From Symbiobacterium thermophilum IAM 14863 (GTDB lineage: Bacteria; Bacillota; Sulfobacillia; Symbiobacteriales; Symbiobacteriaceae), in the NCBI RefSeq assembly GCF_000009905.1, contig NC_006177.1, positions 1,178,001-1,242,000 of the forward strand: a stretch of DNA of 64,000 bases, read 5' to 3'. Shown one piece after another: positions 1 through 64,000 of this stretch. The notes beneath the pieces were generated by a model. The model saw nothing but the letters and a program-made list of their open reading frames with translations. It searched no databases and was not told the origin of the DNA. The position numbers and the translations under genes are program-made. Numbering within the stretch: the stretch's first letter is position 1; the number at the start of each line of letters is the position of its first letter.

Positions 1-466
1 CGGCCTGGGCCGCCGTGGCGATCCCCGCTCCCGGCGGGCTCCCGGAATCCGGCGAGGCATCGGGGCCCCCGGCGCCCGGCTGGGCCCCGGAGCCGGCGTC
101 GGCCGGCGAAGGCGTCCCGACCGGCGGCGGCGTCACCTGCCAGAGCCAGGCGCCGTCGATGCGGGTGACCCAGAGTTCGTCGCCGTGCAGCACGGCCCGG
201 AACAGCCCGTCGGGGGAGACGGGCGCCGTGGACAGGGCCTCGAGGGTGTCAGCCGAAGGCGGCGATGCATACAGTCCAGACAGAGCGCGGCCGGTGAGCG
301 GCGTCGGTTCACCGGGCAGCGGCAGCGCGGCATGACCGGCGGCCACGGGGGCCGCCGGATCGATCCCGTTTGGGTTAGGCGCCTCGGACGGGCCGGACCG
401 GCCGCAACCGGCCAGCACGAGGCCGGCGAGCAGCAGGGCGGCACGGCCGAACCGATGTGGCGTCAC
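1..466 (-). CDS. Putative lipoprotein, cut by left window edge
   Basis: This reading frame is open from a GTG at 466 to the window edge, so the C-terminus is missing. The predicted N-terminus has a short basic stretch, a hydrophobic core and a lipobox (LVLAGC), so the product should be exported and lipid-anchored at the membrane. A ribosome site (AAGGGAG) lies 9 bases before the GTG. After about residue 125 the sequence becomes a low-complexity Pro/Gly/Ser/Ala segment. Codons are strongly G/C-ending in this frame only. I recognise no domain. It is divergently oriented from murT with about 165 bp between them. The lipobox and codon pattern support a real gene; the function is unknown. Confidence 0.6.
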   Translation of the reverse strand, partial: MTPHRFGRAALLLAGLVLAGCGRSGPSEAPNPNGIDPAAPVAAGHAALPLPGEPTPLTGRALSGLYASPPSADTLEALSTAPVSPDGLFRAVLHGDELWVTRIDGAWLWQVTPPPVGTPSPADAGSGAQPGAGGPDASPDSGSPPGAGIATAAQA

Positions 467-632
467 GGTGGATGACTCCCTTCTGCGAAGGAAACCCGCA
501 GGACGCGGGGAATATAATCAAGGTTTGTCGCCATCGTGGTCGTAAACCGGATGAAGGCTCCACGAAAGAAATTAACATAAACCGAGGTGAGGGGGAAGGG
601 CAACCGACTCCCGGGAAAGGCGAGGGAGCGCG

Positions 633-2027
633 ATGAACCTGCGATCTCGAATGGCCGTGTGGATGGGCAAGGCCCTGGTCACCGCCACCCGCGTGGCGGG
701 GCGCGGCGGCACGAGCCTGCCCGGCGCGGTGGCCCGGAAGGTGGCCCCGGACCTGCTGCGCACCTTAGCGGCGCAGCCGCGGGAGGGCGTGGTGGCGATC
801 ACCGGCACCAACGGCAAGACCACCACGGCCAAGATGCTCGCGTCCATCTGCGAGGCCGCGGGCTGGGACGTGGCCCACAACCGGGCCGGCGCCAACCTCA
901 TCTCCGGCGTGACCACCGCCTTCATCCAGGCGGCGGACTGGAAAGGGCGCATCCACCGGTCCGTGGGGCTGCTGGAGATCGACGAGGCCACCATGCCCCG
1001 GGCCTGCCAGGAGGTGCGGCCGAAGGTCGCGGTGGTGACCAACTTCTTCCGCGACCAGCTGGACCGGTTCGGCGAACTGGAACACACCGTGGACCTGGTC
1101 GCCCGCGGCCTCGCCCATCTGGCCCCCGGCGGCCGGGCGGTGCTGAACGCGGACGACCCGAACTGCGCGCGCCTGGGCCAGCGCCGGGGGGTGGAGCCGC
1201 TCTACTACGGACTCCAGGTGGACGCCGCGACGGCGGAGGCCGCCTCCCAGGCCGCCGACGCCCGCCACTGCGTGCAGTGCGGCCATCCCTACGAGTACCG
1301 GGTCCTGCACTACGCCCACCTGGGCGACTACCGCTGCCCGCAGTGCGGCCACCGCCGGCCCGAGCCCCGGGTATATGTCGACCGGCTGTGGGACGTGGAC
1401 GCCCGGGGCTCCTCCATGCGGCTGGTGACCCCCGAGGGCGCCTGTGAGGTGCGGCTGCAGATCCCGGGCCTGTACAACGTCTACAACGCCATCGCCGCGG
1501 CCGCCGGCGCGGTCGCCCTGGGGCTGCCGCTCGCCGCGATCCGGCAGGGGCTGGAGACCACCACCAGCCAGTTCGGCCGCATGGAGATGATCACCATCGG
1601 CGACCGGCAGGTGTTCATGGCCCTGGTGAAGAACCCCGCGGGGTTCGACTCGGTGATCCAGACGGTGATGCAGGCTGAGGCCCGCAAGAACCTGGTGATC
1701 GCCATCAACGACCAGTACGCCGACGGCACCGACGTCTCGTGGCTGTGGGACGTGGACTTCGAAAGGCTGGCCGGCCACCAGTCGGAGATCAACTTCGTCA
1801 TCTGCACCGGCGTCCGGGCCGAGGACATGGCCGTCCGGCTGAAGTACGCCGGCATGGACCCCGCCAAGCTCTCGGTGGAGAAGGATCCCGAACGGGCCGT
1901 GAAGCAGGGGCTGCGCTACATCCAGCCCGGTGACCTGCTGTACATCCTGCCCACCTACACCGCGATGCTGCAGATCCGCGGCCTCATCGCCCGCAAGGGG
2001 CACGTCAAGAAGTACTGGGAGGTGTAG
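633..2027 (+). CDS. murT: Lipid II isoglutaminyl synthase, Mur ligase subunit MurT
   Basis: MurT activates the D-Glu carboxylate of the lipid II stem peptide with ATP so that GatD-derived ammonia can convert it to D-isoglutamine at the cytoplasmic membrane face. The 464-residue protein has the Mur ligase P-loop (GTNGKTT, residues 58-64). A zinc-ribbon-like insertion with paired cysteines (C213/C216 and C235/C238) is a known MurT feature, and a DUF1727-type C-terminal domain follows. Length is normal for MurT. The ATG at 633 has a GAGGGAG-like site just upstream. gatD follows after 2 bp, the standard two-subunit arrangement in Gram-positive bacteria. Confidence 0.95.
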   Translation: MNLRSRMAVWMGKALVTATRVAGRGGTSLPGAVARKVAPDLLRTLAAQPREGVVAITGTNGKTTTAKMLASICEAAGWDVAHNRAGANLISGVTTAFIQAADWKGRIHRSVGLLEIDEATMPRACQEVRPKVAVVTNFFRDQLDRFGELEHTVDLVARGLAHLAPGGRAVLNADDPNCARLGQRRGVEPLYYGLQVDAATAEAASQAADARHCVQCGHPYEYRVLHYAHLGDYRCPQCGHRRPEPRVYVDRLWDVDARGSSMRLVTPEGACEVRLQIPGLYNVYNAIAAAAGAVALGLPLAAIRQGLETTTSQFGRMEMITIGDRQVFMALVKNPAGFDSVIQTVMQAEARKNLVIAINDQYADGTDVSWLWDVDFERLAGHQSEINFVICTGVRAEDMAVRLKYAGMDPAKLSVEKDPERAVKQGLRYIQPGDLLYILPTYTAMLQIRGLIARKGHVKKYWEV

Positions 2028-2029
2028 CC

Positions 2030-2773
2030 GTGGAGCGCCCCCGCATTCACATCGGCTGGCTCTACCCGGAGTATATGAACCTGTACGGCGACCGCGGCAA
2101 CATCATCGTGCTCACCCAGCGCTCCCGGTGGCACGGCCTGGACCCCGTGGTCACCCCGGTGCGCATGGGCGAGTCGGCCGACTTCGCCCGGTTCGACCTG
2201 CTGCTGATCGGCGGCGGCCAGGACCGGGAGCAGTCGCTCATCGCCGAGGACTTCGTGCAGGTGAAGGTCCCTTCGCTGGCCGACGCCATCGAGGACGGGC
2301 TCGCCGTGCTGGCGGTCTGCGGCGGCTACCAGATGCTGGGCAAGTACTTCAAGACCCACACGGGCGAGCTGATCCGCTTCAGCGGCATCCTCGACCTGTG
2401 GACCGAGGCGGGCCGGGAGCGCATGATCGGCAACTGCGTCATCGAGAGCGACCTGTTCGGCGGCACCCGGACCATCGTGGGGTTCGAGAACCACTCCGGC
2501 CGCACCTTCCTGGGCAAGGGGCTGCGGCCGCTGGGGCGGGTGGTGAAGGGTTACGGCAACAACGGCTCCGATCGCACGGAAGGGGTCGTCTACAAGAACA
2601 CCGTGGGCACCTACCTGCACGGCTCCATCCTGCCCAAGAACCCGCACCTGGCCGACTGGCTGATCCAGCGGGCGCTGGACCGGCGCTACGGCGGCCAGGT
2701 GAAGATCGGCGCCCTCAACGACGACCTGGAGATGCGGGCCCACGAGGCGATCATCGCCCGCTTTGGAAAGTGA
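2030..2773 (+). CDS. gatD: Lipid II isoglutaminyl synthase, glutamine amidotransferase subunit GatD
   Basis: GatD hydrolyses glutamine and passes ammonia to MurT for amidation of lipid II. The 247-residue protein is a class I (CobB/CobQ-like) glutaminase. The nucleophile C97 sits in VCGGYQML and the likely catalytic H197 in TYLHGS. It starts with GTG, 2 bp after the murT stop, and uses a GGGAGGTG ribosome site inside the end of murT, so the two are probably translationally coupled. The transcript appears to end at the hairpin at 2788-2812. Confidence 0.95.
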   Translation: MERPRIHIGWLYPEYMNLYGDRGNIIVLTQRSRWHGLDPVVTPVRMGESADFARFDLLLIGGGQDREQSLIAEDFVQVKVPSLADAIEDGLAVLAVCGGYQMLGKYFKTHTGELIRFSGILDLWTEAGRERMIGNCVIESDLFGGTRTIVGFENHSGRTFLGKGLRPLGRVVKGYGNNGSDRTEGVVYKNTVGTYLHGSILPKNPHLADWLIQRALDRRYGGQVKIGALNDDLEMRAHEAIIARFGK

Positions 2774-2787
2774 AGGAGGACGCGGCG

Positions 2788-2812
2788 CGAGCCGGGGGAT
2801 ACCCCCGGCTCG
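2788..2812. terminator. Perfect hairpin between convergent gatD and amidase genes
   Basis: An 11-bp perfect stem with a 3-nt loop (ATA) lies between the gatD stop and the 3' end of the convergent amidase gene. T-richness after the stem is weak on both strands. It is probably a shared bidirectional terminator. Confidence 0.6.
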
Positions 2813-2818
2813 ATCGTT

Positions 2819-4348
2819 CTACCGCCGCACCACCCGGAAGGCGTCGGCGATCACGTAGCCCGTCCCGCTGGTCCAGCGGCTCACGGCGATGATCTCCCGG
2901 TCGCCGGCCAGCAGCCGGAACGTGCCCAGGTGCACCCACCTGCCGCCGTTTTGTCGCTGGTTGACGTACACCGTCACCGGCGTGGTGCCCGTGCCCGCGC
3001 TGTTGGCCTGCCAGATCACCACCGGGGTCCTGTCGTTGTAGCCGCTGTTGGCCGGGTACCACATGTAGATGTCGTAGTTGCCGGTGGACGGGATGTTGAA
3101 CTTGTAGTAGGCCGCGTCGCTGACCGCCTTCGGCTCGGCGAAGCGGTAGTTGCTGCCGTACCGCTGGCTCGACCAGGAGGAGGTGCCCCAGTTGCTGCTG
3201 GCCCGGAACCGGCCGCTGGTGGTGTTGTCCACAATGGCCGACCACGAGCCCGAGGACTGGGTGACCAGGCTCATGTAGTAGTTCCAGTCCCAGCAGCTGC
3301 CCGGGTCGGTGTGGGTGGCCCCCGGCACCTCGTTGTGGCCGATGATGTAGCTACGGGTCATGGGGATGCCGTACTTCTGGGCGATGTTGCGGGTGAGCGC
3401 CGCGCTGGCCCGGTACATGGCGTCGGTGAACCAGGTGCAGCTGGACACCCAGCCTTCGTGTTCGATGCCGATGGACTGGGTGTTGTAGGTCCAGTTGCCG
3501 GCGTGCCAGGCGATGTCCTTCTCCCGCACCATCTGGGTGATGGCGCCGTCGCTGGAGCGGATGACGTAGTGGGCGCTCACGTTGGAACTGGGGTTCTGGA
3601 ACCAGCTGATGGTCCCGGAATAGGAGCCCTGGGTCACGTGGATGACGATGTACCGGATGGGGTAGCTGCTGGGCCGGTTGGAGGCGGTGTAGTTGGAGGA
3701 GTGGGCGGGCACCCAGGCGGCGGGGCCGTAGTCCTGGGACTGGACGGTGATCAGGCCGGCGAACCGGCCCAGGTCGGGCGTGACCGCCTGCGGCTCGATG
3801 CGGATCTCCTCGCCGTCGACCACGGCGTCGATGCCCCGGTTCAGAAACTCGTAGACCTGCAGCGCGTAGTCCCTGGCGGCCACCCCTTCGAGCTGGCTGT
3901 ACCGGGCCACCGCCTCAAACCAGTCGCCCAGCTTCAGGGATTTGACGTCCGCCCCCTGCTCCGCGGCGTAGTGGGCCAGCAGCGCCGCACCGCCCAGGAT
4001 GTTGGCCGCGGTGTCGGTCCTGAGCCGGGCCGGGTCGAGCCCCGTGAGCTTGGCGGCCAGGTCCAGCGTCGTCACCTGGGGATTGGAGACCAGGTGCATC
4101 ACGCCGTACCCCCCGGCGACGCTGGGCACGCCGTCGTGGTCGTCCAGCCGGGTCTCGGCGTAGGCCAGGGCCACCAGCAGCTCCACCGGCACGCCGTAGG
4201 CGTCGGCAGCCTTCCGGAAGGCCTGCCCCATGGGGCCGTCCAGCCGGTGGCCCCGCTCGAACTCCTCAGGGGCCGCCCATCCGGTCCCCACCACGGTCAA
4301 CAGGAACAGCAGGAGCACGAAGAAGCTCAGCCCTCGACCCTTGCGCAT
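2819..4348 (-). CDS. Exported three-domain N-acetylmuramoyl-L-alanine amidase
   Basis: A 509-residue secreted peptidoglycan hydrolase. Residues 1-26 form a signal peptide ending near GWAAPEE. Residues about 35-150 look like a lysozyme-type (SLT-like) fold with the pattern ELLVALAYAETRLD. Residues about 210-365 are an Amidase_2/PGRP domain with likely zinc ligands in YIVIHVTQG and THTDPGSCW, which would cleave the MurNAc-L-Ala bond. The last 135 residues resemble the golvesin C-terminal/Xly carbohydrate-binding domain. Combining a transglycosylase-like domain with an amidase is unusual; the first may be non-catalytic. It is transcribed convergently to gatD. Confidence 0.88.
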   Translation of the reverse strand: MRKGRGLSFFVLLLFLLTVVGTGWAAPEEFERGHRLDGPMGQAFRKAADAYGVPVELLVALAYAETRLDDHDGVPSVAGGYGVMHLVSNPQVTTLDLAAKLTGLDPARLRTDTAANILGGAALLAHYAAEQGADVKSLKLGDWFEAVARYSQLEGVAARDYALQVYEFLNRGIDAVVDGEEIRIEPQAVTPDLGRFAGLITVQSQDYGPAAWVPAHSSNYTASNRPSSYPIRYIVIHVTQGSYSGTISWFQNPSSNVSAHYVIRSSDGAITQMVREKDIAWHAGNWTYNTQSIGIEHEGWVSSCTWFTDAMYRASAALTRNIAQKYGIPMTRSYIIGHNEVPGATHTDPGSCWDWNYYMSLVTQSSGSWSAIVDNTTSGRFRASSNWGTSSWSSQRYGSNYRFAEPKAVSDAAYYKFNIPSTGNYDIYMWYPANSGYNDRTPVVIWQANSAGTGTTPVTVYVNQRQNGGRWVHLGTFRLLAGDREIIAVSRWTSGTGYVIADAFRVVRR

Positions 4349-4544
4349 GGTGAACCTCCCCTTCCATCGTATGATGGTAGGGACTTTTTACACAAATAAG
4401 TCAGAACAATCAATACTCTGACAGGAAAATTGTCGATATCGGTCGAGTGGCGAAGGCAAGAATGTCCATACCTGAAGGACTGGCGGGCGGGCGGGGCGAA
4501 CAAGAAGGGGAGTCCGCAGCAGTCCGCAGGAAGGGAGGGTTTCC

Positions 4545-5216
4545 ATGCGCCGGAGGCTGCGTCTTCTCGCGCCCCTCCTGGCCATCCTGCTCCTCACCGC
4601 CGCGGGCTGCGGCGAGCCTGAGGCGCAGGGCCCGGCCGCGGGCGGCGACCAGACCGACGTCCAGAGTGAACCGCCGGCCGAGGGGGAAGGGCAGCAGGAT
4701 GGGCAGCAGATCCCGCTGACGCTGGTGTACAGCCACCCCGATACCGGCCTGACCCTGGGCGTGCCCGAAGGGTGGGTCGTCTACCCGCTGGAAGACGCGG
4801 TGGTGGCGCTCATCAGCCCGGAGCGGGGGGAGGAGGACTTCTTCCGGGAGAACATCCTCGTCACCGCCGACGGCCAGTTCCCCGACCCCGCGCTGGACGT
4901 GTACGTCGAGGCCCTGGAGCAAGAGGTGCGCCACCGGTACCCCGACACGGAGACGCTGGAGAGCGGCGAGGCCACCGTGGGCGGCGTCCCGGCCCGGTGG
5001 ATCGTCGACCGCTTCACGGGTGAGAAGGGCGAGACCCGGGTCTACCGAGTCGTCCTGGTGCGGGACGGGATCGCCTACGTCCTGCACGGCACTGCGCCGG
5101 TATGGACGTTTGACGACTACCGGCCGGTGTTTGAGGCCGTCGCGCAGTCCATCACCTGGGTGGAGCCGCGCGCGGTCGAGCCCGAGCCGGAGGCCCCCTC
5201 CGAGACCGGCCCGTAG
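4545..5216 (+). CDS. Lipoprotein with a PsbP/DcrB-like domain
   Basis: A 223-residue protein with an N-terminal signal and lipobox (LLTAAGC), so probably anchored outside the membrane. A charged, low-complexity linker (residues about 25-55) is followed by a domain of about 145 residues. Its pattern (GLTLGVPEGWVV near the start, FEAVAQSITW at the end) matches the PsbP/DcrB/Mog1-like fold found in many small bacterial lipoproteins. A strong AAGGGAGGG ribosome site precedes the ATG. The GNAT gene follows closely, so the two may be co-transcribed. The exact function is unknown. Confidence 0.75.
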   Translation: MRRRLRLLAPLLAILLLTAAGCGEPEAQGPAAGGDQTDVQSEPPAEGEGQQDGQQIPLTLVYSHPDTGLTLGVPEGWVVYPLEDAVVALISPERGEEDFFRENILVTADGQFPDPALDVYVEALEQEVRHRYPDTETLESGEATVGGVPARWIVDRFTGEKGETRVYRVVLVRDGIAYVLHGTAPVWTFDDYRPVFEAVAQSITWVEPRAVEPEPEAPSETGP

Positions 5217-5232
5217 CCCAGGGAGGATGGAG

Positions 5233-5667
5233 ATGGAGGAGTCACTGGTGATCCGACCGGCCACCGCGGCCGATGCCCCGGCGGTGGCCGCCTTGCTGAC
5301 CGACTTCAACGGGGAGCCGACGGACGCCGCAGCTTCCGCCCGCCGCATGGCGGCCATGGAGGGGACGGAGACGGTGCTGCTCGCGCTGCGGGGCGGCGCC
5401 GCCGTCGGCCTCTGCAGCTTGCGGGTCGTGCCGTTCCTGTCGGCCGACCACCCGTACGCCGAGGTGACCGAGCTGTACGTGGCGCCGCAGCACCGGCGGC
5501 AGGGCATCGCCCGCCGGCTGATGGCGGAGGCTGAAGCCCTGGCCCGCGCCAAGGGCGCGCCCGCGGTCTACCTCCTCACCGGGTTCCGGAACGAGACCGC
5601 CCAGGCCTTCTACCGCAGCATCGGCTACGGCGACTACGCCCTGGCCATGCGGCGCAGGCTGGTATAG
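5233..5667 (+). CDS. GNAT family N-acetyltransferase
   Basis: A single-domain GNAT acetyltransferase of about 144 residues that transfers an acetyl group from acetyl-CoA to an unknown amine. The acetyl-CoA binding motif is clear (ELYVAPQHRRQGIARRLM), and the C-terminal pattern NETAQAFYRSIGY is typical. The start is uncertain. An ATG at 5227 abuts the GGGAGG site. The ATG at 5233 has ideal spacing and is chosen here. A GTG at 5248 would also begin right at the conserved VIRPAT. The substrate cannot be read from the sequence. Confidence 0.85.
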   Translation: MEESLVIRPATAADAPAVAALLTDFNGEPTDAAASARRMAAMEGTETVLLALRGGAAVGLCSLRVVPFLSADHPYAEVTELYVAPQHRRQGIARRLMAEAEALARAKGAPAVYLLTGFRNETAQAFYRSIGYGDYALAMRRRLV

Positions 5668-5688
5668 CGACACGCCGAGGACGCGCAA

Positions 5689-5716
5689 GCGGCGCCGGGG
5701 AGATCCCCGGCGCCGC
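5689..5716. terminator. Bidirectional terminator hairpin
   Basis: A perfect 12-bp GC-rich stem with an AGAT loop lies between the convergent GNAT and menA genes. Its position suggests it ends transcription from both sides; the U-tract is poor. Confidence 0.6.
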
Positions 5717-5741
5717 CTGTCCGGAACCGCCGAGCCGGCCG

Positions 5742-6641
5742 TCATACCCAGACCGAGAGCAGGAGACCGAGCGTCATCAGGCCGCCGAAGCCGGCCAGCA
5801 GCTGCGCCACGCCCTTGACCGCCGGATGCAGCCGCACCGGCTCCCGCTCCCGCAGAAACAGCCGGACCGGGGGCCACGCCTTGGGCAGCGACAGCAGGAT
5901 CAGCAGGGCCCACGGGGTGAGCCGGCCCGTCGCCACCAGGCCCACGGCGATGGCGTAAGCCAGCACGAAGCTGCCGGCGAGGACGCCCACCGCGGCGCCG
6001 CGGCCCAGCACGATGGGCAGGGTGTGCCTCCCGCCCGCGCGATCGGCCTCGATGTCCCGGATGTTGTTGGCCAGCAGGATCGCGCCGATGAGGATGCCGA
6101 TGGGCACGGCGACCCACAGCGCCGTCGCGGTCACCCGCAGCGTCTGGGTGTAGTAGACCAGCAGAATCATGACCGGGCCCATCGTGAAACCGGCCGCCAG
6201 CTCCCCGAAGGGGGTCGACGACAGCGGCAGCGGACCGCCCGAGTACAGGAACGCAACGCCGAGGCAGGCCAGGCCGACGGCGAAGACCCACCACGAGCTG
6301 GTGGCGGAGATGTAGAGCCCCAGGGCCACGGCGGTGGCCAGGAACATCCAGGCCAGCGTGATGACCACCCGGGGCGATACGCCGTCGCGCACGATGGTCC
6401 CCGCGATGCCCACGTGGTCCCGGGTGTCCAGCCCGCGCACATAATCGAAGTATTCGTTGAACATATTGGTGGCCGACTGAATCAGCACCGCCGCCAACAG
6501 GAAGGCCAGGAAGCGGCCCGTGTGGAAACCGCCGTGCGCGTAGGCCAGGGCGGTGCCGCCCAGCACGGGCGCCACGCTGGCCACGAGGGTGAAGGGGCGG
6601 AGCATGCGCCACCAGACGCCGAATCTTGCCCGTACAGCCAT
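5742..6641 (-). CDS. menA: 1,4-dihydroxy-2-naphthoate polyprenyltransferase (MenA)
   Basis: An integral-membrane UbiA-family prenyltransferase of 299 residues that joins the polyprenyl tail to DHNA in menaquinone synthesis. Both Mg-diphosphate motifs are visible: N62-xxx-D66-xxxxx-D72 in NEYFDYVRGLD, and the second aspartate motif in NNIRDIEADRAGG. It has about eight or nine hydrophobic helices. The ATG has an AAGGAG site upstream. A TATAAT-like -10 box lies on the minus strand at 6678-6683, some 37 bp before the start. The family includes other prenyl acceptors, but the motif spacing and length fit MenA. No other men genes are in the window. Confidence 0.88.
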   Translation of the reverse strand: MAVRARFGVWWRMLRPFTLVASVAPVLGGTALAYAHGGFHTGRFLAFLLAAVLIQSATNMFNEYFDYVRGLDTRDHVGIAGTIVRDGVSPRVVITLAWMFLATAVALGLYISATSSWWVFAVGLACLGVAFLYSGGPLPLSSTPFGELAAGFTMGPVMILLVYYTQTLRVTATALWVAVPIGILIGAILLANNIRDIEADRAGGRHTLPIVLGRGAAVGVLAGSFVLAYAIAVGLVATGRLTPWALLILLSLPKAWPPVRLFLREREPVRLHPAVKGVAQLLAGFGGLMTLGLLLSVWV

Positions 6642-6660
6642 ACGACGCTCCTTCTTAGCG

Positions 6661-7138
6661 ATCTGTATTCATCGCCTATTATACTATCAGACCCATGTGA
6701 GGGCGGCACAGCCCCCGATGCGGTTGTCCCCATTCGGACGCGGCGCACACGCGCATAAGCCGGATCCCGCCCGGAGAACATACGGGGTGAGGTTCGCTGC
6801 CCGACCAACGCAGGTGGGGCCGACCTCCCCGCAAGGCGGCGGATTCGCCCTATCGGGCCGTGAGGGGTTCCGGCGGCGCTCCGCCAGTGCCGTTCGGACG
6901 GCCGGGCGCCCGGTACGTCCGTTGCGGGTTCCGTCGCCTGGAGCTGGTTCTCCAGGTTTCAAGCCGAAGGCGCGGACCCTGGGTCCGCGCCTTCGGCGCG
7001 CCCGGAGGCCGCTGGTGGTCTGGATATACCCCTGGGGGCATATCTCTCCGGTACCCGAACATCGTCTTAACTGGTAGAATGGACGGGAGCGGCGGCCGGT
7101 CTCGTCCGAATCTCTTGTGCAAGTAGGGGGAAGCTGTT
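6661..7138. other. Structured non-coding interval between menA and trxB
   Basis: About 480 bp with no credible gene, but with several strong inverted repeats. There is a perfect 7-bp hairpin at 6937-6956, a perfect 16-bp hairpin with a 3-nt loop at 6963-6997, and a near-palindrome at 7023-7044. AT-rich sequence at 6671-6690 could serve as a -10 box on either strand. The perfect 16-bp stem lacks a U-tract. I could not match this to RNase P, tmRNA, SRP or 6S RNA. It may be a structured RNA, a trxB leader or a decayed element. Confidence 0.4.
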
Positions 7139-8083
7139 GTGCGCAAAGTGGTGATTCTTGGCACCGGACCTGCCGGCCTGACGGCGGCGATCTACACCGC
7201 GCGGGCCAATCTGCAGCCTCTGGTCATCGAGGGCAACGAGCCGGGTGGACAGCTCACCACCACCACCGAGGTGGAGAACTTCCCCGGTTTCCCGGACGGC
7301 ATCATGGGGCCGGAGCTCATGGACAACATGCGCCGCCAGGCGGAGCGGTTCGGCGCGGAGTTCCGCAGGGGGTACGTCACCGGCGTCGACTTTTCCCGCC
7401 GTCCCTTCCGGATCACCGTGGATGAGACCGACGTCATCGAGGCCGAGGCGGTGATCATCGCCACCGGCGCTTCGGCCAAGCACCTGGGCATCCCGGGCGA
7501 GGATGAGAACATCGGCCGCGGCGTCTCCTACTGCGCCACCTGCGACGGCTTCTTCTACCGCGGCAAGAAGGTGCTGGTCGTCGGCGGCGGCGACTCGGCC
7601 ATGGAGGAGGCCAACTTCCTCACGAAGTTCGCCGATGTCACCGTGGTCCACCGCAGGAGCGAGCTGAGGGCCTCCAAGATCATGCAGGAGCGCGCCCGGG
7701 CGAACCCGAAGATTAGCTGGGTGCTGAACGCCGTTCCCGTCGAGGTCCTCGCGGACGAGCGGGGCTTCAAGGCCCTGAAGGTGCGTGACAAGGAGACCGG
7801 CGAGGAGCGGTTGCTGGAGGCCGACGGCATGTTCGTGGCGATCGGCCACAAGCCCAACACCGACTTCCTGCGGGGCCAGATCGACATGGATGAGTTGGGC
7901 TACATCAAGACCATTCCCGGCACCGCCCAGACCAACGTCCCGGGCGTGTTCGCCTGCGGCGACGTGCAGGACTCCCGGTACCGCCAGGCGATCACTGCCG
8001 CCGGGTCGGGCTGCATGGCCGCGCTGGACTGCGAGCGGTTCCTGGAGGAAGTGGCCGCGCAGGAGGGGTCGCTCACCAAGTAA
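7139..8083 (+). CDS. trxB: Thioredoxin reductase
   Basis: A 314-residue flavoprotein that uses NADPH to reduce thioredoxin in the cytoplasm. It has the FAD-binding GTGPAG (residues 8-13), the redox-active CATC pair (C132, C135) in SYCATCDG, the NADPH motif GGGDSA (149-154) with HRRS following, and the C-terminal FAD motif [10 protein letters not shown]. It starts with GTG behind a GGGGGAAG site. selB follows after 43 bp. The family is unambiguous; the partner thioredoxin is not in the window. Confidence 0.95.
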
Positions 8084-8086
8084 CGG

Positions 8087-8112
8087 GGCCGGCCCGGCTG
8101 GGCGGGCCGGCC
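8087..8112 (+). promoter_or_regulatory. Hairpin between trxB and selB abutting the selB ribosome site
   Basis: A perfect 10-bp GC-only stem with a 6-nt loop starts 4 bp after the trxB stop and ends directly before the selB Shine-Dalgarno GGAAGGAGG. There is no U-tract, so it is more likely to block mRNA decay or modulate selB translation than to terminate. Confidence 0.45.
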
Positions 8113-8126
8113 GGAAGGAGGGCGCC

Positions 8127-10016
8127 GTGAAGCATTACATCATCGGAACAGCCGGACACGTCGACCACGGGAAGAGCGCCCTGATCCGGGCATTGACGGG
8201 CGTGGAGACCGACCGCCTGCCCGAGGAGAAGGAGCGGGGTATTTCCATCGACATCGGCTTTGCCCGGTTTCCCCTGCCCAGCGGCCGCCGTGCGGCGGTC
8301 ATCGACGTCCCCGGCCACGAGAAGTTCGTGCGGAACATGCTGGCGGGCATCACCGGCATCGACCTCGTCATCCTGGTGGTGGCGGCGGACGAAGGGGTGA
8401 TGCCCCAGACCCGCGAGCACCTGGACATCCTGCGGCTTCTGGAGATCAGCAAGGGGCTCGTGGCGATCACCAAGATCGACCTGGTGGACGAGGAGATGGT
8501 GGAGCTGGTGGAGGCCGACGTGGCCGAGGCCGTAGCCGGCACCTTCCTGGAGGGCGCCCCGGTCTGCCGGGTCTCCTCGGTGACCGGGGAGGGGCTGGAC
8601 CACCTCCTCCGGACCGTGGACGCGCTGCTGGAGGAGACCGAACCCAAGGACACCACCGCCTTCGCCCGGCTGCCTATCGACCGCGCCTTCGTCCGCCCCG
8701 GCTTCGGGACGGTGGTGACGGGCACGCTGGTGGGGGGCGTCATCCGCCAGGGAGACCGGATGGAGCTGCTGCCCCTGGGGATCGAGGTGCGCGTGCGCGG
8801 GCTGCAGGTGCACGGGGAGCCCGTCGAGCAGGCCCAGGCGGGCCAGCGGGTGGCCGTCAACCTCGCGGGCATCGAGCGGTCGGACGTGCGGCGGGGCCAC
8901 GTGCTCTGCGCCCCGGGGGCCCTGCGTCCGACCCGGAGCTTCGCCGGCCGGCTCCACCTGCTGGAGTCGTGGCCGAAGGAGCTGAAGCACGGCGAGCGGG
9001 TGCACCTGCACACCGGGACCAGCGAGGTGCTGGCGCGGGTGCTGCTGCTGGAGGGGGATGCCCTGAAGCCCGGCGGCACCGCCTACGTGCAGCTGAAGCT
9101 GGAGGAGCCGGTGGTGGTCGGCCGCGGCGACCGGTACATCATCCGCTCGTACTCCCCTGTGCACACCGTGGGCGGCGGCATGGTCATCGAGCCGCACGCG
9201 CAGTACAGGCGGTCCCAGGCGAAGGCGGCCATCGCCGAGCTGCAGGCGAAGGAGTCGGGCGGCACCGGCGGCGTCATCGCGGAGACCCTGCTGCGGGCGG
9301 GCATGACCCCCCTGGGCCTGGGCGAACTGGCCAAGCGGACGGGCGTGACGGTGGAGACGGTGCGCACCGAGCTCCCCGGCCTGGGGGCGGACGTGCGGGA
9401 ACTGGAGGGCGGGCTCTGGATCCACCGCCGGGGCTTCGGCCAGTTCTGCGATGCCGTCCGCGCGGAGCTGGAGACCTTCTACGGCCGGTATCCGCTCCGG
9501 TCGGGGCTGGGCAAGGAGGAGCTTCGCCGGAAGCTGGGGCTCGGCGGCAAGGAGTTCGCGGCTTTGCTTGCGGCCGCGGAGGCGGCGGGCGAGCTGAGCG
9601 TCAACCGGGACCGGGTCGCGCTGCCCGGCCGGGCGCCCGCCCTGAACGGCGCCCAGGCGAAGCTGGCCGAGCGGCTGCGCGCGGCCATCGCCGGGGCGGG
9701 CTTCAGCCCGCTCACGGTGGCGGAGCTGAAGCAGCAGGTGCCGGGCGCGGACACGGAGGAGGTCATCATCTACCTCATCGAACAGGGCGAGGCCGTACGC
9801 GTGGGCGACGACCTCGTCATCGCCGCCCCGGTTCTGGAGGAGGCGGTGCGGCGCACCCGGGAGCACCTGAAGGCGCGCGGCAGGCTGACGGTCGCGGAGT
9901 TCCGCGACCTGCTCGGCACCTCGCGCAAATACGCGCTGCCCCTCCTGGAGTGGATGGACGAGCAGCGCATCACGCGGCGGGCGGGCGAGGAGCGGGTGGC
10001 CGGCCCGAATGGGTAG
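8127..10016 (+). CDS. selB: Selenocysteine-specific elongation factor SelB
   Basis: SelB is the EF-Tu-like GTPase that delivers Sec-tRNA to UGA codons marked by a SECIS hairpin. The 629-residue protein has the G1 loop [11 protein letters not shown] (residues 7-17), the G3 motif DVPGHEKF, the G4-type TKID and SelB-type domains 2-3. A C-terminal half with repeated winged helices (from about residue 400) binds SECIS RNA. The GTG at 8127 follows a strong GGAAGGAGG. A longer frame upstream overlaps trxB and is not supported. Its presence implies selenoprotein synthesis, but selA, selC and selD are not in this window. Confidence 0.93.
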
Positions 10017-10041
10017 CGGAGGAGGGGGCGGGGCCCCCTCC

Positions 10042-10227
10042 TCATTTTGCGCTCACGAGCCCGAGCCCGGCGAAGGCCAGGAGCAGCACCAGGAGCACGG
10101 CCCACAGCGCGCCCATGGTGCGGTCCGGGTTCCCCCGGCTGCGCCGGTGCAGCAGGAACAGGACCAGCAGGGCGACGGCCGGGGCCACGAAGCCGACGGC
10201 AACGATCCACCAGACGATGGGGGACAT
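10042..10227 (-). CDS. Small two-helix membrane protein
   Basis: A 61-residue protein with two predicted membrane helices (residues about 5-26 and 38-57) and a basic loop (HRRSRGNPDR) between them. A good GAAGGAGG ribosome site precedes the ATG. A much longer frame covers the same stretch, but its upstream part is antisense to the next gene and is not coding. The layout recalls small PLDc_N-type or other uncharacterised two-helix membrane proteins; I cannot assign a function. Confidence 0.65.
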   Translation of the reverse strand: MSPIVWWIVAVGFVAPAVALLVLFLLHRRSRGNPDRTMGALWAVLLVLLLAFAGLGLVSAK

Positions 10228-10306
10228 GGAATCCTCCTTCTTGGGCCTCTGTATGCGACTTTGTGCGGGTACCTTTAGGACGCTCTGACGACGCGCATGG
10301 TGATTG

Positions 10307-10324
10307 TTGACTGATCTGTCAGTC
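10307..10324. promoter_or_regulatory. Inverted repeat in divergent promoter region
   Basis: A perfect 6-bp inverted repeat with a 4-nt spacer (GACTGATCTGTCAGTC, 10309-10324) overlaps a TTGACT -35-like hexamer about 85 bp upstream of the receiver-like gene. It could be an operator. No matching repressor gene is adjacent. Confidence 0.35.
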
Positions 10325-10398
10325 ATCCGGCAGGATAGGGGTGAGTTCTGCAGAAATGTAAAGTGATGAACCAAGAAGCCTAGGCGGGAGATGATGCC

Positions 10399-11181
10399 AT
10401 GCGGCAGGCCGGGCGGGTTCTGGTGGCGAACCCATCGCTGCTGGAGAGGCAGCGCATCGCCAGCGTGCTGGAGGCGGTCGGCTACGAGGTGGTCCAGGCG
10501 GCGAGCCTGGCGGAGGCCACGCAGCTGCTGACCGAGGCCGCGCCGCGCAGTGTCCGCGCGGTGCTGACGGAAACGGAGTTCGCCGACGGCACGGTGGACG
10601 ACCTGATCCGCCAGATCCGCCGCGACCCGGCCTGGGTGTTCACGCCGGTCGTCGTGCTGGGCCCGGCGCCGCCCATCCCCCGGTTGATCGAGCTCATCAG
10701 CCTCGGGGCGAGCACGGTGGTGAACAAGCCGTTCTCCTCCCAGGTGCTGCTGCGCCGGTTGGGCGAGAGCCTGGCGGAAGCCCGGGAGCGCGAGGCCAGG
10801 GGGGAGTCGCCGGTCCGGAACCTGCCCGATTACCTGCGCCGGGAGTTCCGCCGGGCAGACCTGGGCGGGTTCCAGGTGGCGCTGATGGTCGTCCGGCTGC
10901 CGGACTCCGTACCCGAGCACCGGGTGCCAGGCTTTGTGGAGACGGCGGCCCGCAGCCTGCGGGAGTATGACCTGGCCCTCAGGATCGGGACACGGCTGGT
11001 GGCCCTGGTACTGGCGGAGACCGGCGCCTCGGGCGGAGAGGCGGTGCGGCGCCGGCTGGAGGCGCTCTACCCGACGCCGTTCTCGTCCGGCGTGGCCGTC
11101 TACCCCGACGACGCCACCGATCCTGAGGAACTGATCCGGCTGGCCCGCGCGCGGGCGGAATCTGCCCTGTCTGCGGTGTGA
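10399..11181 (+). CDS. Degenerate receiver plus degenerate GGDEF-like protein
   Basis: A 260-residue protein in two parts. Residues 1-120 follow the response-regulator receiver fold and keep the conserved lysine (K110 in VVNKPF). The acidic pocket is A10-N11, and the phosphoacceptor position appears to be Glu (E58 in LTETEFADG). Residues about 150-260 resemble a GGDEF domain. The signature position reads GTRLV instead of GG(D/E)EF (in RIGTRLVALVL), while the C-terminal GVAVYPDDATDPEELIRLA is typical. Neither phosphorylation nor diguanylate synthesis is expected; it may be a binding or scaffold protein. No histidine kinase is adjacent. Confidence 0.7.
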   Translation: MRQAGRVLVANPSLLERQRIASVLEAVGYEVVQAASLAEATQLLTEAAPRSVRAVLTETEFADGTVDDLIRQIRRDPAWVFTPVVVLGPAPPIPRLIELISLGASTVVNKPFSSQVLLRRLGESLAEAREREARGESPVRNLPDYLRREFRRADLGGFQVALMVVRLPDSVPEHRVPGFVETAARSLREYDLALRIGTRLVALVLAETGASGGEAVRRRLEALYPTPFSSGVAVYPDDATDPEELIRLARARAESALSAV

Positions 11182-11207
11182 CGGCGGCGAGGCGCCGCCG
11201 CTTTTTT
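11182..11207 (+). terminator. Intrinsic terminator
   Basis: A 7-bp stem (CGGCGGC/GCCGCCG) with a 5-nt loop is followed by six T residues, immediately after the stop of the receiver-like gene. This is one of the clearest rho-independent terminators in the window. Confidence 0.85.
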
Positions 11208-11286
11208 GTGGAACCGCACCCGGGCGGGCAGGCGTCTAACCGATGTCCGCCGTAAGTCACGGAAATCCTGGCAGGAAGGTGAGCAG

Positions 11287-12105
11287 ATGTCCTTTCCGTC
11301 GAAGCAAGTCCGCCTGACCCTGCTGGCCCTGCTGGCCGCGGCGCTCGCCGCCGGATGCGCCCCAGGGCCGCAGCTGCCGCCTCCCGTCCCGGTGGACCCC
11401 ACCGCGGAGGCGCCGGCCCCCGTCGAGCCGGAACCCGAGCCGGATTCCGGACCGGTGCCTGACCCGGGGCCCGGCGCAGCCGATCCGGAACCCGCGGACG
11501 CCCCGGGCGGGCGCGAGGTGCAGCTGGTTGCGGACCCCACGGCGATCGACGTCCTGGTCAACAAGCAGTACGCCCTCCCGGCGGACTACGTCCCGCCGGA
11601 TCTGGTGGAGCCCAACGTCCGGTTCATCTTCACCGAATGGCACGAGCGCCGGCTGATGCGGGCCGAGGCGGCCGCCGCCCTGGAGGAGATGTTCGCCGCG
11701 GCCGAGGAGGACGGCATCTACCTCGCGGGCGTCTCGGGCTACCGCTCCTATGAGTACCAGGAGGCGCTCTTTGCCAGCTACGTGAGCACCGACGGCCTGG
11801 AGCTGGCCGAGCGCTACAGCGCCCGGCCGGGCCACAGCGAGCACCAGACCGGGCTGGCGATGGATATCTCGGGCAGCACCGGCGAATGCGCGGCGGACGA
11901 CTGCTTCGCCGGCACCCCCGAGGCCGAGTGGCTGGCTGCCCACGCCCACGAGTTCGGGTTCATCGTGCGGTATCCCAAGGGCAAGGAGCACATCACCGGG
12001 TACATGTATGAGCCCTGGCACGTGCGTTACCTGGGCAGGGAGCTCGCCCGGGCGGTCTACGAGTCCGGGCTGACGTACGAGGAGTACCTGCAAGCGCACC
12101 GATAG
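11287..12105 (+). CDS. D-alanyl-D-alanine carboxypeptidase family lipoprotein (VanY/LdcB-like)
   Basis: A 272-residue lipoprotein with lipobox LAAGC, a Pro/Glu-rich linker (residues about 25-75) and a C-terminal VanY (peptidase M15B) domain. Zinc ligands are expected in GHSEHQTGLAMD (H and D) and in PWHVRYLG (H). It should trim D-Ala or L,D-bonded ends of peptidoglycan stem peptides outside the membrane. The ATG at 11287 is preceded by GGAAGGTGAG; a longer upstream frame lacks a ribosome site. The exact specificity (DD- or LD-carboxypeptidase) cannot be told from sequence alone. Confidence 0.88.
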   Translation: MSFPSKQVRLTLLALLAAALAAGCAPGPQLPPPVPVDPTAEAPAPVEPEPEPDSGPVPDPGPGAADPEPADAPGGREVQLVADPTAIDVLVNKQYALPADYVPPDLVEPNVRFIFTEWHERRLMRAEAAAALEEMFAAAEEDGIYLAGVSGYRSYEYQEALFASYVSTDGLELAERYSARPGHSEHQTGLAMDISGSTGECAADDCFAGTPEAEWLAAHAHEFGFIVRYPKGKEHITGYMYEPWHVRYLGRELARAVYESGLTYEEYLQAHR

Positions 12106-12117
12106 CGAGCGCCGCCT

Positions 12118-12157
12118 GCGCCCGCCGCCCCACCCGAAACGGAGGGTCGGCGGGCGC
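12118..12157 (+). terminator. Probable terminator hairpin
   Basis: A 10-bp stem (GCGCCCGCCG / CGGCGGGCGC) encloses a 20-nt loop and is followed by TTCGCTTT, 13 bp after the carboxypeptidase stop. Confidence 0.55.
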
Positions 12158-12347
12158 TTCGCTTTGGAAAGGGTTAGTATGAATTCCTGGTAATTGTTGG
12201 ACAGGGCAGGAGTTGGCGGAACGCCGATTGAACATAATGTCCATCCCGATTGACATTAGAAGGGGATGGTGGGTGAGGCTGGCAGTCCGCGTCGACGGGC
12301 CAGAGACCCGCTCCCGACACACACGTGCAGACGGAGGCGGATCGACG

Positions 12348-13295
12348 ATGCAGCGTTCCTGGAAACGGCGGCTCCTCGCGGCCCTGGCGCTGGCGGCCCT
12401 CCTGGGTACGGTTCCCGTTCCCGCCGCGGCCGCAGGCTACAAGGTGATCAGCAATGGCGTCGTGGTGTCGGATGTCCAGGCCGAGATGGTCGACGGCCAG
12501 CTCATGACGGCCGTGGGGCCCTTCGCCGAGAGCCTGGGCTACAAGGCCAGCTACGACAGCAAGAGCAAGATGATCACCGTCTACAAGTCCGGCTACTGGC
12601 TCACCATGTGGATCGGGACCCACCTCGCCTTCCAGAATGACCGGGAGGTGTGGTCGCCGGTGAAGCCATACATCAAGAACGGCCAGGCGATGGTACCGGC
12701 CTGGTGGCTGGCGGTGCGGCTGGGCGCCGACGTCTCCTACGCCAATGGGACCCTTACCGTGAGCAACGGCTACAAGGCTCCCCAGCCGGCGACCGGGGTC
12801 AACCCCAACCCCCGCCCGGACTCCCCCTTCGCAGATCCTACCTACGTTTTCCCGTTCCCGCAGGGAGCCACGTACTCCGCCTACGCCGACACGATGGGCG
12901 CCTCCCGGTACTGGGACGGTCAGACCTTCGGCCACGAAGGCACCGACATCCCCGCGCCCCACGGCACCCCGATCGTCGCCGTGGCCTCCGGGACCATTGT
13001 CCGGTACGGCTGGAACACGCTGGGCGGTTACCGGATCACCATCGAGCTGGACGACCACCCGGGTTACTACTTCTACTACGCCCACCTGAGCGGCTACGCC
13101 CCGGGCCTGAAGCTGGGGTCGCACGTGAAGAAGGGGCAACTGCTGGGCTACGTGGGCTCCACCGGCGAGGGGCCCGAGGGCACCTCCGGGAAGTTCATCG
13201 ATCACCTGCACTTCGGGATCTACGATTCCAACTGGAAGCCCATCAACTCCTACCCGCTGCTGAAGTACTGGGAGGGGAACAAGGTCAAGCTGTGA
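12348..13295 (+). CDS. Exported M23-family metallopeptidase with copper-amine-oxidase-N-like domain
   Basis: A 315-residue secreted protein. Residues 1-29 are a signal peptide ending in AAAAGY. Residues about 30-145 resemble the copper amine oxidase N-terminal (stalk-like) domain common in Firmicute wall proteins. Residues about 185-300 are a LytM/M23 zinc endopeptidase with ligands expected in GHEGTD (H, D) and HLHFG (HxH). It probably cleaves peptidoglycan cross-links. The ATG at 12348 has GGAGGCGG upstream; the longer frame has no ribosome site. A strong terminator follows. Confidence 0.88.
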   Translation: MQRSWKRRLLAALALAALLGTVPVPAAAAGYKVISNGVVVSDVQAEMVDGQLMTAVGPFAESLGYKASYDSKSKMITVYKSGYWLTMWIGTHLAFQNDREVWSPVKPYIKNGQAMVPAWWLAVRLGADVSYANGTLTVSNGYKAPQPATGVNPNPRPDSPFADPTYVFPFPQGATYSAYADTMGASRYWDGQTFGHEGTDIPAPHGTPIVAVASGTIVRYGWNTLGGYRITIELDDHPGYYFYYAHLSGYAPGLKLGSHVKKGQLLGYVGSTGEGPEGTSGKFIDHLHFGIYDSNWKPINSYPLLKYWEGNKVKL

Positions 13296-13310
13296 ACCCG
13301 CGCCAAAGAA

Positions 13311-13337
13311 ACTGCCCCGCCGCAGCGGCGGGGCAGT
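13311..13337. terminator. Bidirectional terminator hairpin
   Basis: A perfect 12-bp stem with a CAG loop lies between the convergent M23 peptidase and lipoprotein genes. Short T/A tracts on the two sides suit termination in both directions. Confidence 0.75.
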
Positions 13338-13345
13338 CTTCGCGG

Positions 13346-14356
13346 CTACTCCGCGACCCGCAGTTCGGCGGTCACGGCATCCACCCAGGCAGTGACCCAG
13401 ACCTTGCCATCCCGCAGGCCCCGGACCTCCCACACGGGGGAATCCGCCCCCGAACCCGCGCCGTCGGCGAGGTATGTCGCCACCCACTGGTTCTCCCGGC
13501 TCTCGGGGTACCTGGCCCGGACGATCCGGACGGCCGCGTCCTCGGGCACCTCGGCGGTACCGCGCAGGTGAGACCACATGACCGTCGTCCCGTCGGGTTC
13601 ATCGGCCGCGGCGAGGCTGAGGAACATCTCCCCTTTCCGGAAGAGCAGCGCCCGGTCAGGGGCGGGCAGGGCCTCCCATCCACTGGCCGGCATCTCGGCC
13701 CGGTACCACGCCAGCAGGTCGGCCGCGGTCACGTCCCTGGCCCGCGACAGGTAGCGGCCTTCCGAGAACGGCGGGTGATCCAGGAAGGCGGGGTGGGTGG
13801 GGAAACTGAACAGATCCGGGTCGTTGGCCAACCGGCGGGGCTCATCGCTCTGCGTCACGCGAATGGCTTCGGGCGGCACCTCCAGGAACTGCTCGCCGCC
13901 GTCCCAGACCAGGTGCACCCTGAGCGGCTTCTCGGCCAGTTGCCGTACGACGTGCGCCTGGCCCCAGTCGGGGAACGTGAAGGTCCGCCCCAGGCCGTAG
14001 GACGGTTGGTCCGGGGTGAGATCGTAGCCGCGCGGCGACTCCAGGTAGGGCTCGACGTCGCTCACCAGGGCGATCTCTTCGGGGTAGAAAACGGCCATGC
14101 GCAGGCCTCGCACGCCTTCGTCAGACAGAGACTCCACGTGCACGATGAAGGAGGCCAGCCCGCCGCCCACCAGTTCGTGGTGCGGGTAGAGGTGCAACTC
14201 CCCCCGGATTGCGAAGCCCGACACGGCGCCCGCCGGAGCAAACTCCGCCCCCTCCGGAAGTTCGGTCAAGGGGCGGTCCGGCCCGAGGCTGCAACCGACC
14301 AGGGCAGCCGCCAGGAGCAGCCCCGTTGCGATGGTCCTGATCCGCACGGTCATCAC
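13346..14356 (-). CDS. Uncharacterised lipoprotein with a PepSY-like C-terminus
   Basis: A 336-residue protein with signal sequence and lipobox (ALVGCS), so probably membrane-anchored outside the cell. I recognise no N-terminal domain. The final 60 residues (ending WVTAWVDAVTAELRVAE) have the look of a PepSY-type segment, as seen in YpeB and peptidase inhibitors. The middle part describes a beta-rich domain with no obvious catalytic motif. It starts at a double ATG. It is divergent from the DUF523 gene and convergent with the M23 peptidase. Function unknown. Confidence 0.7.
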   Translation of the reverse strand: MMTVRIRTIATGLLLAAALVGCSLGPDRPLTELPEGAEFAPAGAVSGFAIRGELHLYPHHELVGGGLASFIVHVESLSDEGVRGLRMAVFYPEEIALVSDVEPYLESPRGYDLTPDQPSYGLGRTFTFPDWGQAHVVRQLAEKPLRVHLVWDGGEQFLEVPPEAIRVTQSDEPRRLANDPDLFSFPTHPAFLDHPPFSEGRYLSRARDVTAADLLAWYRAEMPASGWEALPAPDRALLFRKGEMFLSLAAADEPDGTTVMWSHLRGTAEVPEDAAVRIVRARYPESRENQWVATYLADGAGSGADSPVWEVRGLRDGKVWVTAWVDAVTAELRVAE

Positions 14357-14492
14357 CTGCGCGTTGAAAAGACTTATGCATTACACGGTCTGCACGCATC
14401 AAGGTTCCGCGTTTGGGGGGCCGGCAGGTAGGAGACGGTGCTTTTTCCCCCGAAATGGTTGCGGGAGACTTGGGCAGGAAGGAGAGGAACCC

Positions 14493-14963
14493 ATGATCCT
14501 GGTGAGCGCCTGCCTGGTCGGCTGCCGCTGCCGCTACGACCAGGGAGCCAAGCCGCACGACCCGGTGATCGTCCTCATCCGGGAAGGGAAGGCGGTGCCG
14601 GTGTGCCCCGAGCAGATGGGCGGCCTGCCCACGCCTCGGCTGCCCGCGGAGATCATCGGCGGCGACGGCGACGACGTGCTGGACGGCCGCGCCCGGGTTG
14701 TGAACGCGGCCGGCGAGGACGTGACCGAACAGTTCCTGGCCGGGGCCCGGGAGGCCCTGCGGATGGCCGAGGCCGCGGGGGCCACCGTGGCGATCCTGAA
14801 GGAGCGCAGCCCGTCCTGCGGCAGCGCGGCGATCTACGACGGCACCTTCCGCGGCACCGTCCGCCCGGGCCAGGGGGTCACCGCCGCCCTGCTCCGCCGG
14901 CACGGCATCGAGGTCCTCTCGGAGGAGAGCTGGCCGGAGGGGACAGGAGAAGTCGGGCGCTGA
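14493..14963 (+). CDS. DUF523 family protein (TudS-like)
   Basis: A 156-residue DUF523 protein. Conserved cysteines lie in SACLVGCRCRYDQG and SPSCGS. In the characterised thiouracil desulfurase TudS, three cysteines of this family hold a [4Fe-4S] cluster that takes sulfur from the substrate. Whether this member desulfurates anything is inference. The ATG at 14493 has GGAAGGAGAGG upstream and begins directly at the conserved N-terminus; the longer frame lacks support. It precedes the M42 peptidase genes by 46 bp. Confidence 0.85.
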   Translation: MILVSACLVGCRCRYDQGAKPHDPVIVLIREGKAVPVCPEQMGGLPTPRLPAEIIGGDGDDVLDGRARVVNAAGEDVTEQFLAGAREALRMAEAAGATVAILKERSPSCGSAAIYDGTFRGTVRPGQGVTAALLRRHGIEVLSEESWPEGTGEVGR

Positions 14964-15009
14964 TGGCGAATCTAATAGGGCAACACTGGAAAGAAGGGGC
15001 GACCGCGCG

Positions 15010-16065
15010 TTGGACATCACCCAACACCTGGCAGAACTGACCCGACTCAGCAGCATCACCGGGCGTGAGCGGGCGGTGGCGGAGTATCTCCTGCAGGCCT
15101 GGGCTCCGCTGGTGGACGAGGCGTACCTGGACCGCCTCGGCAGCTACGTCGGCGTGAAGCGGGGCGAGGGGCCCGAGCCCCGCCCGCGCGTGCTGGCCGC
15201 GGCCCACATCGACTCCATCGGCGGCGTGGTGACCGCGATCGAGCCCGGCGGCTTCATTCGGTTCAACCCCGTGGGCGGAGTGGACCGCCGGCTTCTGATG
15301 GCCCAGGAGATGGAGGTTCACGGCCGCCGCGTGATTCCCGGCGTGGTGGGCTCCAAGCCGCCCCACGTGACCAGCCCCGAGGAGCGCAAGCGGCTGGTGC
15401 CGGTGGAGGAGCTCTATATCGACACCGGCCTGCCGGAGGACGAGGTGCGGGCGCTGGTTCAGGTCGGCGACCCGGTGCTGTTCCGCTACCAGTTCCGAAT
15501 CCTGCAGAACGGGCGCATCTCCAGCCGGTACCTGGACAACCGGGCGAGCCAGGCCGCCCTGGCCGTGGCGCTGCAGGAGCTGCAGGGGCTGCGCCACAGC
15601 GCCGACTTCTACGCGGTGGGCACGGTGGGCGAGGAGTTCGGCGCTTACGCGGGTGCGACGGCAGCCGCGTTCGCCCTGCAGCCGGACATTGCCATCGCCG
15701 TCGACGTGACCTTCGCCCGCCACCCCGGAGCGGAAAAGGACACCTTCCCCCTGGGCGGGGGGCCCGCCATCGGGGTGGGACCCAGCTGCACGCCCCAGGT
15801 GGTGAAGCTCATGCGCAAGGTTGCGGAGGAGGTCGGCATCGACTACCAGGTGGAGGTGATGGCCGGCCCCTCGGGCACCGACGCCTGGGGCATGCAGGAG
15901 GTGCGGGGCGGGGTGGCGACGGCCATCCTCTCGATCCCGCTCCGGTACATGCACACGCCGGTGGAGCTGGTGGACCTGGCCGACATCCGGCAGGCCGGCC
16001 GGCTGCTGGCGCACGTCGTGGCGCGAATCGATCAGGCCTTTGTGGAGGAGTTGCGATGCTTCTAG
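15010..16065 (+). CDS. M42 family metallopeptidase, paralogue 1
   Basis: A 351-residue di-metal aminopeptidase of family M42 (PepA/FrvX/TET type), which usually forms large cytoplasmic dodecamers degrading peptides. Expected active-site residues are all visible: His/Asp in AAHIDSIGG, Asp in YLDNRAS, the Glu-Glu pair in TVGEEFG, Asp in AVDVTFARH and the C-terminal His in RYMHTPVE. It begins with TTG at 15010 behind AGAAGGGG. The next M42 gene overlaps its stop by 10 bp, so the three are probably one operon. Confidence 0.9.
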   Translation: MDITQHLAELTRLSSITGRERAVAEYLLQAWAPLVDEAYLDRLGSYVGVKRGEGPEPRPRVLAAAHIDSIGGVVTAIEPGGFIRFNPVGGVDRRLLMAQEMEVHGRRVIPGVVGSKPPHVTSPEERKRLVPVEELYIDTGLPEDEVRALVQVGDPVLFRYQFRILQNGRISSRYLDNRASQAALAVALQELQGLRHSADFYAVGTVGEEFGAYAGATAAAFALQPDIAIAVDVTFARHPGAEKDTFPLGGGPAIGVGPSCTPQVVKLMRKVAEEVGIDYQVEVMAGPSGTDAWGMQEVRGGVATAILSIPLRYMHTPVELVDLADIRQAGRLLAHVVARIDQAFVEELRCF

Positions 16066-17084
16066 AACGGCTGTCCAACGCCTGCGGCGTGTCAGGCGAC
16101 GAGGGCGAGGTGCGCGCCCTCCTGAAGGAGGTCCTGGCGCCGCGGGTCGATGAGATGTGGTCCGACCCGATGGGCAACCTGATCGTCCGCAAGGGATCGG
16201 GGCCCGTGCGGGTGATGCTGGACGCCCACATGGACGAGGTGGGCTTCCTGGTGGGCGAGATCACCGACGAGGGGTACCTGTCGCTGCGCAAGGTAGGTGG
16301 CCTGGATGACCGGGTGCTCCCCGGCCGGCAGGTGTGGGTGACCCACCGGCGCATCCCCGGCGTGATCGGCGCCAAGGCCTGGCACCTCTGCAGCCCCGAG
16401 GAGCGCGGGAAGGTCATCCCCTTCGACGAGATGTACGTCGACCTGGGCTGCCGGTCCCGGGCCGAGGTGGAGGCGCTGGGCATCGAGCTCGGGGATCCGG
16501 TCTACTTTGCCACCGAGTTCGAGCTGCTGGGCGACCGGGTGGCCAAGGGCAAGGCCCTGGACGACCGGGTGGGCTGCACGGTGCTCGCCCGGGTGCTGCT
16601 GGAGTACGACTTCCCCGGCATCACCCTGCTGGGGGCGTTCACCACCCAGGAGGAGGTGGGGCTCCGGGGTGCGAAGGCGGCGGCTTTCCACCTGAACCCC
16701 GACGTCGCCCTGGCCCTGGAGGGGACCGGCTCGGCCAACGTGGCCGGGGTCGACCCGTTTGACACCATCACCAACATGGGGGAGGGACCGGTGATCTCGC
16801 TGATGGACGCGGCCGGCATCCCCCACAAGCGGGTCCAGGAGGAGCTGATCCGCCTGGCCCGGAAGCACGGCATCCGGCACCAGTTCCGGCGGCTGACCTC
16901 GGGCGGTACCGACGCCGGGGCCATCGCCCGGTCGCGGCAGGGCGTGCCCGCCTGCACGATTTCGGTGCCCTGCCGCTACATTCACACCAACGCCGCCCTC
17001 TGCCACCTCGACGACGTCGACGGCGCGGTGCAGCTGGTCCGGCGGTTCCTGGAAAGCGTGGAGAAGGGGGAGTTCCGCCCATGA
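16056..17084 (+). CDS. M42 family metallopeptidase, paralogue 2
   Basis: A 342-residue M42 peptidase overlapping the preceding gene by 10 bp. Metal and catalytic positions appear intact: DAHMDEVG, ALDDRVGC, TTQEEVGLRGA and RYIHTNA. The fourth ligand position reads Glu (ALEGTGSAN) where many members have Asp, a variation that I believe is found in the family. It is likely an active aminopeptidase forming homo- or hetero-oligomers with its neighbours. Confidence 0.9.
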   Translation: MLLERLSNACGVSGDEGEVRALLKEVLAPRVDEMWSDPMGNLIVRKGSGPVRVMLDAHMDEVGFLVGEITDEGYLSLRKVGGLDDRVLPGRQVWVTHRRIPGVIGAKAWHLCSPEERGKVIPFDEMYVDLGCRSRAEVEALGIELGDPVYFATEFELLGDRVAKGKALDDRVGCTVLARVLLEYDFPGITLLGAFTTQEEVGLRGAKAAAFHLNPDVALALEGTGSANVAGVDPFDTITNMGEGPVISLMDAAGIPHKRVQEELIRLARKHGIRHQFRRLTSGGTDAGAIARSRQGVPACTISVPCRYIHTNAALCHLDDVDGAVQLVRRFLESVEKGEFRP

Positions 17085-18088
17085 GCGAGAAGCTGCTGGA
17101 GCGCGTGCGGGAGCTGGCCCGGCTCTGGGGGCCGTCGGGCCGTGAGCAGCGGGTGCACGACGCCCTGAAGGCGCAGATCGCACCCTTCGTGGACGAAGTC
17201 CGCACAGACGGGTTCGGCAATCTGCTGGCCGTGCGGAAGGGCAGGGAGGGCGGCCGACGGGTGCTGCTCTCCGCCCACATGGACACCCCGGGGGCCATCG
17301 CCCTCAACGTGACCGACAAGGGGCTGATCTACCTCGCCCCGGTGGGCGGGCTGAAGGTCCACCATGCGGTGGGGCAGCGGGTCGTCTGGGGCAGCGGCGC
17401 CTTGGGCGTCCTGCAGTATGAGCACGTGGAGGAGCCGAAGGACCTGAGCTTCAGGAAGCTCTTCTGCGACATCGGCGCCGCGACGAAGGAGGAAGCCCTG
17501 GAACGGGTGTCCCTGGGCGACATGTGCACCCTCGCCGGCACGGTGGAGGCATGGGGCGACCTGGTGGTGGGCCCCGGCCTGGACAACCGGCTGGGCTGCG
17601 CGGTGCTCCTGGAGGTCGCCGAGCGGCTGGGCAGCGGTCCGCACACGGTGATCTTCGCCTTCACGGCGCAGGGCGAGGTGGCCCCGCGGGGGGCGGCGGT
17701 GGCGGCCTTCGGCGCCGAGCCCGACGTGGCCGTTCTCGTCGACTCGGCCGTGAGCGGCGACCAGCCCGGCGTCCGGCAGGTCGCCACCCGGTTGGGCGGC
17801 GGTCCCGCCCTGCGGCTCAAGGATTCGGGCTTCATGGCCCACCACGGGCTCGCAGCGCAGATCGCCGCCGCGGCCGAGGCCGGGGGGATACCGCTGCAGC
17901 GTTGCGTCAGTCCCACCGGCAGTGAGGGCTGGACGGTGACCCCCGTCGGCCCCGGGGTGCCTACGGCGGTGATCGACATCCCCGTGCGGTACCCGGGAAC
18001 CGGCGGGGAGATGGCCGATCTCCGCGACGCCCGGGCCGCGGCGGAGCTGCTGTTGCACTTCCTGGGCCTTCCGCTTAATCTGGCCTGA
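17081..18088 (+). CDS. M42 family peptidase paralogue 3, probably inactive
   Basis: A 335-residue M42-like protein whose ATG overlaps the previous TGA (ATGA). It keeps the first metal pair (H66, D68 in LSAHMDTPG) and D168 (GLDNRLGC). The catalytic Glu-Glu pair is replaced by Gly-Glu (G198-E199 in TAQGEVAP), and the C-terminal metal His is lost (VRYPGTGGE instead of RYIHT). It is therefore probably catalytically dead or strongly altered. It may be a regulatory or structural subunit in a mixed complex with paralogues 1 and 2; that is inference. Confidence 0.85.
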   Translation: MSEKLLERVRELARLWGPSGREQRVHDALKAQIAPFVDEVRTDGFGNLLAVRKGREGGRRVLLSAHMDTPGAIALNVTDKGLIYLAPVGGLKVHHAVGQRVVWGSGALGVLQYEHVEEPKDLSFRKLFCDIGAATKEEALERVSLGDMCTLAGTVEAWGDLVVGPGLDNRLGCAVLLEVAERLGSGPHTVIFAFTAQGEVAPRGAAVAAFGAEPDVAVLVDSAVSGDQPGVRQVATRLGGGPALRLKDSGFMAHHGLAAQIAAAAEAGGIPLQRCVSPTGSEGWTVTPVGPGVPTAVIDIPVRYPGTGGEMADLRDARAAAELLLHFLGLPLNLA

Positions 18089-18427
18089 ACCGCACAGAAG
18101 GGCAACGCCACTCCCGGCCGCTCAGCCGCCGGGAGTGGTCGCTTTCCGACCGCCAACCATCATCTTTTCGATCGATTTACCTCCAGGGTTCTTGACCAAG
18201 GGGACCACTGCCGTCTACGATAATGACCAATCAGGAGGATATTAGCATATTAAGTTCCTATCCCCTACCATTGGTTAGCTGAGATTTTACGCAGTTATGA
18301 ATAGAGCCTGCAGTCCGGCCGGTGGGGGATGGGGCCGAACCCGGCGGCTGCCCTGCTCGACGGGGCCGGCCGCAGGGGCGGAAAGGTCTCGGGTTCCAGT
18401 TCAGCACGGCCTGCAGGAGGGACACCA
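18089..18427 (+). promoter_or_regulatory. Intergenic region with terminator and candidate chemoreceptor promoter
   Basis: About 340 bp without a gene. An 11-bp perfect hairpin at 18108-18138 follows the M42 operon and probably ends it. Downstream the DNA is distinctly more AT-rich than its surroundings. A TTGACC (18192-18197) and TACGAT (18216-18221) pair with an 18-bp spacer is a moderate sigma-A-type promoter candidate for the chemoreceptor gene. I found no clear sigma-28 site. Confidence 0.5.
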
Positions 18428-20296
18428 ATGCGGAACAGGATTCGCCTCAACATTCTTGCCAAGGTTCTGGCATCGCCTGTGCTCGTGATTCTGCTCCTTG
18501 GCACGGTGGGCGGGCTCGGCTACTTCGCCATGCGGGACGTGGTGACCACCTTGAACGAACTGGCCACCCAGGAAGCCCTGCTGGAGGGAAGCAAGGAGAT
18601 TCAGGCGGACCTTTTGCGGGAACTGGCCTATGTCCGGGATTACATCATCTTCACCGACGACGCTTCCCTCAACTCCCTCCACACCGCGCAGGAGAACCTG
18701 CTCGTGACGCTGGACGAGATGCTGGCGATCGCCGCCGACGACTCACTGCGTGAACAGTTCCAGACCCTGAAGCAGAAGCAGGAAGAGTACGCCGTCATCC
18801 TGCAGAGGGTCGAGGACAGGGTGCGGAAAGGCGACATCGACATGTCCACGGTGGTGCTGCGGGCTGAGGCGGTCCCCTATCTGAACCAGATGTTGCACCT
18901 GGCGGACCAGATCATCGACAGGGTCAGCCAGGACGCCGACCAGGCGCGCAGCGCCATGCGGCAGTACGCGGGGACGATGCAGTACGTGCTGCTGGCCGTG
19001 GTGAGCGCGGGCCTGGTGGTCGGTCTGGCCCTGGCCCTGATCGTGGCCCGGACGATTGTGAAGCCGGTGCGGAGCCTCGCCGAGGCCGCCACCCGGATGG
19101 CTGCGGGGGATCTGAGCATCAGCGAGGTGCCGGTGACTTCCCGGGATGAGGTCGGCAGGACGACGGAGGCGTTCAACTTGATGCTCCGGAGCCTGCGGGA
19201 CGTGGTGGGCAGGATCAACGCCGCTTCCCAGTCGGTCATGGCTGCCTCCGAGCAGCTGGCGGCCGCCGCGGACCAGGCCGCCAACGCCACGACGGGCTCG
19301 TCCCAGGCCATCACCCAGGTGGCTGCCGGCAGTTCCGAACAGGCCCACAGCACGGCTGAGGCCAACGCGCTGGTCCGGCAGCTGCGCGACGCCATCGAGC
19401 AGATCGCGTCCAGCGCCGGCACCGCGTCCGTGGAGGTTCAGGAGGCGGCCGACCGGCAGCATCGGATGGCCGATGAGCTGGACGAGATGACGCACCTCGC
19501 GGCGGCCACTGCCCGGGTCTCCACGGAGACCGAGGCGCGCGCCCGGGCCGCGGCGGCGGTGGTGGAGCGGGCCCTGCAGGAGATTCAGGAGGTCAGCGGG
19601 GAGGTTGGTCAGTCGGCCAGCCGCATCCAGGAGCTGGATCGGCTCTCGGAGCAGGTGGGCGCCATCACGGGGCTGATCTCCAGCATCGCCGACCAGACCA
19701 ACCTGCTGGCGCTCAACGCGGCCATTGAGGCCGCCCGGGCGGGCGAACACGGCCGCGGCTTCGCCGTCGTGGCGGACGAGGTCCGAAAGCTGGCCGAGCA
19801 GTCGGCGGCCTCGGCCCAGGAGATTGCCGACCTGATTCGCAACATCCAGACCGGTACTGCCGAGGCCGTGAAGGCGATGAACCGGGGCACCGAGCGGCTG
19901 ACGAAGACCAACGAGCTGGCCGCGCAGGCGGGCTCGGCGCTGGAGGAGATCCTGGCCGCGGTGCAGCAGGCTGCGGACGAGGCCAGGCGCATCGCCGAGA
20001 AGGCGGAGAACGTGAAGGAGCAGGCCATCGCGGCGGTGCAGACGTTCACCAACGTGGCGGCGATGACGCAGGAGAACACGGCGGCGAGCGAGGAGATGGC
20101 CGCCAGCGTGGAGGAAGTGGCGGAGGCCGTCAACCGCATCGCACGGCTGGCCGAGGAGAACGCGGCCGCCGCGGAGGAGGTCTCGGCGTCGGTGGAGGAG
20201 CTGACCGCGTCGGCGGAGCAGGTGGCCTCGTCGGCCCAGGGGCTGAAGCGGACGGCCGCCGAGCTGCGGGACCAGGTCGGCCGGTTCCGGCTGTAG
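18428..20296 (+). CDS. Methyl-accepting chemotaxis protein, paralogue 1
   Basis: A 622-residue chemoreceptor. One membrane helix (residues about 12-32) is followed by an extracytoplasmic four-helix-bundle-like sensor of about 140 residues and a second helix (about 175-197). A HAMP domain and a long cytoplasmic coiled coil come next; the hairpin tip is highly conserved ([20 protein letters not shown]). The cytoplasmic half is nearly the same as in the next gene while the sensor half has diverged, indicating a duplication with ligand drift. It starts at the ATG 18428 behind GGAGGG. Ligand unknown. Confidence 0.93.
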
Positions 20297-20616
20297 CCAA
20301 GGCGAATAGGACGGAGCGGGGCTGTCCCCGGCAGCGAAGGCTGCCGTCGTGGGCAGCCCCGCCCGCGCGTCAGGGCCTGCCGCCGGCGACGGGCCGGCGG
20401 CAGGCCCCTTTTGGTTGACGCCAAAGGGCGTTCACCCCAGCATCGAAAGCATCTCTTGCGTACCACGGCCGGTCTATTTTCTGAAGTCTGCCTTGATCAC
20501 GACTCATAAGGTCGCTATCCTATCTAGCATCTACCTCAATAATTGCCAAATTTATTTGAAGGGCCTGCTATCCGTCGCGGCGGGTGGCTGCAGCAACGTT
20601 CACAGGAGGGGTCTCT
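20297..20616 (+). promoter_or_regulatory. Intergenic region with terminator and AT-rich upstream segment
   Basis: A 320-bp gap between the two chemoreceptor genes. It holds an imperfect hairpin near 20315-20365 and then the strong terminator at 20373-20412. The last 150 bp are AT-rich for this genome and should contain the promoter of the second receptor, but I see no confident -35/-10 pair. Confidence 0.4.
20373..20412 (+). terminator. Strong intrinsic terminator after chemoreceptor 1
   Basis: A perfect 14-bp GC-rich stem (20373-20386 with 20394-20407) and a 7-nt loop are followed by CTTTTGG. Confidence 0.8.
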
Positions 20617-22491
20617 ATGCAGACACATCTTCGGACCCGTGCCAGCATCTTCGCCAAGGTACTCTTCGCACTGTTCGTCGTGATCCTTTTGCTGTGTACT
20701 GTCGGGATCTGGAGCTACCTCTCGATGGAGGACGTCATCTCGTCTGTGACGACCATCGAACGACGGGAGACGCTGGTCGACGGGAGCCGGGAAATCAAGG
20801 CTGACCTTCTGCTGCAGCTGGCGTACATCCGGGACTTCATCATCTTCGCCGACGAGCAGGCGCTGGACAGCCTGGAGGCGGCCTCGGCCGATCTGATGGC
20901 CACCCTGGACCGCATGATCGCGACCGCAAATGTCGAAGAGACGCGCAACCAGTTCCGCTCGATCCAGGCCACCCAGGTCGAGTACGATGCCATCCTCCAG
21001 CAGGTCGAGAGCCTGGTGCGCCGCGGTGACCGGGAGCAGGCCGCCGCAGTGCTGCGCGACGAAGCCTATCCCAAGATGAACGACATGCTTGACGTGGCGG
21101 ACGCCATCATCGTCAAGGTCAGCCGCAACGCCGCGGAGACCCGCAACACGGTGCGGGCCGACGCGGCGCGGATGCAGATCGGGCTGCTGGTCACGATGGC
21201 CGTGGGCCTGGTCGCCGGCGTGGTCATCGCGGTGGTGGCGGCGCGGGCGATCACGCAGCGGATCCAGCGGCTGGCCGAGGCTGCCACCCGCATGGCCGGA
21301 GGCGACCTGAGCCTCAGCGAGCTGCCCGTGAACTCCGGCGATGAGGTGGGCCGGACCGTGGAGGCGTTCAACACCATGCTCCGGAACCTGCGCGCCATGG
21401 TCCGGGACATCGGCGCGGCGTCCGAGACGGTGATGTCCGCATCCGAGCAGCTCTCCGCGGCGGCGGATCAGGCAGCCCGGGCGGCGGCGGGCTCGTCCCA
21501 GGCCATCACCCAGGTGGCCGCCGGCAGCTCGGAGCAGGCGACCAGCACGGCACAGACCAACCAGCTCGTCGAGCAGCTGCGGGGGGCCATTCAGCAGATC
21601 GCCGCCAGCTCCAGGGGGTCGGCCGTGGAGGTCCAGGAGGCCGCGACGCGCCAGGTCCGCATGGCGGAAGAGTTGCAGCGCATGTCGGCGAGCGCGGCGG
21701 GTACGGCGCAGGTGGCGCTGCAGACCGAACAGCGGGCGCGGGCCGCGGCGGCGGTCGTGGAGCGGGCCCTGAGGGAGATCGAGCAGGTGGGGGCGGTGGT
21801 CGGAACCTCCGCCGACCGGATCCAGGAGCTGGACCGGCTCTCGGAGCAGGTGGGGTCCATCACCGATGTCATCTCCAGCATCGCCGACCAGACCAACCTG
21901 CTGGCGCTCAACGCGGCGATCGAGGCCGCGCGGGCGGGCGAGCACGGCCGGGGCTTCGCGGTGGTGGCGGACGAGGTCCGCAAGCTGGCCGAGCAGTCCG
22001 CCGCGTCGGCCCGGGAGATCGCGGACCTCATCAGCAACATCCAAACCGGCACCGCCGAGGCCGTTCGGGCGATGTCCCAGGGCACCGAGCGGCTGGCCGC
22101 CACGAACCAGTTGGCCGCCGAGGCCGGCTCCGCGCTGGAGGAGATCCTGGGCGCGGTGCAGCAGGCGGCGGAGGAGGCGCAGCGCATCGCAGAGAAGGCC
22201 CGTCAGGCGAAGGAGCGGGCCGCGGCTGCGATGCGCACGTTCAACGCCGTGGCGGCGATGACCGAGGAGAACACCGCCATGAGCGAGGAGATGGACGCAG
22301 GCGCCGCGGAGGTGGCGAGCGCGGTCAACCGCATCGCCCGGCTGTCCGAGGAGAACGCCGCGGCCGCGGAGCAGGTCTCGGCGTCCGTGGAGGAGCTGAC
22401 GGCTTCGGCGGAGCAGGTGGCCTCGTCGGCCCGGGAACTGAGGCAGACGGCCGCTGAACTGCAGGCCCGGGTCAGGCGGTTCCGGCTGTAG
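20617..22491 (+). CDS. Methyl-accepting chemotaxis protein, paralogue 2
   Basis: A 624-residue chemoreceptor with the same layout as its upstream neighbour: membrane helix (about 13-33), four-helix-bundle-like sensor (about 35-180), second helix, HAMP and signalling hairpin with the conserved tip [20 protein letters not shown]. The ATG at 20617 follows a good AGGAGGGG. High identity in the cytoplasmic part and low identity in the sensor suggest tandem duplication and specialisation for another ligand. No che genes are in the window. Confidence 0.93.
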
Positions 22492-22514
22492 GGCGCGGCC
22501 GCCGCCGGTTGGGA

Positions 22515-22544
22515 TTGACGCTGCCCGCAAAAAGGGGATACACT
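22515..22544 (+). promoter_or_regulatory. Promoter of tatC
   Basis: TTGACG (22515-22520) and TACACT (22539-22544) are separated by 18 bp and lie about 60 bp before the tatC start. Confidence 0.65.
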
Positions 22545-22604
22545 TCAGGGGTGAGCAGTTTCGCCTGAAGCGCAGGGGTCACCCGGAATGGAGAGTTTGG
22601 CGCG

Positions 22605-23321
22605 ATGCAGGACAAAGAACTGACCCTCGTGGAGCACCTGACCGAGCTGCGGGAGCGCATCATCAAGTCGCTGATCGCCGTCGCGATCGGCTTCTTCGCC
22701 GCGGTTTTCCTCTCGCAGCCCGTCTTCCAGCACATCATGGAACAGGCCAAGGCGGAAGGGGTCCAGCTGATCCAGTACAACTTCGCGGACACGTTCATCA
22801 CGCAGATCAAGCTGGCGCTGATCCTGGGGCTGGTGCTGGCCTTTCCCGTGGTGCTCTACCAGGTGATCGCCTTCATCCTGCCGGCCTTGAAGCCGGAGGA
22901 GAAGCGGCTGCTCTTCATCGGCCTGCCGTTTGCCACAGGGTTGTTCCTGGCCGGCTGGGCCTTCGGCTACTTCATCGTCGTGCCCATCACGAAAGAGTTC
23001 TTCAAGTCGATGGCACAGGCGTCGCTGGTCGAGGTGGCTGTCACGCCCAGCAACTACCTGTCGTTCATCCTCAGCATCTGCAACCCGCTGGGCATCGCCT
23101 TCGAGCTGCCGCTGGTGGTGCTGATCCTGGCGCGGATCGGGCTGGTGACTCACCAGTTCCTGGGACGGGTGCGGAAGTACGCCTTCCTGGCCCTGATGAT
23201 CCTGGCGGCCGTGCTCTCCCCGCCCGATGTCATCTCCATGATGATCTTCCTCGTGCCGCTGTACGGCCTCTACGAGTTCTCGATCATCCTGGCCCGGTTT
23301 GCGCAGCCGAAGAACGAGTAG
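22605..23321 (+). CDS. tatC: Sec-independent protein translocase TatC
   Basis: TatC is the six-helix receptor of the twin-arginine translocase, which exports folded proteins. The 238-residue protein begins with the conserved cytoplasmic motif VEHLTELRERI and has six hydrophobic segments. It has its own promoter (22515-22544). No tatA/tatB gene is adjacent on either side, so the partner must be encoded elsewhere. Confidence 0.95.
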   Translation: MQDKELTLVEHLTELRERIIKSLIAVAIGFFAAVFLSQPVFQHIMEQAKAEGVQLIQYNFADTFITQIKLALILGLVLAFPVVLYQVIAFILPALKPEEKRLLFIGLPFATGLFLAGWAFGYFIVVPITKEFFKSMAQASLVEVAVTPSNYLSFILSICNPLGIAFELPLVVLILARIGLVTHQFLGRVRKYAFLALMILAAVLSPPDVISMMIFLVPLYGLYEFSIILARFAQPKNE

Positions 23322-23525
23322 GCGCGGCGGCCGGGTCCCTTTTTGACCCCGCCGCTTCACGCCGGCAGCCTGGAGCACGGGATCGCGGCGCGCTGCGGAT
23401 GGAGGCGGGAATGGTCAGGCCCCGGGCCTGGACCGCTACGGCGGCGTCCGGTCCGGTTCTCCAGGGGCGCTGCCGCACAGGAGGATCCTCTTCCCACCGC
23501 CCACGGCTCACCGCTCAGCGTTCCC
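23322..23525. other. Non-coding gap after tatC
   Basis: About 200 bp between the tatC stop and the ABC-F promoter. A short T run follows tatC without a strong stem. I see no gene or conserved element in it. Confidence 0.4.
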
Positions 23526-23554
23526 TTGACTTCCGCCGCTCCAACCCCTACACT
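23526..23554 (+). promoter_or_regulatory. Promoter of ABC-F leader 1
   Basis: TTGACT (23526-23531) and TACACT (23549-23554) with an ideal 17-bp spacer. The transcript would begin about 35 bp before the leader peptide. Confidence 0.75.
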
Positions 23555-23593
23555 GGTTACGAAATCTGTTGCCACAGGCGGAGGTACACGACC

Positions 23594-23617
23594 GTGAAGA
23601 GGACGACCGCTTTCTAA
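23594..23617 (+). CDS. Leader peptide of ABC-F gene 1 (MKRTTAF)
   Basis: A seven-codon frame (GTG start, TAA stop) encoding MKRTTAF, with a GGAGG ribosome site 9 bases upstream. It lies between a good promoter and a terminator hairpin (23741-23772) in front of an ABC-F gene. That is the layout of ribosome-stalling attenuators that control antibiotic-induced ABC-F genes in Firmicutes. Whether antibiotic stalling on this peptide opens the downstream gene is inference. Confidence 0.6.
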   Translation: MKRTTAF

Positions 23618-23740
23618 GCTGAATACGGCGCCCGCACCATCGGCCGGCTGGCCGGCGGACCGGGCGCGGCTTGAAGCGGTCCCGTCACGGTGGCGCCTGT
23701 CAGCGCTTGCGTTACGCACTTGGTATTCCATCGCGGAGAC

Positions 23741-23772
23741 CAGGACCACGGGAGGGCCCGTGGTCCTGTTTT
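23741..23772 (+). terminator. Attenuator terminator in ABC-F leader 1
   Basis: A perfect 12-bp stem (CAGGACCACGGG with its complement) and a 4-nt loop are followed by TTTTGCTTT, about 50 bp before the ABC-F start. It is inside the transcript that starts at 23554, so it should act as a conditional terminator. Confidence 0.75.
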
Positions 23773-23824
23773 GCTTTGCCCGTGCACGGGACCGCCCCGA
23801 CCATGACGGAGGAGGCGGTTCACG

Positions 23825-25510
23825 ATGATGACGTTACAGGTCCGCAACCTGCGGAAGGAGTTTGCCAACCGAACGGTATTGGACGGCGTCAGCTTCGACC
23901 TGGCACAGGGTGAGCGGGTGGGGCTGGTGGGGCGGAACGGCTGCGGCAAGTCCACCCTCCTGCGCATCCTGGCCGGCGAGCTGGCGCCCGACGAGGGTAC
24001 GCTCCACTGGATTCACCCGGGCGCCGCGTGGGCCTACCTCAGCCAGGAGGACCGGTGGGATCCGGACCGGCCGCTGGGCGAGCAGCTGGGGCCGGTGGAT
24101 CCCGCCCTGCTGGGCCGCTGCGGGATCGACCGCTCCCTGCTCAGCCGCCCGGCCGGCGCGCTCTCCGGCGGGCAGAAGACCCGGGCGGCGCTGGCGAAGG
24201 TGCTTGCCGGGTCCCCGGAACTGCTGTTGCTGGACGAGCCCACGAACCACCTGGACACCGAGGGGCTGGACTGGCTGCAGGACGTCCTGCGCCGGTACCG
24301 GGGGACGGTCCTGGTGGTGAGCCACGACCGGTACTTCCTGGACCAGGTGGTCACCCGCATCCTCGAACTGGAGAACGGCCGCATCCGGGAGTACCCGGGA
24401 AACTACACCGCCTACGCCAGGCAGAAGCAGGCCGAACGGGAGCGGGCCGAGGCCGAGTACCGGGAGTACGTGCGCAAGAAGAAGCAGCTGGAGGCGGCGA
24501 TCCGCCGGGAGCGGGAGTGGGCGAACCGGGCGCACAACGCCAAGCCCGATCCCACCGCCAGCGTGTTCCAGAAGGGCATCGACCGGAACATGGCCCGCAA
24601 CCACATGCGGGTGGCCAAGGCGCGGGAGCGGCGGCTGGAGCGCATGAAGGTGGAGAAGCCCCGGAAGCCGGAGCACATCAACCTGGCCCTGCGGGGCGGC
24701 ACCGATGTGGCCCGCAACCTGGTGCTGGCCGAGGGCCTGGGCTTTACCTACGACGGCCGGCGCTGGCTTTTCCGCGACGCCTCCTTCTACCTGCAGCGGG
24801 GGGACCGGGTCGCGGTGCTGGGCTCCAACGGCAGCGGCAAGACCACGCTGGTCCGCCTGCTGACCGGGGAGCTGAAGCCCACGGAGGGCCGCCTGCACGT
24901 GGCGCCGGTCAAGGTCGGCTACCTGGCGCAGGAACTGGAAACCCTCGACCCCCGCCACACGGTGCTGGAGGAGGTCAGCGGCGGGAACCCGGCCCCCGAC
25001 CAGGCCCGCATCCGCACGCTGCTGGCGTGCCTGCTCTTCCGTGAGGAGGAGGTCTACAAGCGGGTGGCGGTGCTCTCGGGCGGCGAGAAGGTAAGCCTGG
25101 CGGTAGCGAAGCTCCTCCTGGCCGAGCCCGACCTGCTGGTGCTGGACGAACCCACCAACGGCCTGGACCTCGCCTCCCGGGAGCGGGTGGAGGAGGCGCT
25201 GGCCGACTATCCGGGTACCCTGATCCTGGTCTCTCACGACCGCTATCTGGTGCAGCGGCTGGCCGACCGCATCCTGCACATCGCGGACGGGCGGCTGGAG
25301 CTCTTCCGGGGCACCTACGCCGAGTACGCCGCGCGGGGCGGGACCGAGAAGGCGCCGGATGCCGCAGAGGAGATCCTGCTCCTGGAGACCCGGCTGGCGC
25401 AGCTCAGCGCGGCCCTGGCCGCCCCGCCGGAGGGGGAGGCCGAGGCTTTGGAGCAGGAGTTCATCCGGGTGAGCCGGGCCTTGCGCGCGCTAAAGGAAAA
25501 AAGGGCTTGA
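23825..25510 (+). CDS. ABC-F family ATP-binding protein 1
   Basis: A 561-residue soluble protein with two ABC ATPase domains and no membrane segment. Walker A motifs are GRNGCGKST (N-half) and GSNGSGKTT (C-half); signatures are LSGGQKTR and LSGGEKVS. A charged inter-domain linker of about 80 residues between the two halves would reach into the ribosome. ABC-F proteins bind the ribosomal E site, and some protect against PTC antibiotics. The attenuator leader makes a resistance-type role plausible. Tandem ATGs at 23825 and 23828 follow GGAGGAGG. The proC promoter overlaps its stop codon. Confidence 0.92.
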   Translation: MMTLQVRNLRKEFANRTVLDGVSFDLAQGERVGLVGRNGCGKSTLLRILAGELAPDEGTLHWIHPGAAWAYLSQEDRWDPDRPLGEQLGPVDPALLGRCGIDRSLLSRPAGALSGGQKTRAALAKVLAGSPELLLLDEPTNHLDTEGLDWLQDVLRRYRGTVLVVSHDRYFLDQVVTRILELENGRIREYPGNYTAYARQKQAERERAEAEYREYVRKKKQLEAAIRREREWANRAHNAKPDPTASVFQKGIDRNMARNHMRVAKARERRLERMKVEKPRKPEHINLALRGGTDVARNLVLAEGLGFTYDGRRWLFRDASFYLQRGDRVAVLGSNGSGKTTLVRLLTGELKPTEGRLHVAPVKVGYLAQELETLDPRHTVLEEVSGGNPAPDQARIRTLLACLLFREEEVYKRVAVLSGGEKVSLAVAKLLLAEPDLLVLDEPTNGLDLASRERVEEALADYPGTLILVSHDRYLVQRLADRILHIADGRLELFRGTYAEYAARGGTEKAPDAAEEILLLETRLAQLSAALAAPPEGEAEALEQEFIRVSRALRALKEKRA

Positions 25511-25535
25511 CGCGGCCGGGTTTCACTGCTAAGAT
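25507..25535 (+). promoter_or_regulatory. Promoter of the proC T-box leader
   Basis: TTGACG (25507-25512) and TAAGAT (25530-25535) with a 17-bp spacer. The -35 box overlaps the stop codon of the upstream ABC-F gene. Confidence 0.7.
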
Positions 25536-25539
25536 GCAC

Positions 25540-25820
25540 TCAATACCGAAAGGCGAGGATGGGGAACAGTAGAGCGCCCCTCCGCCGGTCAGAGAGCCCG
25601 GGCCCGCCCGAGGGCGGAGCTGAGAGCCCGGGTCGGCGTGAGCCGCTCGAACCCGCCCCGGAGCCGGCGGCGATGAGCCGTCCCGGCCTGGCCGACCGTT
25701 ACAGCGGGCCACGGGTCGCAGTGCCCGGCAGAGTGGGTCGCCCTGCAGGCGGCCAATGAAGGTGGTACCGCGGAGGATCGACGCCCTTCGCCCTTCCGTC
25801 AGGTTGGGCGAAGGGCGTTT
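25540..25820 (+). promoter_or_regulatory. T-box riboswitch, proline-specific, upstream of proC
   Basis: A tRNA-sensing leader. The T-box sequence proper is at 25755-25772 (AATGAAGGTGGTACCGCG). Stem I shows the loop-E pair AGTA on the 5' side and GAA on the 3' side directly before a CCC triplet (25652-25654), followed by a purine, which is the expected specifier position. A GATGA kink-turn-like sequence follows. The terminator is a perfect 12-bp stem (25782-25793 with 25806-25817) and a T run. CCC is a proline codon, matching proC, and is read by the tRNA-Pro(GGG) gene in this window. Uncharged tRNA-Pro should prevent termination. Confidence 0.92.
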
Positions 25821-25894
25821 GGATTTGCGTCACGGCAAGACACCCTGCGTCCGGCGGAAAGGCCCTGCAGGCAGCGAGAACGGAGGTGGAGCGG

Positions 25895-26740
25895 ATGCTT
25901 ACGGGCAATGTGGGATTTCTGGGTGCGGGCGCGATCGCCGAGGCCCTGATCCGCGGCATGCTGAATGCCGGGGTCGTACAGCCTGAACAGGTTCTGGTGA
26001 GCAACCGCTCCGATCGGGAGCGCCTGGCCGACCTGAACCGGCGCTACGGCGTGCGCACGGCGGGGAGCAAGGGGTACGTGGTGGACGTCTGCCAGGTGGT
26101 GGTGCTGGCCTGCAAGCCCAAGGACGTGGCCGGTCTGCTGGCCGAGGTGGGTGGCCGGTTCCGCCCGGGGCAGATCGTGCTCTCCCTGGCTGCGGGGATC
26201 GCGACGTCGTTCATCGAGGAGCGGGTGGCCGACGGGGTGATGGTCGTACGGGCGATGCCCAACACCTCCTGCCAGGTGGGCGAGTCGGCCACGGCGGTCT
26301 GCCTCGGCCGCGCGGCTACGCCCGAGGCGATGCGGCTCGTCACCGAGATGCTGGCCAGCGTCGGGCAGGTGTATACCGTGCCCGAGGAACAGATGGACGC
26401 CGTGACCGGCCTTTCCGGCAGCGGGCCCGCGTACGTGTACTACATCGTCGAGGCAATGATCGAGGCCGGCGAGGCGGTGGGCCTCGCCCCCGAGGTGGCC
26501 CGGGCGCTGACCCTGCAGACGCTGAAGGGCGCGGCGCTGACGCTGGCCACCACCGGGGCCGACCCCGCCGTGCTGCGAGAGCAGGTGACCTCGCCCGGGG
26601 GCACCACCGCGGCGGGCCTGCAGGTGCTGCGGGAGGCCGGCTTCGCCCAGGCGCTCATCAGCGCGATCGTCCGGGCCACCGAGAGGTCCCGGGAGCTGGG
26701 CCGGATGCCGGCGCAGGCCGCCACGGAGGTCGGCGATTGA
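25895..26740 (+). CDS. proC: Pyrroline-5-carboxylate reductase
   Basis: ProC reduces pyrroline-5-carboxylate to L-proline with NAD(P)H in the cytoplasm. The 281-residue protein has the Rossmann motif GFLGAGAIAEA near the N-terminus. The C-terminal signature region is also clear (GLSGSGPAYVYYI and SPGGTTAAGLQVL). The ATG at 25895 is spaced correctly from GGAGGT; a GTG 9 bases earlier overlaps that site. It is controlled by the upstream proline T-box. Confidence 0.95.
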   Translation: MLTGNVGFLGAGAIAEALIRGMLNAGVVQPEQVLVSNRSDRERLADLNRRYGVRTAGSKGYVVDVCQVVVLACKPKDVAGLLAEVGGRFRPGQIVLSLAAGIATSFIEERVADGVMVVRAMPNTSCQVGESATAVCLGRAATPEAMRLVTEMLASVGQVYTVPEEQMDAVTGLSGSGPAYVYYIVEAMIEAGEAVGLAPEVARALTLQTLKGAALTLATTGADPAVLREQVTSPGGTTAAGLQVLREAGFAQALISAIVRATERSRELGRMPAQAATEVGD

Positions 26741-26792
26741 GGCTCGCCAGAGCCGCGACAGCCGGCACGGAGACACGACCAACATACCAAGC

Positions 26793-26835
26793 GGGGCTGC
26801 ACCGAGTCATCGCAGATGACGCTCGGGGCAGCCCC
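26793..26835. terminator. Long hairpin between convergent proC and the nuclease gene
   Basis: An interrupted stem built of GGGGCTGC/GCAGCCCC, CCGAG/CTCGG and TCATC/GATGA around a GCA loop. It lies between the converging genes and probably terminates both. Confidence 0.65.
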
Positions 26836-26840
26836 TCGGC

Positions 26841-27833
26841 TTATCTCGGCACAGGCATGGGCAGGGGGGTTCTCTGCTGGTAGTCCCGGCTTCGGGACTC
26901 CAGGTGGGCGATGACGAGCTCCTGACCGTCCAGACGGCGGCGGGGCAGGCAGTCGGGTATCCGTCGCAGCATGCCCTGGAGGGAGAGGTCTTCGGCGTGA
27001 ACGACGGCCAGGTGAATCCCCCGCCGCAGGCAGATCGCCTGTTTGATGAGGTCGCGTCCCAACTGTCTGCGCGCCTGCTCTTCGCTGGGGTACAGCGCCG
27101 TCGGCCCGTAGTGCTGCGCACCGTTGAACTCGAACCCCGCGTTGGGCGGGTAGAAGCGGTCAATCTGCATCTCTTCGCCGGTGTAGGGGTTCACGAGGAA
27201 CCCGGGCGAAGCGTCGTCCTCGAAGTTGTCCAGATCGATCAGCAGGGTGAGCCACTCGCGCATCAGGGCCTCACCCCGGTACGGCGCCTTTTCCAACCGG
27301 CGGTTGATCTCGGCGATGGCCTTCTTCTGGGCGTCGAGCTGGGGATTGGAGAGAATGAGCTGAAACGGCCCCGTCCGCCTGGACCGGCGGACCTCAACCC
27401 AGCCCGCATCGACCAGGCTGCGCAGCGCCCGCCGCGCGGTGCTCGGATCGCAGCGTGTCAGTCTCGCGATCTGGTTGACCGTGATCTCCACTTGACCGTC
27501 GCGGAACGTGGGCGCCAACTGAAGGGCACCGTACGTGATCTTGGCCTGTGCGATGACACACCGGCTTCGTAGCAGATCCACGGGAAGGTAAGCATGTTGA
27601 CCCTTCGAGCAAGTCCAGGGTCTGAGCAGGGATAGTTGCTCAAGCTGTCTATAACTGGGTTTGATGGCGGTGCGGGAGAGCCCGCAGAGTTCGCTCAGGT
27701 GGTTCTGACCTCTTGGCCGGAGTTGAAGCCCCGCCCACGCCACCTTTGCCGAAGCGCCCAGCTGTTCATGGAACAGGATGAAGGCGGGCACCTTTACCTG
27801 GCTCGGCATGTACAGTCCGTTCACGCGCATCAC
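26841..27833 (-). CDS. Duplicated winged-helix protein with Vsr-like nuclease domain
   Basis: A 330-residue protein I cannot name. Two related helix-turn-helix segments occur in tandem. One covers residues about 28-75 (SAKVAWAGLQL then LSELCGLSRTAIKPSYRQLE). The other covers about 97-150 (QAKITYGALQL then VNQIARLTRCDPSTARRALR). The C-terminal part (about 210-285) has the pattern of Vsr-like/PD-(D/E)XK endonucleases: D225 in MQIDRFY, E235 in FEFNGAQHYG, and D261/K264 in RDLIKQ. It may therefore bind and cut DNA. The start is GTG at 27833 or ATG at 27830, with a weak ribosome site. A tandem palindrome array begins 95 bp upstream. Confidence 0.72.
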   Translation of the reverse strand: MMRVNGLYMPSQVKVPAFILFHEQLGASAKVAWAGLQLRPRGQNHLSELCGLSRTAIKPSYRQLEQLSLLRPWTCSKGQHAYLPVDLLRSRCVIAQAKITYGALQLAPTFRDGQVEITVNQIARLTRCDPSTARRALRSLVDAGWVEVRRSRRTGPFQLILSNPQLDAQKKAIAEINRRLEKAPYRGEALMREWLTLLIDLDNFEDDASPGFLVNPYTGEEMQIDRFYPPNAGFEFNGAQHYGPTALYPSEEQARRQLGRDLIKQAICLRRGIHLAVVHAEDLSLQGMLRRIPDCLPRRRLDGQELVIAHLESRSRDYQQRTPLPMPVPR

Positions 27834-27927
27834 CCGAATTTGCGTTCGCCACGTAGATGGAAATTCCTTCTAGATACTGCGGGTGTATGCAACCGTTCCC
27901 GGGGGTCGGGTCGGTAAGGGCGGCGAG

Positions 27928-28410
27928 GAGGCGGAATGTGCGGTGAGCGGAGGGGGACGAGTGCACATTCCGCCTCGAACTCGGGGCTTGGGGGCAAGTG
28001 AGTAATGTCGACGAGGCGGAATGTGCAGTGAGCGGTGGGGAGCGAGTGCACAATCCGCCTCGAACTCGGGGATCGGGGGCAAGTGGGTGATGGCGACGAG
28101 GCGGAATGTGCAGTGGGCGGTGGGGGGCGAGTGCACAATCCGCCTCGAACTCGGGGGTTCAGGGGCAAGTGGGTGAAAGCGAGGAGGCGGAATGTGCAGT
28201 GGGCGGTGGGGGGCGAGTGCACAATCCGCCTCGAACTCGGGGGTTCAGGGGCAAGTGGGTGATGGCGACGAGGCGGAATGTGCAGTGAGCGGTGAGGGGC
28301 GAGTGCACAATCCGCCTCGAACTCGGGGGTTCAGGGGCAAGTGGGTGATGGCGACGAGGCGGAATGTGCATTGGACGGTGGGGAGCGAGTGCACATTCCG
28401 CCTCGAACTC
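27928..28410. repeat. Tandem array of six 85-86 bp palindromic units
   Basis: Units start at 27928, 28013, 28098, 28184, 28270 and 28356; the last lacks its spacer part. Each opens with GAGGCGGAATGTGC and, 15-20 bp further, has the inverse arm ending CCGCCTC. This gives a stem of about 15 bp, followed by a 30-bp spacer containing GGGGCAAGTG. In units 1 and 6 the right arm (TGCACATTCCGCCTC) is a perfect complement; in units 2-5 it reads TGCACAATCCGCCTC, leaving one A-A mismatch. The array runs from 95 bp upstream of the nuclease gene to the stop codon of the amidase-like gene. Apparent ORFs across it are artefacts. Confidence 0.95.
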
Positions 28411-29812
28411 AGTCACGCATGGCCACGAACCAGTAGATTGTCTTTCGGTCCCACCCCAGGTCAAACGGCACGCGGTACCGATCGGCGGTGTGGGAGTTGG
28501 CCACCGGGTAGCCCCGGCTGTCGAAGCCGGTGATCAGGGCCACATGGGTCATCTTGCCCTTCTCCTCGTAGCCCAGCACGTCGCCGGGCTTCAGGAAGGA
28601 GCGAAACCCCTCTGGCCGGCCGGCGGCGATCCGCCACACGGTGCCGAAGTCGCCCCGGACCGCCAGGTCACCCTTGCCCGCGTACCGCAGGTGGCCGATG
28701 AGGGCGTCCGCCCTCGTGAACAGCGGCATCTGCAGCTTGCCCCCGTAGCGGAGCGCCTGGGAGACGAAGTTGGCGCAGTCGCCGCCCTCGCCCATGTAGT
28801 TGCGGAACTTCGGGTTGTACTTGTGGTCGTTGCCGCAGCCGGCGGCCAGGCCGCAGTAGGTGTCGGCGTATTCCACCGCACCACGGCGGTCGTACCGCTG
28901 CGCCGCCAGGGCGGTGACGGCGTGCAGCCCGGAGTTGCCCCGGTTACCGGAGGAGCGGCGAGCGGGCAGTTCCGCCGGCGCCTCCGTCTCGTCGCCCAGC
29001 GGGTCGGAGTACCACTCCAGCCCGATCAGCCAGCGGCCGTCGGCCGTCCGGTGCAGCTCGACGATGTGCCGGCTGCCCACGCCGAACCGGTTCACCGCCT
29101 CCTCCCCCGGGTACTGATACCCCAACTGCAACGTCTGTGCGACGTAGAACCGGGCGCGGTCCTCCGTCACCTTGAGCTCCTTCACCCAGATCCTGGTCCG
29201 TGCCTCGACGAAGCGGACCCCGCGCGCCTCTGCCCACGCCTTGACGTACCTGTACTTCCCCTCCTCGTGCAGCAGGGCCCACTGGGCGGTCTTCCGCTCC
29301 AGTAGGAAGTCCTCCTCCAGCGGCGGTCCCTCCCAGTCCGTCAGAAACCGCCGGGCTCTCCGCTCGTAGATCTCCCGCAGCCGAGGCGTGAGGTCCGGCT
29401 TCTCCGGCTCCGGCGGATCTACCGGCTGGGACTCCGACGATGGAGCCGGGGCAGGCGACTGCCCAGGCTCGGCTGCCCGGGACGGTTGGCCGGGCTCGGG
29501 CGCACGTGGCGGCTGCCCAGGCTCGCGTGTCCGGCGCGACTGGCCGGGCTCGGCCGCGGGGGGAGACTGCCCAGGTTCGGCCGCCCGGATCGGCTGCCCG
29601 GGATCGGGCGATGGCGATGGCCGGGGCTCGGCTGGCCGGGACGGCTGCCCCGGGGACCGCTGTCCCGGCGCCCGCAGCCGGGCCTGGGACGCGGGCGGCA
29701 CCGCCGCAAGCGCAGCAGGCACGGGTTGGCTGGCCGCCGGCCGGGGTTGGGCGCCGATCAGGATTGCCGTCAGCACGACGGCGTGCAGGTACGGGCGGTA
29801 CCGCCGCTTCAT
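28409..29812 (-). CDS. Exported protein with Amidase_6 domain and proline-rich repeats
   Basis: A 467-residue protein with an N-terminal hydrophobic signal (residues about 8-27). A low-complexity Pro/Gln/Arg region (about 40-130) contains imperfect 9-10 residue repeats of the type AEPGQSxxx. A helical or beta middle part follows, and the C-terminal Amidase_6 (putative amidase, NlpC/P60-like) domain starts near YDRRGAVEYADTY. The expected catalytic Cys is in GGDCANFVSQ and the His in MTHVALITG or NSHTADRY. It may cleave peptidoglycan or peptide amide bonds outside the cell. Its stop codon touches the palindrome array, and its upstream region is the 96-bp repeat array. Confidence 0.8.
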   Translation of the reverse strand: MKRRYRPYLHAVVLTAILIGAQPRPAASQPVPAALAAVPPASQARLRAPGQRSPGQPSRPAEPRPSPSPDPGQPIRAAEPGQSPPAAEPGQSRRTREPGQPPRAPEPGQPSRAAEPGQSPAPAPSSESQPVDPPEPEKPDLTPRLREIYERRARRFLTDWEGPPLEEDFLLERKTAQWALLHEEGKYRYVKAWAEARGVRFVEARTRIWVKELKVTEDRARFYVAQTLQLGYQYPGEEAVNRFGVGSRHIVELHRTADGRWLIGLEWYSDPLGDETEAPAELPARRSSGNRGNSGLHAVTALAAQRYDRRGAVEYADTYCGLAAGCGNDHKYNPKFRNYMGEGGDCANFVSQALRYGGKLQMPLFTRADALIGHLRYAGKGDLAVRGDFGTVWRIAAGRPEGFRSFLKPGDVLGYEEKGKMTHVALITGFDSRGYPVANSHTADRYRVPFDLGWDRKTIYWFVAMRD

Positions 29813-29888
29813 GGCCGAGATCCCTCACTTGAGTCTTCGTCGATGGCGCCGCCGCGCGGGCCATCGTCTGTGCTTTATTCTGTCCGCC

Positions 29889-30458
29889 GGCATCGGTCGC
29901 GGTGCATCCTCTTTCTGTCACGTGCGCCTGTCGGCGACGAGGCTCTTATGCGTACCCGTCGACGACGATCCTCCTTCTTTCACGCACATCGATCGGCGGC
30001 AATCCCAAACCCGTCACGTGCGCCTGTAGGAGACAAGGCTCTTATGCGTACCTGTCGGCGACGATCCTCCTTCTTTCACGCACATCGGTGGGCGGCAATC
30101 CTATACCCGTCACGTGCGCCTGTCGGCGACAAGGCTCTTATGCGTACCCGTCGGCGACGATCCTCCTTCTTTCACGCACGTCGGTCGGCGGCAATCCCAA
30201 ACCCGGCAAGCGCACCTGTCGGCGACAAGGCTCTTATGCGTACCGTCGACCACGATCCTCCTTCTGTCACCCCCATCGATCGGCGACAATCCCAGACCCG
30301 TCACGCGCACCTGTCGATGACAAGCCTCTTATCCGTACCCGTCGGCAACGATCCTCCTTCGGTCACGCACGTCGGTCGGTGCGACAATCCTATGCCTGCC
30401 ACGTCCACCCGTCGGCGGCAATCCTCTTTCTGTCATGCGCGCTCGTCGGCGACATACG
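29889..30458. repeat. 96-bp higher-order tandem repeat array
   Basis: The motif beginning GTCACGTGCGCCTGT recurs, with drift, at 29917, 30013, 30109, 30205, 30300 and 30398, a period of 95-98 bp. Each period contains three related segments of about 28-34 bp, each carrying a core like TCGGCGAC followed by different tails (AAGGCTCTTATGCG, GATCCTCCTTCTTTCAC, AATCCCAAACCC). This makes it a three-monomer higher-order repeat, more diverged toward its right end. It fills the divergent gap between the Amidase_6 gene and sleB. Reading frames cross it but shift between copies, so I do not regard it as coding. Confidence 0.9.
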
Positions 30459-30551
30459 GGCCGAGCGCAGGGGAAGACTAGCACCCACAGTCTCACCGCG
30501 GCGGAAGCCGCAGGATCAGCATCCGGACGAGCGGCAAACGGAGGGTCCGAT

Positions 30552-31250
30552 GTGCGCAGGAAGACGGCAGTCCCCTTGCTCCTGATCCTTTCTCTGATCG
30601 CGTTGAGCGCGTGGAGCCTCCTGCCCCGCGGCGCGGAGCAGGCCGAGGCTGCCGCCCGGCCCACGCTGCGCCGGGGGGCGACGGGGGATGCGGTGCGGGA
30701 AGTGCAGCAACGGCTGAGAGACTGGGGCTACTACGAGGGCCAGGTGGACGGCAGGTTCGGCCCCCTCACGGAGAAGGCGGTGCGCTTCTTCCAGTCGAAG
30801 AACGGGCTCACGGTCGACGGTGTGGTGGGCCCCGAAACCTGGGCTGCGCTCGGGTATAGCGGCGCCCAGGCGGCGTCGGCGGGCGCGCAGCGCCCGGGCG
30901 TCAACATCGACCTGCTGGCGCGGGTGGTGCGGGCCGAGGCGGAGGCAGAGCCCTACGAGGGCAAGGTCGCGGTGGCGGCCGTACTCCTCAACCGGGTCGC
31001 CGACCCCCGCTTCCCGAAGACCCTGGAGGGGGTGATCTACGAGCCCCACGCCTTCGAGTCGGTCAGCAACGGGCGCATCTACAACACCCCGCCCACCGCC
31101 GACGACCTGCGCGCCGCCCGCGATGCCGTGAACGGCTGGGATCCCACCTACGGCGCCGTGTTCTTCTGGAACCCGAGCAAGCCGGTCTCCTCCTGGGTGT
31201 GGACGCGTCAGATCATCACCCAGATCGGCAACCACGTGTTCGCCAAGTGA
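30552..31250 (+). CDS. sleB: Spore cortex-lytic enzyme SleB-like hydrolase
   Basis: A 232-residue exported protein with a signal/anchor helix (residues about 6-24) and a PG_binding_1 domain (about 33-95, GATGDAVREVQQRL through VVGPETWAALGY). The C-terminal Hydrolase_2 (SleB) domain (about 110-232) carries the conserved RAEAEAEPYEGKVAVAAV and the catalytic-type Glu. SleB is a lytic transglycosylase degrading spore cortex during germination. The GTG at 30552 follows GGAGGG. ypeB follows after 66 bp, the usual arrangement, and its product is needed for SleB assembly in the spore. Confidence 0.9.
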   Translation: MRRKTAVPLLLILSLIALSAWSLLPRGAEQAEAAARPTLRRGATGDAVREVQQRLRDWGYYEGQVDGRFGPLTEKAVRFFQSKNGLTVDGVVGPETWAALGYSGAQAASAGAQRPGVNIDLLARVVRAEAEAEPYEGKVAVAAVLLNRVADPRFPKTLEGVIYEPHAFESVSNGRIYNTPPTADDLRAARDAVNGWDPTYGAVFFWNPSKPVSSWVWTRQIITQIGNHVFAK

Positions 31251-31316
31251 TCACGGAAGCGGCGGGCCCGCCCGGCGGGCCCGTCCGCGGGCAGATACCG
31301 AAGGGAGATACCAAAG

Positions 31317-32747
31317 ATGGCGGGAAGGGGAATGCAGATGCGGCGAAGCAGGCCGGTCGGGGGCGCGCTCCTGGGCCTCCTGGCGGCCGGCGTGCTGGCT
31401 GTCTGGGGCGCCTGGACGGTCCACCTGTACCGGCAGTACCAGGCCCTGGCCTATGAGCTGGAGGCCGAGCGGCAGCGGAACTTCGCGGAGATGATCAGCC
31501 ACGTCGAGGCCATGCGCGGGCTCATGGGCAAGAGCCTTGCGGCCGGGTCCACCCGTCAGAACGCCCTCTACATGGGGGAGGTCTACCGGCGGGCCAGCCT
31601 GGCGGCGGCCAACTTCATGGCCCTGCCGCTGCCCGAGGAGTTGGGGGCGGCCACGGGCAAGTTCCTGAACCAGATCGGCGACTTCGCCTACAGCGTGGTG
31701 CGCCACGAGGCGGCCGGACGGACCATGGACGAGGCCCAGCGCCAGGAGCTGGCCAGGCTGTACCAGGCGGCCACCGATCTCACCGCCACCCTGCGGGACA
31801 CCGGCCAGGCGTCCGTGAGTGAGGGTTTCCGCTTCGCCAAGGCCGGCGTGGGCCTCTCGGACCTGTTCACGGCCTGGCGGGAGCGCAGGGCCGCGGGCGG
31901 GGCGGACCTCACCCAGGACCAGGCGCAGAAGAGCCTGATCCCGCCCGGGCTGAACCAGGTCGGCCCGCAGATGGACCAGATGCCGGTGCTGGTCTACGAC
32001 GGCCCCTTCTCCGACCACCTGGAGCAGCGGACCCCGGCCATGGGCGGGCCCGCGATCACCCCGGAGGAGGCGAGGGCCCGGGCGTTGGCCTTCCTGCCCG
32101 AAGGCGTCACGGCCGACGCGCTGGAGGTGACCGAGCGGAACGGGCGCGTGCCGGTCTTCGCGGTGCGGCTCCCGCCCGGCGGCGGCCGGCCCGCAGTGAC
32201 GGTGGACCTCGCCCGGGAAGGGGGCCACCTGGTCTCCTACATCAACGCCCGGCCGGCCGGCGAGCCCCGGCTCACCCTGGAGGACGCCCGGGAGGCCGGA
32301 CTGGCGTACCTGGCGGCGCACGGCTGGTCCGAGATGGAGCCCACCTACGGCGAGGTGGCCGACGGCTTCGCCACCGTGCAGTTCGTGCATGCCCCCGGGG
32401 GCGTCCGGATCTACCCGGATCAGGTGAAGGTGCGCGTCGCCCTGGACAACGGCGAGGTGGTGGGGGTGGACGCCCGCAGCTACGTGATGTCCCACCGGGA
32501 GCGGGGCGGGCTGACGCCGTCGGTGACCCGGGAGCAGGCCCGGGCGGCGGTCAATCCCGAGTTGCAGGTGGAGGAGGCGCGTCTCGCCCTGATCCCCACG
32601 GAGGCCGGCGACGGCGAGGTGCTGTGCTGGGAGTTCCGGGGCACCCTGGGGGAGGAGACGTACCTGGTGTACGTGAACGCCCACACCGGCCTGGAGGAGC
32701 GCATCCTGCAGATGCTGATCACCGACAGCGGGACGCTTGCCCTGTGA
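31317..32747 (+). CDS. ypeB: Germination protein YpeB
   Basis: A 476-residue protein with an N-terminal membrane anchor (residues about 14-33), a helical N-terminal half of YpeB type, and PepSY-type domains in the C-terminal half (starting near ITPEEARARALAFLPEG). YpeB stabilises SleB in the spore and inhibits it until germination. The ATG at 31317 follows GAAGGGAG; a second ATG at 31332 is also possible. Together with sleB it shows that the organism belongs to a spore-forming lineage. Confidence 0.92.
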   Translation: MAGRGMQMRRSRPVGGALLGLLAAGVLAVWGAWTVHLYRQYQALAYELEAERQRNFAEMISHVEAMRGLMGKSLAAGSTRQNALYMGEVYRRASLAAANFMALPLPEELGAATGKFLNQIGDFAYSVVRHEAAGRTMDEAQRQELARLYQAATDLTATLRDTGQASVSEGFRFAKAGVGLSDLFTAWRERRAAGGADLTQDQAQKSLIPPGLNQVGPQMDQMPVLVYDGPFSDHLEQRTPAMGGPAITPEEARARALAFLPEGVTADALEVTERNGRVPVFAVRLPPGGGRPAVTVDLAREGGHLVSYINARPAGEPRLTLEDAREAGLAYLAAHGWSEMEPTYGEVADGFATVQFVHAPGGVRIYPDQVKVRVALDNGEVVGVDARSYVMSHRERGGLTPSVTREQARAAVNPELQVEEARLALIPTEAGDGEVLCWEFRGTLGEETYLVYVNAHTGLEERILQMLITDSGTLAL

Positions 32748-32831
32748 CGTCGGGCGGCGAGGGTGCAGGGCCCCGCGACCCGGCCTGCGGCGGGTCAGCG
32801 GCCCCGGCAGCGCAATCGCGCGTGGCGATGC

Positions 32832-32860
32832 TTGACAACCCGTGAACGACGTGGTAATCT
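32832..32860 (+). promoter_or_regulatory. Promoter of the infC operon
   Basis: A consensus -35 TTGACA (32832-32837), a 17-bp spacer and TAATCT (32855-32860), about 215 bp upstream of infC. This is the strongest promoter match in the window. Confidence 0.85.
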
Positions 32861-32867
32861 CTCCACG

Positions 32868-33060
32868 CAAGCATTAACGGGACCTCAGAAGTAGAAGCCA
32901 CCGCTTCTCACCGTACGGCCGGTTGTCGGTACGGTTTCGAGGTTGAGTACGTGGATTCGCCGCAGCAGGCGGCGCTGCAAGCTCAGCTTTGGACGCGGGT
33001 GGCCAATGGCCACCCGTTTCTGCTGTGTGCTTTGGGACGAGGCTGCCCGTTCTACCAGTC
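32868..33060 (+). promoter_or_regulatory. Structured leader of infC-rpmI-rplT (L20-leader type)
   Basis: Between the promoter and infC lie several hairpins: AGAAG...CTTCT near 32890, a stem around ACCGTAC/GTACGGT near 32920-32937, and a perfect 9-bp stem (32996-33004 with 33008-33016) followed by TTTC that looks like a terminator. In Firmicutes this operon is controlled by L20 binding to such a leader, causing premature termination. Binding by L20 here is inferred from position and structure. Confidence 0.7.
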
Positions 33061-33075
33061 AGGAGGTGTTCGTGT

Positions 33076-33624
33076 ATCAAGGATCAGCTCCGGGTGAACG
33101 AGATGGTCAGGGCCCGCGAGGTTCGGCTCATCGATGAGAACGGTGAGCAGCTGGGCGTGTTCTCCTCGCGGGAGGCGTTCCGCATCGCGCAGGAGCGCGG
33201 CCTCGACCTGGTCGAGGTGGCGCCCAACGCGAAGCCGCCGGTCTGTAAGCTGATGGACTACGGTCGGTACAAGTACGAGCAGGCGAAGCGGGAGCGCGAG
33301 GCGCGCAAGAAGCAGAAGGTCATCACCATCAAAGAGGTCAAGATGCGGCCCAACATTGATGATCATGACTTCGCGGTTCGCCAGCGCCAGGCCGAGTCGT
33401 TCCTGCGGGACGGCGACAAGGTGAAGGCCACGATCATGTTCCGTGGCCGCGAGGTCGTGCACGCGCAGCTGGGCAAGGAGGTCCTGGACCGGCTGCTGGA
33501 GACCGTCAAGGACATCTGCGTGGTCGAGCGGCCGCCGCGCCTGGAAGGCCGGAACATGATCATGATCCTCGCGCCCAAGGCCAATCTCGAACCCAAAGCA
33601 GCCCAGCAGGGCCAGGAAAAATAA
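33076..33624 (+). CDS. infC: Translation initiation factor IF-3, probable ATC start
   Basis: IF-3 binds the 30S subunit, prevents early 50S joining and checks start codons. The 182-residue protein matches the full family: N-domain from KDQLRVNEMVRAREVRLI, linker helix, C-domain with GDKVKATIMFRGRE. Homology begins exactly at an ATC codon (33076) placed 7 bases after an ideal AGGAGGTG. No ATG or GTG in this frame fits both homology and the ribosome site; the next ones (GTG 33094, ATG 33100) would remove conserved residues. Non-canonical infC starts are known and let IF-3 repress its own mRNA. Confidence 0.93.
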   Translation: MKDQLRVNEMVRAREVRLIDENGEQLGVFSSREAFRIAQERGLDLVEVAPNAKPPVCKLMDYGRYKYEQAKREREARKKQKVITIKEVKMRPNIDDHDFAVRQRQAESFLRDGDKVKATIMFRGREVVHAQLGKEVLDRLLETVKDICVVERPPRLEGRNMIMILAPKANLEPKAAQQGQEK

Positions 33625-33640
33625 GGAGGAGTAACCGCCC

Positions 33641-33835
33641 ATGCCGAAGATGAAGTCCCATCGCGGCGCTGCCAAGCGGTTCAAGCTGACCGGCAGCGGC
33701 CTGGTGAAGCATTACCCCAGCAACAAGCACCACAAGAACACCCACAAGAAGGAGAACAGGATCCGCGCCCTGAAGCGCAACCTCGTCCTGTCCAAGTCCT
33801 TCCAGAAGAACATCCGGGAGATTCTGCCCCACTAA
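33641..33835 (+). CDS. rpmI: 50S ribosomal protein L35
   Basis: A 64-residue, very basic protein with the family start PKMKSHRGAAKRFKLT and the central KHHKNTHKKENRIRAL. It is the second gene of the infC-rpmI-rplT operon, with AAGGAGG before its ATG. Confidence 0.97.
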   Translation: MPKMKSHRGAAKRFKLTGSGLVKHYPSNKHHKNTHKKENRIRALKRNLVLSKSFQKNIREILPH

Positions 33836-33898
33836 CCCCATAGAAGTCCGCGCGTGCCGGAGCGGGGGCTCCGGGACGTGTCATAGGAGGAGAGCAAC

Positions 33899-34252
33899 AT
33901 GGCGCGCACCAAGCCCGGGAAGACCACCCGTGCTCGTCATAAGAAGATCCTGAAGCTGGCCAAGGGTTACTACGGCGCCCGGAGCAAGCACTTCCGGCCC
34001 GCCAACGAGACCGTCATGAAGGCGCTGTTCTACGCCCGGCGCGACCGGCGGCAGCGGAAGCGCAACTTCCGCCGGCTCTGGATCGCCCGCATCAACGCCG
34101 CCGCCCGCATGAACGGTCTGACCTACAGCCAGTTCATCAATGGCCTCAACAAGGCCGGCGTCCAGCTCAACCGCAAGGTCCTGGCCGACATCGCGGTGAA
34201 CGACGCCGCCGGTTTCTCCGCTCTGGTGGAGAAGGCCAAGGCCAGCCTCTAG
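33899..34252 (+). CDS. rplT: 50S ribosomal protein L20
   Basis: A 117-residue L20 with conserved [19 protein letters not shown] and [16 protein letters not shown]20 nucleates 50S assembly on 23S rRNA and in Firmicutes represses this operon through the leader. GGAGG precedes the ATG; a terminator follows the stop within 12 bp. Confidence 0.97.
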
Positions 34253-34263
34253 CAGGCCCCGAC

Positions 34264-34286
34264 GCCCACCCGAGAGGGTGGGCTTT
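34264..34286 (+). terminator. Terminator of the infC operon
   Basis: A perfect 8-bp stem (GCCCACCC/GGGTGGGC) with a GAGA loop, followed by TTTCGTC. Confidence 0.75.
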
Positions 34287-34349
34287 CGTCTGCTGTGCGG
34301 GATTTCCTGTACTCGGTCGCACGACTGCGGCCCGAAGGGAGTAGCCGTC

Positions 34350-35000
34350 ATGGCGAAGCGATATGCTGTCATTGGGCTGGGGCGGTTCGGCGCCAGTCTG
34401 GCGCAGGAGCTGACGGGCGCGGGCCAGCACGTGCTGGCCGTGGACGTCGATGCCGACCGGGTGGACGAGCTGGCCGCGGTCCTGCCCCGGGTGGTGCGGG
34501 CCGACGGCACCGATCCGGCGGTGCTCAGGGCCCTGCGCATCCACGAGTTCGACACCGTGGTGGTCGCGATCGGCGACAACGTGGAGTCCAGCGTCCTCAC
34601 CGTGCTCAACTGCCGGGACCTGGGCGTGCCGTACCTGGTGGCCCAGGCGCAGGACGAGGCCCACGGCCGGATCCTGAAGCGGCTCGGGGTCGACCGGGTG
34701 GTGTATCCGCAGCGCGACATGGGCATCCGGGTCGCCAGCAACATCGCCACCGGCGGCATCATCGACTACGTCCGTCTCTCCGACGAGTACGGGCTGGCCG
34801 AGCTTGCGCCGCCCCGGTCGGTGCTGGGCAAGAGCCTGCGGGACCTGGACCTGCCCCACCGCTTCGGCCTGAACGTGATGGCCATCAAGCGCGGGCAGCG
34901 GGTCATCGTCTCCCCGCGGGCCGAGGAGCGCATCGCGGAGGGCGACATCATGGTGGTCATCGGCAGCGCAGCCGGCATCACCCGGCTCCAGGGCGAGTAG
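34350..35000 (+). CDS. Potassium uptake regulatory subunit, RCK/TrkA type (KtrA-like) 1
   Basis: A 216-residue cytoplasmic gating protein: TrkA-N Rossmann domain (GLGRFGASLAQEL, then the acidic pair of AVDVDADRV) and TrkA-C domain (last 75 residues). Such rings bind ATP/ADP or c-di-AMP and open the KtrB channel. The ATG at 34350 is about 9 bases after GAAGGGAG. The channel gene follows after 11 bp. Confidence 0.9.
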   Translation: MAKRYAVIGLGRFGASLAQELTGAGQHVLAVDVDADRVDELAAVLPRVVRADGTDPAVLRALRIHEFDTVVVAIGDNVESSVLTVLNCRDLGVPYLVAQAQDEAHGRILKRLGVDRVVYPQRDMGIRVASNIATGGIIDYVRLSDEYGLAELAPPRSVLGKSLRDLDLPHRFGLNVMAIKRGQRVIVSPRAEERIAEGDIMVVIGSAAGITRLQGE

Positions 35001-35011
35001 GGGGGCGGAGA

Positions 35012-36382
35012 ATGGCACTGCAGCACCGGAGGAGGGGGCCGACGTTTACGCCGCCGCAGGCCCTGGCGGCGGGGTTTGCGCTGCTGATCCTCATCGGCAC
35101 CGTCCTGCTGGCCCTGCCCGTCGCCCACGAGCCCGGCCACCGGTTGTCCTTGACGGATGCGTTGTTCATGGCCACGTCGGCCGTCTGCGTCACCGGCCTG
35201 GCCGTGGTGGACGTGTCCACCACCTTCAGCGCCTTCGGCGAGGTCGTGCTCCTGCTGCTGGTCCAGGCGGGCGGCCTGGGCATCATGAGTCTGTCGGCGC
35301 TGATGTTCCTGCTCACGGGCCGGCGCATCGGCCTGCACGAGCGGCTGATGATGCAGGAGGCGCTGGGCTCCCTCTCCATCGCCGGGGTGGTGCGGCTCAC
35401 CCGCACCATCATCGCCGGCACCCTGGCCGTCGAGGCGATCGGGGCTGCGCTGCTCTCCCTGCGCTTCCTCGCCTACTATCCCCCGGCGCAGGCGCTCTAC
35501 TTCGGCATCTTCCACTCCATCACGGCGTTCAACAACGCGGGTTTCGACCTCACCTCCCGGTCCCTGCGCCCGTTCCAGCACGACCCGGCTGTCCTGCTGG
35601 TGATGGCGGGCCTGATCCTGATGGGCGGCATGGGCTTCGTGGTGCTGCAGGACGTGTGGCACCACAGGCGGTGGGAGCGGTTCAGCCTGCAGACCAAGCT
35701 GGTGCTGGCCGTCACGGGCGTGCTCGTGGGCGCAGCCACGCTGCTGGTGCTGGCGCTGGAGTGGGGCAACCCGGCCACGCTGGGCGGGCTGCCGGTGCCG
35801 GAGAAGCTGCTCAATGCCTTCTTCACTGCGGTCACGTTCCGCACCGCGGGCTTTGAGTCGATTCCCACGGCCGGCATGGCCTCCGCGGCGCTGCTCCTGG
35901 CCATGGTGCTCATGTTCATCGGCGGCTCCCCCGGCGGCACCGGCGGCGGCATCCGCACCACCACCTTCGCGGTCATCGCCCTGGCGGTGCGGGCCACGGT
36001 GCGGGGCACCGAGGACATTCAGGCGATGGGCCGGCGGCTGCCCCGGGAGCTGCTGGACCGGGCGATCGCCATCGTGGCGATGTCCATGGCCGTGATCGTC
36101 GCGGTGGGCGGGCTTCTCCTCGTGACCGAGGGGCACCTCGTCACCGCGCCCGGAAACCCGTTCGGCGCGGCCGACGTCTTATTCGAGAGCACATCTGCCT
36201 TCACCACCATGGGGCTGTCCACCGGCGTCACCCCGCACCTGAGCATGGCCGGCCGGCTCCTGCTGACGGTGACCATGTACGTCGGCCGCATCGGGCCGCT
36301 CACCGCTGCGGTGGCCCTGGCCCAGCGGCGGCGGGAGCGGGTGAACATCGACTATCCGGAAGAGCGGGTGATGATCGGGTGA
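35012..36382 (+). CDS. Potassium uptake channel subunit KtrB/TrkH family
   Basis: A 456-residue integral-membrane protein of the SKT family with four pore-loop repeats. Selectivity-filter glycines are in VCVTGL, FNNAGF, FRTAGF and TTMGLSTG. It conducts K+ (with Na+ coupling in Ktr systems). It lies between two RCK genes, with the second overlapping its stop codon. Length and position fit KtrB better than the longer TrkH. The ATG at 35012 follows GGGGCGGAG. Confidence 0.9.
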   Translation: MALQHRRRGPTFTPPQALAAGFALLILIGTVLLALPVAHEPGHRLSLTDALFMATSAVCVTGLAVVDVSTTFSAFGEVVLLLLVQAGGLGIMSLSALMFLLTGRRIGLHERLMMQEALGSLSIAGVVRLTRTIIAGTLAVEAIGAALLSLRFLAYYPPAQALYFGIFHSITAFNNAGFDLTSRSLRPFQHDPAVLLVMAGLILMGGMGFVVLQDVWHHRRWERFSLQTKLVLAVTGVLVGAATLLVLALEWGNPATLGGLPVPEKLLNAFFTAVTFRTAGFESIPTAGMASAALLLAMVLMFIGGSPGGTGGGIRTTTFAVIALAVRATVRGTEDIQAMGRRLPRELLDRAIAIVAMSMAVIVAVGGLLLVTEGHLVTAPGNPFGAADVLFESTSAFTTMGLSTGVTPHLSMAGRLLLTVTMYVGRIGPLTAAVALAQRRRERVNIDYPEERVMIG

Positions 36383-37044
36383 CCCGGAAGACCATCGTCG
36401 TGGTGGGCCTCGGCCGGTTCGGCTCCACCGTGGCCCTGCACCTGGAGAAGATGGGCCACGAGGTGCTGGGCATCGACGCGAACCAGGACCTGGTCGACCA
36501 CTTCGCGCCGGAGCTGACCCACGCCGTCGCCTGCGACTCCACCGACGAGGAGGCGCTGCGCGCCCTGGGGTTGCGCAACTTCGACGTCGGCGTCGTCGCC
36601 ATCGGCAGCGACGTGGAGGCCTCCATCCTGACCACCGTGCTCCTGAAGGAGCATGGGGTGCCGCTGGTGGTGGCCAAGGCGCGCAGCGAGCTGCACGGGC
36701 GCACCCTGGCGAAGGTGGGGGCGGACCGGGTGATCTACCCCGAGCGGGAGATGGGCGCCCGGCTGGCCCACTCGCTGATGACCGGCAGCGAGATCGACTA
36801 CATCGAGCTTTCGCCCGACTACACCATCATGGAGATGGCGGCGCCGCCGGCCCTGGCCGGCAGGACCCTGCGGGAGGCCAACCTGCGGGCGCAGTTCGGC
36901 ATCTCGGTGCTCGCGCTGAAGTCCGGCGAGCACATCAACGCGGCGCCGCTGGCCACCGATGTCATCCGGCCCGGCGACACCTTGGTGCTGCTGGGCAGCA
37001 AAGAGGGCGTGAAGCAATTGGAAAGGACGCTGCAGAAGGGATGA
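36379..37044 (+). CDS. Potassium uptake regulatory subunit, RCK/TrkA type (KtrA-like) 2
   Basis: A second RCK protein of 221 residues: GLGRFGSTVALHLEKMG at the N-terminus, acidic LGIDANQD, and a TrkA-C C-terminus. It begins with GTG overlapping the TGA of the channel gene (GTGA), so translation is probably coupled. Having RCK genes on both sides of one channel gene is uncommon. The two could form mixed rings, or one could serve another channel; this cannot be decided here. Confidence 0.88.
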   Translation: MTRKTIVVVGLGRFGSTVALHLEKMGHEVLGIDANQDLVDHFAPELTHAVACDSTDEEALRALGLRNFDVGVVAIGSDVEASILTTVLLKEHGVPLVVAKARSELHGRTLAKVGADRVIYPEREMGARLAHSLMTGSEIDYIELSPDYTIMEMAAPPALAGRTLREANLRAQFGISVLALKSGEHINAAPLATDVIRPGDTLVLLGSKEGVKQLERTLQKG

Positions 37045-37862
37045 CGAGAGCGGAAACGCCGCTGGGCCCCAAGCACGCCCTGGTCAGGCAGGCCCGGGAG
37101 CTCGCCCGGGAGCGGCGTGCGCGCGAGGAGTCGGGCCTGGCCCACATGGAGGGCGTGCGGCTGGTGGAGGAGGCGCTGGCCGCCGGCGTGGAGGTCGCGT
37201 ACCTGCTTTACACCCCCGAACTGGCGGAGCGTCCCCGTGGTGCGGAACTGCTGCGCACCGCCGCGGCGCGCGGGGTGCCGCTGCACCCGGTGACGCCGGA
37301 GGCGCTGGAGCGGGCGGCCGACACCCGGACCCCGCAGGGGGTCGTGGGCGTCTTCCGGCCCCTTTCCCGGACCCTGGACGACCTGGGGCCGGGGCTGGTG
37401 CTGGTCCTGGACGGCCTGCAGGACCCCGGGAACCTGGGCACGGCGATCCGCTCCCTGGAGGCGATGGGCGGCGGCGGCGCGGTGGTCGCCGGCGGGGTGG
37501 ACCCCTACAACCCCAAGGTGGTGCGGGGCGCGATGGGCTCGCTTTTCCGGCTGCCGGTCGTGAAACGGCCGATCGGAGACGCGCTCGCCGGGCTGCGGGC
37601 CGCCGGCCGGCGCATCTACCTGGCCGAGGCGGGGGGCGCCCTCGCCCCCTGGGCGGTGGACCTGGCCCGGGGTGCGGCGGTCGTGGTGGGCAGCGAGGCC
37701 GCCGGCCCCTCTCCGGAGGCCCGGGCGCTGGCCGACGGGGTCGTCTCCATTCCGATGGCCGGGCCCACCGAGTCGCTGAACGCCGGCGTGGCCGCCTCCC
37801 TGCTCGCGTACGAGGCGATGCGGCAGCAGGGGGCCGCGGCACCGCCCGCCTTGTCCCATTAA
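37041..37862 (+). CDS. TrmH/SpoU family RNA 2'-O-methyltransferase
   Basis: A 273-residue SPOUT methyltransferase with a substrate-binding N-terminal domain. The three SpoU motifs are clear: LDGLQDPGNLGTAIRS, VVGSEAAGPS and IPMAGPTESLNAGVAAS. It methylates a ribose in rRNA or tRNA with SAM; the target is unknown. It overlaps the RCK gene by 4 bp (ATGA). In many Firmicutes such a gene sits just before pheS, but here the polysaccharide cluster lies between. Confidence 0.88.
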   Translation: MTRAETPLGPKHALVRQARELARERRAREESGLAHMEGVRLVEEALAAGVEVAYLLYTPELAERPRGAELLRTAAARGVPLHPVTPEALERAADTRTPQGVVGVFRPLSRTLDDLGPGLVLVLDGLQDPGNLGTAIRSLEAMGGGGAVVAGGVDPYNPKVVRGAMGSLFRLPVVKRPIGDALAGLRAAGRRIYLAEAGGALAPWAVDLARGAAVVVGSEAAGPSPEARALADGVVSIPMAGPTESLNAGVAASLLAYEAMRQQGAAAPPALSH

Positions 37863-37879
37863 TGTGTGGAATGTACAAT
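37851..37879 (+). promoter_or_regulatory. Promoter of the polysaccharide cluster
   Basis: TTGTCC (37851-37856) and TACAAT (37874-37879) with a 17-bp spacer. The -35 box lies inside the end of the methyltransferase gene. Confidence 0.6.
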
Positions 37880-37917
37880 AGCCTGGACAGCCCGCGCGCT
37901 GGGGGTGACGGAGCGCC

Positions 37918-39048
37918 TTGACGACAGACATGCCCAACATCCTGCTCGCTGCCATGGCCCTCGACCTGGGCGGGGCGGAAACCCATGTGATCAGCCTCGC
38001 GCGTGAGCTGCACCGGCGCGGGCACCGCGTGGTGGTGGCTTCGGCGGGCGGTCGCATGGTGCCCCTGCTCGAGGAGCGCGGGATCCCCCATATCGTCGTG
38101 CCGATGGCCAGCCGAAACCCGCTGGCCATGGCGCGCGCTTACCGGCGGCTGCGCCGGCTGATCGCCGAGCACCAGATCGGGCTCATCCACGCCCACGCCC
38201 GCATCCCCGCGTGGCTGTGCGCGCTGGCGGTGCGGGGGAAGGGCATTCCGCTGGTCACCACCTACCACGGGGTGTACAACGCCGGCTTCCCCTGGAAGTA
38301 CCTGACGACCTTCGGCCAGCGCGCCATCGCCGTGAGCGAGGACGTGCGCCGCCACCTGGAGGGGCCGCTGGGCGCGCCGCCCGCGATCATCCGGGTCATC
38401 CCCAACGGCTTCGAGACCGGCGAGTTCCGGCCGGGGCTCGACATCGCCCCGCTGCTCCGGGAGCTGGGCGTCGACCGGACGGGGCCGCACGTCGTGCACG
38501 CCAGCCGGCTGACCGACGAGTTCGCCGATACGGCCGTGGCGCTGCTGCAGGCCCTGCCCCGGCTGAACGAGCAGTTCCCGACCATCCGGCTCTGGATCCT
38601 GGGCGACGGCAACCGGTACGCCGAGGTGGCCCGCCTCGCCGACGAGGTGAACCGCCGGCTGGGCCGGGAGGCCGCGCGGGCGGTGGGCCACCGGCTGGAC
38701 GTGCCCGCCTTCTTCAACCTGGCCGACTGCGTGGTCGCCGTGGCCCGCACCGCCACCGAGGCCATGCTCTGCGAGCGGCCGGTGATCATCGCCGGCGAGG
38801 GCGGCTACCGGGGCATCCTCACGCCCGAGCGGATCCCGCTGTACGCCGGGTCCAACTTCACTGCCAGGGAGGGCGGCACGCCCCTGAACCCGGCGGTGCT
38901 GGCCGCGGACATCGCCGGCCTGCTGGCCCCCGGCAACGAGGCCGAGCGGCAGCGTCTGGGGCGCGCCGGGCGGGAGTTCGTCGTCGCCAGCCTCTCCATC
39001 GAATCGGTGACCGCGCGCATTCTGGACGTCTACGCGGAGGTGCTCTGA
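37918..39048 (+). CDS. Glycosyltransferase, GT4 family (1)
   Basis: A 376-residue GT-B fold glycosyltransferase with the N-terminal signature ALDLGGAETHVISLARELHRRGH and a C-terminal nucleotide-sugar binding half. It should transfer a sugar from an activated donor to a lipid-linked polymer on the cytoplasmic face. The start is TTG at 37918 behind GGAG, or ATG at 37930 without a ribosome site. It is the first gene of a tightly packed polysaccharide cluster. Confidence 0.85.
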   Translation: MTTDMPNILLAAMALDLGGAETHVISLARELHRRGHRVVVASAGGRMVPLLEERGIPHIVVPMASRNPLAMARAYRRLRRLIAEHQIGLIHAHARIPAWLCALAVRGKGIPLVTTYHGVYNAGFPWKYLTTFGQRAIAVSEDVRRHLEGPLGAPPAIIRVIPNGFETGEFRPGLDIAPLLRELGVDRTGPHVVHASRLTDEFADTAVALLQALPRLNEQFPTIRLWILGDGNRYAEVARLADEVNRRLGREAARAVGHRLDVPAFFNLADCVVAVARTATEAMLCERPVIIAGEGGYRGILTPERIPLYAGSNFTAREGGTPLNPAVLAADIAGLLAPGNEAERQRLGRAGREFVVASLSIESVTARILDVYAEVL

Positions 39049-39049
39049 C

Positions 39050-39547
39050 GTGCTGATCGACAACAAGGGCCGGCTCTTCGGCAAGATCAACCTGCTCGAC
39101 CTGGTGGTGCTCCTGGGAATCCTGGCCGTCGCAGGGCGGTTCGTCTACGGGGCCCTGACGGGCCCGGCGGCGACCCCGACCGGGCAGGACCAGGTGATCG
39201 AGATGACCCTCCGCATCCCGGCCGTGACCCAGTGGACCATCGACGCCATCCAGGTGGGCGACGAGGTGTACGACAGCAAGTCCAACACCCGCATGGGCCA
39301 GATCGTCGACGCCTGGTGGGAGCCGGCCGTCGTCGTGCGCGAGATGCCGGACGGCATCGTTCCCCACGAGTCCGACACCCACTTCGACCTGTACGTGACC
39401 GTGCGCGGGCCCGCCCGGGTCTCGCCCAACGGCGTCACCATGAGCGGCATCGAGGTGAAGGTGGGGCGGAGCAACCAGTACAAGAGCGCGTTCTGGGCCG
39501 CCACCGGGACGACGGTGGCCTTCGACCTGAATCCGCCCGAGCGGTAG
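39050..39547 (+). CDS. DUF4330 domain protein
   Basis: A 165-residue protein with the DUF4330 N-terminus (LIDNKGRLFGKINLLDL), one membrane helix (residues about 16-35) and an extracytoplasmic beta-rich domain. It starts with GTG 1 nt after the preceding stop, so is translationally coupled. Its role is unknown; the position between a glycosyltransferase and the polymerase suggests an accessory function in polymer assembly or export. Confidence 0.8.
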   Translation: MLIDNKGRLFGKINLLDLVVLLGILAVAGRFVYGALTGPAATPTGQDQVIEMTLRIPAVTQWTIDAIQVGDEVYDSKSNTRMGQIVDAWWEPAVVVREMPDGIVPHESDTHFDLYVTVRGPARVSPNGVTMSGIEVKVGRSNQYKSAFWAATGTTVAFDLNPPER

Positions 39548-39559
39548 GGGGCCGGTCAC

Positions 39560-41182
39560 ATGGTACGGTCACCCCTTCTGGATGTCTGGGAGACAAGCCT
39601 GGTCGGTCGGCTGGCCGCGTGGTTCCTGGGGGTGTGGGAGGCGAGCCTGACGGGGCGGGCCCTTGCCGCGCTGGGCGCCTTCTGCGCGCGCGTCTTCGCC
39701 GGCTCGCTGATCGGCCGGTTCTGGTACTCGGACTGGCCCCGGTCCGGCGACGGCGACGGGCCGGTGAGCCGTGCCCTCGGGGGGCTCCGCCGGCTGGCCG
39801 AGGCCGTCGGCCGGGCCGCCGGGCCGTGGCTCCGGGGGCTCTGGGAGACCAGCCTGCTGGTGGCCCTGGGCGGCCGCGTCGCCCGGGCGGTGGGGGGGCT
39901 CCTTGCGGGCAGCCACCTGTGGGGGCTGTTCTGGGGCTACGCCGGTGACGTCGCGCCGGCCCCGGCCGAGGCGGAGGACCGGCCGACGTCGCCGGTGGTC
40001 TACCTGCTGGGGCTGCTGCTGGGGTTGCTGCCCCTGGTGCCGCACACCCTGTCCGGCCTTTCCACGGCCGCGATGATCGCCGGCGTCTGGTCGCTGGCCG
40101 GCCTCGCCGTGCTGGTCCGCTTCGCCCGGGGCGAGTTTGACTGGCGGGCGCCCTCGGCCCTGCTGCCGCTGTCTTTCCTGCTCCTGGTGGTCGGCGCGGC
40201 CGCCGTGCAGTCGCTGGCGCCGGCGGCCAGCTTTCGCAACCTGATCATCTGGCTGACCGCGGGCCTGCTCTTCTGGCTGGTCGCCGACCAGGTCCGCACC
40301 TCCCGGGACGCGGCGGCGCTGCTGGGGCCGGTGCTGGCCGGGGCAATGCTCATGACCCTCTGGGCGGTGTACCAGGTGTTCCGTCCGCCGCAGGTCGAGG
40401 AGTCCTGGGTGGACCCCGAGCAGGCGGGACAGGTGATCCGGGTCTTCGCCAGCATGGGCAACCCCAATTACCTGGCGGAGTACATGACGCTGCTGCTGCC
40501 GCCGGCGATCGGCCTCTGGCTGCAGAACCCCCGCCGGCAGCTGCCCCTGGCCCTGCCGGTGGCGATGATGCTGCTCACGCTCCTGCTCACCGGCTCCCGC
40601 GGCGGCTGGCTGGCCACGGCCGGCGCCCTGGGGCTCTTCGTGCTGCTGCGCTTCCGCCGCTGGACCGTCTTCCTGGCGCTGGGCGGACTGGCGCTCCTCC
40701 TGGCGGCGCCGGACGCCATCCTCACGCGGCTGCTCTCGGCCTTCTCGCTGGCGGACACGTCCAACCAGTATCGGGTGAACATCTGGATCGGCGTGCTGGC
40801 CATGCTGCGGGAGCACTGGGTGCTGGGGGTGGGCGCCGGGGCCGAGGCGTTTGCGAAGGGCTACCAGGCCTTCATGCTGTCCGAGGCCCGGGCGGCGCAC
40901 GCCCACAACGTGCCGCTGGAGATCTTCGCCGAGATGGGCATCCTCGGCCTCATCGCCGCGGTCTGGGCGCTCCTGGCCGCGCTGCGCCGGCCCTTCGTCG
41001 TCGGCGCAGACCGGCAGAGCAGCTACATCCTCGCCGCCGTCCCCTGCGCCCTGACCGGCCTCCTGGTCCACGGCCTGGTGGACTACGTGTGGTACAATCC
41101 CAAGATCCTGTTTGCCTTCTGGGCCCTGGCGGGCCTGGGGGCGGGCCTGGCAGCAGGCCACAGAGAGGAACGAGCGACTTGA
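39560..41182 (+). CDS. O-antigen ligase/polymerase-like membrane protein
   Basis: A 540-residue multi-helix membrane protein of the Wzy/WaaL (O-antigen ligase) superfamily. It has about 12 hydrophobic segments and an extracytoplasmic loop before HAHNVPLEIFAEMGILG, the typical C-terminal signature. It has an unusual amphipathic N-terminal region of about 150 residues in which WETSLV/WEASLT-type stretches recur (VWETSLVGRL, VWEASLTGRA, LWETSLLVAL). It probably polymerises or ligates cell-surface glycan. Confidence 0.83.
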   Translation: MVRSPLLDVWETSLVGRLAAWFLGVWEASLTGRALAALGAFCARVFAGSLIGRFWYSDWPRSGDGDGPVSRALGGLRRLAEAVGRAAGPWLRGLWETSLLVALGGRVARAVGGLLAGSHLWGLFWGYAGDVAPAPAEAEDRPTSPVVYLLGLLLGLLPLVPHTLSGLSTAAMIAGVWSLAGLAVLVRFARGEFDWRAPSALLPLSFLLLVVGAAAVQSLAPAASFRNLIIWLTAGLLFWLVADQVRTSRDAAALLGPVLAGAMLMTLWAVYQVFRPPQVEESWVDPEQAGQVIRVFASMGNPNYLAEYMTLLLPPAIGLWLQNPRRQLPLALPVAMMLLTLLLTGSRGGWLATAGALGLFVLLRFRRWTVFLALGGLALLLAAPDAILTRLLSAFSLADTSNQYRVNIWIGVLAMLREHWVLGVGAGAEAFAKGYQAFMLSEARAAHAHNVPLEIFAEMGILGLIAAVWALLAALRRPFVVGADRQSSYILAAVPCALTGLLVHGLVDYVWYNPKILFAFWALAGLGAGLAAGHREERAT

Positions 41183-42264
41183 CGGACGCAAGACGAGACC
41201 TGCCGCGGGTGCTGCACGTCTGCAGCGACACCAACATCGGCGGTGCCGGCCGGTACGTGCTCACCCTGCTGACCCAGCCCCGGATTGCGGAACGGTTCAC
41301 GGTGGCGGCAGCCTGCCCCGAAGGGGCGCTGGCTGCCGCCCTGCGGCGCGCCGGCGTGACGGTCTTCCCGTACGCGGGCGCGGACCGCTCGCTCTCCTGG
41401 TCCGGCCTCAGGGAGCTGGTCGGGCTCATCCGGCGGTGGCGGCCGCACGTCGTTCACACCCACGGCGCCCTGGCCGGCCGCATCGCCGGCCGGCTGGGCG
41501 GCGCCCGGGTGGTCTACACCAAGCACGGGCTCGCCGCCGCTGTGGAGGCCTCGGTGCAGGTCCGGAGCCCGGGAGCCTGGCTGCGACGGCTGGCCGTGCG
41601 CCGCTTTGCCGACCGCATCGTCGCAGTGTCCGGCGCGGTGCGGGATGCCCTGATCGCGCAGGGGGCCGACCCCGCGGCGGTACGGGTCATCCCCGGCGGC
41701 GTCGACCTCGGGCCGTATGAACAGGCGCCGCCTCCGGTAGCGGGAGTGGTGGGCGCCCTGGGGCGGCTGGAACGGGAGAAGGGGTTCGACGTGCTCCTGG
41801 AGGCCATGGCCCGGCTCCGGGGCGAGGCCCGGCTGCTCCTGGGCGGCGACGGCTCCCAGCGGCAGGCCCTGGCGGCCCGGGTGGAGGCGGAGGGGCTGCC
41901 GGTCGAACTGGTCGGCTTCGTGGACGACGTGCCGGCTTTCCTGGGCCGCACCGGGGTGTTCGTGGTCCCGTCCCGGTCGGAGGGTCTGGGGCTGGTGGCG
42001 GTGGAGGCGATGGCGGCCGGCAGGCCGGTGGTGGCTTCCCGCACCGGCGGCCTTCCCGAGGTGGTGGTGGATGGCGAAACGGGCCTCCTGGTGGCGCCGG
42101 AGGATCCGGACGGCCTGGCCCGGGCGATCCGGATGCTGCTGGCCGACCCGGAGCGGTCGGCCCGGATGGGCGCGGCCGGGCGGGAGCGGGCGCGGGCCCT
42201 GTTCAGCGCCGAGCGCATGGCGGCGGAGACCGCCGCGCTGTACGAGGAGTTGATCGCCCCATGA
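41179..42264 (+). CDS. Glycosyltransferase, GT4 family (2)
   Basis: A 361-residue GT4 transferase: N-terminal SDTNIGGAGRYVLTLL, C-terminal donor site with PSRSEGLGLVAVEAMAAGRPVV (E-x7-E type). It starts with TTG overlapping the previous stop by 4 bp and ends overlapping murJ by 4 bp. It acts in the cytoplasm on a lipid-linked glycan precursor; its sugar is unknown. Confidence 0.87.
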   Translation: MTDARRDLPRVLHVCSDTNIGGAGRYVLTLLTQPRIAERFTVAAACPEGALAAALRRAGVTVFPYAGADRSLSWSGLRELVGLIRRWRPHVVHTHGALAGRIAGRLGGARVVYTKHGLAAAVEASVQVRSPGAWLRRLAVRRFADRIVAVSGAVRDALIAQGADPAAVRVIPGGVDLGPYEQAPPPVAGVVGALGRLEREKGFDVLLEAMARLRGEARLLLGGDGSQRQALAARVEAEGLPVELVGFVDDVPAFLGRTGVFVVPSRSEGLGLVAVEAMAAGRPVVASRTGGLPEVVVDGETGLLVAPEDPDGLARAIRMLLADPERSARMGAAGRERARALFSAERMAAETAALYEELIAP

Positions 42265-43829
42265 CGTCCGGCAGCCCGCGCTCCCTGGTGAAGGCGGCGT
42301 CCATCATCACCGCCGCCGCCGTGCTGAGCCGCATCCTCGGCTACGTCCGGGAGATGCTCCTGGCCGCCCGCTTCGGCGCGACCTACACCACCGACGCCTA
42401 CGTGACCGCCCACGACCTGCCCTACTCGCTGTTCCTCACCGTGAGCGCCGGCGTGGTGATGGTCTTCATCCCCGTCTACCGCGAGGTGGTGCAGCGGCGG
42501 GGGCATGAGGCCGCCGGGCGGCTGGTGGTGAGCGTCACGAACCTGACCCTGTTGTTCGCCCTGGCGCTGCTGGCCCTGGGCTGGGCCCTGGCGCCATGGT
42601 TCGTGCCGATCCTGGTGCCCTGGTTCCCCGAACACGCCCATGCCCTGACGGTCTCGCTCACCCGTACCATGCTGCCGATGCTGCTCTTCATGGGGCTGGG
42701 CGGTGTGGCCACGGCGGTGCTCAACGCCCACCACCGGTTCACGGCCCCCGCCTTCGTCGGGCTGGTGAACAACCTGCCGGTGGTGCTGACCCTCCTGGTC
42801 GTGTCCCAGACGGCCCACATCCGCTGGGTCGCCTGGTCCGTGGTGGCCGGGGCCGCGCTGGGGGCCCTGATGCTGCTGCCGAGCCTCCGCCGGCTGGGCA
42901 TCGGCTGGCGGCCCGCCGTCGACTGGGAGGATCCCGGCCTCGCCAAGGTGGGCCGGCTCATCGTGCCGGTCCTGATCACCACGGGGATCATCCAGGTCCA
43001 GGACTTCTTCGACCGCTTCCTGGCCTCGGGTCTTGCCGAGGGCTCCATCTCGGCGCTGAACTACGCGGTGCGGGTCAACTCACTGCCCTACGGGGTCGTC
43101 GGCACCTCCATCGCCACTGTGCTCTATCCCACGCTGGCGGCCCAGGCCGCGGACCAGCAGGCCGACGAGCTGCGCGCGACCCTCGCCCGGGGGCTGCGGA
43201 TGCTCAGCTTCGTGCTGCTGCCGATGGCCGTGGGGCTCCTGCTGTTCCGGGAGCCCATCGTGCAGCTCATGTTCCAGCGGGGGGCGTTCGACCCCGCGGC
43301 GACACGGCTCACCGCCTACGCCCTGCTCTTCTACGCGCCGGGCATCCTGCTGTTCGGCTGGCAGGACTTCCTCAACCGGTGTTTCTGGGCCCTGCAGGAC
43401 ACCCGCACCCCCGCGTGGGCGGCGGCCGGGCTGGTGGCGTTCGGCCTGGTCTTCAAGCTGGCGCTGGTCGGCCCCCTCGCGCACGGGGGTCTGGCCCTGG
43501 GCCAGACCCTGGCCACGCTGGTCTCCGTGGGGTTCCTGCTCTGGCAACTCCGGAAGCGGCTGACCTACATCGGCGGGCGGGAGATCCTGCGGAGCCTGGG
43601 CGTGCACCTGGCCACTGCGGCGGCCGGCGGGCTTGCGGGCTGGGGGCTGTACGGGCTCATCGCCCGCGCAGCGCCGGGCGACGGGCTGGTCGCGCAGGTG
43701 GTGCGGCTCTTCCCGGCCCTGGGCGCGGTGGTCGTGGTGCACGTGGCCCTGGCGCTGCTGTTCGGCGACCGGGAGGGGGCCGAGGTCGTGTCAAAGGCAT
43801 ACCGGCGGCTGGCGAGGCGAAGGGCATGA
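42261..43829 (+). CDS. murJ: MurJ/MviN family lipid flippase
   Basis: A 522-residue MOP-superfamily flippase with about 14 membrane helices and the conserved SRILGYVREMLLAARFGA at the N-terminus. MurJ moves lipid II across the membrane. Because it sits inside a glycan cluster between a glycosyltransferase and csaB, it may instead serve the local polymer; which applies cannot be told. It overlaps the preceding gene by 4 bp. Confidence 0.88.
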   Translation: MTSGSPRSLVKAASIITAAAVLSRILGYVREMLLAARFGATYTTDAYVTAHDLPYSLFLTVSAGVVMVFIPVYREVVQRRGHEAAGRLVVSVTNLTLLFALALLALGWALAPWFVPILVPWFPEHAHALTVSLTRTMLPMLLFMGLGGVATAVLNAHHRFTAPAFVGLVNNLPVVLTLLVVSQTAHIRWVAWSVVAGAALGALMLLPSLRRLGIGWRPAVDWEDPGLAKVGRLIVPVLITTGIIQVQDFFDRFLASGLAEGSISALNYAVRVNSLPYGVVGTSIATVLYPTLAAQAADQQADELRATLARGLRMLSFVLLPMAVGLLLFREPIVQLMFQRGAFDPAATRLTAYALLFYAPGILLFGWQDFLNRCFWALQDTRTPAWAAAGLVAFGLVFKLALVGPLAHGGLALGQTLATLVSVGFLLWQLRKRLTYIGGREILRSLGVHLATAAAGGLAGWGLYGLIARAAPGDGLVAQVVRLFPALGAVVVVHVALALLFGDREGAEVVSKAYRRLARRRA

Positions 43830-43853
43830 CCGGGGCGGAAAGGAGGAGTCACC

Positions 43854-44951
43854 GTGGCTGAGATCCTGATCGCCGGATACTACGGCTTCCACAACGCCGG
43901 CGACGAGGCGATGCTGGCGGGCCTCAGGCGCGCCATCCGGGAGCTGCGGCCCGACGTGACCTTCACCGCCATCTCCGGCACCGCGTCCCAGACCCGCCGG
44001 CTCCACGGCATCGGCGCTGTGAGCCGCAGCGACATCCGGGGGATCTGGGAGGCCATCGGCCGGGCCGACCTGGTCATGTTCGGCGGCGGCAGCCTGCTGC
44101 AGGACGTGACCAGCAGCCGCTCGCTGATCTACTACCTCGGCCTGGCGACCATGGCCCGGCTTCGCCGCAAGCCGGTCATGTTCTGCGCCCAGGGCATCGG
44201 CCCCGTGACCCGCCCGCTCGGCCGGGCGCTGGTGCCGCTCATCGTGAACCGCGCTGCCCTCATCACCGCCCGGGATGCCGAGGCCGCCGAGACCTTCCGC
44301 AGGCTGGGCGTCACCCGCCCGCCGGTCACGGTGACCGCCGACGCCGCACTGGTGCTGGGCCCCGCCGATCCGGCTGCCGGCGAGGCGCTGCTCCGCGGCG
44401 CCGGGGTCGACGTGAGCCGGCCGGTGATCGGCGTGTCCGTGCGGCCCTGGAAGCCGGGACGCGAGCCCCTGGAACCCCGACTGGCGGAGGCCCTGGACCG
44501 GCTCGCCGGGGAGACCGGCGCCCAGGTGGTCTTCATCCCCATGCAGCAGGTCAAGGACGTGGAGGCCAGCCGGGCGGTGGTCGCCTGCATGCGCGCGCCG
44601 GCCGTGGTGCTGAACGGCCCGTATACATACGAGGACCTGCGGGCCGTGATCGCCCGGTGCGACCTGCTGATCGGCATGCGCTACCACTCGCTGGTCTTCG
44701 CGGCGATGAGCGGCGTGCCGCTGGTGGGGATCTCATACGACCCCAAGAACGACGCCTTCCTGCGCCAGATCGGCCACGAGGCCGCCGGCAGCACGGGCGG
44801 GCTGAATCCGGCCGCCGTGGCGGCCGCCGGCCGGCGTGCCCTCGCCGACGCGGAGAAGGTCCGTGCCGACCTCCTGCGGCAGATGGACCGGCTGATTCCG
44901 CTGGCCCGGCTGAACGCCGAGCTGGCTGTCGGGTTGCTGCCGGACCGGTGA
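43854..44951 (+). CDS. csaB: Polysaccharide pyruvyl transferase CsaB
   Basis: A 365-residue CsaB-type enzyme that adds ketal pyruvate from PEP to a cell-wall polysaccharide, making the ligand for SLH domains of S-layer proteins. Conserved segments are GYYGFHNAGDEAML, MFGGGSLLQD and MRYHSLVFAA. It starts with GTG behind AAGGAGGAG. It closes the six-gene cluster, suggesting that the cluster makes a pyruvylated secondary wall polymer. Confidence 0.9.
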   Translation: MAEILIAGYYGFHNAGDEAMLAGLRRAIRELRPDVTFTAISGTASQTRRLHGIGAVSRSDIRGIWEAIGRADLVMFGGGSLLQDVTSSRSLIYYLGLATMARLRRKPVMFCAQGIGPVTRPLGRALVPLIVNRAALITARDAEAAETFRRLGVTRPPVTVTADAALVLGPADPAAGEALLRGAGVDVSRPVIGVSVRPWKPGREPLEPRLAEALDRLAGETGAQVVFIPMQQVKDVEASRAVVACMRAPAVVLNGPYTYEDLRAVIARCDLLIGMRYHSLVFAAMSGVPLVGISYDPKNDAFLRQIGHEAAGSTGGLNPAAVAAAGRRALADAEKVRADLLRQMDRLIPLARLNAELAVGLLPDR

Positions 44952-45006
44952 AAGCGGCGCCGCCGTGCCCTCGCCATGCCCTTTAGCGCGGTTATGTGTT
45001 GCAGCC

Positions 45007-45035
45007 TTGCTGTGGCATTTCCGCTGTGGTATACT
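45007..45035 (+). promoter_or_regulatory. Promoter upstream of yqzL-like gene and pheST
   Basis: TTGCTG (45007-45012) and TATACT (45030-45035) with a 17-bp spacer, about 50 bp before the mini-gene start. I see no other clear promoter before the T-box, so one transcript may cover both. Confidence 0.65.
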
Positions 45036-45083
45036 TACAGCCATCAGGTGCATGGAACGAGGGTAGAGGGAGGGAATGGCGGC

Positions 45084-45182
45084 ATGTCCAATTCAGCGGC
45101 CGCTGAGGTCTTCTGGACCATCTTCTCCAACACCGGTTCCGTTATCGCCTACCTGCTCTACAAGCGTTTCACCGTGCAGTGA
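45084..45182 (+). CDS. YqzL-like mini-protein
   Basis: A 32-residue protein with the pattern VFWTIFSNTGSVIAYLLYKR, which matches the YqzL family (short Firmicute proteins with F-x-x-TG-x-x-x-x-YLL). The ATG has GAGGGAGGG upstream at suitable spacing. In Bacillus the yqzL gene lies by recO; here it lies between a promoter and the pheS T-box. Function unknown. Confidence 0.7.
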   Translation: MSNSAAAEVFWTIFSNTGSVIAYLLYKRFTVQ

Positions 45183-45189
45183 CGAGTCC

Positions 45190-45494
45190 GTAGCGACCTG
45201 CTGCTGAGATGGTGCACAGGCTGTGATGGAGGAAAGTAGCCGACCCGGCGGTGTCCAGGGAGGCCGCGCCCAGACTGAAAGCCGGCTCTCCGCCAGTCGA
45301 GCGAAGTTCCCTCCGGAGCCTCTCCGCTGAACGGCCGCCGCCCGGCCCACTAGGTGGAGACGGGGCCCTCCCGTTACCGAGGGGCGGCGTGTTGGCGCCG
45401 GCCATGAGGGGAGCCCGGAAACGGGCTCAATTCGGGTGGTACCGCGGAAGCGAGCGCTTTCGTCCCGATCGGGGGACGGAGGCGCTCATTTTAG
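45190..45494 (+). promoter_or_regulatory. T-box riboswitch upstream of pheST
   Basis: The T-box sequence AATTCGGGTGGTACCGCGG is at 45429-45447. The terminator, GAGCGCTTTCGTCCC with its near complement, spans 45452-45487 and is followed by ATTTTAG. Stem I contains AGTA on its 5' side near 45235 and a TTC triplet at 45307-45309 on its 3' side, in AGCGAAGTTCCC. TTC is a Phe codon, as expected for pheS, though its fit to the usual GAA-NNN-purine pattern is imperfect. Uncharged tRNA-Phe should favour read-through into pheS. Confidence 0.9.
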
Positions 45495-45520
45495 TATTGC
45501 TGTTTCTCGGAGGTGGCCTC

Positions 45521-46552
45521 ATGAAGGACCAGTTGCTGAAGCTGCGGGATGAGGCGCTCGCCGCCATCGCCGCGGCAGCCGACGTCGGGGCAATCCAGGA
45601 GATGCGCGTGCGCTACCTCGGCAAGAAGTCGGAGTTGAGCCAGGTCCTGGGCGGCCTGGGCAGGCTGCCCACGGTGGAGGAGCGCAAGGCCATGGGCGCC
45701 CTGGGTAACGAGATCAAGCAGGCGATCACGGCGGCCCTGGATGCCCGGGAGGCAGAGCTGGCGGCTGCCGCGCTGCAGGCGCGCCTCGCGTCCGAGCGGA
45801 TCGACGTCACGCTGCCGGGAGCGCCGGTGCGCCGGGGCCACCTGCACATCCTCAACCAGGTGATCCATCGCATCGAGGAGATCTTCATCGCCATGGGCTA
45901 CGAGGTCGCGGAGTCGCGCCAGGTGGAGACGGACTGGTACAACTTCGAGGCCCTGAACATCCCCAAGGGCCACCCGGCCCGCGATGCGCAGGATTCTCTC
46001 TTCCTCTCCGAGGAGGTGCTCCTGCGCACGCACACCTCCAACACGCAGATCCGGTACATGCTGGAGGTCGCCAGGGGCAGGACCCCGGTCAAGATCATCT
46101 GCCCCGGCCGGGTCTTCCGCCGCGACTTCGAGGACGCCACCCACGCCATGATGTTCCACCAGGTGGAGGGGCTGGTGATCGACAAGGGAATCACCATGGC
46201 GTCCCTGAAGGGCGCCCTCACCGAGATGGCCCGGGCGCTCTTCGGCCCGGACGTGGGCATCCGGCTCCGGCCCTCCTACTTCCCGTTCACGGAGCCATCG
46301 GCGGAGATGGACATCTCCTGCATCTTCTGCGGCGGCAAGGGCTGTCGCACGTGCAAGGGCTCGGGCTGGATCGAGATCGGCGGCTCGGGCATGGTGCACC
46401 CCAACGTCCTGCGCGCCGGCGGCTACGACCCTGAGGAGGTCTCGGGCTGGGCCTTCGGCTACGGCCCGGAGCGGGTGGCGATGCTGATGTACGGCATCGA
46501 GGACATCCGGCACTTCGTGAACAACGACATGCGGTTCCTGCGGCAGTTCTAG
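45521..46552 (+). CDS. pheS: Phenylalanyl-tRNA synthetase alpha subunit
   Basis: The 343-residue catalytic subunit of the (alpha-beta)2 enzyme that charges tRNA-Phe. It has an N-terminal coiled coil and class II motifs including FRRDFEDATHAMMFHQVEG and GYGPERVAMLMYGI. Two cysteine pairs (CIFCGGKGCRTC) are visible near residue 270. The ATG at 45521 follows GGAGGTGG. pheT follows after 19 bp; both are under the T-box. Confidence 0.97.
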   Translation: MKDQLLKLRDEALAAIAAAADVGAIQEMRVRYLGKKSELSQVLGGLGRLPTVEERKAMGALGNEIKQAITAALDAREAELAAAALQARLASERIDVTLPGAPVRRGHLHILNQVIHRIEEIFIAMGYEVAESRQVETDWYNFEALNIPKGHPARDAQDSLFLSEEVLLRTHTSNTQIRYMLEVARGRTPVKIICPGRVFRRDFEDATHAMMFHQVEGLVIDKGITMASLKGALTEMARALFGPDVGIRLRPSYFPFTEPSAEMDISCIFCGGKGCRTCKGSGWIEIGGSGMVHPNVLRAGGYDPEEVSGWAFGYGPERVAMLMYGIEDIRHFVNNDMRFLRQF

Positions 46553-46571
46553 GCGAGGGGAGGCGTGAGCG

Positions 46572-49250
46572 ATGCGCGTTTCGTACAACTGGCTGAAGGA
46601 TTACGTGAAGGTGGGCCTCTCTCCGCAGGAGCTGGCGGAGCGGCTGACCGCCCGGGGCGTGGTGGTGGAGAACGTCGTCAGGGCCAACCCCGGGGTGGAG
46701 GGGGTGGTGGTCGGCCGGGTGGTGGCGATGGAGCGCCATCCCAACGCGGACACCCTCTGGGTCTGCCAGGTGGACGTGGGCGGGGGCCGGGTGCTCCAGA
46801 TCCTGACCGGCGCCCAGAACGTCACCGTCGGGGCGCTGGTGCCTGCGGCCGTCCCCGGCGCGAAGCTTCCCGGCGGCGTGACGATGGGCGTCAAGAAGCT
46901 GCGGGGTCTGGACTCCCACGGCATGCTCTGTTCGGAGGCGGAGCTGCAGGTGGGCGATGACGCGGACGGCATCCTGATCCTGCCGCCGGAGCCGGGGCTG
47001 GAGCCGGGCATGGACGTGGCCGAGGTGCTGGGCTTAAACGACTGGATCTTCGAGCTGGACCTCACCGCCAACTACGCCGCCCACTGCCAGTCGATGCTGG
47101 GCGTGGCGCAGGAGGTGGCCGCACTGGTGGGCGGCGAGGTGAACCGGCCTTCGACGTACACCCCCGACGCGCCCGGAACCGACGTGCGTAACCTGATCGC
47201 TGTGCAGATCGACGCCCCGGACCTCTGCAGCCGCTACGTCGCCAGGGTGGTGCGCGGGGTGAAGATTGGGCCTTCGCCGCTCTGGCTCCAGGCGCGGCTC
47301 CGGGCGGCGGGCATGCGGCCCATCAACAACATCGTCGACATCGCCAACTTCGTGATGCTGGAGACCGGCCAGCCGCTGCACACCTTCGACTACGCGCAGA
47401 TCCGCGGGCAGAGGATCATCGTCCGCCGCGCCCGCACCGGTGAGCGGTTCACCACGCTGGACGGCCAGGAGCGGGTCATGGACGAAAGCGTCCTGGTGAT
47501 CGCCGACGCCGAGCGGCCGGTGGCCCTGGCCGGCGTCATGGGTGGCGAGGACTCCGAGGTGACCGACCAGACGGCGGACATCCTCATCGAGTCGGCCCAC
47601 TTCGACAACATCAACAACCGGCGCACGTCCCTGCGCTACAACCTGCCGAGCGAGGCCTCCAAGCGGTTCACCAAGGGGGTCGACCCGTCGGGGTGCGTCG
47701 CGGCCGCCGACCGCGCGGCCCAGCTCATGGCCGAGCTGGCCGGAGGCACGGTGGTGGCCGGCCACGTGGACGTCTGTCCCCGCCCGGCCGTCCCGCCGGT
47801 GATCCTGCTGCGCACGGAGCGGGCCAACGCCCTCACGGGCCTGAAGCTCACGCCGGAGCGGATGGCGGAGCACCTGCGCAGCCTGGGCATGGCCGTGCTG
47901 ACGCCCGCCGATCTGGCGGCGGACCTGGCCCTGGGCGCGCCGGAGTCCGACGAGGAGCCGGGGGAGGACCTGGGCGGCCACCCGGTCTGGACGGCCCTGC
48001 ACCAGGTTTCGCCCGTGCCGTCTGACCCGGTGGTGTACCGCACGTGGGCGGAGGCCGCCTGGGCGGAGGTGGAGGACGCGGGCAGCCGGCTGGAAGCGCT
48101 GCTGGGCGGAGGGGAAAGCGACGGCAAGGCCGCAGCGTCCGGCGAAGGCGTGTCGCCCGGTGGCGCCTCCGACGGCATCCTGGTGGTTGTGGTGCCCACC
48201 CGGCGCAGCGACGTCGCCGTCGAGGTGGACCTGATCGAGGAGATCGCCCGGTGCGAGGGGTACGACGCGATCCCGCTGGAGCTGCCGGTGCTCTCCTCCC
48301 ACCGGGGCGGGCGAAGCCGCCAGGGCGAGGTAAAGCTGGCGGCCCGGCGCGCCCTGGCCGCCGCGGGCCTCACCGAGGTGCTCACGCACTCGCTGACCCA
48401 CCCGCGGGTCTACGATATGCTCGCCCTGCCGGAGGACGACCCGAACCGGCGCTGCCTTGCGCTGGCGAACCCGATGTACGAGGACCGGTCCACGCTGCGC
48501 ACCATGCTGCTGCCGTGCCTGCTGGACGTGGTGCGGTACAACGCCAACCGGCAGGTGCGGGACCTGGCCATCTTCGAGATCAGCCACGTCTACCGGCCGG
48601 TGGAAGGCGAGCAACTCCCCGACGAGCCGCTGATGATCGGCCTGGCCATGACCGGCAACCTGGCCCCGCTGGGCTGGAACAGCCCCGAGCGGCCCGCCGA
48701 CTTCTTCGCCCTGAAGGGCGTGGTCGAGCACCTGCTCGCGGAGCTGGGCGTGCCGGATGCGCGTTTCGAGCGCAGCGCGCACCCGTCGCTCCACCCGGGC
48801 CGGCAGGCGGCGCTGGTGGTCGGCGGCAAGCCCGTCGGCCTGCTGGGCGAGCTGCACCCGCAGGTGCAGGAGCGGTGGGAGCTGCCCGGTCGCGTCTACG
48901 TCGCCGAACTCGCCTTCGCTCCGCTGATGGAGGCTATGCTGCCCCAGGCGGTGTACCGCCCGGTTCCCCGCTTCCCCGCTGTCACTCGGGACGTGGCCGT
49001 GGTGGTCGACCTCGACCTTACCGCCCACCGGCTGGAGACGGCGATCCGGGAGGCCGGCGGCGACCTGCTGGAGGAGGTCCGGCTGTTCGACGTGTACCAG
49101 GGCGAGCGGGTGGCGGAGGGCAGGCGGTCGCTGGCCTACCGGCTGGTGTACCGCGCCGCCGACCGCACCCTGACGGACGAGGAGCTGGAGCCGGTGCACA
49201 ACCGGGTCCGGGAGGCGCTGAAGGCGCTGGGCGCCGAGCTGCGGAGCTGA
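46572..49250 (+). CDS. pheT: Phenylalanyl-tRNA synthetase beta subunit, with an extra segment
   Basis: The 892-residue beta subunit, about 90 residues longer than typical bacterial PheT. Domains in order: N-terminal tRNA-binding OB fold (residues about 40-150), B3/B4 editing region, B5, core, and C-terminal anticodon-binding FDX-ACB domain (last 95). The extra length lies at about residues 440-533 inside B5. There the sequence is acidic and low in complexity, ending in a Gly/Ser/Ala stretch before VVVPTRRSDV. It is in frame and codon use is unchanged, so I regard it as a lineage-specific insertion rather than an error. Confidence 0.95.
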   Translation: MRVSYNWLKDYVKVGLSPQELAERLTARGVVVENVVRANPGVEGVVVGRVVAMERHPNADTLWVCQVDVGGGRVLQILTGAQNVTVGALVPAAVPGAKLPGGVTMGVKKLRGLDSHGMLCSEAELQVGDDADGILILPPEPGLEPGMDVAEVLGLNDWIFELDLTANYAAHCQSMLGVAQEVAALVGGEVNRPSTYTPDAPGTDVRNLIAVQIDAPDLCSRYVARVVRGVKIGPSPLWLQARLRAAGMRPINNIVDIANFVMLETGQPLHTFDYAQIRGQRIIVRRARTGERFTTLDGQERVMDESVLVIADAERPVALAGVMGGEDSEVTDQTADILIESAHFDNINNRRTSLRYNLPSEASKRFTKGVDPSGCVAAADRAAQLMAELAGGTVVAGHVDVCPRPAVPPVILLRTERANALTGLKLTPERMAEHLRSLGMAVLTPADLAADLALGAPESDEEPGEDLGGHPVWTALHQVSPVPSDPVVYRTWAEAAWAEVEDAGSRLEALLGGGESDGKAAASGEGVSPGGASDGILVVVVPTRRSDVAVEVDLIEEIARCEGYDAIPLELPVLSSHRGGRSRQGEVKLAARRALAAAGLTEVLTHSLTHPRVYDMLALPEDDPNRRCLALANPMYEDRSTLRTMLLPCLLDVVRYNANRQVRDLAIFEISHVYRPVEGEQLPDEPLMIGLAMTGNLAPLGWNSPERPADFFALKGVVEHLLAELGVPDARFERSAHPSLHPGRQAALVVGGKPVGLLGELHPQVQERWELPGRVYVAELAFAPLMEAMLPQAVYRPVPRFPAVTRDVAVVVDLDLTAHRLETAIREAGGDLLEEVRLFDVYQGERVAEGRRSLAYRLVYRAADRTLTDEELEPVHNRVREALKALGAELRS

Positions 49251-49270
49251 CGCCGGTCCCGTGCAGCCGA

Positions 49271-49300
49271 CAGGAGGGGGTCATAACCCCCTCCTGTTGC
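49271..49300 (+). terminator. Terminator after pheST
   Basis: A perfect 11-bp stem (CAGGAGGGGGT with its complement) and a CATA loop, followed by TTGCATTG, 20 bp after the pheT stop. Confidence 0.75.
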
Positions 49301-49434
49301 ATTGCGGCCCGGCGGCCGGCTAAGGCTTGCGCGTCCGGCCTCTGACCGGGGGTGGGGCCCGGAGGGAGTTGCCCAACGATTCCAATTCCTGCCCGCGGTG
49401 CGGAAGGGGTTTGGCGGGGGACCGTCGAATCCAG

Positions 49435-49460
49435 CAACTTGTCCGACCTTTGCAAGTTGG
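49435..49460. promoter_or_regulatory. Inverted repeat upstream of the peptide transporter operon
   Basis: CAACTTG and CAAGTTG form a 7-bp inverted repeat about 100 bp before the binding-protein start. It may be an operator or part of an mRNA hairpin. No regulator gene is adjacent. The remainder of 49300-49549 shows nothing else I can assign. Confidence 0.35.
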
Positions 49461-49549
49461 AAGATGGCGCGCGGCCGCCCCCGTCCAGGGCGGAGCGGCG
49501 GCGCGCCTACATTCTCCGGAGGCGAGAGGACAAGGAGGAGGGGGAAGAG

Positions 49550-51136
49550 TTGCAGACGCGCGGACGAGCGATCCGACTGGTGGCGGCTGCGATGGCCGCG
49601 GGCCTGCTGGTGACGGCCGGCTGCTCGTCGGGGCAGAGGAGCGATCCCGGCGAGACCCAGCAGACCCAGGGCCGGCGGCTGTCCATCACCATCGACACGT
49701 TCCAGGGCCGCATTCCCGAGGCGGAGGCCGTCGCCAACTACCTGCGCCAGGTCGGCGTGCAGGCGGAGGTGCGCATCTGGGAGAAGAACGCCCTGCTGGC
49801 CGAGATCCAGCAGGGGACCCGCATGGCCTACACCCAGGACTGGGGCAGCTCCACCTTCGACCCCTACGACCTGGCCGTGCCCAAGCTGAAGACCGGCGAC
49901 CGGGGCAACTACTCGTTCTACTCCAACCCCGAGGTGGACCGCCTCCTGGATGAGGGGGCGTCCGGTACGGATCCTGAGGCCCGGCGCAGGGCCTACGAGC
50001 AGGCGCAGCAGATCCTGATCGAGGACGCGCCGTGGATCTTCGGCTACTACATGGACGTGGTCGAGGCGACCACCGCCGACGTGGTGGGCTTCGTCCCGGC
50101 GATGGACAGCCGCATCAACCTCCACGACGTGAGCCGCACCGGCGCGGACTCGCTGGTGGTCGGCATGCGCACCGACCGGCTCCAGTCGCTGGACCCGGCG
50201 AACCACCGGGACCGGGATACCGAGACGGTCATCCGCAACATCTACGACGGCCTGGTGACCCGCACACCCCACGGCGAAGTCGTCCCTGAGCTGGCGGAGT
50301 CCTGGGAGCAGCCGGACCCGACGACCTACATCTTCAAGCTGAAGCAGGGCGTCAAGTTCCACGACGGCTCCGAGATGACGGCGGACGACGTCGTCTTCAC
50401 CTTCGAGCGCATCATGGCGCCCGACGGCATCGACGGCCAGCAGTCGCCGCGCCTTGGGCTCCTCGGCCCCCTGAAGTCCGTGGAGAAGCTGGGCGATTAC
50501 GAAGTCAAGTTCACCCTGGAGTACCCGTTCCCCACCTGGCTCCAGCTGCTGCCGCACACCCAGATCGTGTCCAAGGCCCACGTGGAGCGGATGGGCTCCT
50601 CCCAGGCCCTGTCCGCGAACCCGATGGGCACCGGGCCCTTCAAGTTCGTGCGGGGCCAGGTGGACTCCGAGATCGTGCTGGAGCGGTTCGACGATTACTA
50701 CGGCGGCTCGGATGCCCTGACGCCCGTCGGGCCCGCACCTTTGAAGACCGTCACTTTCCGCATGATCCCGGAGCCCTCGACCCGGGTGGCGGCCCTGAAG
50801 GCCGGGGAGGTCCACATCATCCAGGAGGTGCCCATCGACCAGATCCCGCTCCTGGAATCCGATCCCAATGTGCGGGTGCACACCACCCAGGGTACGCGCC
50901 TGTACATGATCGAGCTGAACAACAACCTGATCCCCGATGCCCGGGTGCGCCGAGCCCTGAACCACGCCATCGACTGGGACACGATCCTGCGGGAGATCTA
51001 CGGCGGTCGGGCGCACCGGGTGGCCACCGCCATGCTGCCCAGCGGCTTCGGCTACGACCCGACGGTGGAGCCGCTGAAGTACGATCCGGAACTCGCCAAG
51101 CAGCTGCTGCAGGAGGCCGGCTACGCGACGGACTAG
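49550..51136 (+). CDS. Peptide ABC transporter binding lipoprotein, apparently circularly permuted
   Basis: A 528-residue SBP_bac_5 (cluster C) binding protein with lipobox VTAGC (C25), for capturing peptides outside the membrane. The order of its parts is unusual. Residues about 42-195 match the normal C-terminal third of the family (YLRQVGVQAEVRIWEKNALL, NYSFYSNPEVDRLLDEG, QQILIEDAPWIFGYY). From about residue 199 the normal N-terminal two thirds follow (LQSLDPANHRDRDTETVIRN, VVPELAESWEQ, ALNHAIDW). The protein stops at AKQLLQEAGYATD, exactly where the C-terminal third should begin. The TTG start at 49550 follows AAGGAGGAGG. It heads an operon with two permeases and two ATPases. Confidence 0.88.
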   Translation: MQTRGRAIRLVAAAMAAGLLVTAGCSSGQRSDPGETQQTQGRRLSITIDTFQGRIPEAEAVANYLRQVGVQAEVRIWEKNALLAEIQQGTRMAYTQDWGSSTFDPYDLAVPKLKTGDRGNYSFYSNPEVDRLLDEGASGTDPEARRRAYEQAQQILIEDAPWIFGYYMDVVEATTADVVGFVPAMDSRINLHDVSRTGADSLVVGMRTDRLQSLDPANHRDRDTETVIRNIYDGLVTRTPHGEVVPELAESWEQPDPTTYIFKLKQGVKFHDGSEMTADDVVFTFERIMAPDGIDGQQSPRLGLLGPLKSVEKLGDYEVKFTLEYPFPTWLQLLPHTQIVSKAHVERMGSSQALSANPMGTGPFKFVRGQVDSEIVLERFDDYYGGSDALTPVGPAPLKTVTFRMIPEPSTRVAALKAGEVHIIQEVPIDQIPLLESDPNVRVHTTQGTRLYMIELNNNLIPDARVRRALNHAIDWDTILREIYGGRAHRVATAMLPSGFGYDPTVEPLKYDPELAKQLLQEAGYATD

Positions 51137-51157
51137 ACGGATGAGGAGGCGGACGGC

Positions 51158-52168
51158 GTGAAGGCGGTTCGGATACTGGAGCGGGTGCTGACTGCCCTGC
51201 CGATGTCGATCCTGATGTTGCTGCTCGTCTTTGCCTTCGTGCGCCTCCTGCCCGGCGACCCGGTCGACATCATGATGGGGCAGGCCGGCAACGTCTCCCA
51301 GGCCGAGATCGACGCGCTCCGCCGCGAGCTTCATCTGGACCGGCCGCTGGCGGAGCAGCTCTCCATCTTCGTGCGGGGGCTGCTCCGCGGCGACCTGGGA
51401 TACTCCTTCCGGGAGCAGCGGCCCGTGGCCGCGATCATCGGGGAGGCCTTCCCCGCGACCGTCGAGCTGGCCCTGGCCGGGCTGACCTTTGCCCTGCTGG
51501 TCGGCCTGCCCATCGGGGTCGTCTCGGCGGTGAAGCGGAACTCCTGGTTCGACCGGCTCGCCATGGGCTTCTCGTTCCTGGGGATCTCGATGCCGGCCTT
51601 CTGGCTGGGCATCATGGCGATGATGCTCTTCTCGGTGCACCTGGGCTGGACGCCGGTGCAGGGCAGGCTCTCCGCGGGCCTCGTGCCGCCGGATCTCACC
51701 GGGTTCTACGTGCTCGACGCGCTGCTCGCCCGGGACTGGGCGCTGCTGAAGGACGCCCTGCGCCACCTGGTCCTGCCCGCGGTGACCCTGGGTGCGGAAC
51801 TGACGGCGATCATCGCCCGGGTCACCCGCTCGTCCATGCTGGAGGCGCTGCATATGGACTACGTCACGGCCGCCCGGTCCCGGGGGGTGCCCGAGTGGCA
51901 GGTGGTGCTGCGCCACGCGCTGCGCAACGCCCTGATCCCGACGGTGACGGTGACGGGGCTGCAGCTCGGGGTGCTGCTGGGCGGCAACATGATCGTCGAG
52001 ACGGTCTTCGGCTGGCCGGGGTTGGGCCGGCTGGTGGTCGGGGCCATCTTCGCCCGCGACTACGCGCTCGTGCAGGGGGCGGTCATGCTCTACGCGCTGA
52101 CGTTCCTCCTGGCCAACCTGCTCGTGGACATCCTCTACACGCAGCTAAACCCGAAGCTGGAACTCTAG
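51158..52168 (+). CDS. Peptide ABC transporter permease (DppB/OppB type)
   Basis: A 336-residue inner-membrane permease with six predicted helices and the BPD_transp_1 coupling motif (EALHMDYVTAARSRGVPEWQV, ending near the conserved Gly). It starts with GTG behind GAGGAGG. With the next gene it forms the channel through which the ATPases drive peptide uptake. Confidence 0.93.
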   Translation: MKAVRILERVLTALPMSILMLLLVFAFVRLLPGDPVDIMMGQAGNVSQAEIDALRRELHLDRPLAEQLSIFVRGLLRGDLGYSFREQRPVAAIIGEAFPATVELALAGLTFALLVGLPIGVVSAVKRNSWFDRLAMGFSFLGISMPAFWLGIMAMMLFSVHLGWTPVQGRLSAGLVPPDLTGFYVLDALLARDWALLKDALRHLVLPAVTLGAELTAIIARVTRSSMLEALHMDYVTAARSRGVPEWQVVLRHALRNALIPTVTVTGLQLGVLLGGNMIVETVFGWPGLGRLVVGAIFARDYALVQGAVMLYALTFLLANLLVDILYTQLNPKLEL

Positions 52169-52180
52169 AGGAGGTGGAAG

Positions 52181-53026
52181 ATGGCTTTCTGGCGCCGCCT
52201 GTTCGCCAACCCCAGCGCGGCGGTGGGGCTGGTCGTCATCCTGCTCTACGCCCTCGCCGCCCTCCTGGCGCCCGTGATCGCGCCGTACGGGCCGCGGGAG
52301 ATGGATCTGGCCAACCGGCTCCGGCCCCCGGCCTTCCTGGAAGGCGGGAGCCTGAACCACCCTCTCGGCACCGACCAGCTGGGGTACGACCTCTTTTCCC
52401 GCATTCTCTACGGCGCCCGTGTCTCGCTGCTGGTGGGGCTGATCTCCGTCGCGATCTCCCTGGTGGTGGGCACCTTGCTGGGGTGCATCGCCGGGTACTG
52501 GCGGGGCTGGGTGGACCGGATCCTCTCCCGGCTGGCCGACCTGCTCATGGGGTTCCCCTATCTGCTGTTCACCATCTTCGCCATGGCCATCATCGGCCCG
52601 GGATTCGGGAACCTCATCCTGGCGCTCTGCTTCAAGGCCTGGGTCGAGTTCTTCCGCCTGGCCCGGGGCGAGATGCTGACCGAGAACACCAAGGAGTACG
52701 TCGAGGCAGCCCGGGCTCTGGGCCGGCGCCCGGCCGCGATCATCTTCAGCGAGGTGCTGCCCAACATCTACCACTCGCTGCTGGTGCTGGCGACGCTGCG
52801 CATGGGCTACATGATCATCATGGAGGCGTCGCTTTCGTTCCTGGGGCTGGGCATCCCGCCTTCGATCCCGGCGTGGGGATCCATGGTGAGCGCAGGCCGC
52901 GACCAGATGCTGAACGCCTGGTGGGTCGCGACCATGCCCGGCCTGGCCATCGTGGGGCTGGTGCTGGCCATCAACCTGCTGGGCGAGGGGCTGCGGGACG
53001 TGCTGGATCCCCGGCTGCAGCGGTAA
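52181..53026 (+). CDS. Peptide ABC transporter permease (DppC/OppC type)
   Basis: A 281-residue permease with the DppC-type N-terminus (helix at residues 12-35 followed by DLANRLRPPAF and HPLGTDQLGYDLFSRI) and the coupling motif EYVEAARALGRRPAAIIF. It is 12 bp after the DppB-like gene, with GAGGAGG before its ATG. Confidence 0.93.
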   Translation: MAFWRRLFANPSAAVGLVVILLYALAALLAPVIAPYGPREMDLANRLRPPAFLEGGSLNHPLGTDQLGYDLFSRILYGARVSLLVGLISVAISLVVGTLLGCIAGYWRGWVDRILSRLADLLMGFPYLLFTIFAMAIIGPGFGNLILALCFKAWVEFFRLARGEMLTENTKEYVEAARALGRRPAAIIFSEVLPNIYHSLLVLATLRMGYMIIMEASLSFLGLGIPPSIPAWGSMVSAGRDQMLNAWWVATMPGLAIVGLVLAINLLGEGLRDVLDPRLQR

Positions 53027-53039
53027 GGGAGGGAGCGGT

Positions 53040-54023
53040 GTGGAGAAGCTGCTGGTCATCGAGAACCTGTCCGTGGAGTTTCCCTCGCCCCGCGGGCCGC
53101 TGCGCGCGGTGGACGGCGTGACCCTGGAGGTGGAGGCGGGCGAGATCGTCGGGCTGATCGGCGAATCCGGGTCCGGCAAATCCACGGTCCTGCTGGCGGT
53201 GATGGGCCTGATCGCCCGGCCGGGCCGCATCCTGCCCGGCTCGTCCGTGCGGCTGAAGGGGCGGGAGCTCACGCGGCTCACCCCGAAGGAGTATCGGGCC
53301 GTGCGCGGTTACGAGATCGGCATGGTCTTCCAGGATCCCATGACCGCGCTCAACCCCGCGCTGCCCATCGGCGAGCAGGTCCGGGAGAGCCTGCGGGTGC
53401 ACCGGTACTGCCGGTCGCGGGCCGAGGAGCACGCCCGGGTGATCGAGTTGCTGGAGGCGGTGGGGATCGTGGGCGCGGCCCAGCGGTACCGGTCGTATCC
53501 GCACCAGTTCAGCGGCGGGATGCTGCAGCGGGTGCTCATCGCCTCCGCCCTCGCCTGCAATCCCCGGCTGCTGCTGGCCGACGAGCCCACCACCGCCCTC
53601 GACGTGACGATCCAGGCGCAGATCCTGGACCTCCTGAAGAAGATCAACCGGGAGCGGCACACCGCCATCCTGCTGGTGAGCCACGACATCGGGCTGGCCG
53701 CCGAGTTCTGCGACCGCATCGCCGTGATGTACGCCGGGCGCATCGTCGAGGTGGGGCCGGCGGAGCAGGTGGTGAACGCCCCGCGCCACCCCTATACCCG
53801 GGGCCTGGTGGGCTGCCTGCCCAGCTGGGGCGGCCGGCGGGGCCGGCTGGAGCCGATCCCGGGTTCGCTGCCGGACCTGACGCAGCTGCCCCGGGGGTGC
53901 GCCTTCGCGGACCGGTGCGCCTTCGCCCTGCCGCAGTGCCGGGAGGAGGAGATCCCCCTGCGGGCGATGCCCGACGGCCGCCGGGTCAGCTGCATCCGCG
54001 CCGAGGAGGCGATGGTGGGATGA
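53040..54023 (+). CDS. Peptide ABC transporter ATPase (DppD/OppD type)
   Basis: A 327-residue ATPase with Walker A GESGSGKST, signature FSGGMLQRV, Walker B LLLADEPTTALD and the oligopeptide-transporter C-terminal region with conserved cysteines (GCAFADRCAFALPQC) that hold an iron-sulfur cluster in some relatives. It starts with GTG behind GGAGGGAG. Confidence 0.93.
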   Translation: MEKLLVIENLSVEFPSPRGPLRAVDGVTLEVEAGEIVGLIGESGSGKSTVLLAVMGLIARPGRILPGSSVRLKGRELTRLTPKEYRAVRGYEIGMVFQDPMTALNPALPIGEQVRESLRVHRYCRSRAEEHARVIELLEAVGIVGAAQRYRSYPHQFSGGMLQRVLIASALACNPRLLLADEPTTALDVTIQAQILDLLKKINRERHTAILLVSHDIGLAAEFCDRIAVMYAGRIVEVGPAEQVVNAPRHPYTRGLVGCLPSWGGRRGRLEPIPGSLPDLTQLPRGCAFADRCAFALPQCREEEIPLRAMPDGRRVSCIRAEEAMVG

Positions 54024-55006
54024 GCGCCGCACCCCTCCTGGAGGTCCGGGATCTGTACAAGCATTTCGTGCTGCCCCGCAGCCTCCTCAGCCGGGCGCTG
54101 ACCGGCCAGGGACACCGGGTGGTCCAGGCCGTGAACGGCGTCTCGTTCGCGCTGCAGCAGGGGGAGACGCTGGGGCTGGTGGGCGAGAGCGGCTCCGGCA
54201 AGTCCACGCTGGGCCGGACGATCCTGCGGCTGTACGAGCCCACCCGCGGGGAGGTGCGCTTCGACGGCCAGGACGTGTTCCGGCTGGACGCGGCCGGCCT
54301 GCGCCGCTTCCGCCAGCAGGCCCAGATCGTGTTCCAGAACCCCTACGCTTCGCTGAACCCCCGCAAGACGGTGCGGCAGATCCTCGCCGTGCCGCTCGCG
54401 CTGCGGGGCCTGTCCAGGCGGGAGCGGCAGGAGGAGGCCGCCGCGCTCATGGAACGGGTGGGGCTCTCTCCGCAGCACCTGGACCGCTATCCCCATCAGT
54501 TCAGCGGCGGACAGCGGCAGCGCATCGGCATCGCCCGGGCCCTGGCGATGCACCCCCGGCTCATCGTCGCGGACGAGCCGGTCTCTGCCCTGGACGTGTC
54601 GGTGCAGGCCCAGATCATCAACCTGCTGGAGGACCTGCAGCAGGAGCTGGGGCTCACCTACCTGTTCATCTCCCACGATCTGAGCGTGGTCCGGCATCTC
54701 AGTACCCGGGTGGCGGTGATGTACCTGGGGCAGATCGTGGAACTGAGCCCCACCGAGCCGCTGTTTGAGGAGCCGCTGCACCCCTACACCCGCGCCCTGC
54801 TCTCGGCCGCGCCGGGTCAGGGCCGGCGGGAGCGGATCATCCTGCAGGGGGCGCCGCCCAGTCCGCTGGACCCGCCGCCGGGCTGCCCGTTCCACCCCCG
54901 CTGCCCGGCCGTCGTGGGCGACGTCTGCCGGACGGACCGGCCGGCCCCGGTGTTGCTGGGCGAGGGGCGGTGGGTGGCCTGCCACCTGTACGGCCCGCCG
55001 GCTTGA
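54020..55006 (+). CDS. Peptide ABC transporter ATPase (DppF/OppF type)
   Basis: A 328-residue ATPase with Walker A GESGSGKST, signature FSGGQRQRIGIA, Walker B and the C-terminal cysteine segment (GCPFHPRCPAV). It overlaps the DppD-like gene by 4 bp (ATGA) and ends the transporter operon. Confidence 0.93.
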   Translation: MSAAPLLEVRDLYKHFVLPRSLLSRALTGQGHRVVQAVNGVSFALQQGETLGLVGESGSGKSTLGRTILRLYEPTRGEVRFDGQDVFRLDAAGLRRFRQQAQIVFQNPYASLNPRKTVRQILAVPLALRGLSRRERQEEAAALMERVGLSPQHLDRYPHQFSGGQRQRIGIARALAMHPRLIVADEPVSALDVSVQAQIINLLEDLQQELGLTYLFISHDLSVVRHLSTRVAVMYLGQIVELSPTEPLFEEPLHPYTRALLSAAPGQGRRERIILQGAPPSPLDPPPGCPFHPRCPAVVGDVCRTDRPAPVLLGEGRWVACHLYGPPA

Positions 55007-55074
55007 CGGAGTGTGGCACGTTCCGTGCGCTGCGCCGGCGATTTTGCAGGCAAGTGCTGATTCGGCGGGACCGC

Positions 55075-55103
55075 TTGCATGAGCGGTTCATTTGCGGTAT
55101 CAT
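55075..55103 (+). promoter_or_regulatory. Promoter of the tRNA cluster
   Basis: TTGCAT (55075-55080) and TATCAT (55098-55103) with a 17-bp spacer, about 50 bp before the first tRNA. Confidence 0.65.
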
Positions 55104-55153
55104 TACTTCTTGCCGACCGGCGGAACGGCGACGCCCAACCGCCGGGGCGACTT

Positions 55154-55227
55154 GCGGGTGTAGTTCAATGGTAGAACGTCAGCTTCCCAAGCTGAAGACG
55201 TGGGTTCGATTCCCATCACCCGCTCCA
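55154..55227 (+). tRNA. tRNA-Gly (anticodon CCC)
   Basis: A full cloverleaf of 74 nt with encoded CCA. The anticodon loop is TTCCCAA between TCAGC and GCTGA, so it reads GGG. T-arm GTTCGATTC is normal. Confidence 0.95.
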
Positions 55228-55230
55228 GAC

Positions 55231-55306
55231 GGACCGCTAGCTCAATTGGTAGAGCATCCGACTCTTAATCGGCAGGTTGTAGGTTCGAGTCCTACGCGGT
55301 CCACCA
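55231..55306 (+). tRNA. tRNA-Lys (anticodon CTT)
   Basis: 76 nt with encoded CCA. Anticodon loop CTCTTAA reads AAG. One T-C mismatch sits at the base of the anticodon stem; all other stems pair. Confidence 0.92.
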
Positions 55307-55310
55307 GGGG

Positions 55311-55339
55311 TTGCATAATACACGGTGTCTTGTTATAAT
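55311..55339 (+). promoter_or_regulatory. Internal promoter before tRNA-Asp
   Basis: TTGCAT (55311-55316), 17-bp spacer, perfect TATAAT (55334-55339), about 24 bp before tRNA-Asp. This suggests the last six tRNAs have their own transcription start. Confidence 0.75.
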
Positions 55340-55362
55340 ACGCTTCGTCCGCGACGGAAAAC

Positions 55363-55439
55363 GGAGGCGTAGTGTAGAGGCCTAACATGCGGCCCTGTCA
55401 CGGCCGAGATCGCGGGTTCGAATCCCGTCGCCTCCGCCA
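55363..55439 (+). tRNA. tRNA-Asp (anticodon GTC)
   Basis: 77 nt with encoded CCA; anticodon loop CTGTCAC; acceptor stem GGAGGCG paired with CGCCTCC. Confidence 0.95.
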
Positions 55440-55460
55440 TTCAACCTTCATCATTCACCT

Positions 55461-55536
55461 GGGGCTATAGCTCAGTTGGGAGAGCGCGTGAATCGCACTC
55501 ACGAGGTCAGGGGTTCGAATCCCCTTAGCTCCACCA
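55461..55536 (+). tRNA. tRNA-Ala (anticodon CGC)
   Basis: 76 nt with encoded CCA. Acceptor GGGGCTA pairs with TAGCTCC with one G-T pair. The loop ATCGCAC between CGTGA and TCACG gives anticodon CGC, reading GCG. Confidence 0.92.
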
Positions 55537-55571
55537 GAGTCCGGCCGTCTGAGACCGCGGCCGGACGGCAT

Positions 55572-55648
55572 GCGCCGGTAGCTCAGTTGGATAGAGTACC
55601 TGACTACGAATCAGGTGGTCGTAGGTTCGAATCCTGCCCGGCGCGCCA
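55572..55648 (+). tRNA. tRNA-Arg (anticodon ACG)
   Basis: 77 nt with encoded CCA. Anticodon loop CTACGAA; A34 is normally edited to inosine by TadA, allowing CGU/CGC/CGA decoding. Confidence 0.95.
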
Positions 55649-55654
55649 ACACCT

Positions 55655-55746
<92 letters not shown>

Positions 55747-55784
55747 GCCCGGGCCGGGAAACTCCCGGCCTGGGCGTGTAGAAT

Positions 55785-55861
55785 CGGGCTGTGGCGCAGC
55801 TTGGTAGCGCGCTTCCTTGGGGTGGAAGAGGTCGCAGGTTCAAATCCTGTCAGCCCGACCA
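55785..55861 (+). tRNA. tRNA-Pro (anticodon GGG)
   Basis: 77 nt with encoded CCA. Loop TTGGGGT between CTTCC and GGAAG reads CCC (and CCU). CCC is the specifier triplet proposed for the proC T-box in this window. Confidence 0.95.
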
Positions 55862-55969
55862 GATGGGCCGTGAGACGTGACCGGCGGATCCCGCCGCTCA
55901 CGTCTCACTGTCCGGGACGCACCGCTCATGGCCTCTCGCCGGGCACGACGCGTCGCTTACAGCATACTC

Positions 55970-56087
<118 letters not shown>

Positions 56088-56125
56088 GGCCCTCCGGGCT
56101 GCGCTTCCTCCGCCGCGGCCGTGCC

Positions 56126-56155
56126 TTGACACGGACGGTGCCGACAGCATATCAT
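56126..56155 (+). promoter_or_regulatory. Promoter of ABC-F leader 2
   Basis: Consensus TTGACA (56126-56131) and TATCAT (56150-56155) with an 18-bp spacer, about 40 bp before the leader peptide. Confidence 0.75.
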
Positions 56156-56195
56156 CAAATTAATCTATGCGAAGCGGGGGGAGAGGAGACCGCAC

Positions 56196-56240
56196 ATGAT
56201 GCTGATGGTCGTGCTTCCGGTCTGCGCCGCACGCGCGTAG
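56196..56240 (+). CDS. Leader peptide of ABC-F gene 2 (MMLMVVLPVCAARA)
   Basis: A 14-codon frame between a strong promoter and a terminator hairpin, preceded by GGGGAGAGGAG at proper distance. It resembles the hydrophobic leader peptides through which drug-stalled ribosomes control ABC-F and other resistance genes. The start is ATG at 56196 or 56199. Regulation by stalling is inferred from the layout; the inducing signal is unknown. Confidence 0.6.
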   Translation: MMLMVVLPVCAARA

Positions 56241-56332
56241 CGCACCAAGGGGGACGTGTGCCCTTTTGGACGGCAGGACGGGACCACGACCAGCAGTCAG
56301 GGCGGCAAGCCTCGCCACCGCGCCTCTCGTGC

Positions 56333-56363
56333 GCCGCGGTAAGAGGGCTTATCCGCGGCTTTT
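56333..56363 (+). terminator. Attenuator terminator in ABC-F leader 2
   Basis: Stem GCCGCGG-TAAG paired with CTTA-T-CCGCGGC (one bulge) followed by TTTTGC, about 85 bp upstream of the ABC-F start and inside its transcript. Confidence 0.7.
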
Positions 56364-56446
56364 GCGTGTCTGTGCGGCCCCTACACCTGCCGTCCCCCGA
56401 AACCGTGATGGCCCTTCGCGGGGGATGACGGAAGGAGCGTTGCACG

Positions 56447-58387
56447 ATGGCGATTCTGACCGTGCAGGGGCTCACCAAGTACTGGGGGGTTGACCTGCTC
56501 TTCAAGGATATCTCGTTCCTGCTGAACGAGGGCGAGAAGATGGCCCTCGTGGGCCCCAATGGGGCCGGAAAGACCACCCTGCTGCGCATCCTGCTCGGCC
56601 GCATGGAGTACGACGAGGGGCGGATCATCATGCCCGCCGGTACCCGGGTGGCTTACCTGAGCCAGGACCCCGAGTTCACCCCCGGCCGGACCGTCTTCCA
56701 GGAGGCCCGGTCGGTGTTCAGCCATCTGGCCAAGTGGGAGCGGGATCTGCGGGAGCTGGAGGCCCGGATGGGGGAGGCGGAGTCCGAGGAGGCCCTGCAG
56801 GCCGTCATGGACGAGTACACCCGGGTGACGGCGCTCTACGAGGCGGCCGGCGCCTACGACGCGCCGGCGCGCACACGGGCGGTGCTCTTCGGCCTCGGCT
56901 TCACCGAGGCGGACCTGGAGAAGCCGGTCGAGGTGCTGTCGGGCGGCCAGAAGGTCCGCCTGGGCCTCGCGAAGATCCTGCTGGCGGAGCCCGATCTGAT
57001 GCTCCTGGACGAGCCCACCAACCACCTGGACCTGCAGGCGGTGGAGTGGCTGGAGGGCTACTTCCGGCAGGTGAAGTCCGCGGCCATCCTGGTCTCCCAC
57101 GACCGGTACTTCCTGGACCGGGTGATCAGCCGCACGCTGGAGATCGACAGCCACACCTGCGACATGTACCACGGCAACTACTCGTACTACGTGGAGGAGA
57201 AGAAGCGGCGGCTGGAGGCCCGGCTCTCCGCGTACGAGCGGCAGCAGCGGGAGGCCGAGCGGCTGCGGACCTTCTACGAGAAGTGGCGGAGCAACGCCAA
57301 CCGCAAGGGCCAGGCGATGTCCCGCAAGCGGCAGCTGGAGAAGATGGAGCTCATGGAGCGGCCGCAGGTGAAGCGGCGCACGATGAGACTGTCCTTTGAT
57401 GTCGACTACGAGTCGGGGGACGACGTGCTCGTCGTGGAGGGGCTGGCCAAGTCCTTCGGCGATCGCACCCTGTTCCGGAACGCCAACCTCACCGTGCAGA
57501 AGGGCGACCGGATCGCCCTGGTGGGGCCCAACGGCTCCGGCAAGACCACCTTCCTGAAGATCATCCACGGCCTCGTGCAGCCGAGCGCCGGCTCCTACCG
57601 CTGGGGCGTCGGCGTCCAGCGGGGCTACTTCAGCCAGGACCTGGACGACCTGGACCCGAGCCGCACCTGCCTGGAGGAGATCATGGCGCTGCCGGGCTTC
57701 ACCCGGTACGACGCCCACTCCCTGCTGGGACAGTTCCTTTTCTCCGGTGAGGACGCCCTGAAGCGCATCGGCGACTGCTCCGGCGGCGAGCGCAACCGGC
57801 TGATCCTGGCCAAGTTGATGGTGAGCGGCGCCAACGTCCTGCTGCTGGACGAGCCCACCAACCACCTGGATCTGGAGTCCAAGCAGGTGCTGGAAGAGGC
57901 GCTGCGGGCCTACCCGGGCACCGTGCTGTTTGTCTCCCACGACCGCTTCTTCGTGGACCGGATCGCCACCCACGTCTGGGAGTTCGGCCAGCCTGAGGGC
58001 ATCGCCGTCTACGAGGGCAACTACACGGCGTACCGGGAGGAGAAGGAGCGGCAGGCGCTCCTGGCGGCGCAGGCGGCTGCGGCCGCCGGGGCGGACGGGC
58101 GGGCCGAGCTGCCGCGGTCGGGCGCAGGCCAGGACGGCGCGGGGCGCAGGCCGGCGCGCTCCCGCAAGGAAGAGCGGAAGGCGGCGGAAGCGGTTCGCCG
58201 GCTGGAGGCCGAGATCCAGCGGCTGGAGCAGCGGAAGGCCGAGCTGGAGGAGCGGATGGCCGACCCGGACATCTACCGGAGCGCCACGGGCCGGGAGGCC
58301 GTCGCGGAATACAACGCTGTCCGGGACGAGCTGGAGCGGCTCTACGTGGAGTGGGAGGAGCTCGCGGCGGAGCTGGCCGGCGGCTGA
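56447..58387 (+). CDS. ABC-F family ATP-binding protein 2 (Uup/YdiF-like)
   Basis: A 646-residue ABC-F protein: two ATPase domains (Walker A GPNGAGKTT and GPNGSGKTT; signatures LSGGQKVR and CSGGERNR), both with EPTNHLDL. Between them is a P-site-type linker, and a C-terminal domain of about 110 residues ends in a predicted coiled coil, as in Uup/YdiF. It should act on ribosomes in the cytoplasm. ATG 56447 follows GGAAGGAG. The attenuator leader suggests inducible expression; resistance versus housekeeping function is open. Confidence 0.92.
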   Translation: MAILTVQGLTKYWGVDLLFKDISFLLNEGEKMALVGPNGAGKTTLLRILLGRMEYDEGRIIMPAGTRVAYLSQDPEFTPGRTVFQEARSVFSHLAKWERDLRELEARMGEAESEEALQAVMDEYTRVTALYEAAGAYDAPARTRAVLFGLGFTEADLEKPVEVLSGGQKVRLGLAKILLAEPDLMLLDEPTNHLDLQAVEWLEGYFRQVKSAAILVSHDRYFLDRVISRTLEIDSHTCDMYHGNYSYYVEEKKRRLEARLSAYERQQREAERLRTFYEKWRSNANRKGQAMSRKRQLEKMELMERPQVKRRTMRLSFDVDYESGDDVLVVEGLAKSFGDRTLFRNANLTVQKGDRIALVGPNGSGKTTFLKIIHGLVQPSAGSYRWGVGVQRGYFSQDLDDLDPSRTCLEEIMALPGFTRYDAHSLLGQFLFSGEDALKRIGDCSGGERNRLILAKLMVSGANVLLLDEPTNHLDLESKQVLEEALRAYPGTVLFVSHDRFFVDRIATHVWEFGQPEGIAVYEGNYTAYREEKERQALLAAQAAAAAGADGRAELPRSGAGQDGAGRRPARSRKEERKAAEAVRRLEAEIQRLEQRKAELEERMADPDIYRSATGREAVAEYNAVRDELERLYVEWEELAAELAGG

Positions 58388-58466
58388 CCCCTGTTCCCGC
58401 CCGTTCCGAACGTCTTCCCCGGGGTATCCTAAGGGAGCGGTCCGACGGGACCCGCGGGAAGGGGGC

Positions 58467-59186
58467 GTGGAACCGAGGGTGTGGATCCTGGCGCAGATTT
58501 TCACCAGTGACTGGGCGAAGGAGCTCATCCAGCACGTGCCGGTGCTGCTCATGCGGACGGTCCTGACGTTCATCCTGGTCATGATCGTCGTCCGGTGGAC
58601 CGGCAAGCGCTCCATCGCCAACCTGGCCCCGTTTGACCTGGCCATGATGATCATGATCGGCGAGGTCGCCGCCATCCCCATCGGCGAGCTGGACGTCGAC
58701 TTCCTGCACGGCCTGATCCCCGTGGCGCTGCTCGGCGGCCTACACGTGGCCCTCACCACCGTCAACCTCCACTGGAAGTCGTTCGAGCGGTGGACCGAGG
58801 GCTTTCCCACGCTGCTGGTGAAGGATGGCCGGGTGCTGAGGCGAAATCTTCTCAAAGAGCGGGTGTCCATGGCCGACCTCATGACCGCCCTCCGCCACAA
58901 GGAGGTGGAGGACGTGTCGGAGGTCAAGGAGGCCTGGATGGAACAGGCCGGGGGCATCAGCGTGATCTTGAAGCGGGAGGCCGGACCGGCGACGCCCCGG
59001 GACGTGGAGCTCGTGGTGGAGCGGGTGCTGGCCCGCCGGCTGCCGGGCGTGGTGCAGGAGGCCGTCGAACGGGCGGTGCGGGACGCCATCGCCGCGGCGG
59101 GGAAGCCGTCCGCCGAGGCCCATGCCCGACCCCGGCAGCCGGATGGCCGGAGGTGGTACCGTGAAGGTGATGATGTTCTTCATTGA
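58467..59186 (+). CDS. DUF421 (YetF-like) membrane protein
   Basis: A 239-residue protein with three predicted membrane helices near the N-terminus and the DUF421 core (VVRWTGKRSIANLAPFDLAMMIMIGEVA), followed by a soluble domain (LLVKDGRVLRRNLLKERVSMADLM). YetF-type proteins occur widely in Bacillus and spore formers; their function is poorly known. The start GTG 58467 follows GGGAAGGGGG. Its 3' end overlaps the next gene by 26 bp. Confidence 0.85.
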   Translation: MEPRVWILAQIFTSDWAKELIQHVPVLLMRTVLTFILVMIVVRWTGKRSIANLAPFDLAMMIMIGEVAAIPIGELDVDFLHGLIPVALLGGLHVALTTVNLHWKSFERWTEGFPTLLVKDGRVLRRNLLKERVSMADLMTALRHKEVEDVSEVKEAWMEQAGGISVILKREAGPATPRDVELVVERVLARRLPGVVQEAVERAVRDAIAAAGKPSAEAHARPRQPDGRRWYREGDDVLH

Positions 59187-60084
59187 CGGACTGGGCCTGG
59201 GCGACGACGACCCGGACCGCAACCCGCTGATGACCGCGGCGATGCCGGCCTTCCGGTCCCTGTTGGGCGGAAGGCCGCTCTGGCGAGGGGCGGTGCCGTT
59301 CCGGGGGGCCGACGTGGCCGCGGTGCCCACGGACGCCTGCCTGGGCGTTCCCGGCCTGCCTCAGAGCGCGACGGGGCAGACCACCATCTTCACCGGCCGG
59401 AACGGGGCACAGGCGATCGGGCGGCATCTCAACGCCTATCCGACCCCCAGCCTGAAGGCGATCCTGAACGAGCATTCCATCTTCAAGCGGGTGGTGGAGC
59501 GGGGGCTCTCCGCCACCTTTCTGAACGCGTTCCGGCCCGAGTTCTTCGCGTGGGTGGCCGCGGGGCAGCCGCAGCACCCGGACCGGCGCTACCGGCCCTC
59601 GGCGTCCACCGTGGCCGCCCTGGCCGCCGGGCTGCAGGTCTTCCGTGACTTCGACCAGCTGCGGCGGGGGGAGGCGGTCGGCTTTGACATCGACCACCAC
59701 CTCCTCCGGGAGCTGGGCTATGACCTGGATCCGGTCGACCCCGCGGAGGCCGGGCGGCGGGCGGCCCGGGTGGCCGCGCAGCACCACTTCACCCTGTATG
59801 AGCACTTCCTCACCGACAAGGCGGGCCACGCTCAGGACATGGCGGAGGCCCGGCGGGTACTGGAGCGGCTGGACGGCTTCCTGGCGGGCCTGCTGGAGGC
59901 CCTGCCGCCCGATCACCTGCTGGTGATCACGTCGGACCACGGCAACATCGAGGAGCTGTCGGTGAAGCAGCACACCACCAACCCCGTGGCGACCATTGTG
60001 CGGGGGCCCGGCGCGGCCGACGTGGCCGGGCGCATCCGCTCGCTGGAGGACATCGCCCCGGCGATCCTGGACGTGGTGGGGTAG
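59161..60084 (+). CDS. Alkaline phosphatase superfamily/phosphoglycerate-mutase-like metalloenzyme
   Basis: A 307-residue protein with the metalloenzyme-superfamily layout: metal-binding Asp in FFIDGLGLG, nucleophile region SATGQTTIFTGRNG, and C-terminal DHLLVITSDHGNIEE with a following His. It resembles a compact relative of cofactor-independent phosphoglycerate mutase without the full insert domain; its substrate is unknown. The GTG at 59161 is close behind GGAGGTGG; an ATG 39 bases earlier is less well placed. It overlaps the DUF421 gene. Confidence 0.82.
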   Translation: MKVMMFFIDGLGLGDDDPDRNPLMTAAMPAFRSLLGGRPLWRGAVPFRGADVAAVPTDACLGVPGLPQSATGQTTIFTGRNGAQAIGRHLNAYPTPSLKAILNEHSIFKRVVERGLSATFLNAFRPEFFAWVAAGQPQHPDRRYRPSASTVAALAAGLQVFRDFDQLRRGEAVGFDIDHHLLRELGYDLDPVDPAEAGRRAARVAAQHHFTLYEHFLTDKAGHAQDMAEARRVLERLDGFLAGLLEALPPDHLLVITSDHGNIEELSVKQHTTNPVATIVRGPGAADVAGRIRSLEDIAPAILDVVG

Positions 60085-60194
60085 CGTCCGGCCCCCGTCC
60101 GGCCCCGGAACAAAATCCGGTCTACCACGTCTGAACCCTGGGGGCCGGTTATTTGCCGTTTGCGAAATGAGAGGAGCTTGGACACATCATCGCC

Positions 60195-62576
60195 ATGGAT
60201 GAACGCACCCTGCGGACCCTGGAGTTCGCGAAGATCAAGGAGATGCTGGCGGAGCGGACCGCGACGTCCCTGGGGCGGGAGGTCGTCGAGTCACTTGCGC
60301 CCGCGACCGACTTCCTGGAGGTGCAGCACCGGCAGGCGGAGACCAGCGAGGCGCGGCGGCTCTACGAGGGTGGCCACGCGATCCCGCTGGGCGGGCTGCA
60401 CGACCTTCGCGCGCACGTGCAGCGCGCGGTGCGCGGCGGCGTGCTGGACCCCGGCGATCTGCTGGACGTGGCGGACACCGCGGCCAGCAGCCGGCGGCTG
60501 AAGCGCTTCCTGGAGGAGCAGGAAGGGCTGCCGATTCTGACGGCGCTCTCCCGCATGCTGGGCACGTTCCACCACCTGGAGGCGGAGATCCGGCAGGCGG
60601 TGGACGAGCACGGCGAGGTGCGGGACGATGCCAGCCCGGCCCTGGCGGAGATCCGCCGCTCGATGCGCATCCTGCAGAACCGCATGAAGGAGCGGCTGGA
60701 CGCCTTCGTCAGGGGATCGGCGGCCAAGTACCTCCAGGACCCGATCGTGACCATCCGCGAGGGCCGCTTCGTCGTACCGGTGAAGATCGAGTACCGGGCG
60801 CAGGTGCCGGGCATCGTCCACGACCAGTCCGCCTCCGGCTCGACGCTCTTCATCGAGCCGATGGCGATCGTCGAGATGAACAACGACCTGCGGGAGCTGG
60901 CCCTGAAGGAGCACGAGGAGGTGGAGCGCATCCTCGCCCGCCTCTCGAGCCTGGTGGCCGGCGAGGCCGATGCGCTCCTGGACACGCTGCAGGCCGTGGC
61001 CCAGATCGACTTCGCCTCGGCCAAGGGCAAGCTCTCGCTGGACCTGGACTGCACCGAACCCGAGCTGGTCCGGGAGCCCATCCTGGAGATCCACAAGGGG
61101 CGCCACCCGCTGCTGAAGGGGCGGGTCGTGCCCATCGACGTCCACATCGGGATCACCTTCGACACGCTGGTGATCACCGGCCCCAACACGGGCGGCAAGA
61201 CCGTCGCCCTGAAGACCATGGGGCTGTTCGTCCTGATGGCTCAGGCGGGCCTGCACCTGCCCGCGGGCCACGGCACCCGGGTCGGCGTGTTCCAGCAGGT
61301 CTTTGTGGACATCGGCGACGAGCAGTCCATCGAGCAGTCGCTTTCCACCTTCTCCGGCCACATGACCAACATCATCCGCATCCTGGACGCGCTCGAAGGC
61401 CCTGCCCTGGTGCTGCTGGACGAGCTCGGGGCCGGGACGGACCCCACCGAGGGCGCCGCCCTCGCCATGTCCATCCTGGAGCACCTGCACAAGCGCGGGG
61501 CGAAGACGGTGGCCACCACCCACTACTCGGAGCTGAAGACCTACGCCTATACCCGCAGCCGGGTGGAGAACGCCTCGGTGGAGTTCGACGTGGAGACGCT
61601 CCGGCCCACCTTCCGGCTGCTCATCGGGGTGCCCGGTTCGTCCAACGCGTTCGAGATCTCCCGGCGGTTGGGGCTTTCGCCCCACATCGTCGACCGGGCC
61701 CGCCAGTTCCTGACCCAGGAGCAGGAGCGGGTGGAGGACCTGATCCAGGGCATCCATGCCACGAGGGCCGAGCTGGAGAAGGAGCGGGCCGAGGCCCACC
61801 GGCTCCGGGCGGAGGCCCAGCGCATGCGGGAGGAGTACGAGCGGCGCTACGGCGACGCCCAGCGCAAGGCCGCCGAGACGGTGGAGAAGGCCAGGGCCCA
61901 GGCGCAGCAGATCCTGGCCACGGCCCGCCGCGAGGCCGAGGCGGTGATCGCCGAGCTGAAGCAGGCCCTGCGGGAGCAGCGGGAGGCGGAGCGGATGCAG
62001 GCCATCCAGTCCGCCCGCAGCCGGCTCGCCCGGGCGCGGCAGGCCGTGGAGCCCACGGAGGAGGAGCAGCGGGCCCGCCGCCGGGGCGAGGTGCCCCGGG
62101 GGCTGAAGCCCGGTGACAAGGTGCGCGTCGTCTCGCTGGACACCACCGGGTACGTCCTCTCCGAGCCCGACGCCGACGGCAACGTGCTGGTGCAGGCGGG
62201 CATCCTGAAGATGACCGTCTCGCTGACCGACCTGGAGCGGGCGTCGGAGGAGCAGCCCGCGGCGGGGGCCGGGGGGCCCGCGCGGATGCGCACCCACGGG
62301 AAGGGCCTGGCGGTCTCCAAGGCGCGGGAGATGTCGCCGGAGGTCGACCTGCGGGGCCTGATGGTGGAGGAGGCCCTGGAGCGGGTCGACAAGTTCCTGG
62401 ACGACGCCGTGCTGGCCGGCCTGCCGCAGGTGCGCATCATCCACGGCAAGGGCACCGGCGCCCTGCGCAAGGCAGTCACCGAGGCCCTGCGGCACGACCG
62501 CCGGGTGGAGTCGTACCGGCTGGGCGGCGTCGGCGAGGGCGGCGACGGCGTGACGGTGGCGAAGTTGAGGGAGTAA
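60195..62576 (+). CDS. mutS2: Endonuclease MutS2
   Basis: A 793-residue MutS2: core/lever region, ATPase with Walker A GPNTGGKT (about residues 329-336) and Walker B LLDELGAGTDP, long coiled coil (about 510-620), KOW-like segment and C-terminal Smr nuclease domain (VDLRGLMVEEALERVDKFLD, then IIHGKGTGALR). It lacks the mismatch-recognition domain of MutS. MutS2 limits recombination and, in Bacillus, splits collided ribosomes. GAGGAG precedes the start. Confidence 0.95.
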   Translation: MDERTLRTLEFAKIKEMLAERTATSLGREVVESLAPATDFLEVQHRQAETSEARRLYEGGHAIPLGGLHDLRAHVQRAVRGGVLDPGDLLDVADTAASSRRLKRFLEEQEGLPILTALSRMLGTFHHLEAEIRQAVDEHGEVRDDASPALAEIRRSMRILQNRMKERLDAFVRGSAAKYLQDPIVTIREGRFVVPVKIEYRAQVPGIVHDQSASGSTLFIEPMAIVEMNNDLRELALKEHEEVERILARLSSLVAGEADALLDTLQAVAQIDFASAKGKLSLDLDCTEPELVREPILEIHKGRHPLLKGRVVPIDVHIGITFDTLVITGPNTGGKTVALKTMGLFVLMAQAGLHLPAGHGTRVGVFQQVFVDIGDEQSIEQSLSTFSGHMTNIIRILDALEGPALVLLDELGAGTDPTEGAALAMSILEHLHKRGAKTVATTHYSELKTYAYTRSRVENASVEFDVETLRPTFRLLIGVPGSSNAFEISRRLGLSPHIVDRARQFLTQEQERVEDLIQGIHATRAELEKERAEAHRLRAEAQRMREEYERRYGDAQRKAAETVEKARAQAQQILATARREAEAVIAELKQALREQREAERMQAIQSARSRLARARQAVEPTEEEQRARRRGEVPRGLKPGDKVRVVSLDTTGYVLSEPDADGNVLVQAGILKMTVSLTDLERASEEQPAAGAGGPARMRTHGKGLAVSKAREMSPEVDLRGLMVEEALERVDKFLDDAVLAGLPQVRIIHGKGTGALRKAVTEALRHDRRVESYRLGGVGEGGDGVTVAKLRE

Positions 62577-62596
62577 CGCGAGAGCACCGCGCAAGC

Positions 62597-62636
62597 GGCC
62601 CCGGCCGGGAAGGGCAGCTGCCCGCCCGCCGGGGCC
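62597..62636. terminator. Terminator hairpin after mutS2
   Basis: A 9-bp stem (GGCCCCGGC/GCCGGGGCC) whose loop contains a second small palindrome (GGGCAGCTGCCC), followed by TTCTGGTT. It separates mutS2 from the convergent HD gene. Confidence 0.65.
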
Positions 62637-62643
62637 TTCTGGT

Positions 62644-62751
62644 TCACCGGTTGCAGTGATACGGGGCCGCCGCCGCGAGCAGGCCGCGGAGCCCCGGGGA
62701 ATTGGGCATCAGCCGCTGCGCCTCGTCCATGTCCTTGCGCAGTGTCTGCAC
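62644..62751 (-). CDS. Possible 35-residue ORF downstream of the HD gene
   Basis: A short frame from GTG 62751 to TGA 62644 with coding-like G/C-ending third positions (DEAQRLMPNSPGLRGLL). It lies just after the HD gene stop on the same strand. There is no good ribosome site before the GTG; an internal ATG has a weak AAGGA. It may be a small coupled protein, a remnant of a longer C-terminus, or chance. Confidence 0.3.
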   Translation of the reverse strand: MQTLRKDMDEAQRLMPNSPGLRGLLAAAAPYHCNR

Positions 62752-62758
62752 GCCGCAA

Positions 62759-64000
62759 CTACCGGTACTCGCTCTCGTACCCGAAGACCTTCTCACACGC
62801 CCGCTGCACGGCATCCACCTTGTCGGCCGGGCAGAAGACGTACGTCCGCCAAAGGCCTTCGTACTGCCTCGCCATGGCGGCCACCTCGCCCGAGCGGTCC
62901 AGCTCCAGCAGCGGGCCGACCCCGTGGCGGGAGCGGACTGGTACCTGTACCTCCTTGAAGTAGCTCGCCTTGGGGCAGTAGACGATCACCTGGCCCGGCT
63001 TCAGCCGGGCTTTCTTCGCGATCTGCTCCTCCAGCTCCTCCCGGGCCGCCGACTGGCCCCCGTACCGGGCGATGAACGCATCCCGCTCCGGGCCCAGGGT
63101 GTCCCCGGAGAGCACGTACGCCCGCTTGTACAGCCGCCGCTCGATGACCCCCTCCACCAGCTGCTGGATGATCCCAGGCCCCGGCAGCCGGGCCAGCAGG
63201 TCCAGGAAGGTCTGGTCCCCCAGGCCGTAGAGCGCCTCTTCCCGAAGCCCGGTGTGCCGGGTGTGCAGCTCCACCGCCTTGGAGATCATCGCACCGGCGG
63301 CGATCTTCGCATGGTGCAGGTAGAGCCGCTCGGTCAGGACGTAGCGCATGCGCAGCAGGTGGATGATCTCCGTGCGGGCGTCGGGCCGGTCCAGCCCGTG
63401 CTTGACCATGTTGATCAGGAGCCGGCCGTCTTCCTTGATGAAGTAGGAGAGGACCCGGTCGTCGTAGTTCATCCGCAGGCCCGCGAAGAAGGAGTCCCGG
63501 CGCAGGTAGTCCAGCAGGTCGGCGTCGATGGTGGAGGAGACGATCTGGCCCATCCACGGCGCGGGCGGCCGCCCGGTCAGGATCGCCTTCACCCCGTCCA
63601 GGTAGCCCGACGCGGCCAGGACCCGGCCCAGCTCGCTCTGGATGCCCAGGAAGTGCTCCAGCCGGGGGCCGGCGTCGTGGCGCGGGAAGATCTGCCGCTC
63701 GTCCTCGAAGGTATGGCCGTAGGGGATGTGGGTTACGTCGTGCACCAGGGTCGCCAGCCGCACCAGCTGCGCGTCCTCGGGCGCGATCGTGAAGCCGTTC
63801 AGCCGGAGCGACTCCATGAGGCGGTGCGCCATGTGGAGCGCGCCCAGGCTGTGGTCGAACCGGGTGTGGACGCAGCCGGGGAAGACCAGGTGGGCCGTGC
63901 CCAGCTGCTTGATCGAGCGGAGCCGCTGCATCTCGCGGGTGTCGAGCACCCGGACTTCGACATCGGTCAGGTAGATGTCCCCGTGGACGGGGTCGCGCAC
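62759..64000 (-). CDS. HD-domain phosphohydrolase (YwfO/COG1078-like), cut by right edge
   Basis: At least 413 residues; the frame begins with GTG at the last base of the window and probably extends further, since relatives have a few residues before RDPVHGDIYLT. Metal-binding HD residues are visible: His in TRFDHSLGA, His-Asp in TLVHDVTHIPYGH and Asp in STIDADLLDYLRRD. The family includes dNTP/dGTP triphosphohydrolases; activity of this member is inferred. Confidence 0.85.
   Translation of the reverse strand: MRDPVHGDIYLTDVEVRVLDTREMQRLRSIKQLGTAHLVFPGCVHTRFDHSLGALHMAHRLMESLRLNGFTIAPEDAQLVRLATLVHDVTHIPYGHTFEDERQIFPRHDAGPRLEHFLGIQSELGRVLAASGYLDGVKAILTGRPPAPWMGQIVSSTIDADLLDYLRRDSFFAGLRMNYDDRVLSYFIKEDGRLLINMVKHGLDRPDARTEIIHLLRMRYVLTERLYLHHAKIAAGAMISKAVELHTRHTGLREEALYGLGDQTFLDLLARLPGPGIIQQLVEGVIERRLYKRAYVLSGDTLGPERDAFIARYGGQSAAREELEEQIAKKARLKPGQVIVYCPKASYFKEVQVPVRSRHGVGPLLELDRSGEVAAMARQYEGLWRTYVFCPADKVDAVQRACEKVFGYESEYR

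Follow-up and report, generated by a model that had tools for sequence, protein, structure and literature searches.

A tandem winged-helix, Vsr-like nuclease of Symbiobacterium thermophilum and its candidate partnership with dispersed palindromic arrays

A nuclease gene of Symbiobacterium thermophilum is associated with a family of long paired-arm palindromes, which form a tandem array next to the gene and further arrays elsewhere in the chromosome. We lean towards the view that the gene product is a cognate sequence-specific nuclease which, as a dimer on these iteron-like sites, would drive their homogenisation and spread. The domain make-up of the protein, the gene–array association, the dispersal of the repeats, their fixed spacing, the lack of covariation between their arms and their concerted change between species were computed; binding, pairing, cutting and copying are the steps that the protein would have to perform or set off. 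The family thus suggests an unrecognised bacterial route for keeping or spreading repeated DNA.

The gene is a 330-aa open reading frame with a GTG start, located next to the palindrome array in the window, that is, the whole 64-kb stretch of DNA analysed here, which comes from a genome of 3,566,135 bp. The features discussed below are as follows (the palindromic elements are given no strand).

26841–27833, minus strand: tandem winged-helix/Vsr-EDxHD-like nuclease gene, 330 aa (open reading frame list; alignments; model pLDDT 90.4)
27594–27809, minus strand: winged-helix domain 1, residues ~9–80 (model; RepE 8ac8_C and RepE54 9yzl_C alignments)
27345–27587, minus strand: winged-helix domain 2, residues 83–163 (Pfam HTH_36, 6e-7; 4pql/4pt7; PHROG replication-initiation families)
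26943–27281, minus strand: nuclease domain, residues ~185–297 (domain model; I-Bth0305I/Vsr/TnsA matches; PHROG; conserved residues)
27834–27923, minus strand: 90-bp gap between gene and array, presumed promoter site (by position)
27924–27980: palindromic element 1, core arms perfect (arm scan, unit scan)
28009–28065: palindromic element 2, one right-arm mismatch (arm scan, unit scan)
28094–28150: palindromic element 3, one right-arm mismatch (arm scan, unit scan)
28180–28236: palindromic element 4, one right-arm mismatch (arm scan, unit scan)
28266–28322: palindromic element 5, one right-arm mismatch (arm scan, unit scan)
28352–28408: palindromic element 6, core arms perfect, abutting the stop end of an amidase-like gene (arm scan, unit scan)

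The original prediction of two tandem winged helices and a Vsr-like nuclease domain is borne out by the predicted full-length structure (pLDDT 90.4; 89.5 for the C-terminal nuclease domain modelled separately) and by structure comparison. The fold matches of the winged-helix model and the nuclease are moderate (Z 6–8): model residues 9/10–162 align with RepE (8ac8_C; Z 8.3, 148 residues) and RepE54 (9yzl_C; Z 8.2, 146 residues), and the nuclease domain is nearest to I-Bth0305I (3r3p; Z 7.9, 93 residues, rmsd 2.6), followed by Vsr (Z 6.9/6.4; 1cw0, Z 6.9) and, lower, TnsA (Z 6.2). The second winged helix also matches the initiator structures 4pql and 4pt7 (Z 9.4 and 9.1) and Pfam HTH_36 (6e-7). 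Foldseek alone gave no match at E ≤ 0.001 for the full-length or the nuclease-domain model, and a sequence search of solved structures returned only winged-helix DNA-binding proteins among the best 60 of 69 matches. PHROG replication-initiation families match the protein weakly and the 25 Pfam families listed out of 72 do not include Rep_3, while PHROG homing-endonuclease profiles (PHROG_9084) match 33 of 35 homologues. Residues of the nuclease domain are highly conserved in the homologue alignment, with E235, H241 and K264 kept in 35/35, Q240 in 34–35/35, and D225 and D261 in 34/35. By contrast, the motif glutamate E188 is replaced by Q in 11/35, so that one clade may have altered or lost the activity. 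D225, E235, H241, D261, K264 and E188 are candidate equivalents of the EDxHD catalytic positions. As modelled, the protein thus consists of two RepE-like winged helices and a domain that resembles Vsr/EDxHD homing endonucleases.

The protein shares its catalytic-domain fold and its PHROG homing-endonuclease match with the EDxHD enzyme I-Bth0305I and, for the fold, with Vsr. Unlike EDxHD homing endonucleases, however, it is encoded by a free-standing ORF with no intron or intein seen at the gene (an Rfam gathering scan of the window gave tRNAs only), and its partner is a set of multicopy tandem target arrays. Likewise, the two tandem winged helices over 146–148 residues and the iteron-like arrays beside the gene recall RepE and the Rep_3 initiators, but here the sites are chromosomal and dispersed, the arms are paired in inverted orientation, no replicon was found and a nuclease domain is added. 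The nearest domain plan is that of Odn of phage ICP1, which combines an initiator-type DNA-binding domain with a homing-endonuclease-type nuclease and requires iterons for cleavage (PMC8263062). By analogy, the protein could be an origin-directed defence nuclease that mimics plasmid initiators and cuts the iterons of invaders, the chromosomal arrays being replicon remnants or decoys. Both the fusion of initiator-like winged helices to a homing-endonuclease-type domain and the iteron requirement of Odn fit this idea. Yet Odn is a GIY-YIG (T5orf172) nuclease directed against a parasite's origin, whereas here the fold is Vsr/EDxHD and the host chromosome itself is rich in cognate sites; moreover, PADLOC matches to the protein are weak and cover its helix-turn-helix part only. 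We consider a defence role of this kind improbable.

The array beside the gene consists of six tandem units, as had been proposed, at 27924–28408 (period 85–86, 91% matches, TRF score 796), and its core arms start at 27928, 94 bp away from the start codon. Each element is 57 bp long and comprises an 18-bp arm, a 21-bp interior and a second 18-bp arm, with 14-bp core arms. The arm scan likewise reproduces the reported contrast between outer and inner units: both 14-nt arms are perfect in units 1 and 6, and units 2–5 have one right-arm mismatch in common, GCACAATCC in place of GCACATTCC. The array reaches the stop codon of the amidase-like gene (28409–29812, minus strand) and so separates the 3′ end of that gene from the 5′ end of the nuclease gene; it is found on the upstream side of the nuclease gene only. 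A CRISPR array was rejected, since the spacers are near-identical within the array and the neighbouring genes encode an amidase and a pyrroline-5-carboxylate reductase. Another intergenic tandem array, of a different family (29917–30379 of the window; period 96, 4.8 copies), has no adjoining homologue of the nuclease protein.

The link between gene and repeat goes beyond this single adjacency. The genome encodes seven homologues of the protein, and in the genus (S. thermophilum and two relatives, G001 and G002) a long-period array lies ≤500 bp upstream of 12 of 20 homologues and downstream of none of the 20, where long-period means a TRF period ≥70 and score ≥400, this cut and the 500-bp rule having been set after seeing the data. 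The arrays lie ~90–400 bp upstream of the 12 genes, and most of them, not all, contain gene-specific inverted arms. At a 13th gene, L088, a DDE transposase gene (L088:2408–3463) stands between homologue and array. Within S. thermophilum, 4/7 homologues have an array (p ~5e-8), or 3/6 when the window is omitted (p ~5e-6). The 400-kb background contains five long-period arrays, four of them assigned by motif to families at nuclease-homologue genes, and its density predicts an array rate of ~0.6% per gene. Furthermore, arrays occur at both members of four orthologue pairs; the two members have a common motif in three of these (window/L113, L089/L132 and L088/L131) and not in L091/L141. That ordinary tandem repeats merely happen to lie upstream of a nuclease gene would accord with the lack of arrays at most homologues outside the genus, but it is at odds with both the 12/20 frequency and the motif common to three of four pairs, and we give this explanation almost no credence.

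Altogether, 67 homologue places were covered (7 own, 20 and 40), the remainder, largely fragments or places at contig ends, being excluded. Outside the genus, 0/47 homologues have a long-period array ≤500 bp upstream. The original prediction had regarded homologues commonly found without repeats as evidence against the pairing; such homologues are the norm outside the genus, and inside it the 12/20 association stands. The protein family is therefore broader than the array partnership, which is a Symbiobacterium elaboration of it. Inverted repeats are not clearly enriched outside the genus (7/57 upstream versus 2/57 downstream). Two homologues there, L163 and L166, have long-period arrays immediately downstream, and a homologue in G003 is bracketed by near-identical 45-bp hairpins (L121:825–869 and 2636–2680), which give it the look of a small mobile unit.

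The palindrome itself is a genome-wide family. A search for GAGGCGGAATGTGC with ≤1 mismatch yielded 75 genome matches versus 2 for the reversed control pattern, and 0 paired arms occurred in a 400-kb sample used as chance control. The family comprises 68 units at 14 sites, a count that excludes lone arms at 865835 and 1392226, and a 15th site, whose arm is a variant, comes in addition. In all counted units the 14-bp core arms are 21 bp apart; the unit scan assumed this gap, and a free arm scan gives the same one. A paralogue that is 67% identical (L086) has a different palindrome, also dispersed, at 7 sites, and the L090 family is confined to its home locus, with no dispersed copies. Identity within arrays is 90% for arms and 87% for interiors, compared with 0.81 and 0.48 between arrays, a sign of homogenisation inside arrays. 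In the nine arrays of at least five units, divergence is greater at the edges than inside (edge units 0.892, inner units 0.929; p 0.019), as expected of homogenising tandem arrays. The unlike outer and inner units at the nuclease gene are in part an instance of this general pattern, for which special selection on the ends need not be invoked.

Complementarity between the arms within arrays (197/252) is no better than after shuffling among arrays (200.8 ± 4.6), revealing no covariation and implying that the arms are kept as sequence and not as a stem. To judge from these comparisons, the sites resemble double-stranded targets of a protein rather than hairpins. An RNA or DNA hairpin element was rejected for the absent covariation together with the lack of an Rfam family in the window. 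Five unit periods (74.6, 85.4, 106.7, 117 and 127) fit 7, 8, 10, 11 and 12 turns of 10.64 bp (p 0.0005), in a test that used five hand-chosen period classes and an author-defined null, the 140- and 171/172-bp spacings being excluded. The latter spacings and the periods of other families (e.g. 199, 204 and 250) fit helical turns poorly or fall outside the test.

The repeats also follow the gene between species. In S. thermophilum (G000), the GGCG-type sequence GGCGRAATGTGC occurs 73 times and the GGCA-type GGCARAATGTGC twice, whereas in G002, which has an orthologue 69% identical, the GGCA type occurs 13 times and the GGCG type twice, with family members spread over six contigs; the G002 assembly is a draft of 88% completeness and its counts are therefore lower bounds. 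G001, whose nearest homologue is only 54% identical, has one GGCA-type and no GGCG-type match. Since sites L235–L239 were found with the GGCA pattern, the genome counts of GGCARAATGTGC versus GGCGRAATGTGC are the unbiased comparison. On these counts, palindrome presence tracks orthologue presence across the three genomes, and the sister species with the orthologue has a base variant of its own at almost every copy, while the species without it lacks the family. A search of 60 relatives, 19 of them with homologues of the protein, gave no exact copy of the palindrome. The two GGCA matches of S. thermophilum belong to a site whose flanking genes are 87–100% identical to those of G002, which points to recent exchange between the lineages.

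Orthologous sites differ in their repeats. At L071/L239 both species have arrays with different arms; at another site S. thermophilum has eight units, whereas the two units of G002 belong to a different family and G001 lacks any; at a third, the G001 counterpart (288 bp) is empty. Three G002 contigs, C3, C13 and C102 (L113, L235 and L237), end in or beside arrays, and repeat numbers are consequently underestimated. At L241:3640–3930 and L236:6989–7420, two species carry one and the same array, which differs between them mainly in unit number and has flanks 87–100% identical. In L238:2650–3200 of G002, units of two palindrome families stand side by side in one intergenic region.

This organisation resembles that of REP/RAYT pairs (REPtrons), in which one gene corresponds to one family of dispersed extragenic palindromes, often in tandem, whose variants differ between species in step with the gene (PMC2817692). 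The present family likewise has one gene per dispersed extragenic palindrome, often tandem, and repeats that co-diverge with it. However, the winged-helix and Vsr-like protein is unrelated to Y1 transposases, and no PF01797 domain is present in the genome, whereas 5/14 control genomes were positive; the gene is not flanked by two inverted repeats but has an array on a single side, and the 57-bp element has an interior of fixed length and arms without hairpin-type covariation. Membership of the REP/RAYT class thus fails on both the enzyme and the DNA form, and, in spite of the parallels of gene number, dispersal and co-divergence, an explanation by REP/RAYT or by any other system of single-strand transposition is very improbable. 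The nuclease–palindrome pairing suggested at the outset is upheld by the arrays at 12/20 genus genes, the dispersed family and the orthologue tracking; its comparison with RAYTs survives at the level of organisation and not as class membership. Protein and DNA form fall outside every repeat-partner system compared here, and the organisation of the pair is analogous to that of REPtrons. No paper on such repeat–protein pairing was found by title or opening of the abstract, and the organism's genome paper may contain an earlier mention of the repeats. In the cited papers, RAYTs are the described partners of dispersed bacterial palindromes; a nuclease partner, if real, would be a second, unrelated solution and would mean a convergent origin of repeat families with cognate enzymes.

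How a cognate nuclease might act can be outlined from these features. One molecule would read one 18-bp arm with its two Rep-like winged helices and a second molecule the inverted arm, so that the Vsr/EDxHD domains of the pair could meet over the interior, which is fixed in length and free in sequence. At 57 bp, the element comes close to the length of the I-Bth0305I target, nearly 60 bp, on which that enzyme dimerises (PMC3943268). Tandem elements at whole helical turns would align the bound pairs as on plasmid iterons; for Rep, cooperativity is reported to be lost at half a helical turn (PMC4980987). The home array is placed where it could regulate the nuclease gene. Cutting or nicking, followed by recombination between repeats, might then expand, contract and homogenise arrays and place copies at other gene ends. 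In its strongest form, a self-targeting nuclease drive, the dimer would cut or nick its own 57-bp elements, repair would expand, homogenise and seed arrays at gene ends, and the protein would co-evolve with dozens of repeats, with several such families per chromosome; we put this form forward as tentative, slightly short of an even prospect. Against the nuclease model, free double-strand cutting would be dangerous given ~70 chromosomal targets. The families would offer naturally occurring binding pairs whose targets are long and of fixed spacing, much like those of engineered dimeric nucleases, and would open to direct test the long-standing question of how intergenic repeats of bacteria are spread and homogenised.

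The main rival to the cognate-nuclease reading is a DNA-binding autoregulator or nucleoid organiser with a retired nuclease, for which the home array would be an operator and the dispersed arrays architectural or regulatory sites spread by ordinary recombination. The position of arrays upstream of the 12 genus genes, the fixed gap and helical phasing, which suit cooperative binding, and the E188Q replacement in 11/35 homologues all favour such a role. However, the near-complete retention of D225, E235, Q240, H241, D261 and K264 is unexpected for a dead nuclease, and the placement of the dispersed arrays is also unfavourable. Among the 23 dispersed arrays with readable flanks, 11 lie between convergent, 12 between tandem and none between divergent genes, whereas the 109 background gaps of ≥100 bp include 21 convergent, 58 tandem and 30 divergent ones (divergent deficit, p 0.0006); gene orientation was called by a heuristic based on GC by codon position, L079 was called two ways and the contig-end sites L235 and L237 were excluded. 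Regulon operators were rejected on this ground, since without divergent placement the arrays are unlike such operators and like REP elements. Overall, an organiser with a retired nuclease seems unlikely, albeit a serious contender. Separately, an array with a 126-bp period at L174:1100–1864, to which no partner gene is assigned, contains the perfect palindromes CGGCGGCTGGCC/GGCCAGCCGCCG.

Follow-up and report, generated by a model that had tools for sequence, protein, structure and literature searches.

The first gene of a Dpp/Opp-type ABC importer operon in the DNA analysed here (one stretch of 64,000 nucleotides, referred to as the window) encodes a solute-binding protein (SBP) of the SBP_bac_5 family (cluster C), in which the part normally found at the C-terminus comes first. 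Expression, ligand and structure data are lacking, but we hold with high confidence that this is a genuine, circularly permuted lipoprotein of such an importer. Judging from comparisons with other genomes, SBP_bac_5 has probably undergone at least three, and perhaps five or six, independent permutations at one loop, each time with the anchor moved to the opposite lobe and the operon kept, and this repeated convergence may have been driven by selection on tethering or by a recurrent mutational route. If true, this would be a case of repeated, convergent circular permutation in nature within a large binding-protein family.

Order of the parts and integrity of the gene

The gene (Table 1) starts with a TTG codon at 49550, with a Shine-Dalgarno-like stretch (AAGGAGGAGG) just upstream; the lipobox read from the sequence was VTAGC, and the C-terminal end of the protein was LLQEAGYATD. 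The match to SBP_bac_5 (PF00496) was significant (E = 2.8e-85; 287 bits against a cut-off of 32.4), while the canonical N-to-C order of the family segments was not observed: the profile matched in two swapped stretches, the best of which aligned residues 243-526 with positions 1-279 of 368. When PDB sequences were searched using phmmer, residues 211-526 and 48-182 corresponded to residues 54-360 and 369-506 of 5u4o, respectively, and the same swapped pair of matches was obtained with AppA (1xoc) and GbpA (3m8u), in which the first-placed C-part covered residues 355-494 and 367-475. All of the matches listed were cluster C SBPs for peptides, nickel, opines or sialic acid, and none was of the cluster B (MglB) type. 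These results confirmed the proposal of the first-pass annotation, made without database searches, that the segments are swapped with the C-terminal third (residues ~42-195) first; the domain search that it had recommended gave the two swapped stretches, and the old termini, whose junction it placed near residues 190-199, were joined as described (about residues 194-200).

Table 1. Features of the permuted SBP gene and its operon (positions in the window)
Feature	Position	Strand	Details and basis
Permuted SBP_bac_5 lipoprotein gene	49550-51136	+	528 aa, one frame (translation)
Signal peptide and lipobox (...LLVTAGC)	49550..49627	+	Translation; low pLDDT, as expected
C-terminal third of SBP_bac_5, placed first	49673..50131	+	Residues ~42-194 (~DppA 344-505); phmmer, C-part HMM
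Short linker from old C-terminus to old N-terminus	50132..50152	+	Residues ~195-201; HMM end points
N-terminal two thirds of SBP_bac_5	50147..51133	+	Residues ~200-528 (DppA ~1-342); phmmer, Pfam, VIA-align
DppB/OppB-type permease	51158..52168	+	Pfam BPD_transp_1 and BPD_transp_1_N
DppC/OppC-type permease	52181..53026	+	Pfam BPD_transp_1 and OppC_N
DppD/OppD-type ATPase	53040..54023	+	Pfam ABC_tran and oligo_HPY
DppF/OppF-type ATPase	53897..55006	+	Pfam ABC_tran and oligo_HPY; open frame, real start probably ~54017

The features of a circular permutation were all present: the halves are single-copy and complementary (together amounting to a complete DppA-type protein), the old termini are connected (linker region of ~11 amino acids between the HMM ends of the two parts), and the new termini lie at one internal site. 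This site corresponds to residues ~341-343 of mature DppA and ~356-358 of OppA; under the standard domain division, the latter position falls within domain III. In an independently permuted protein (P0002), DppA residues 2-340 and 344-505 were matched, and hence nothing of the DppA chain is missing and the cut falls at 341-343. Within the window each part occurs in one copy only, and since the permease gene starts 22 bp after the SBP stop codon, no missing piece remains downstream. GC3 values of the two parts (0.949 and 0.937) equalled those of the neighbouring genes, and the normal order was seen in every nearby paralogue of this genome for which the order could be assigned.

Nothing except the oddity itself suggests that the swap arose in assembly or marks a rearranged, broken gene, and we regard this possibility as negligible. 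The window lies on a single complete contig, independent assemblies (from the same genus and from many families) have the same order, and the gene combines an open frame, low dN/dS, a complete operon and a single copy of each part; misassembly or a frameshift of the window gene was thus ruled out by an order common to independent genomes. Homologues with the same order, which the first-pass annotation had suggested looking for, were found in other Symbiobacterium genomes (91% and 85% identity). Among the Symbiobacterium orthologues, dN/dS was 0.09-0.17, and dN was considerably lower than dS in each half, indicating purifying selection on both. Evidence from the sequence, its conservation, the selection acting on it, the operon and the predicted fold therefore supports the earlier view that the gene is intact, probably functional and at the head of a complete permease/ATPase operon.

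Distribution and origins of the permuted order

The permuted order was called by sorting open frames on the order of the N-part and C-part profile (HMM) hits. Fifty distinct permuted proteins were recognized among 193 proteins sorted, nearly all from other genomes and with the same order and cut. Full-length permuted matches were detected in 25 of 398 sampled genomes of the phylum, a minimum estimate, as scoring was limited to three candidates per genome; at the class level, a permuted match was found in about 31 of 154 genomes. The permuted proteins stop 0-8 residues past the LLxEAGY helix (19 in the single exception, L216), and in most members of the main clade the old termini are 11 residues apart. 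By these sequence comparisons, the permutation has arisen repeatedly and is spread widely across Bacillota, which goes beyond the single case claimed previously. No permuted protein was found at E <= 1e-100 in Chloroflexota (201 genomes) and Spirochaetota (149 genomes), a result that does not exclude weaker or differently cut cases. Apparent hits suggesting a very wide spread (Chloroflexota, Rhodobacteraceae and Fusobacteriota) were rejected as normal-order proteins whose tblastn pieces had been merged. One permuted gene (L020; G012:C44) contains an in-frame TAG, attributable to a pseudogene, a sequencing error or recoding.

Phylogenetic trees were constructed after the parts had been restored to canonical order, and also from the N-part alone and the C-part alone. 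The window protein belonged to a main permuted clade, with the normal-order proteins L052 and L154 as its nearest relatives. A second permuted group (L025, L027, L029, L157, L161 and L156; referred to as group 2) was located far from this clade and adjoined normal-order proteins, both keeping the dipeptide-clamp motifs. Permuted L215 and L216 took yet other positions, and L023 branched immediately outside the main clade. A single origin of all the permuted proteins tested, as one clade, was rejected by the AU test (p = 0.0007), as were clades joining the main clade with L023 (p = 0.0019) or L215 (p = 1e-4) and group 2 with L215 (p = 6e-8). On the other hand, group 2 including L156 (p = 0.15), group 2 with L216 (p = 0.07) and L215 with L216 (p = 0.41) were not rejected. 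The p-values are somewhat optimistic because the groups were named after the first tree had been seen. These rejections and non-rejections, which rest on sequence data alone, give good support to at least three independent origins, while five or six are plausible.

A single ancient permutation, followed by reversals or horizontal transfer, would account for the identical cut point (the same LLxEAGY loop in every permuted group), for the three combinations that were not rejected, and for the position of the normal-order L052 and L154 in the C-part tree, adjacent to the main clade or weakly inside it. We consider it unlikely: besides the rejection of the all-permuted clade and of the combinations of L215 with the main clade or group 2, the N-part and C-part trees agreed on separate placements, and a return to normal order would require the same complex event backwards. 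The agreement of the part trees also bears on the possibility that parts of different SBP paralogues were fused by recombination without true permutation. A single genome contains many SBP paralogues, which are possible donors, and individual placements differed in detail between the two trees. However, for each permuted group both parts fell in the same broad neighbourhood of normal relatives, and both parts of the window protein were closest to the L049-L056/L052 subfamily; such chimeras are accordingly very improbable, and a true permutation within each lineage is indicated. L216 itself (3760-5502, + strand, in G032:C79) is a strongly diverged permuted SBP whose tail (~19 amino acids past the helix) and linker are both longer, and the same genome also encodes a group 2 permuted SBP (L156/L218).

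As the route of independent permutation, duplication of the gene and in-frame joining of the copies may be inferred, after which the leading N-part and the trailing C-part would have been lost. Tandem duplication followed by loss of the outer parts had already been suggested in the first-pass annotation; this route is plausible and the likely one but has not been demonstrated, as no fused N-C-N-C protein was present among the loci examined. Two open frames of 918 and 1083 amino acids were discarded as candidate fusions: that in G495 consists of two separate adjacent SBP genes, and that in G523 is one normal gene. The G495 pair (L267; 1590-4826, - strand, in G495:C31) comprises two normal-order genes, 86% identical and 171 bp apart on the same strand; since they belong to the subfamily next to permuted group 2, such a pair is the kind of starting material that a duplication route would require. 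Fission was not supported by the N-part-only open frames (L151/L230, in G388), which run off the contig end. Whether the preference for one loop reflects tolerance of the loop, selection on the tether position or a recurrent mutational route is open.

Predicted fold and comparison with known SBPs

An AlphaFold2 model of the window protein, built on an alignment of permuted homologues and fragments of normal-order relatives, showed high confidence (pLDDT 92.8; pTM 0.88), with disorder only in the signal peptide and the lipid linker, and pLDDT values of 93-97 in the linker region (residues 181-210). Residues 198-528 were superposed by VIA-align on residues 3-323 of GsiB/YliB (1uqw), with a Z-score of 27.6 and 1.6 A over 316 amino acids; the alignment stopped after the N-part because the rest of the chain comes before it. 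In a control with ten permuted sequences only, confidence was lower (pLDDT 72.9; pTM 0.69), while the secondary structure was nearly the same and the N-part matched SBPs with Z ~22. The chain is thus predicted to close into a normal two-lobed SBP fold. The superposition of a model on DppA/OppA advocated in the first-pass annotation was achieved only in part: the model is confident and its N-part superposes (on 1uqw), but the structural aligners are sequential, and the two parts could not be superposed jointly on one chain. The C-part was identified by sequence, without a separate fold search.

DppA, GsiB, OppA and AppA are homologous to both parts (about 25-34% identity), cover the whole chain and belong to the same operon type; they differ from the window protein in their canonical order, with the lipid or periplasmic N-terminus at domain I. 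The nearest relatives, L052 (UBA3567), L154/L227 (G418) and L049-L055, share ~50-57% identity in the N-part and the same five-gene operon, but have the normal N-C order. One normal-order relative from Anaerolineaceae (L062; 4878-6743, + strand) has an apparent insertion of ~65 amino acids inside the C-part.

Tp0684 (TpMglB-2) from Treponema pallidum, a "Type Ic / Cluster Bc" SBP, is a known natural circular permutation, and its authors speculatively suggested a link of the permutation with membrane tethering (PMC4990184). Like the window protein, it is a permuted, lipid-anchored binding protein of an ABC importer in which the two-lobed fold is kept, and it also has homologues in Gram-positive bacteria. 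On the other hand, its fold is that of cluster B (glucose/galactose, MglB) rather than SBP_bac_5 (cluster C), the cut differs, the moved part barely resembles its canonical counterpart in sequence and makes a fourth hinge crossing, and repeated origins have not been reported, unlike for permuted SBP_bac_5. Tp0684 was the only other naturally permuted SBP found in the open-access literature searched, in which neither a permuted SBP_bac_5 nor repeated permutation at one site was reported (subscription papers and preprints were not covered); the permuted SBP_bac_5 and its recurrence are likely, but not certain, to be new. Natural circular permutations are usually described case by case, whereas here many permuted and unpermuted relatives share the same partner operon, so that the emergence of a permutation (including the existence of duplicated intermediates), the choice of one site and any effect of the anchor position on substrate delivery can be tested directly. 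A swapped order can go unnoticed in profile searches and automatic annotation, even in a binding-protein family that is among the largest in bacteria, and the cut is a natural, well-tolerated permutation site for biosensors based on peptide-binding proteins.

Lipid anchor, ligand residues and operon

In the inferred arrangement, domain I would contain the short, ordered linker that connects the old termini. The new termini would be situated in domain III, in the loop that follows the LLxEAGY helix, and the lipid anchor would thereby have moved from domain I to the lobe of domain III. The way in which the lobes capture the ligand and the protein docks on the permeases may be unchanged, although no binding or transport data are available. 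In DppABCDF from Escherichia coli, DppB inserts a scoop motif into the cleft that separates the two lobes (PMC12136057), and we infer that a tether on the other lobe changes the geometry of approach, while docking need not change. A functional Dpp/Opp-type importer subunit with its lipid anchor on the other lobe is the best reading, inferred and as yet untested.

The ligand-clamping residues of DppA are R355 and D408 (R383 and D436 in precursor numbering; PMC12136057). By alignment, this Arg and Asp pair is absent from the window protein, in which the motifs RPYNP and GDNGDPDNF are replaced by QGRIPEAE and GSSTFDPYD; both residues are kept in P0002 and P0003 of permuted group 2. The absence might indicate that the protein folds but has no role in import, having been kept as an extracellular sensor, chaperone or enzyme. 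This seems improbable, since the importer operon is complete, its permeases are as close to those of the normal sisters as to those of other permuted proteins, and the normal-order relatives also lack the clamp residues by sequence. The loss would then reflect the ligand of the subfamily and not the permutation.

The lipobox and the Pfam assignments of the neighbouring genes identified the SBP as the lipoprotein of a Dpp/Opp-type operon, and the gene order SBP-B-C-D-F was identical between main-clade permuted proteins and normal sisters. The window permease was 57-61% similar to the permeases of the normal sisters and 58-59% to those of permuted proteins outside the genus, and partners of permuted and normal-order SBPs were mixed in the permease tree. 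Neighbouring genes gave no ligand: GntR/UTRA regulators were found beside normal relatives and housekeeping genes elsewhere. Eight tRNA genes (Gly, Lys, Asp, Ala, Arg, Ser, Pro and Pro; 55154-56046, + strand) are located directly behind the transporter operon. PheT (phenylalanyl-tRNA synthetase beta; 46572-49250, + strand) contains an apparent insertion of ~100 amino acids inside the B5 domain, whose Pfam match was confined to profile positions 36-67.
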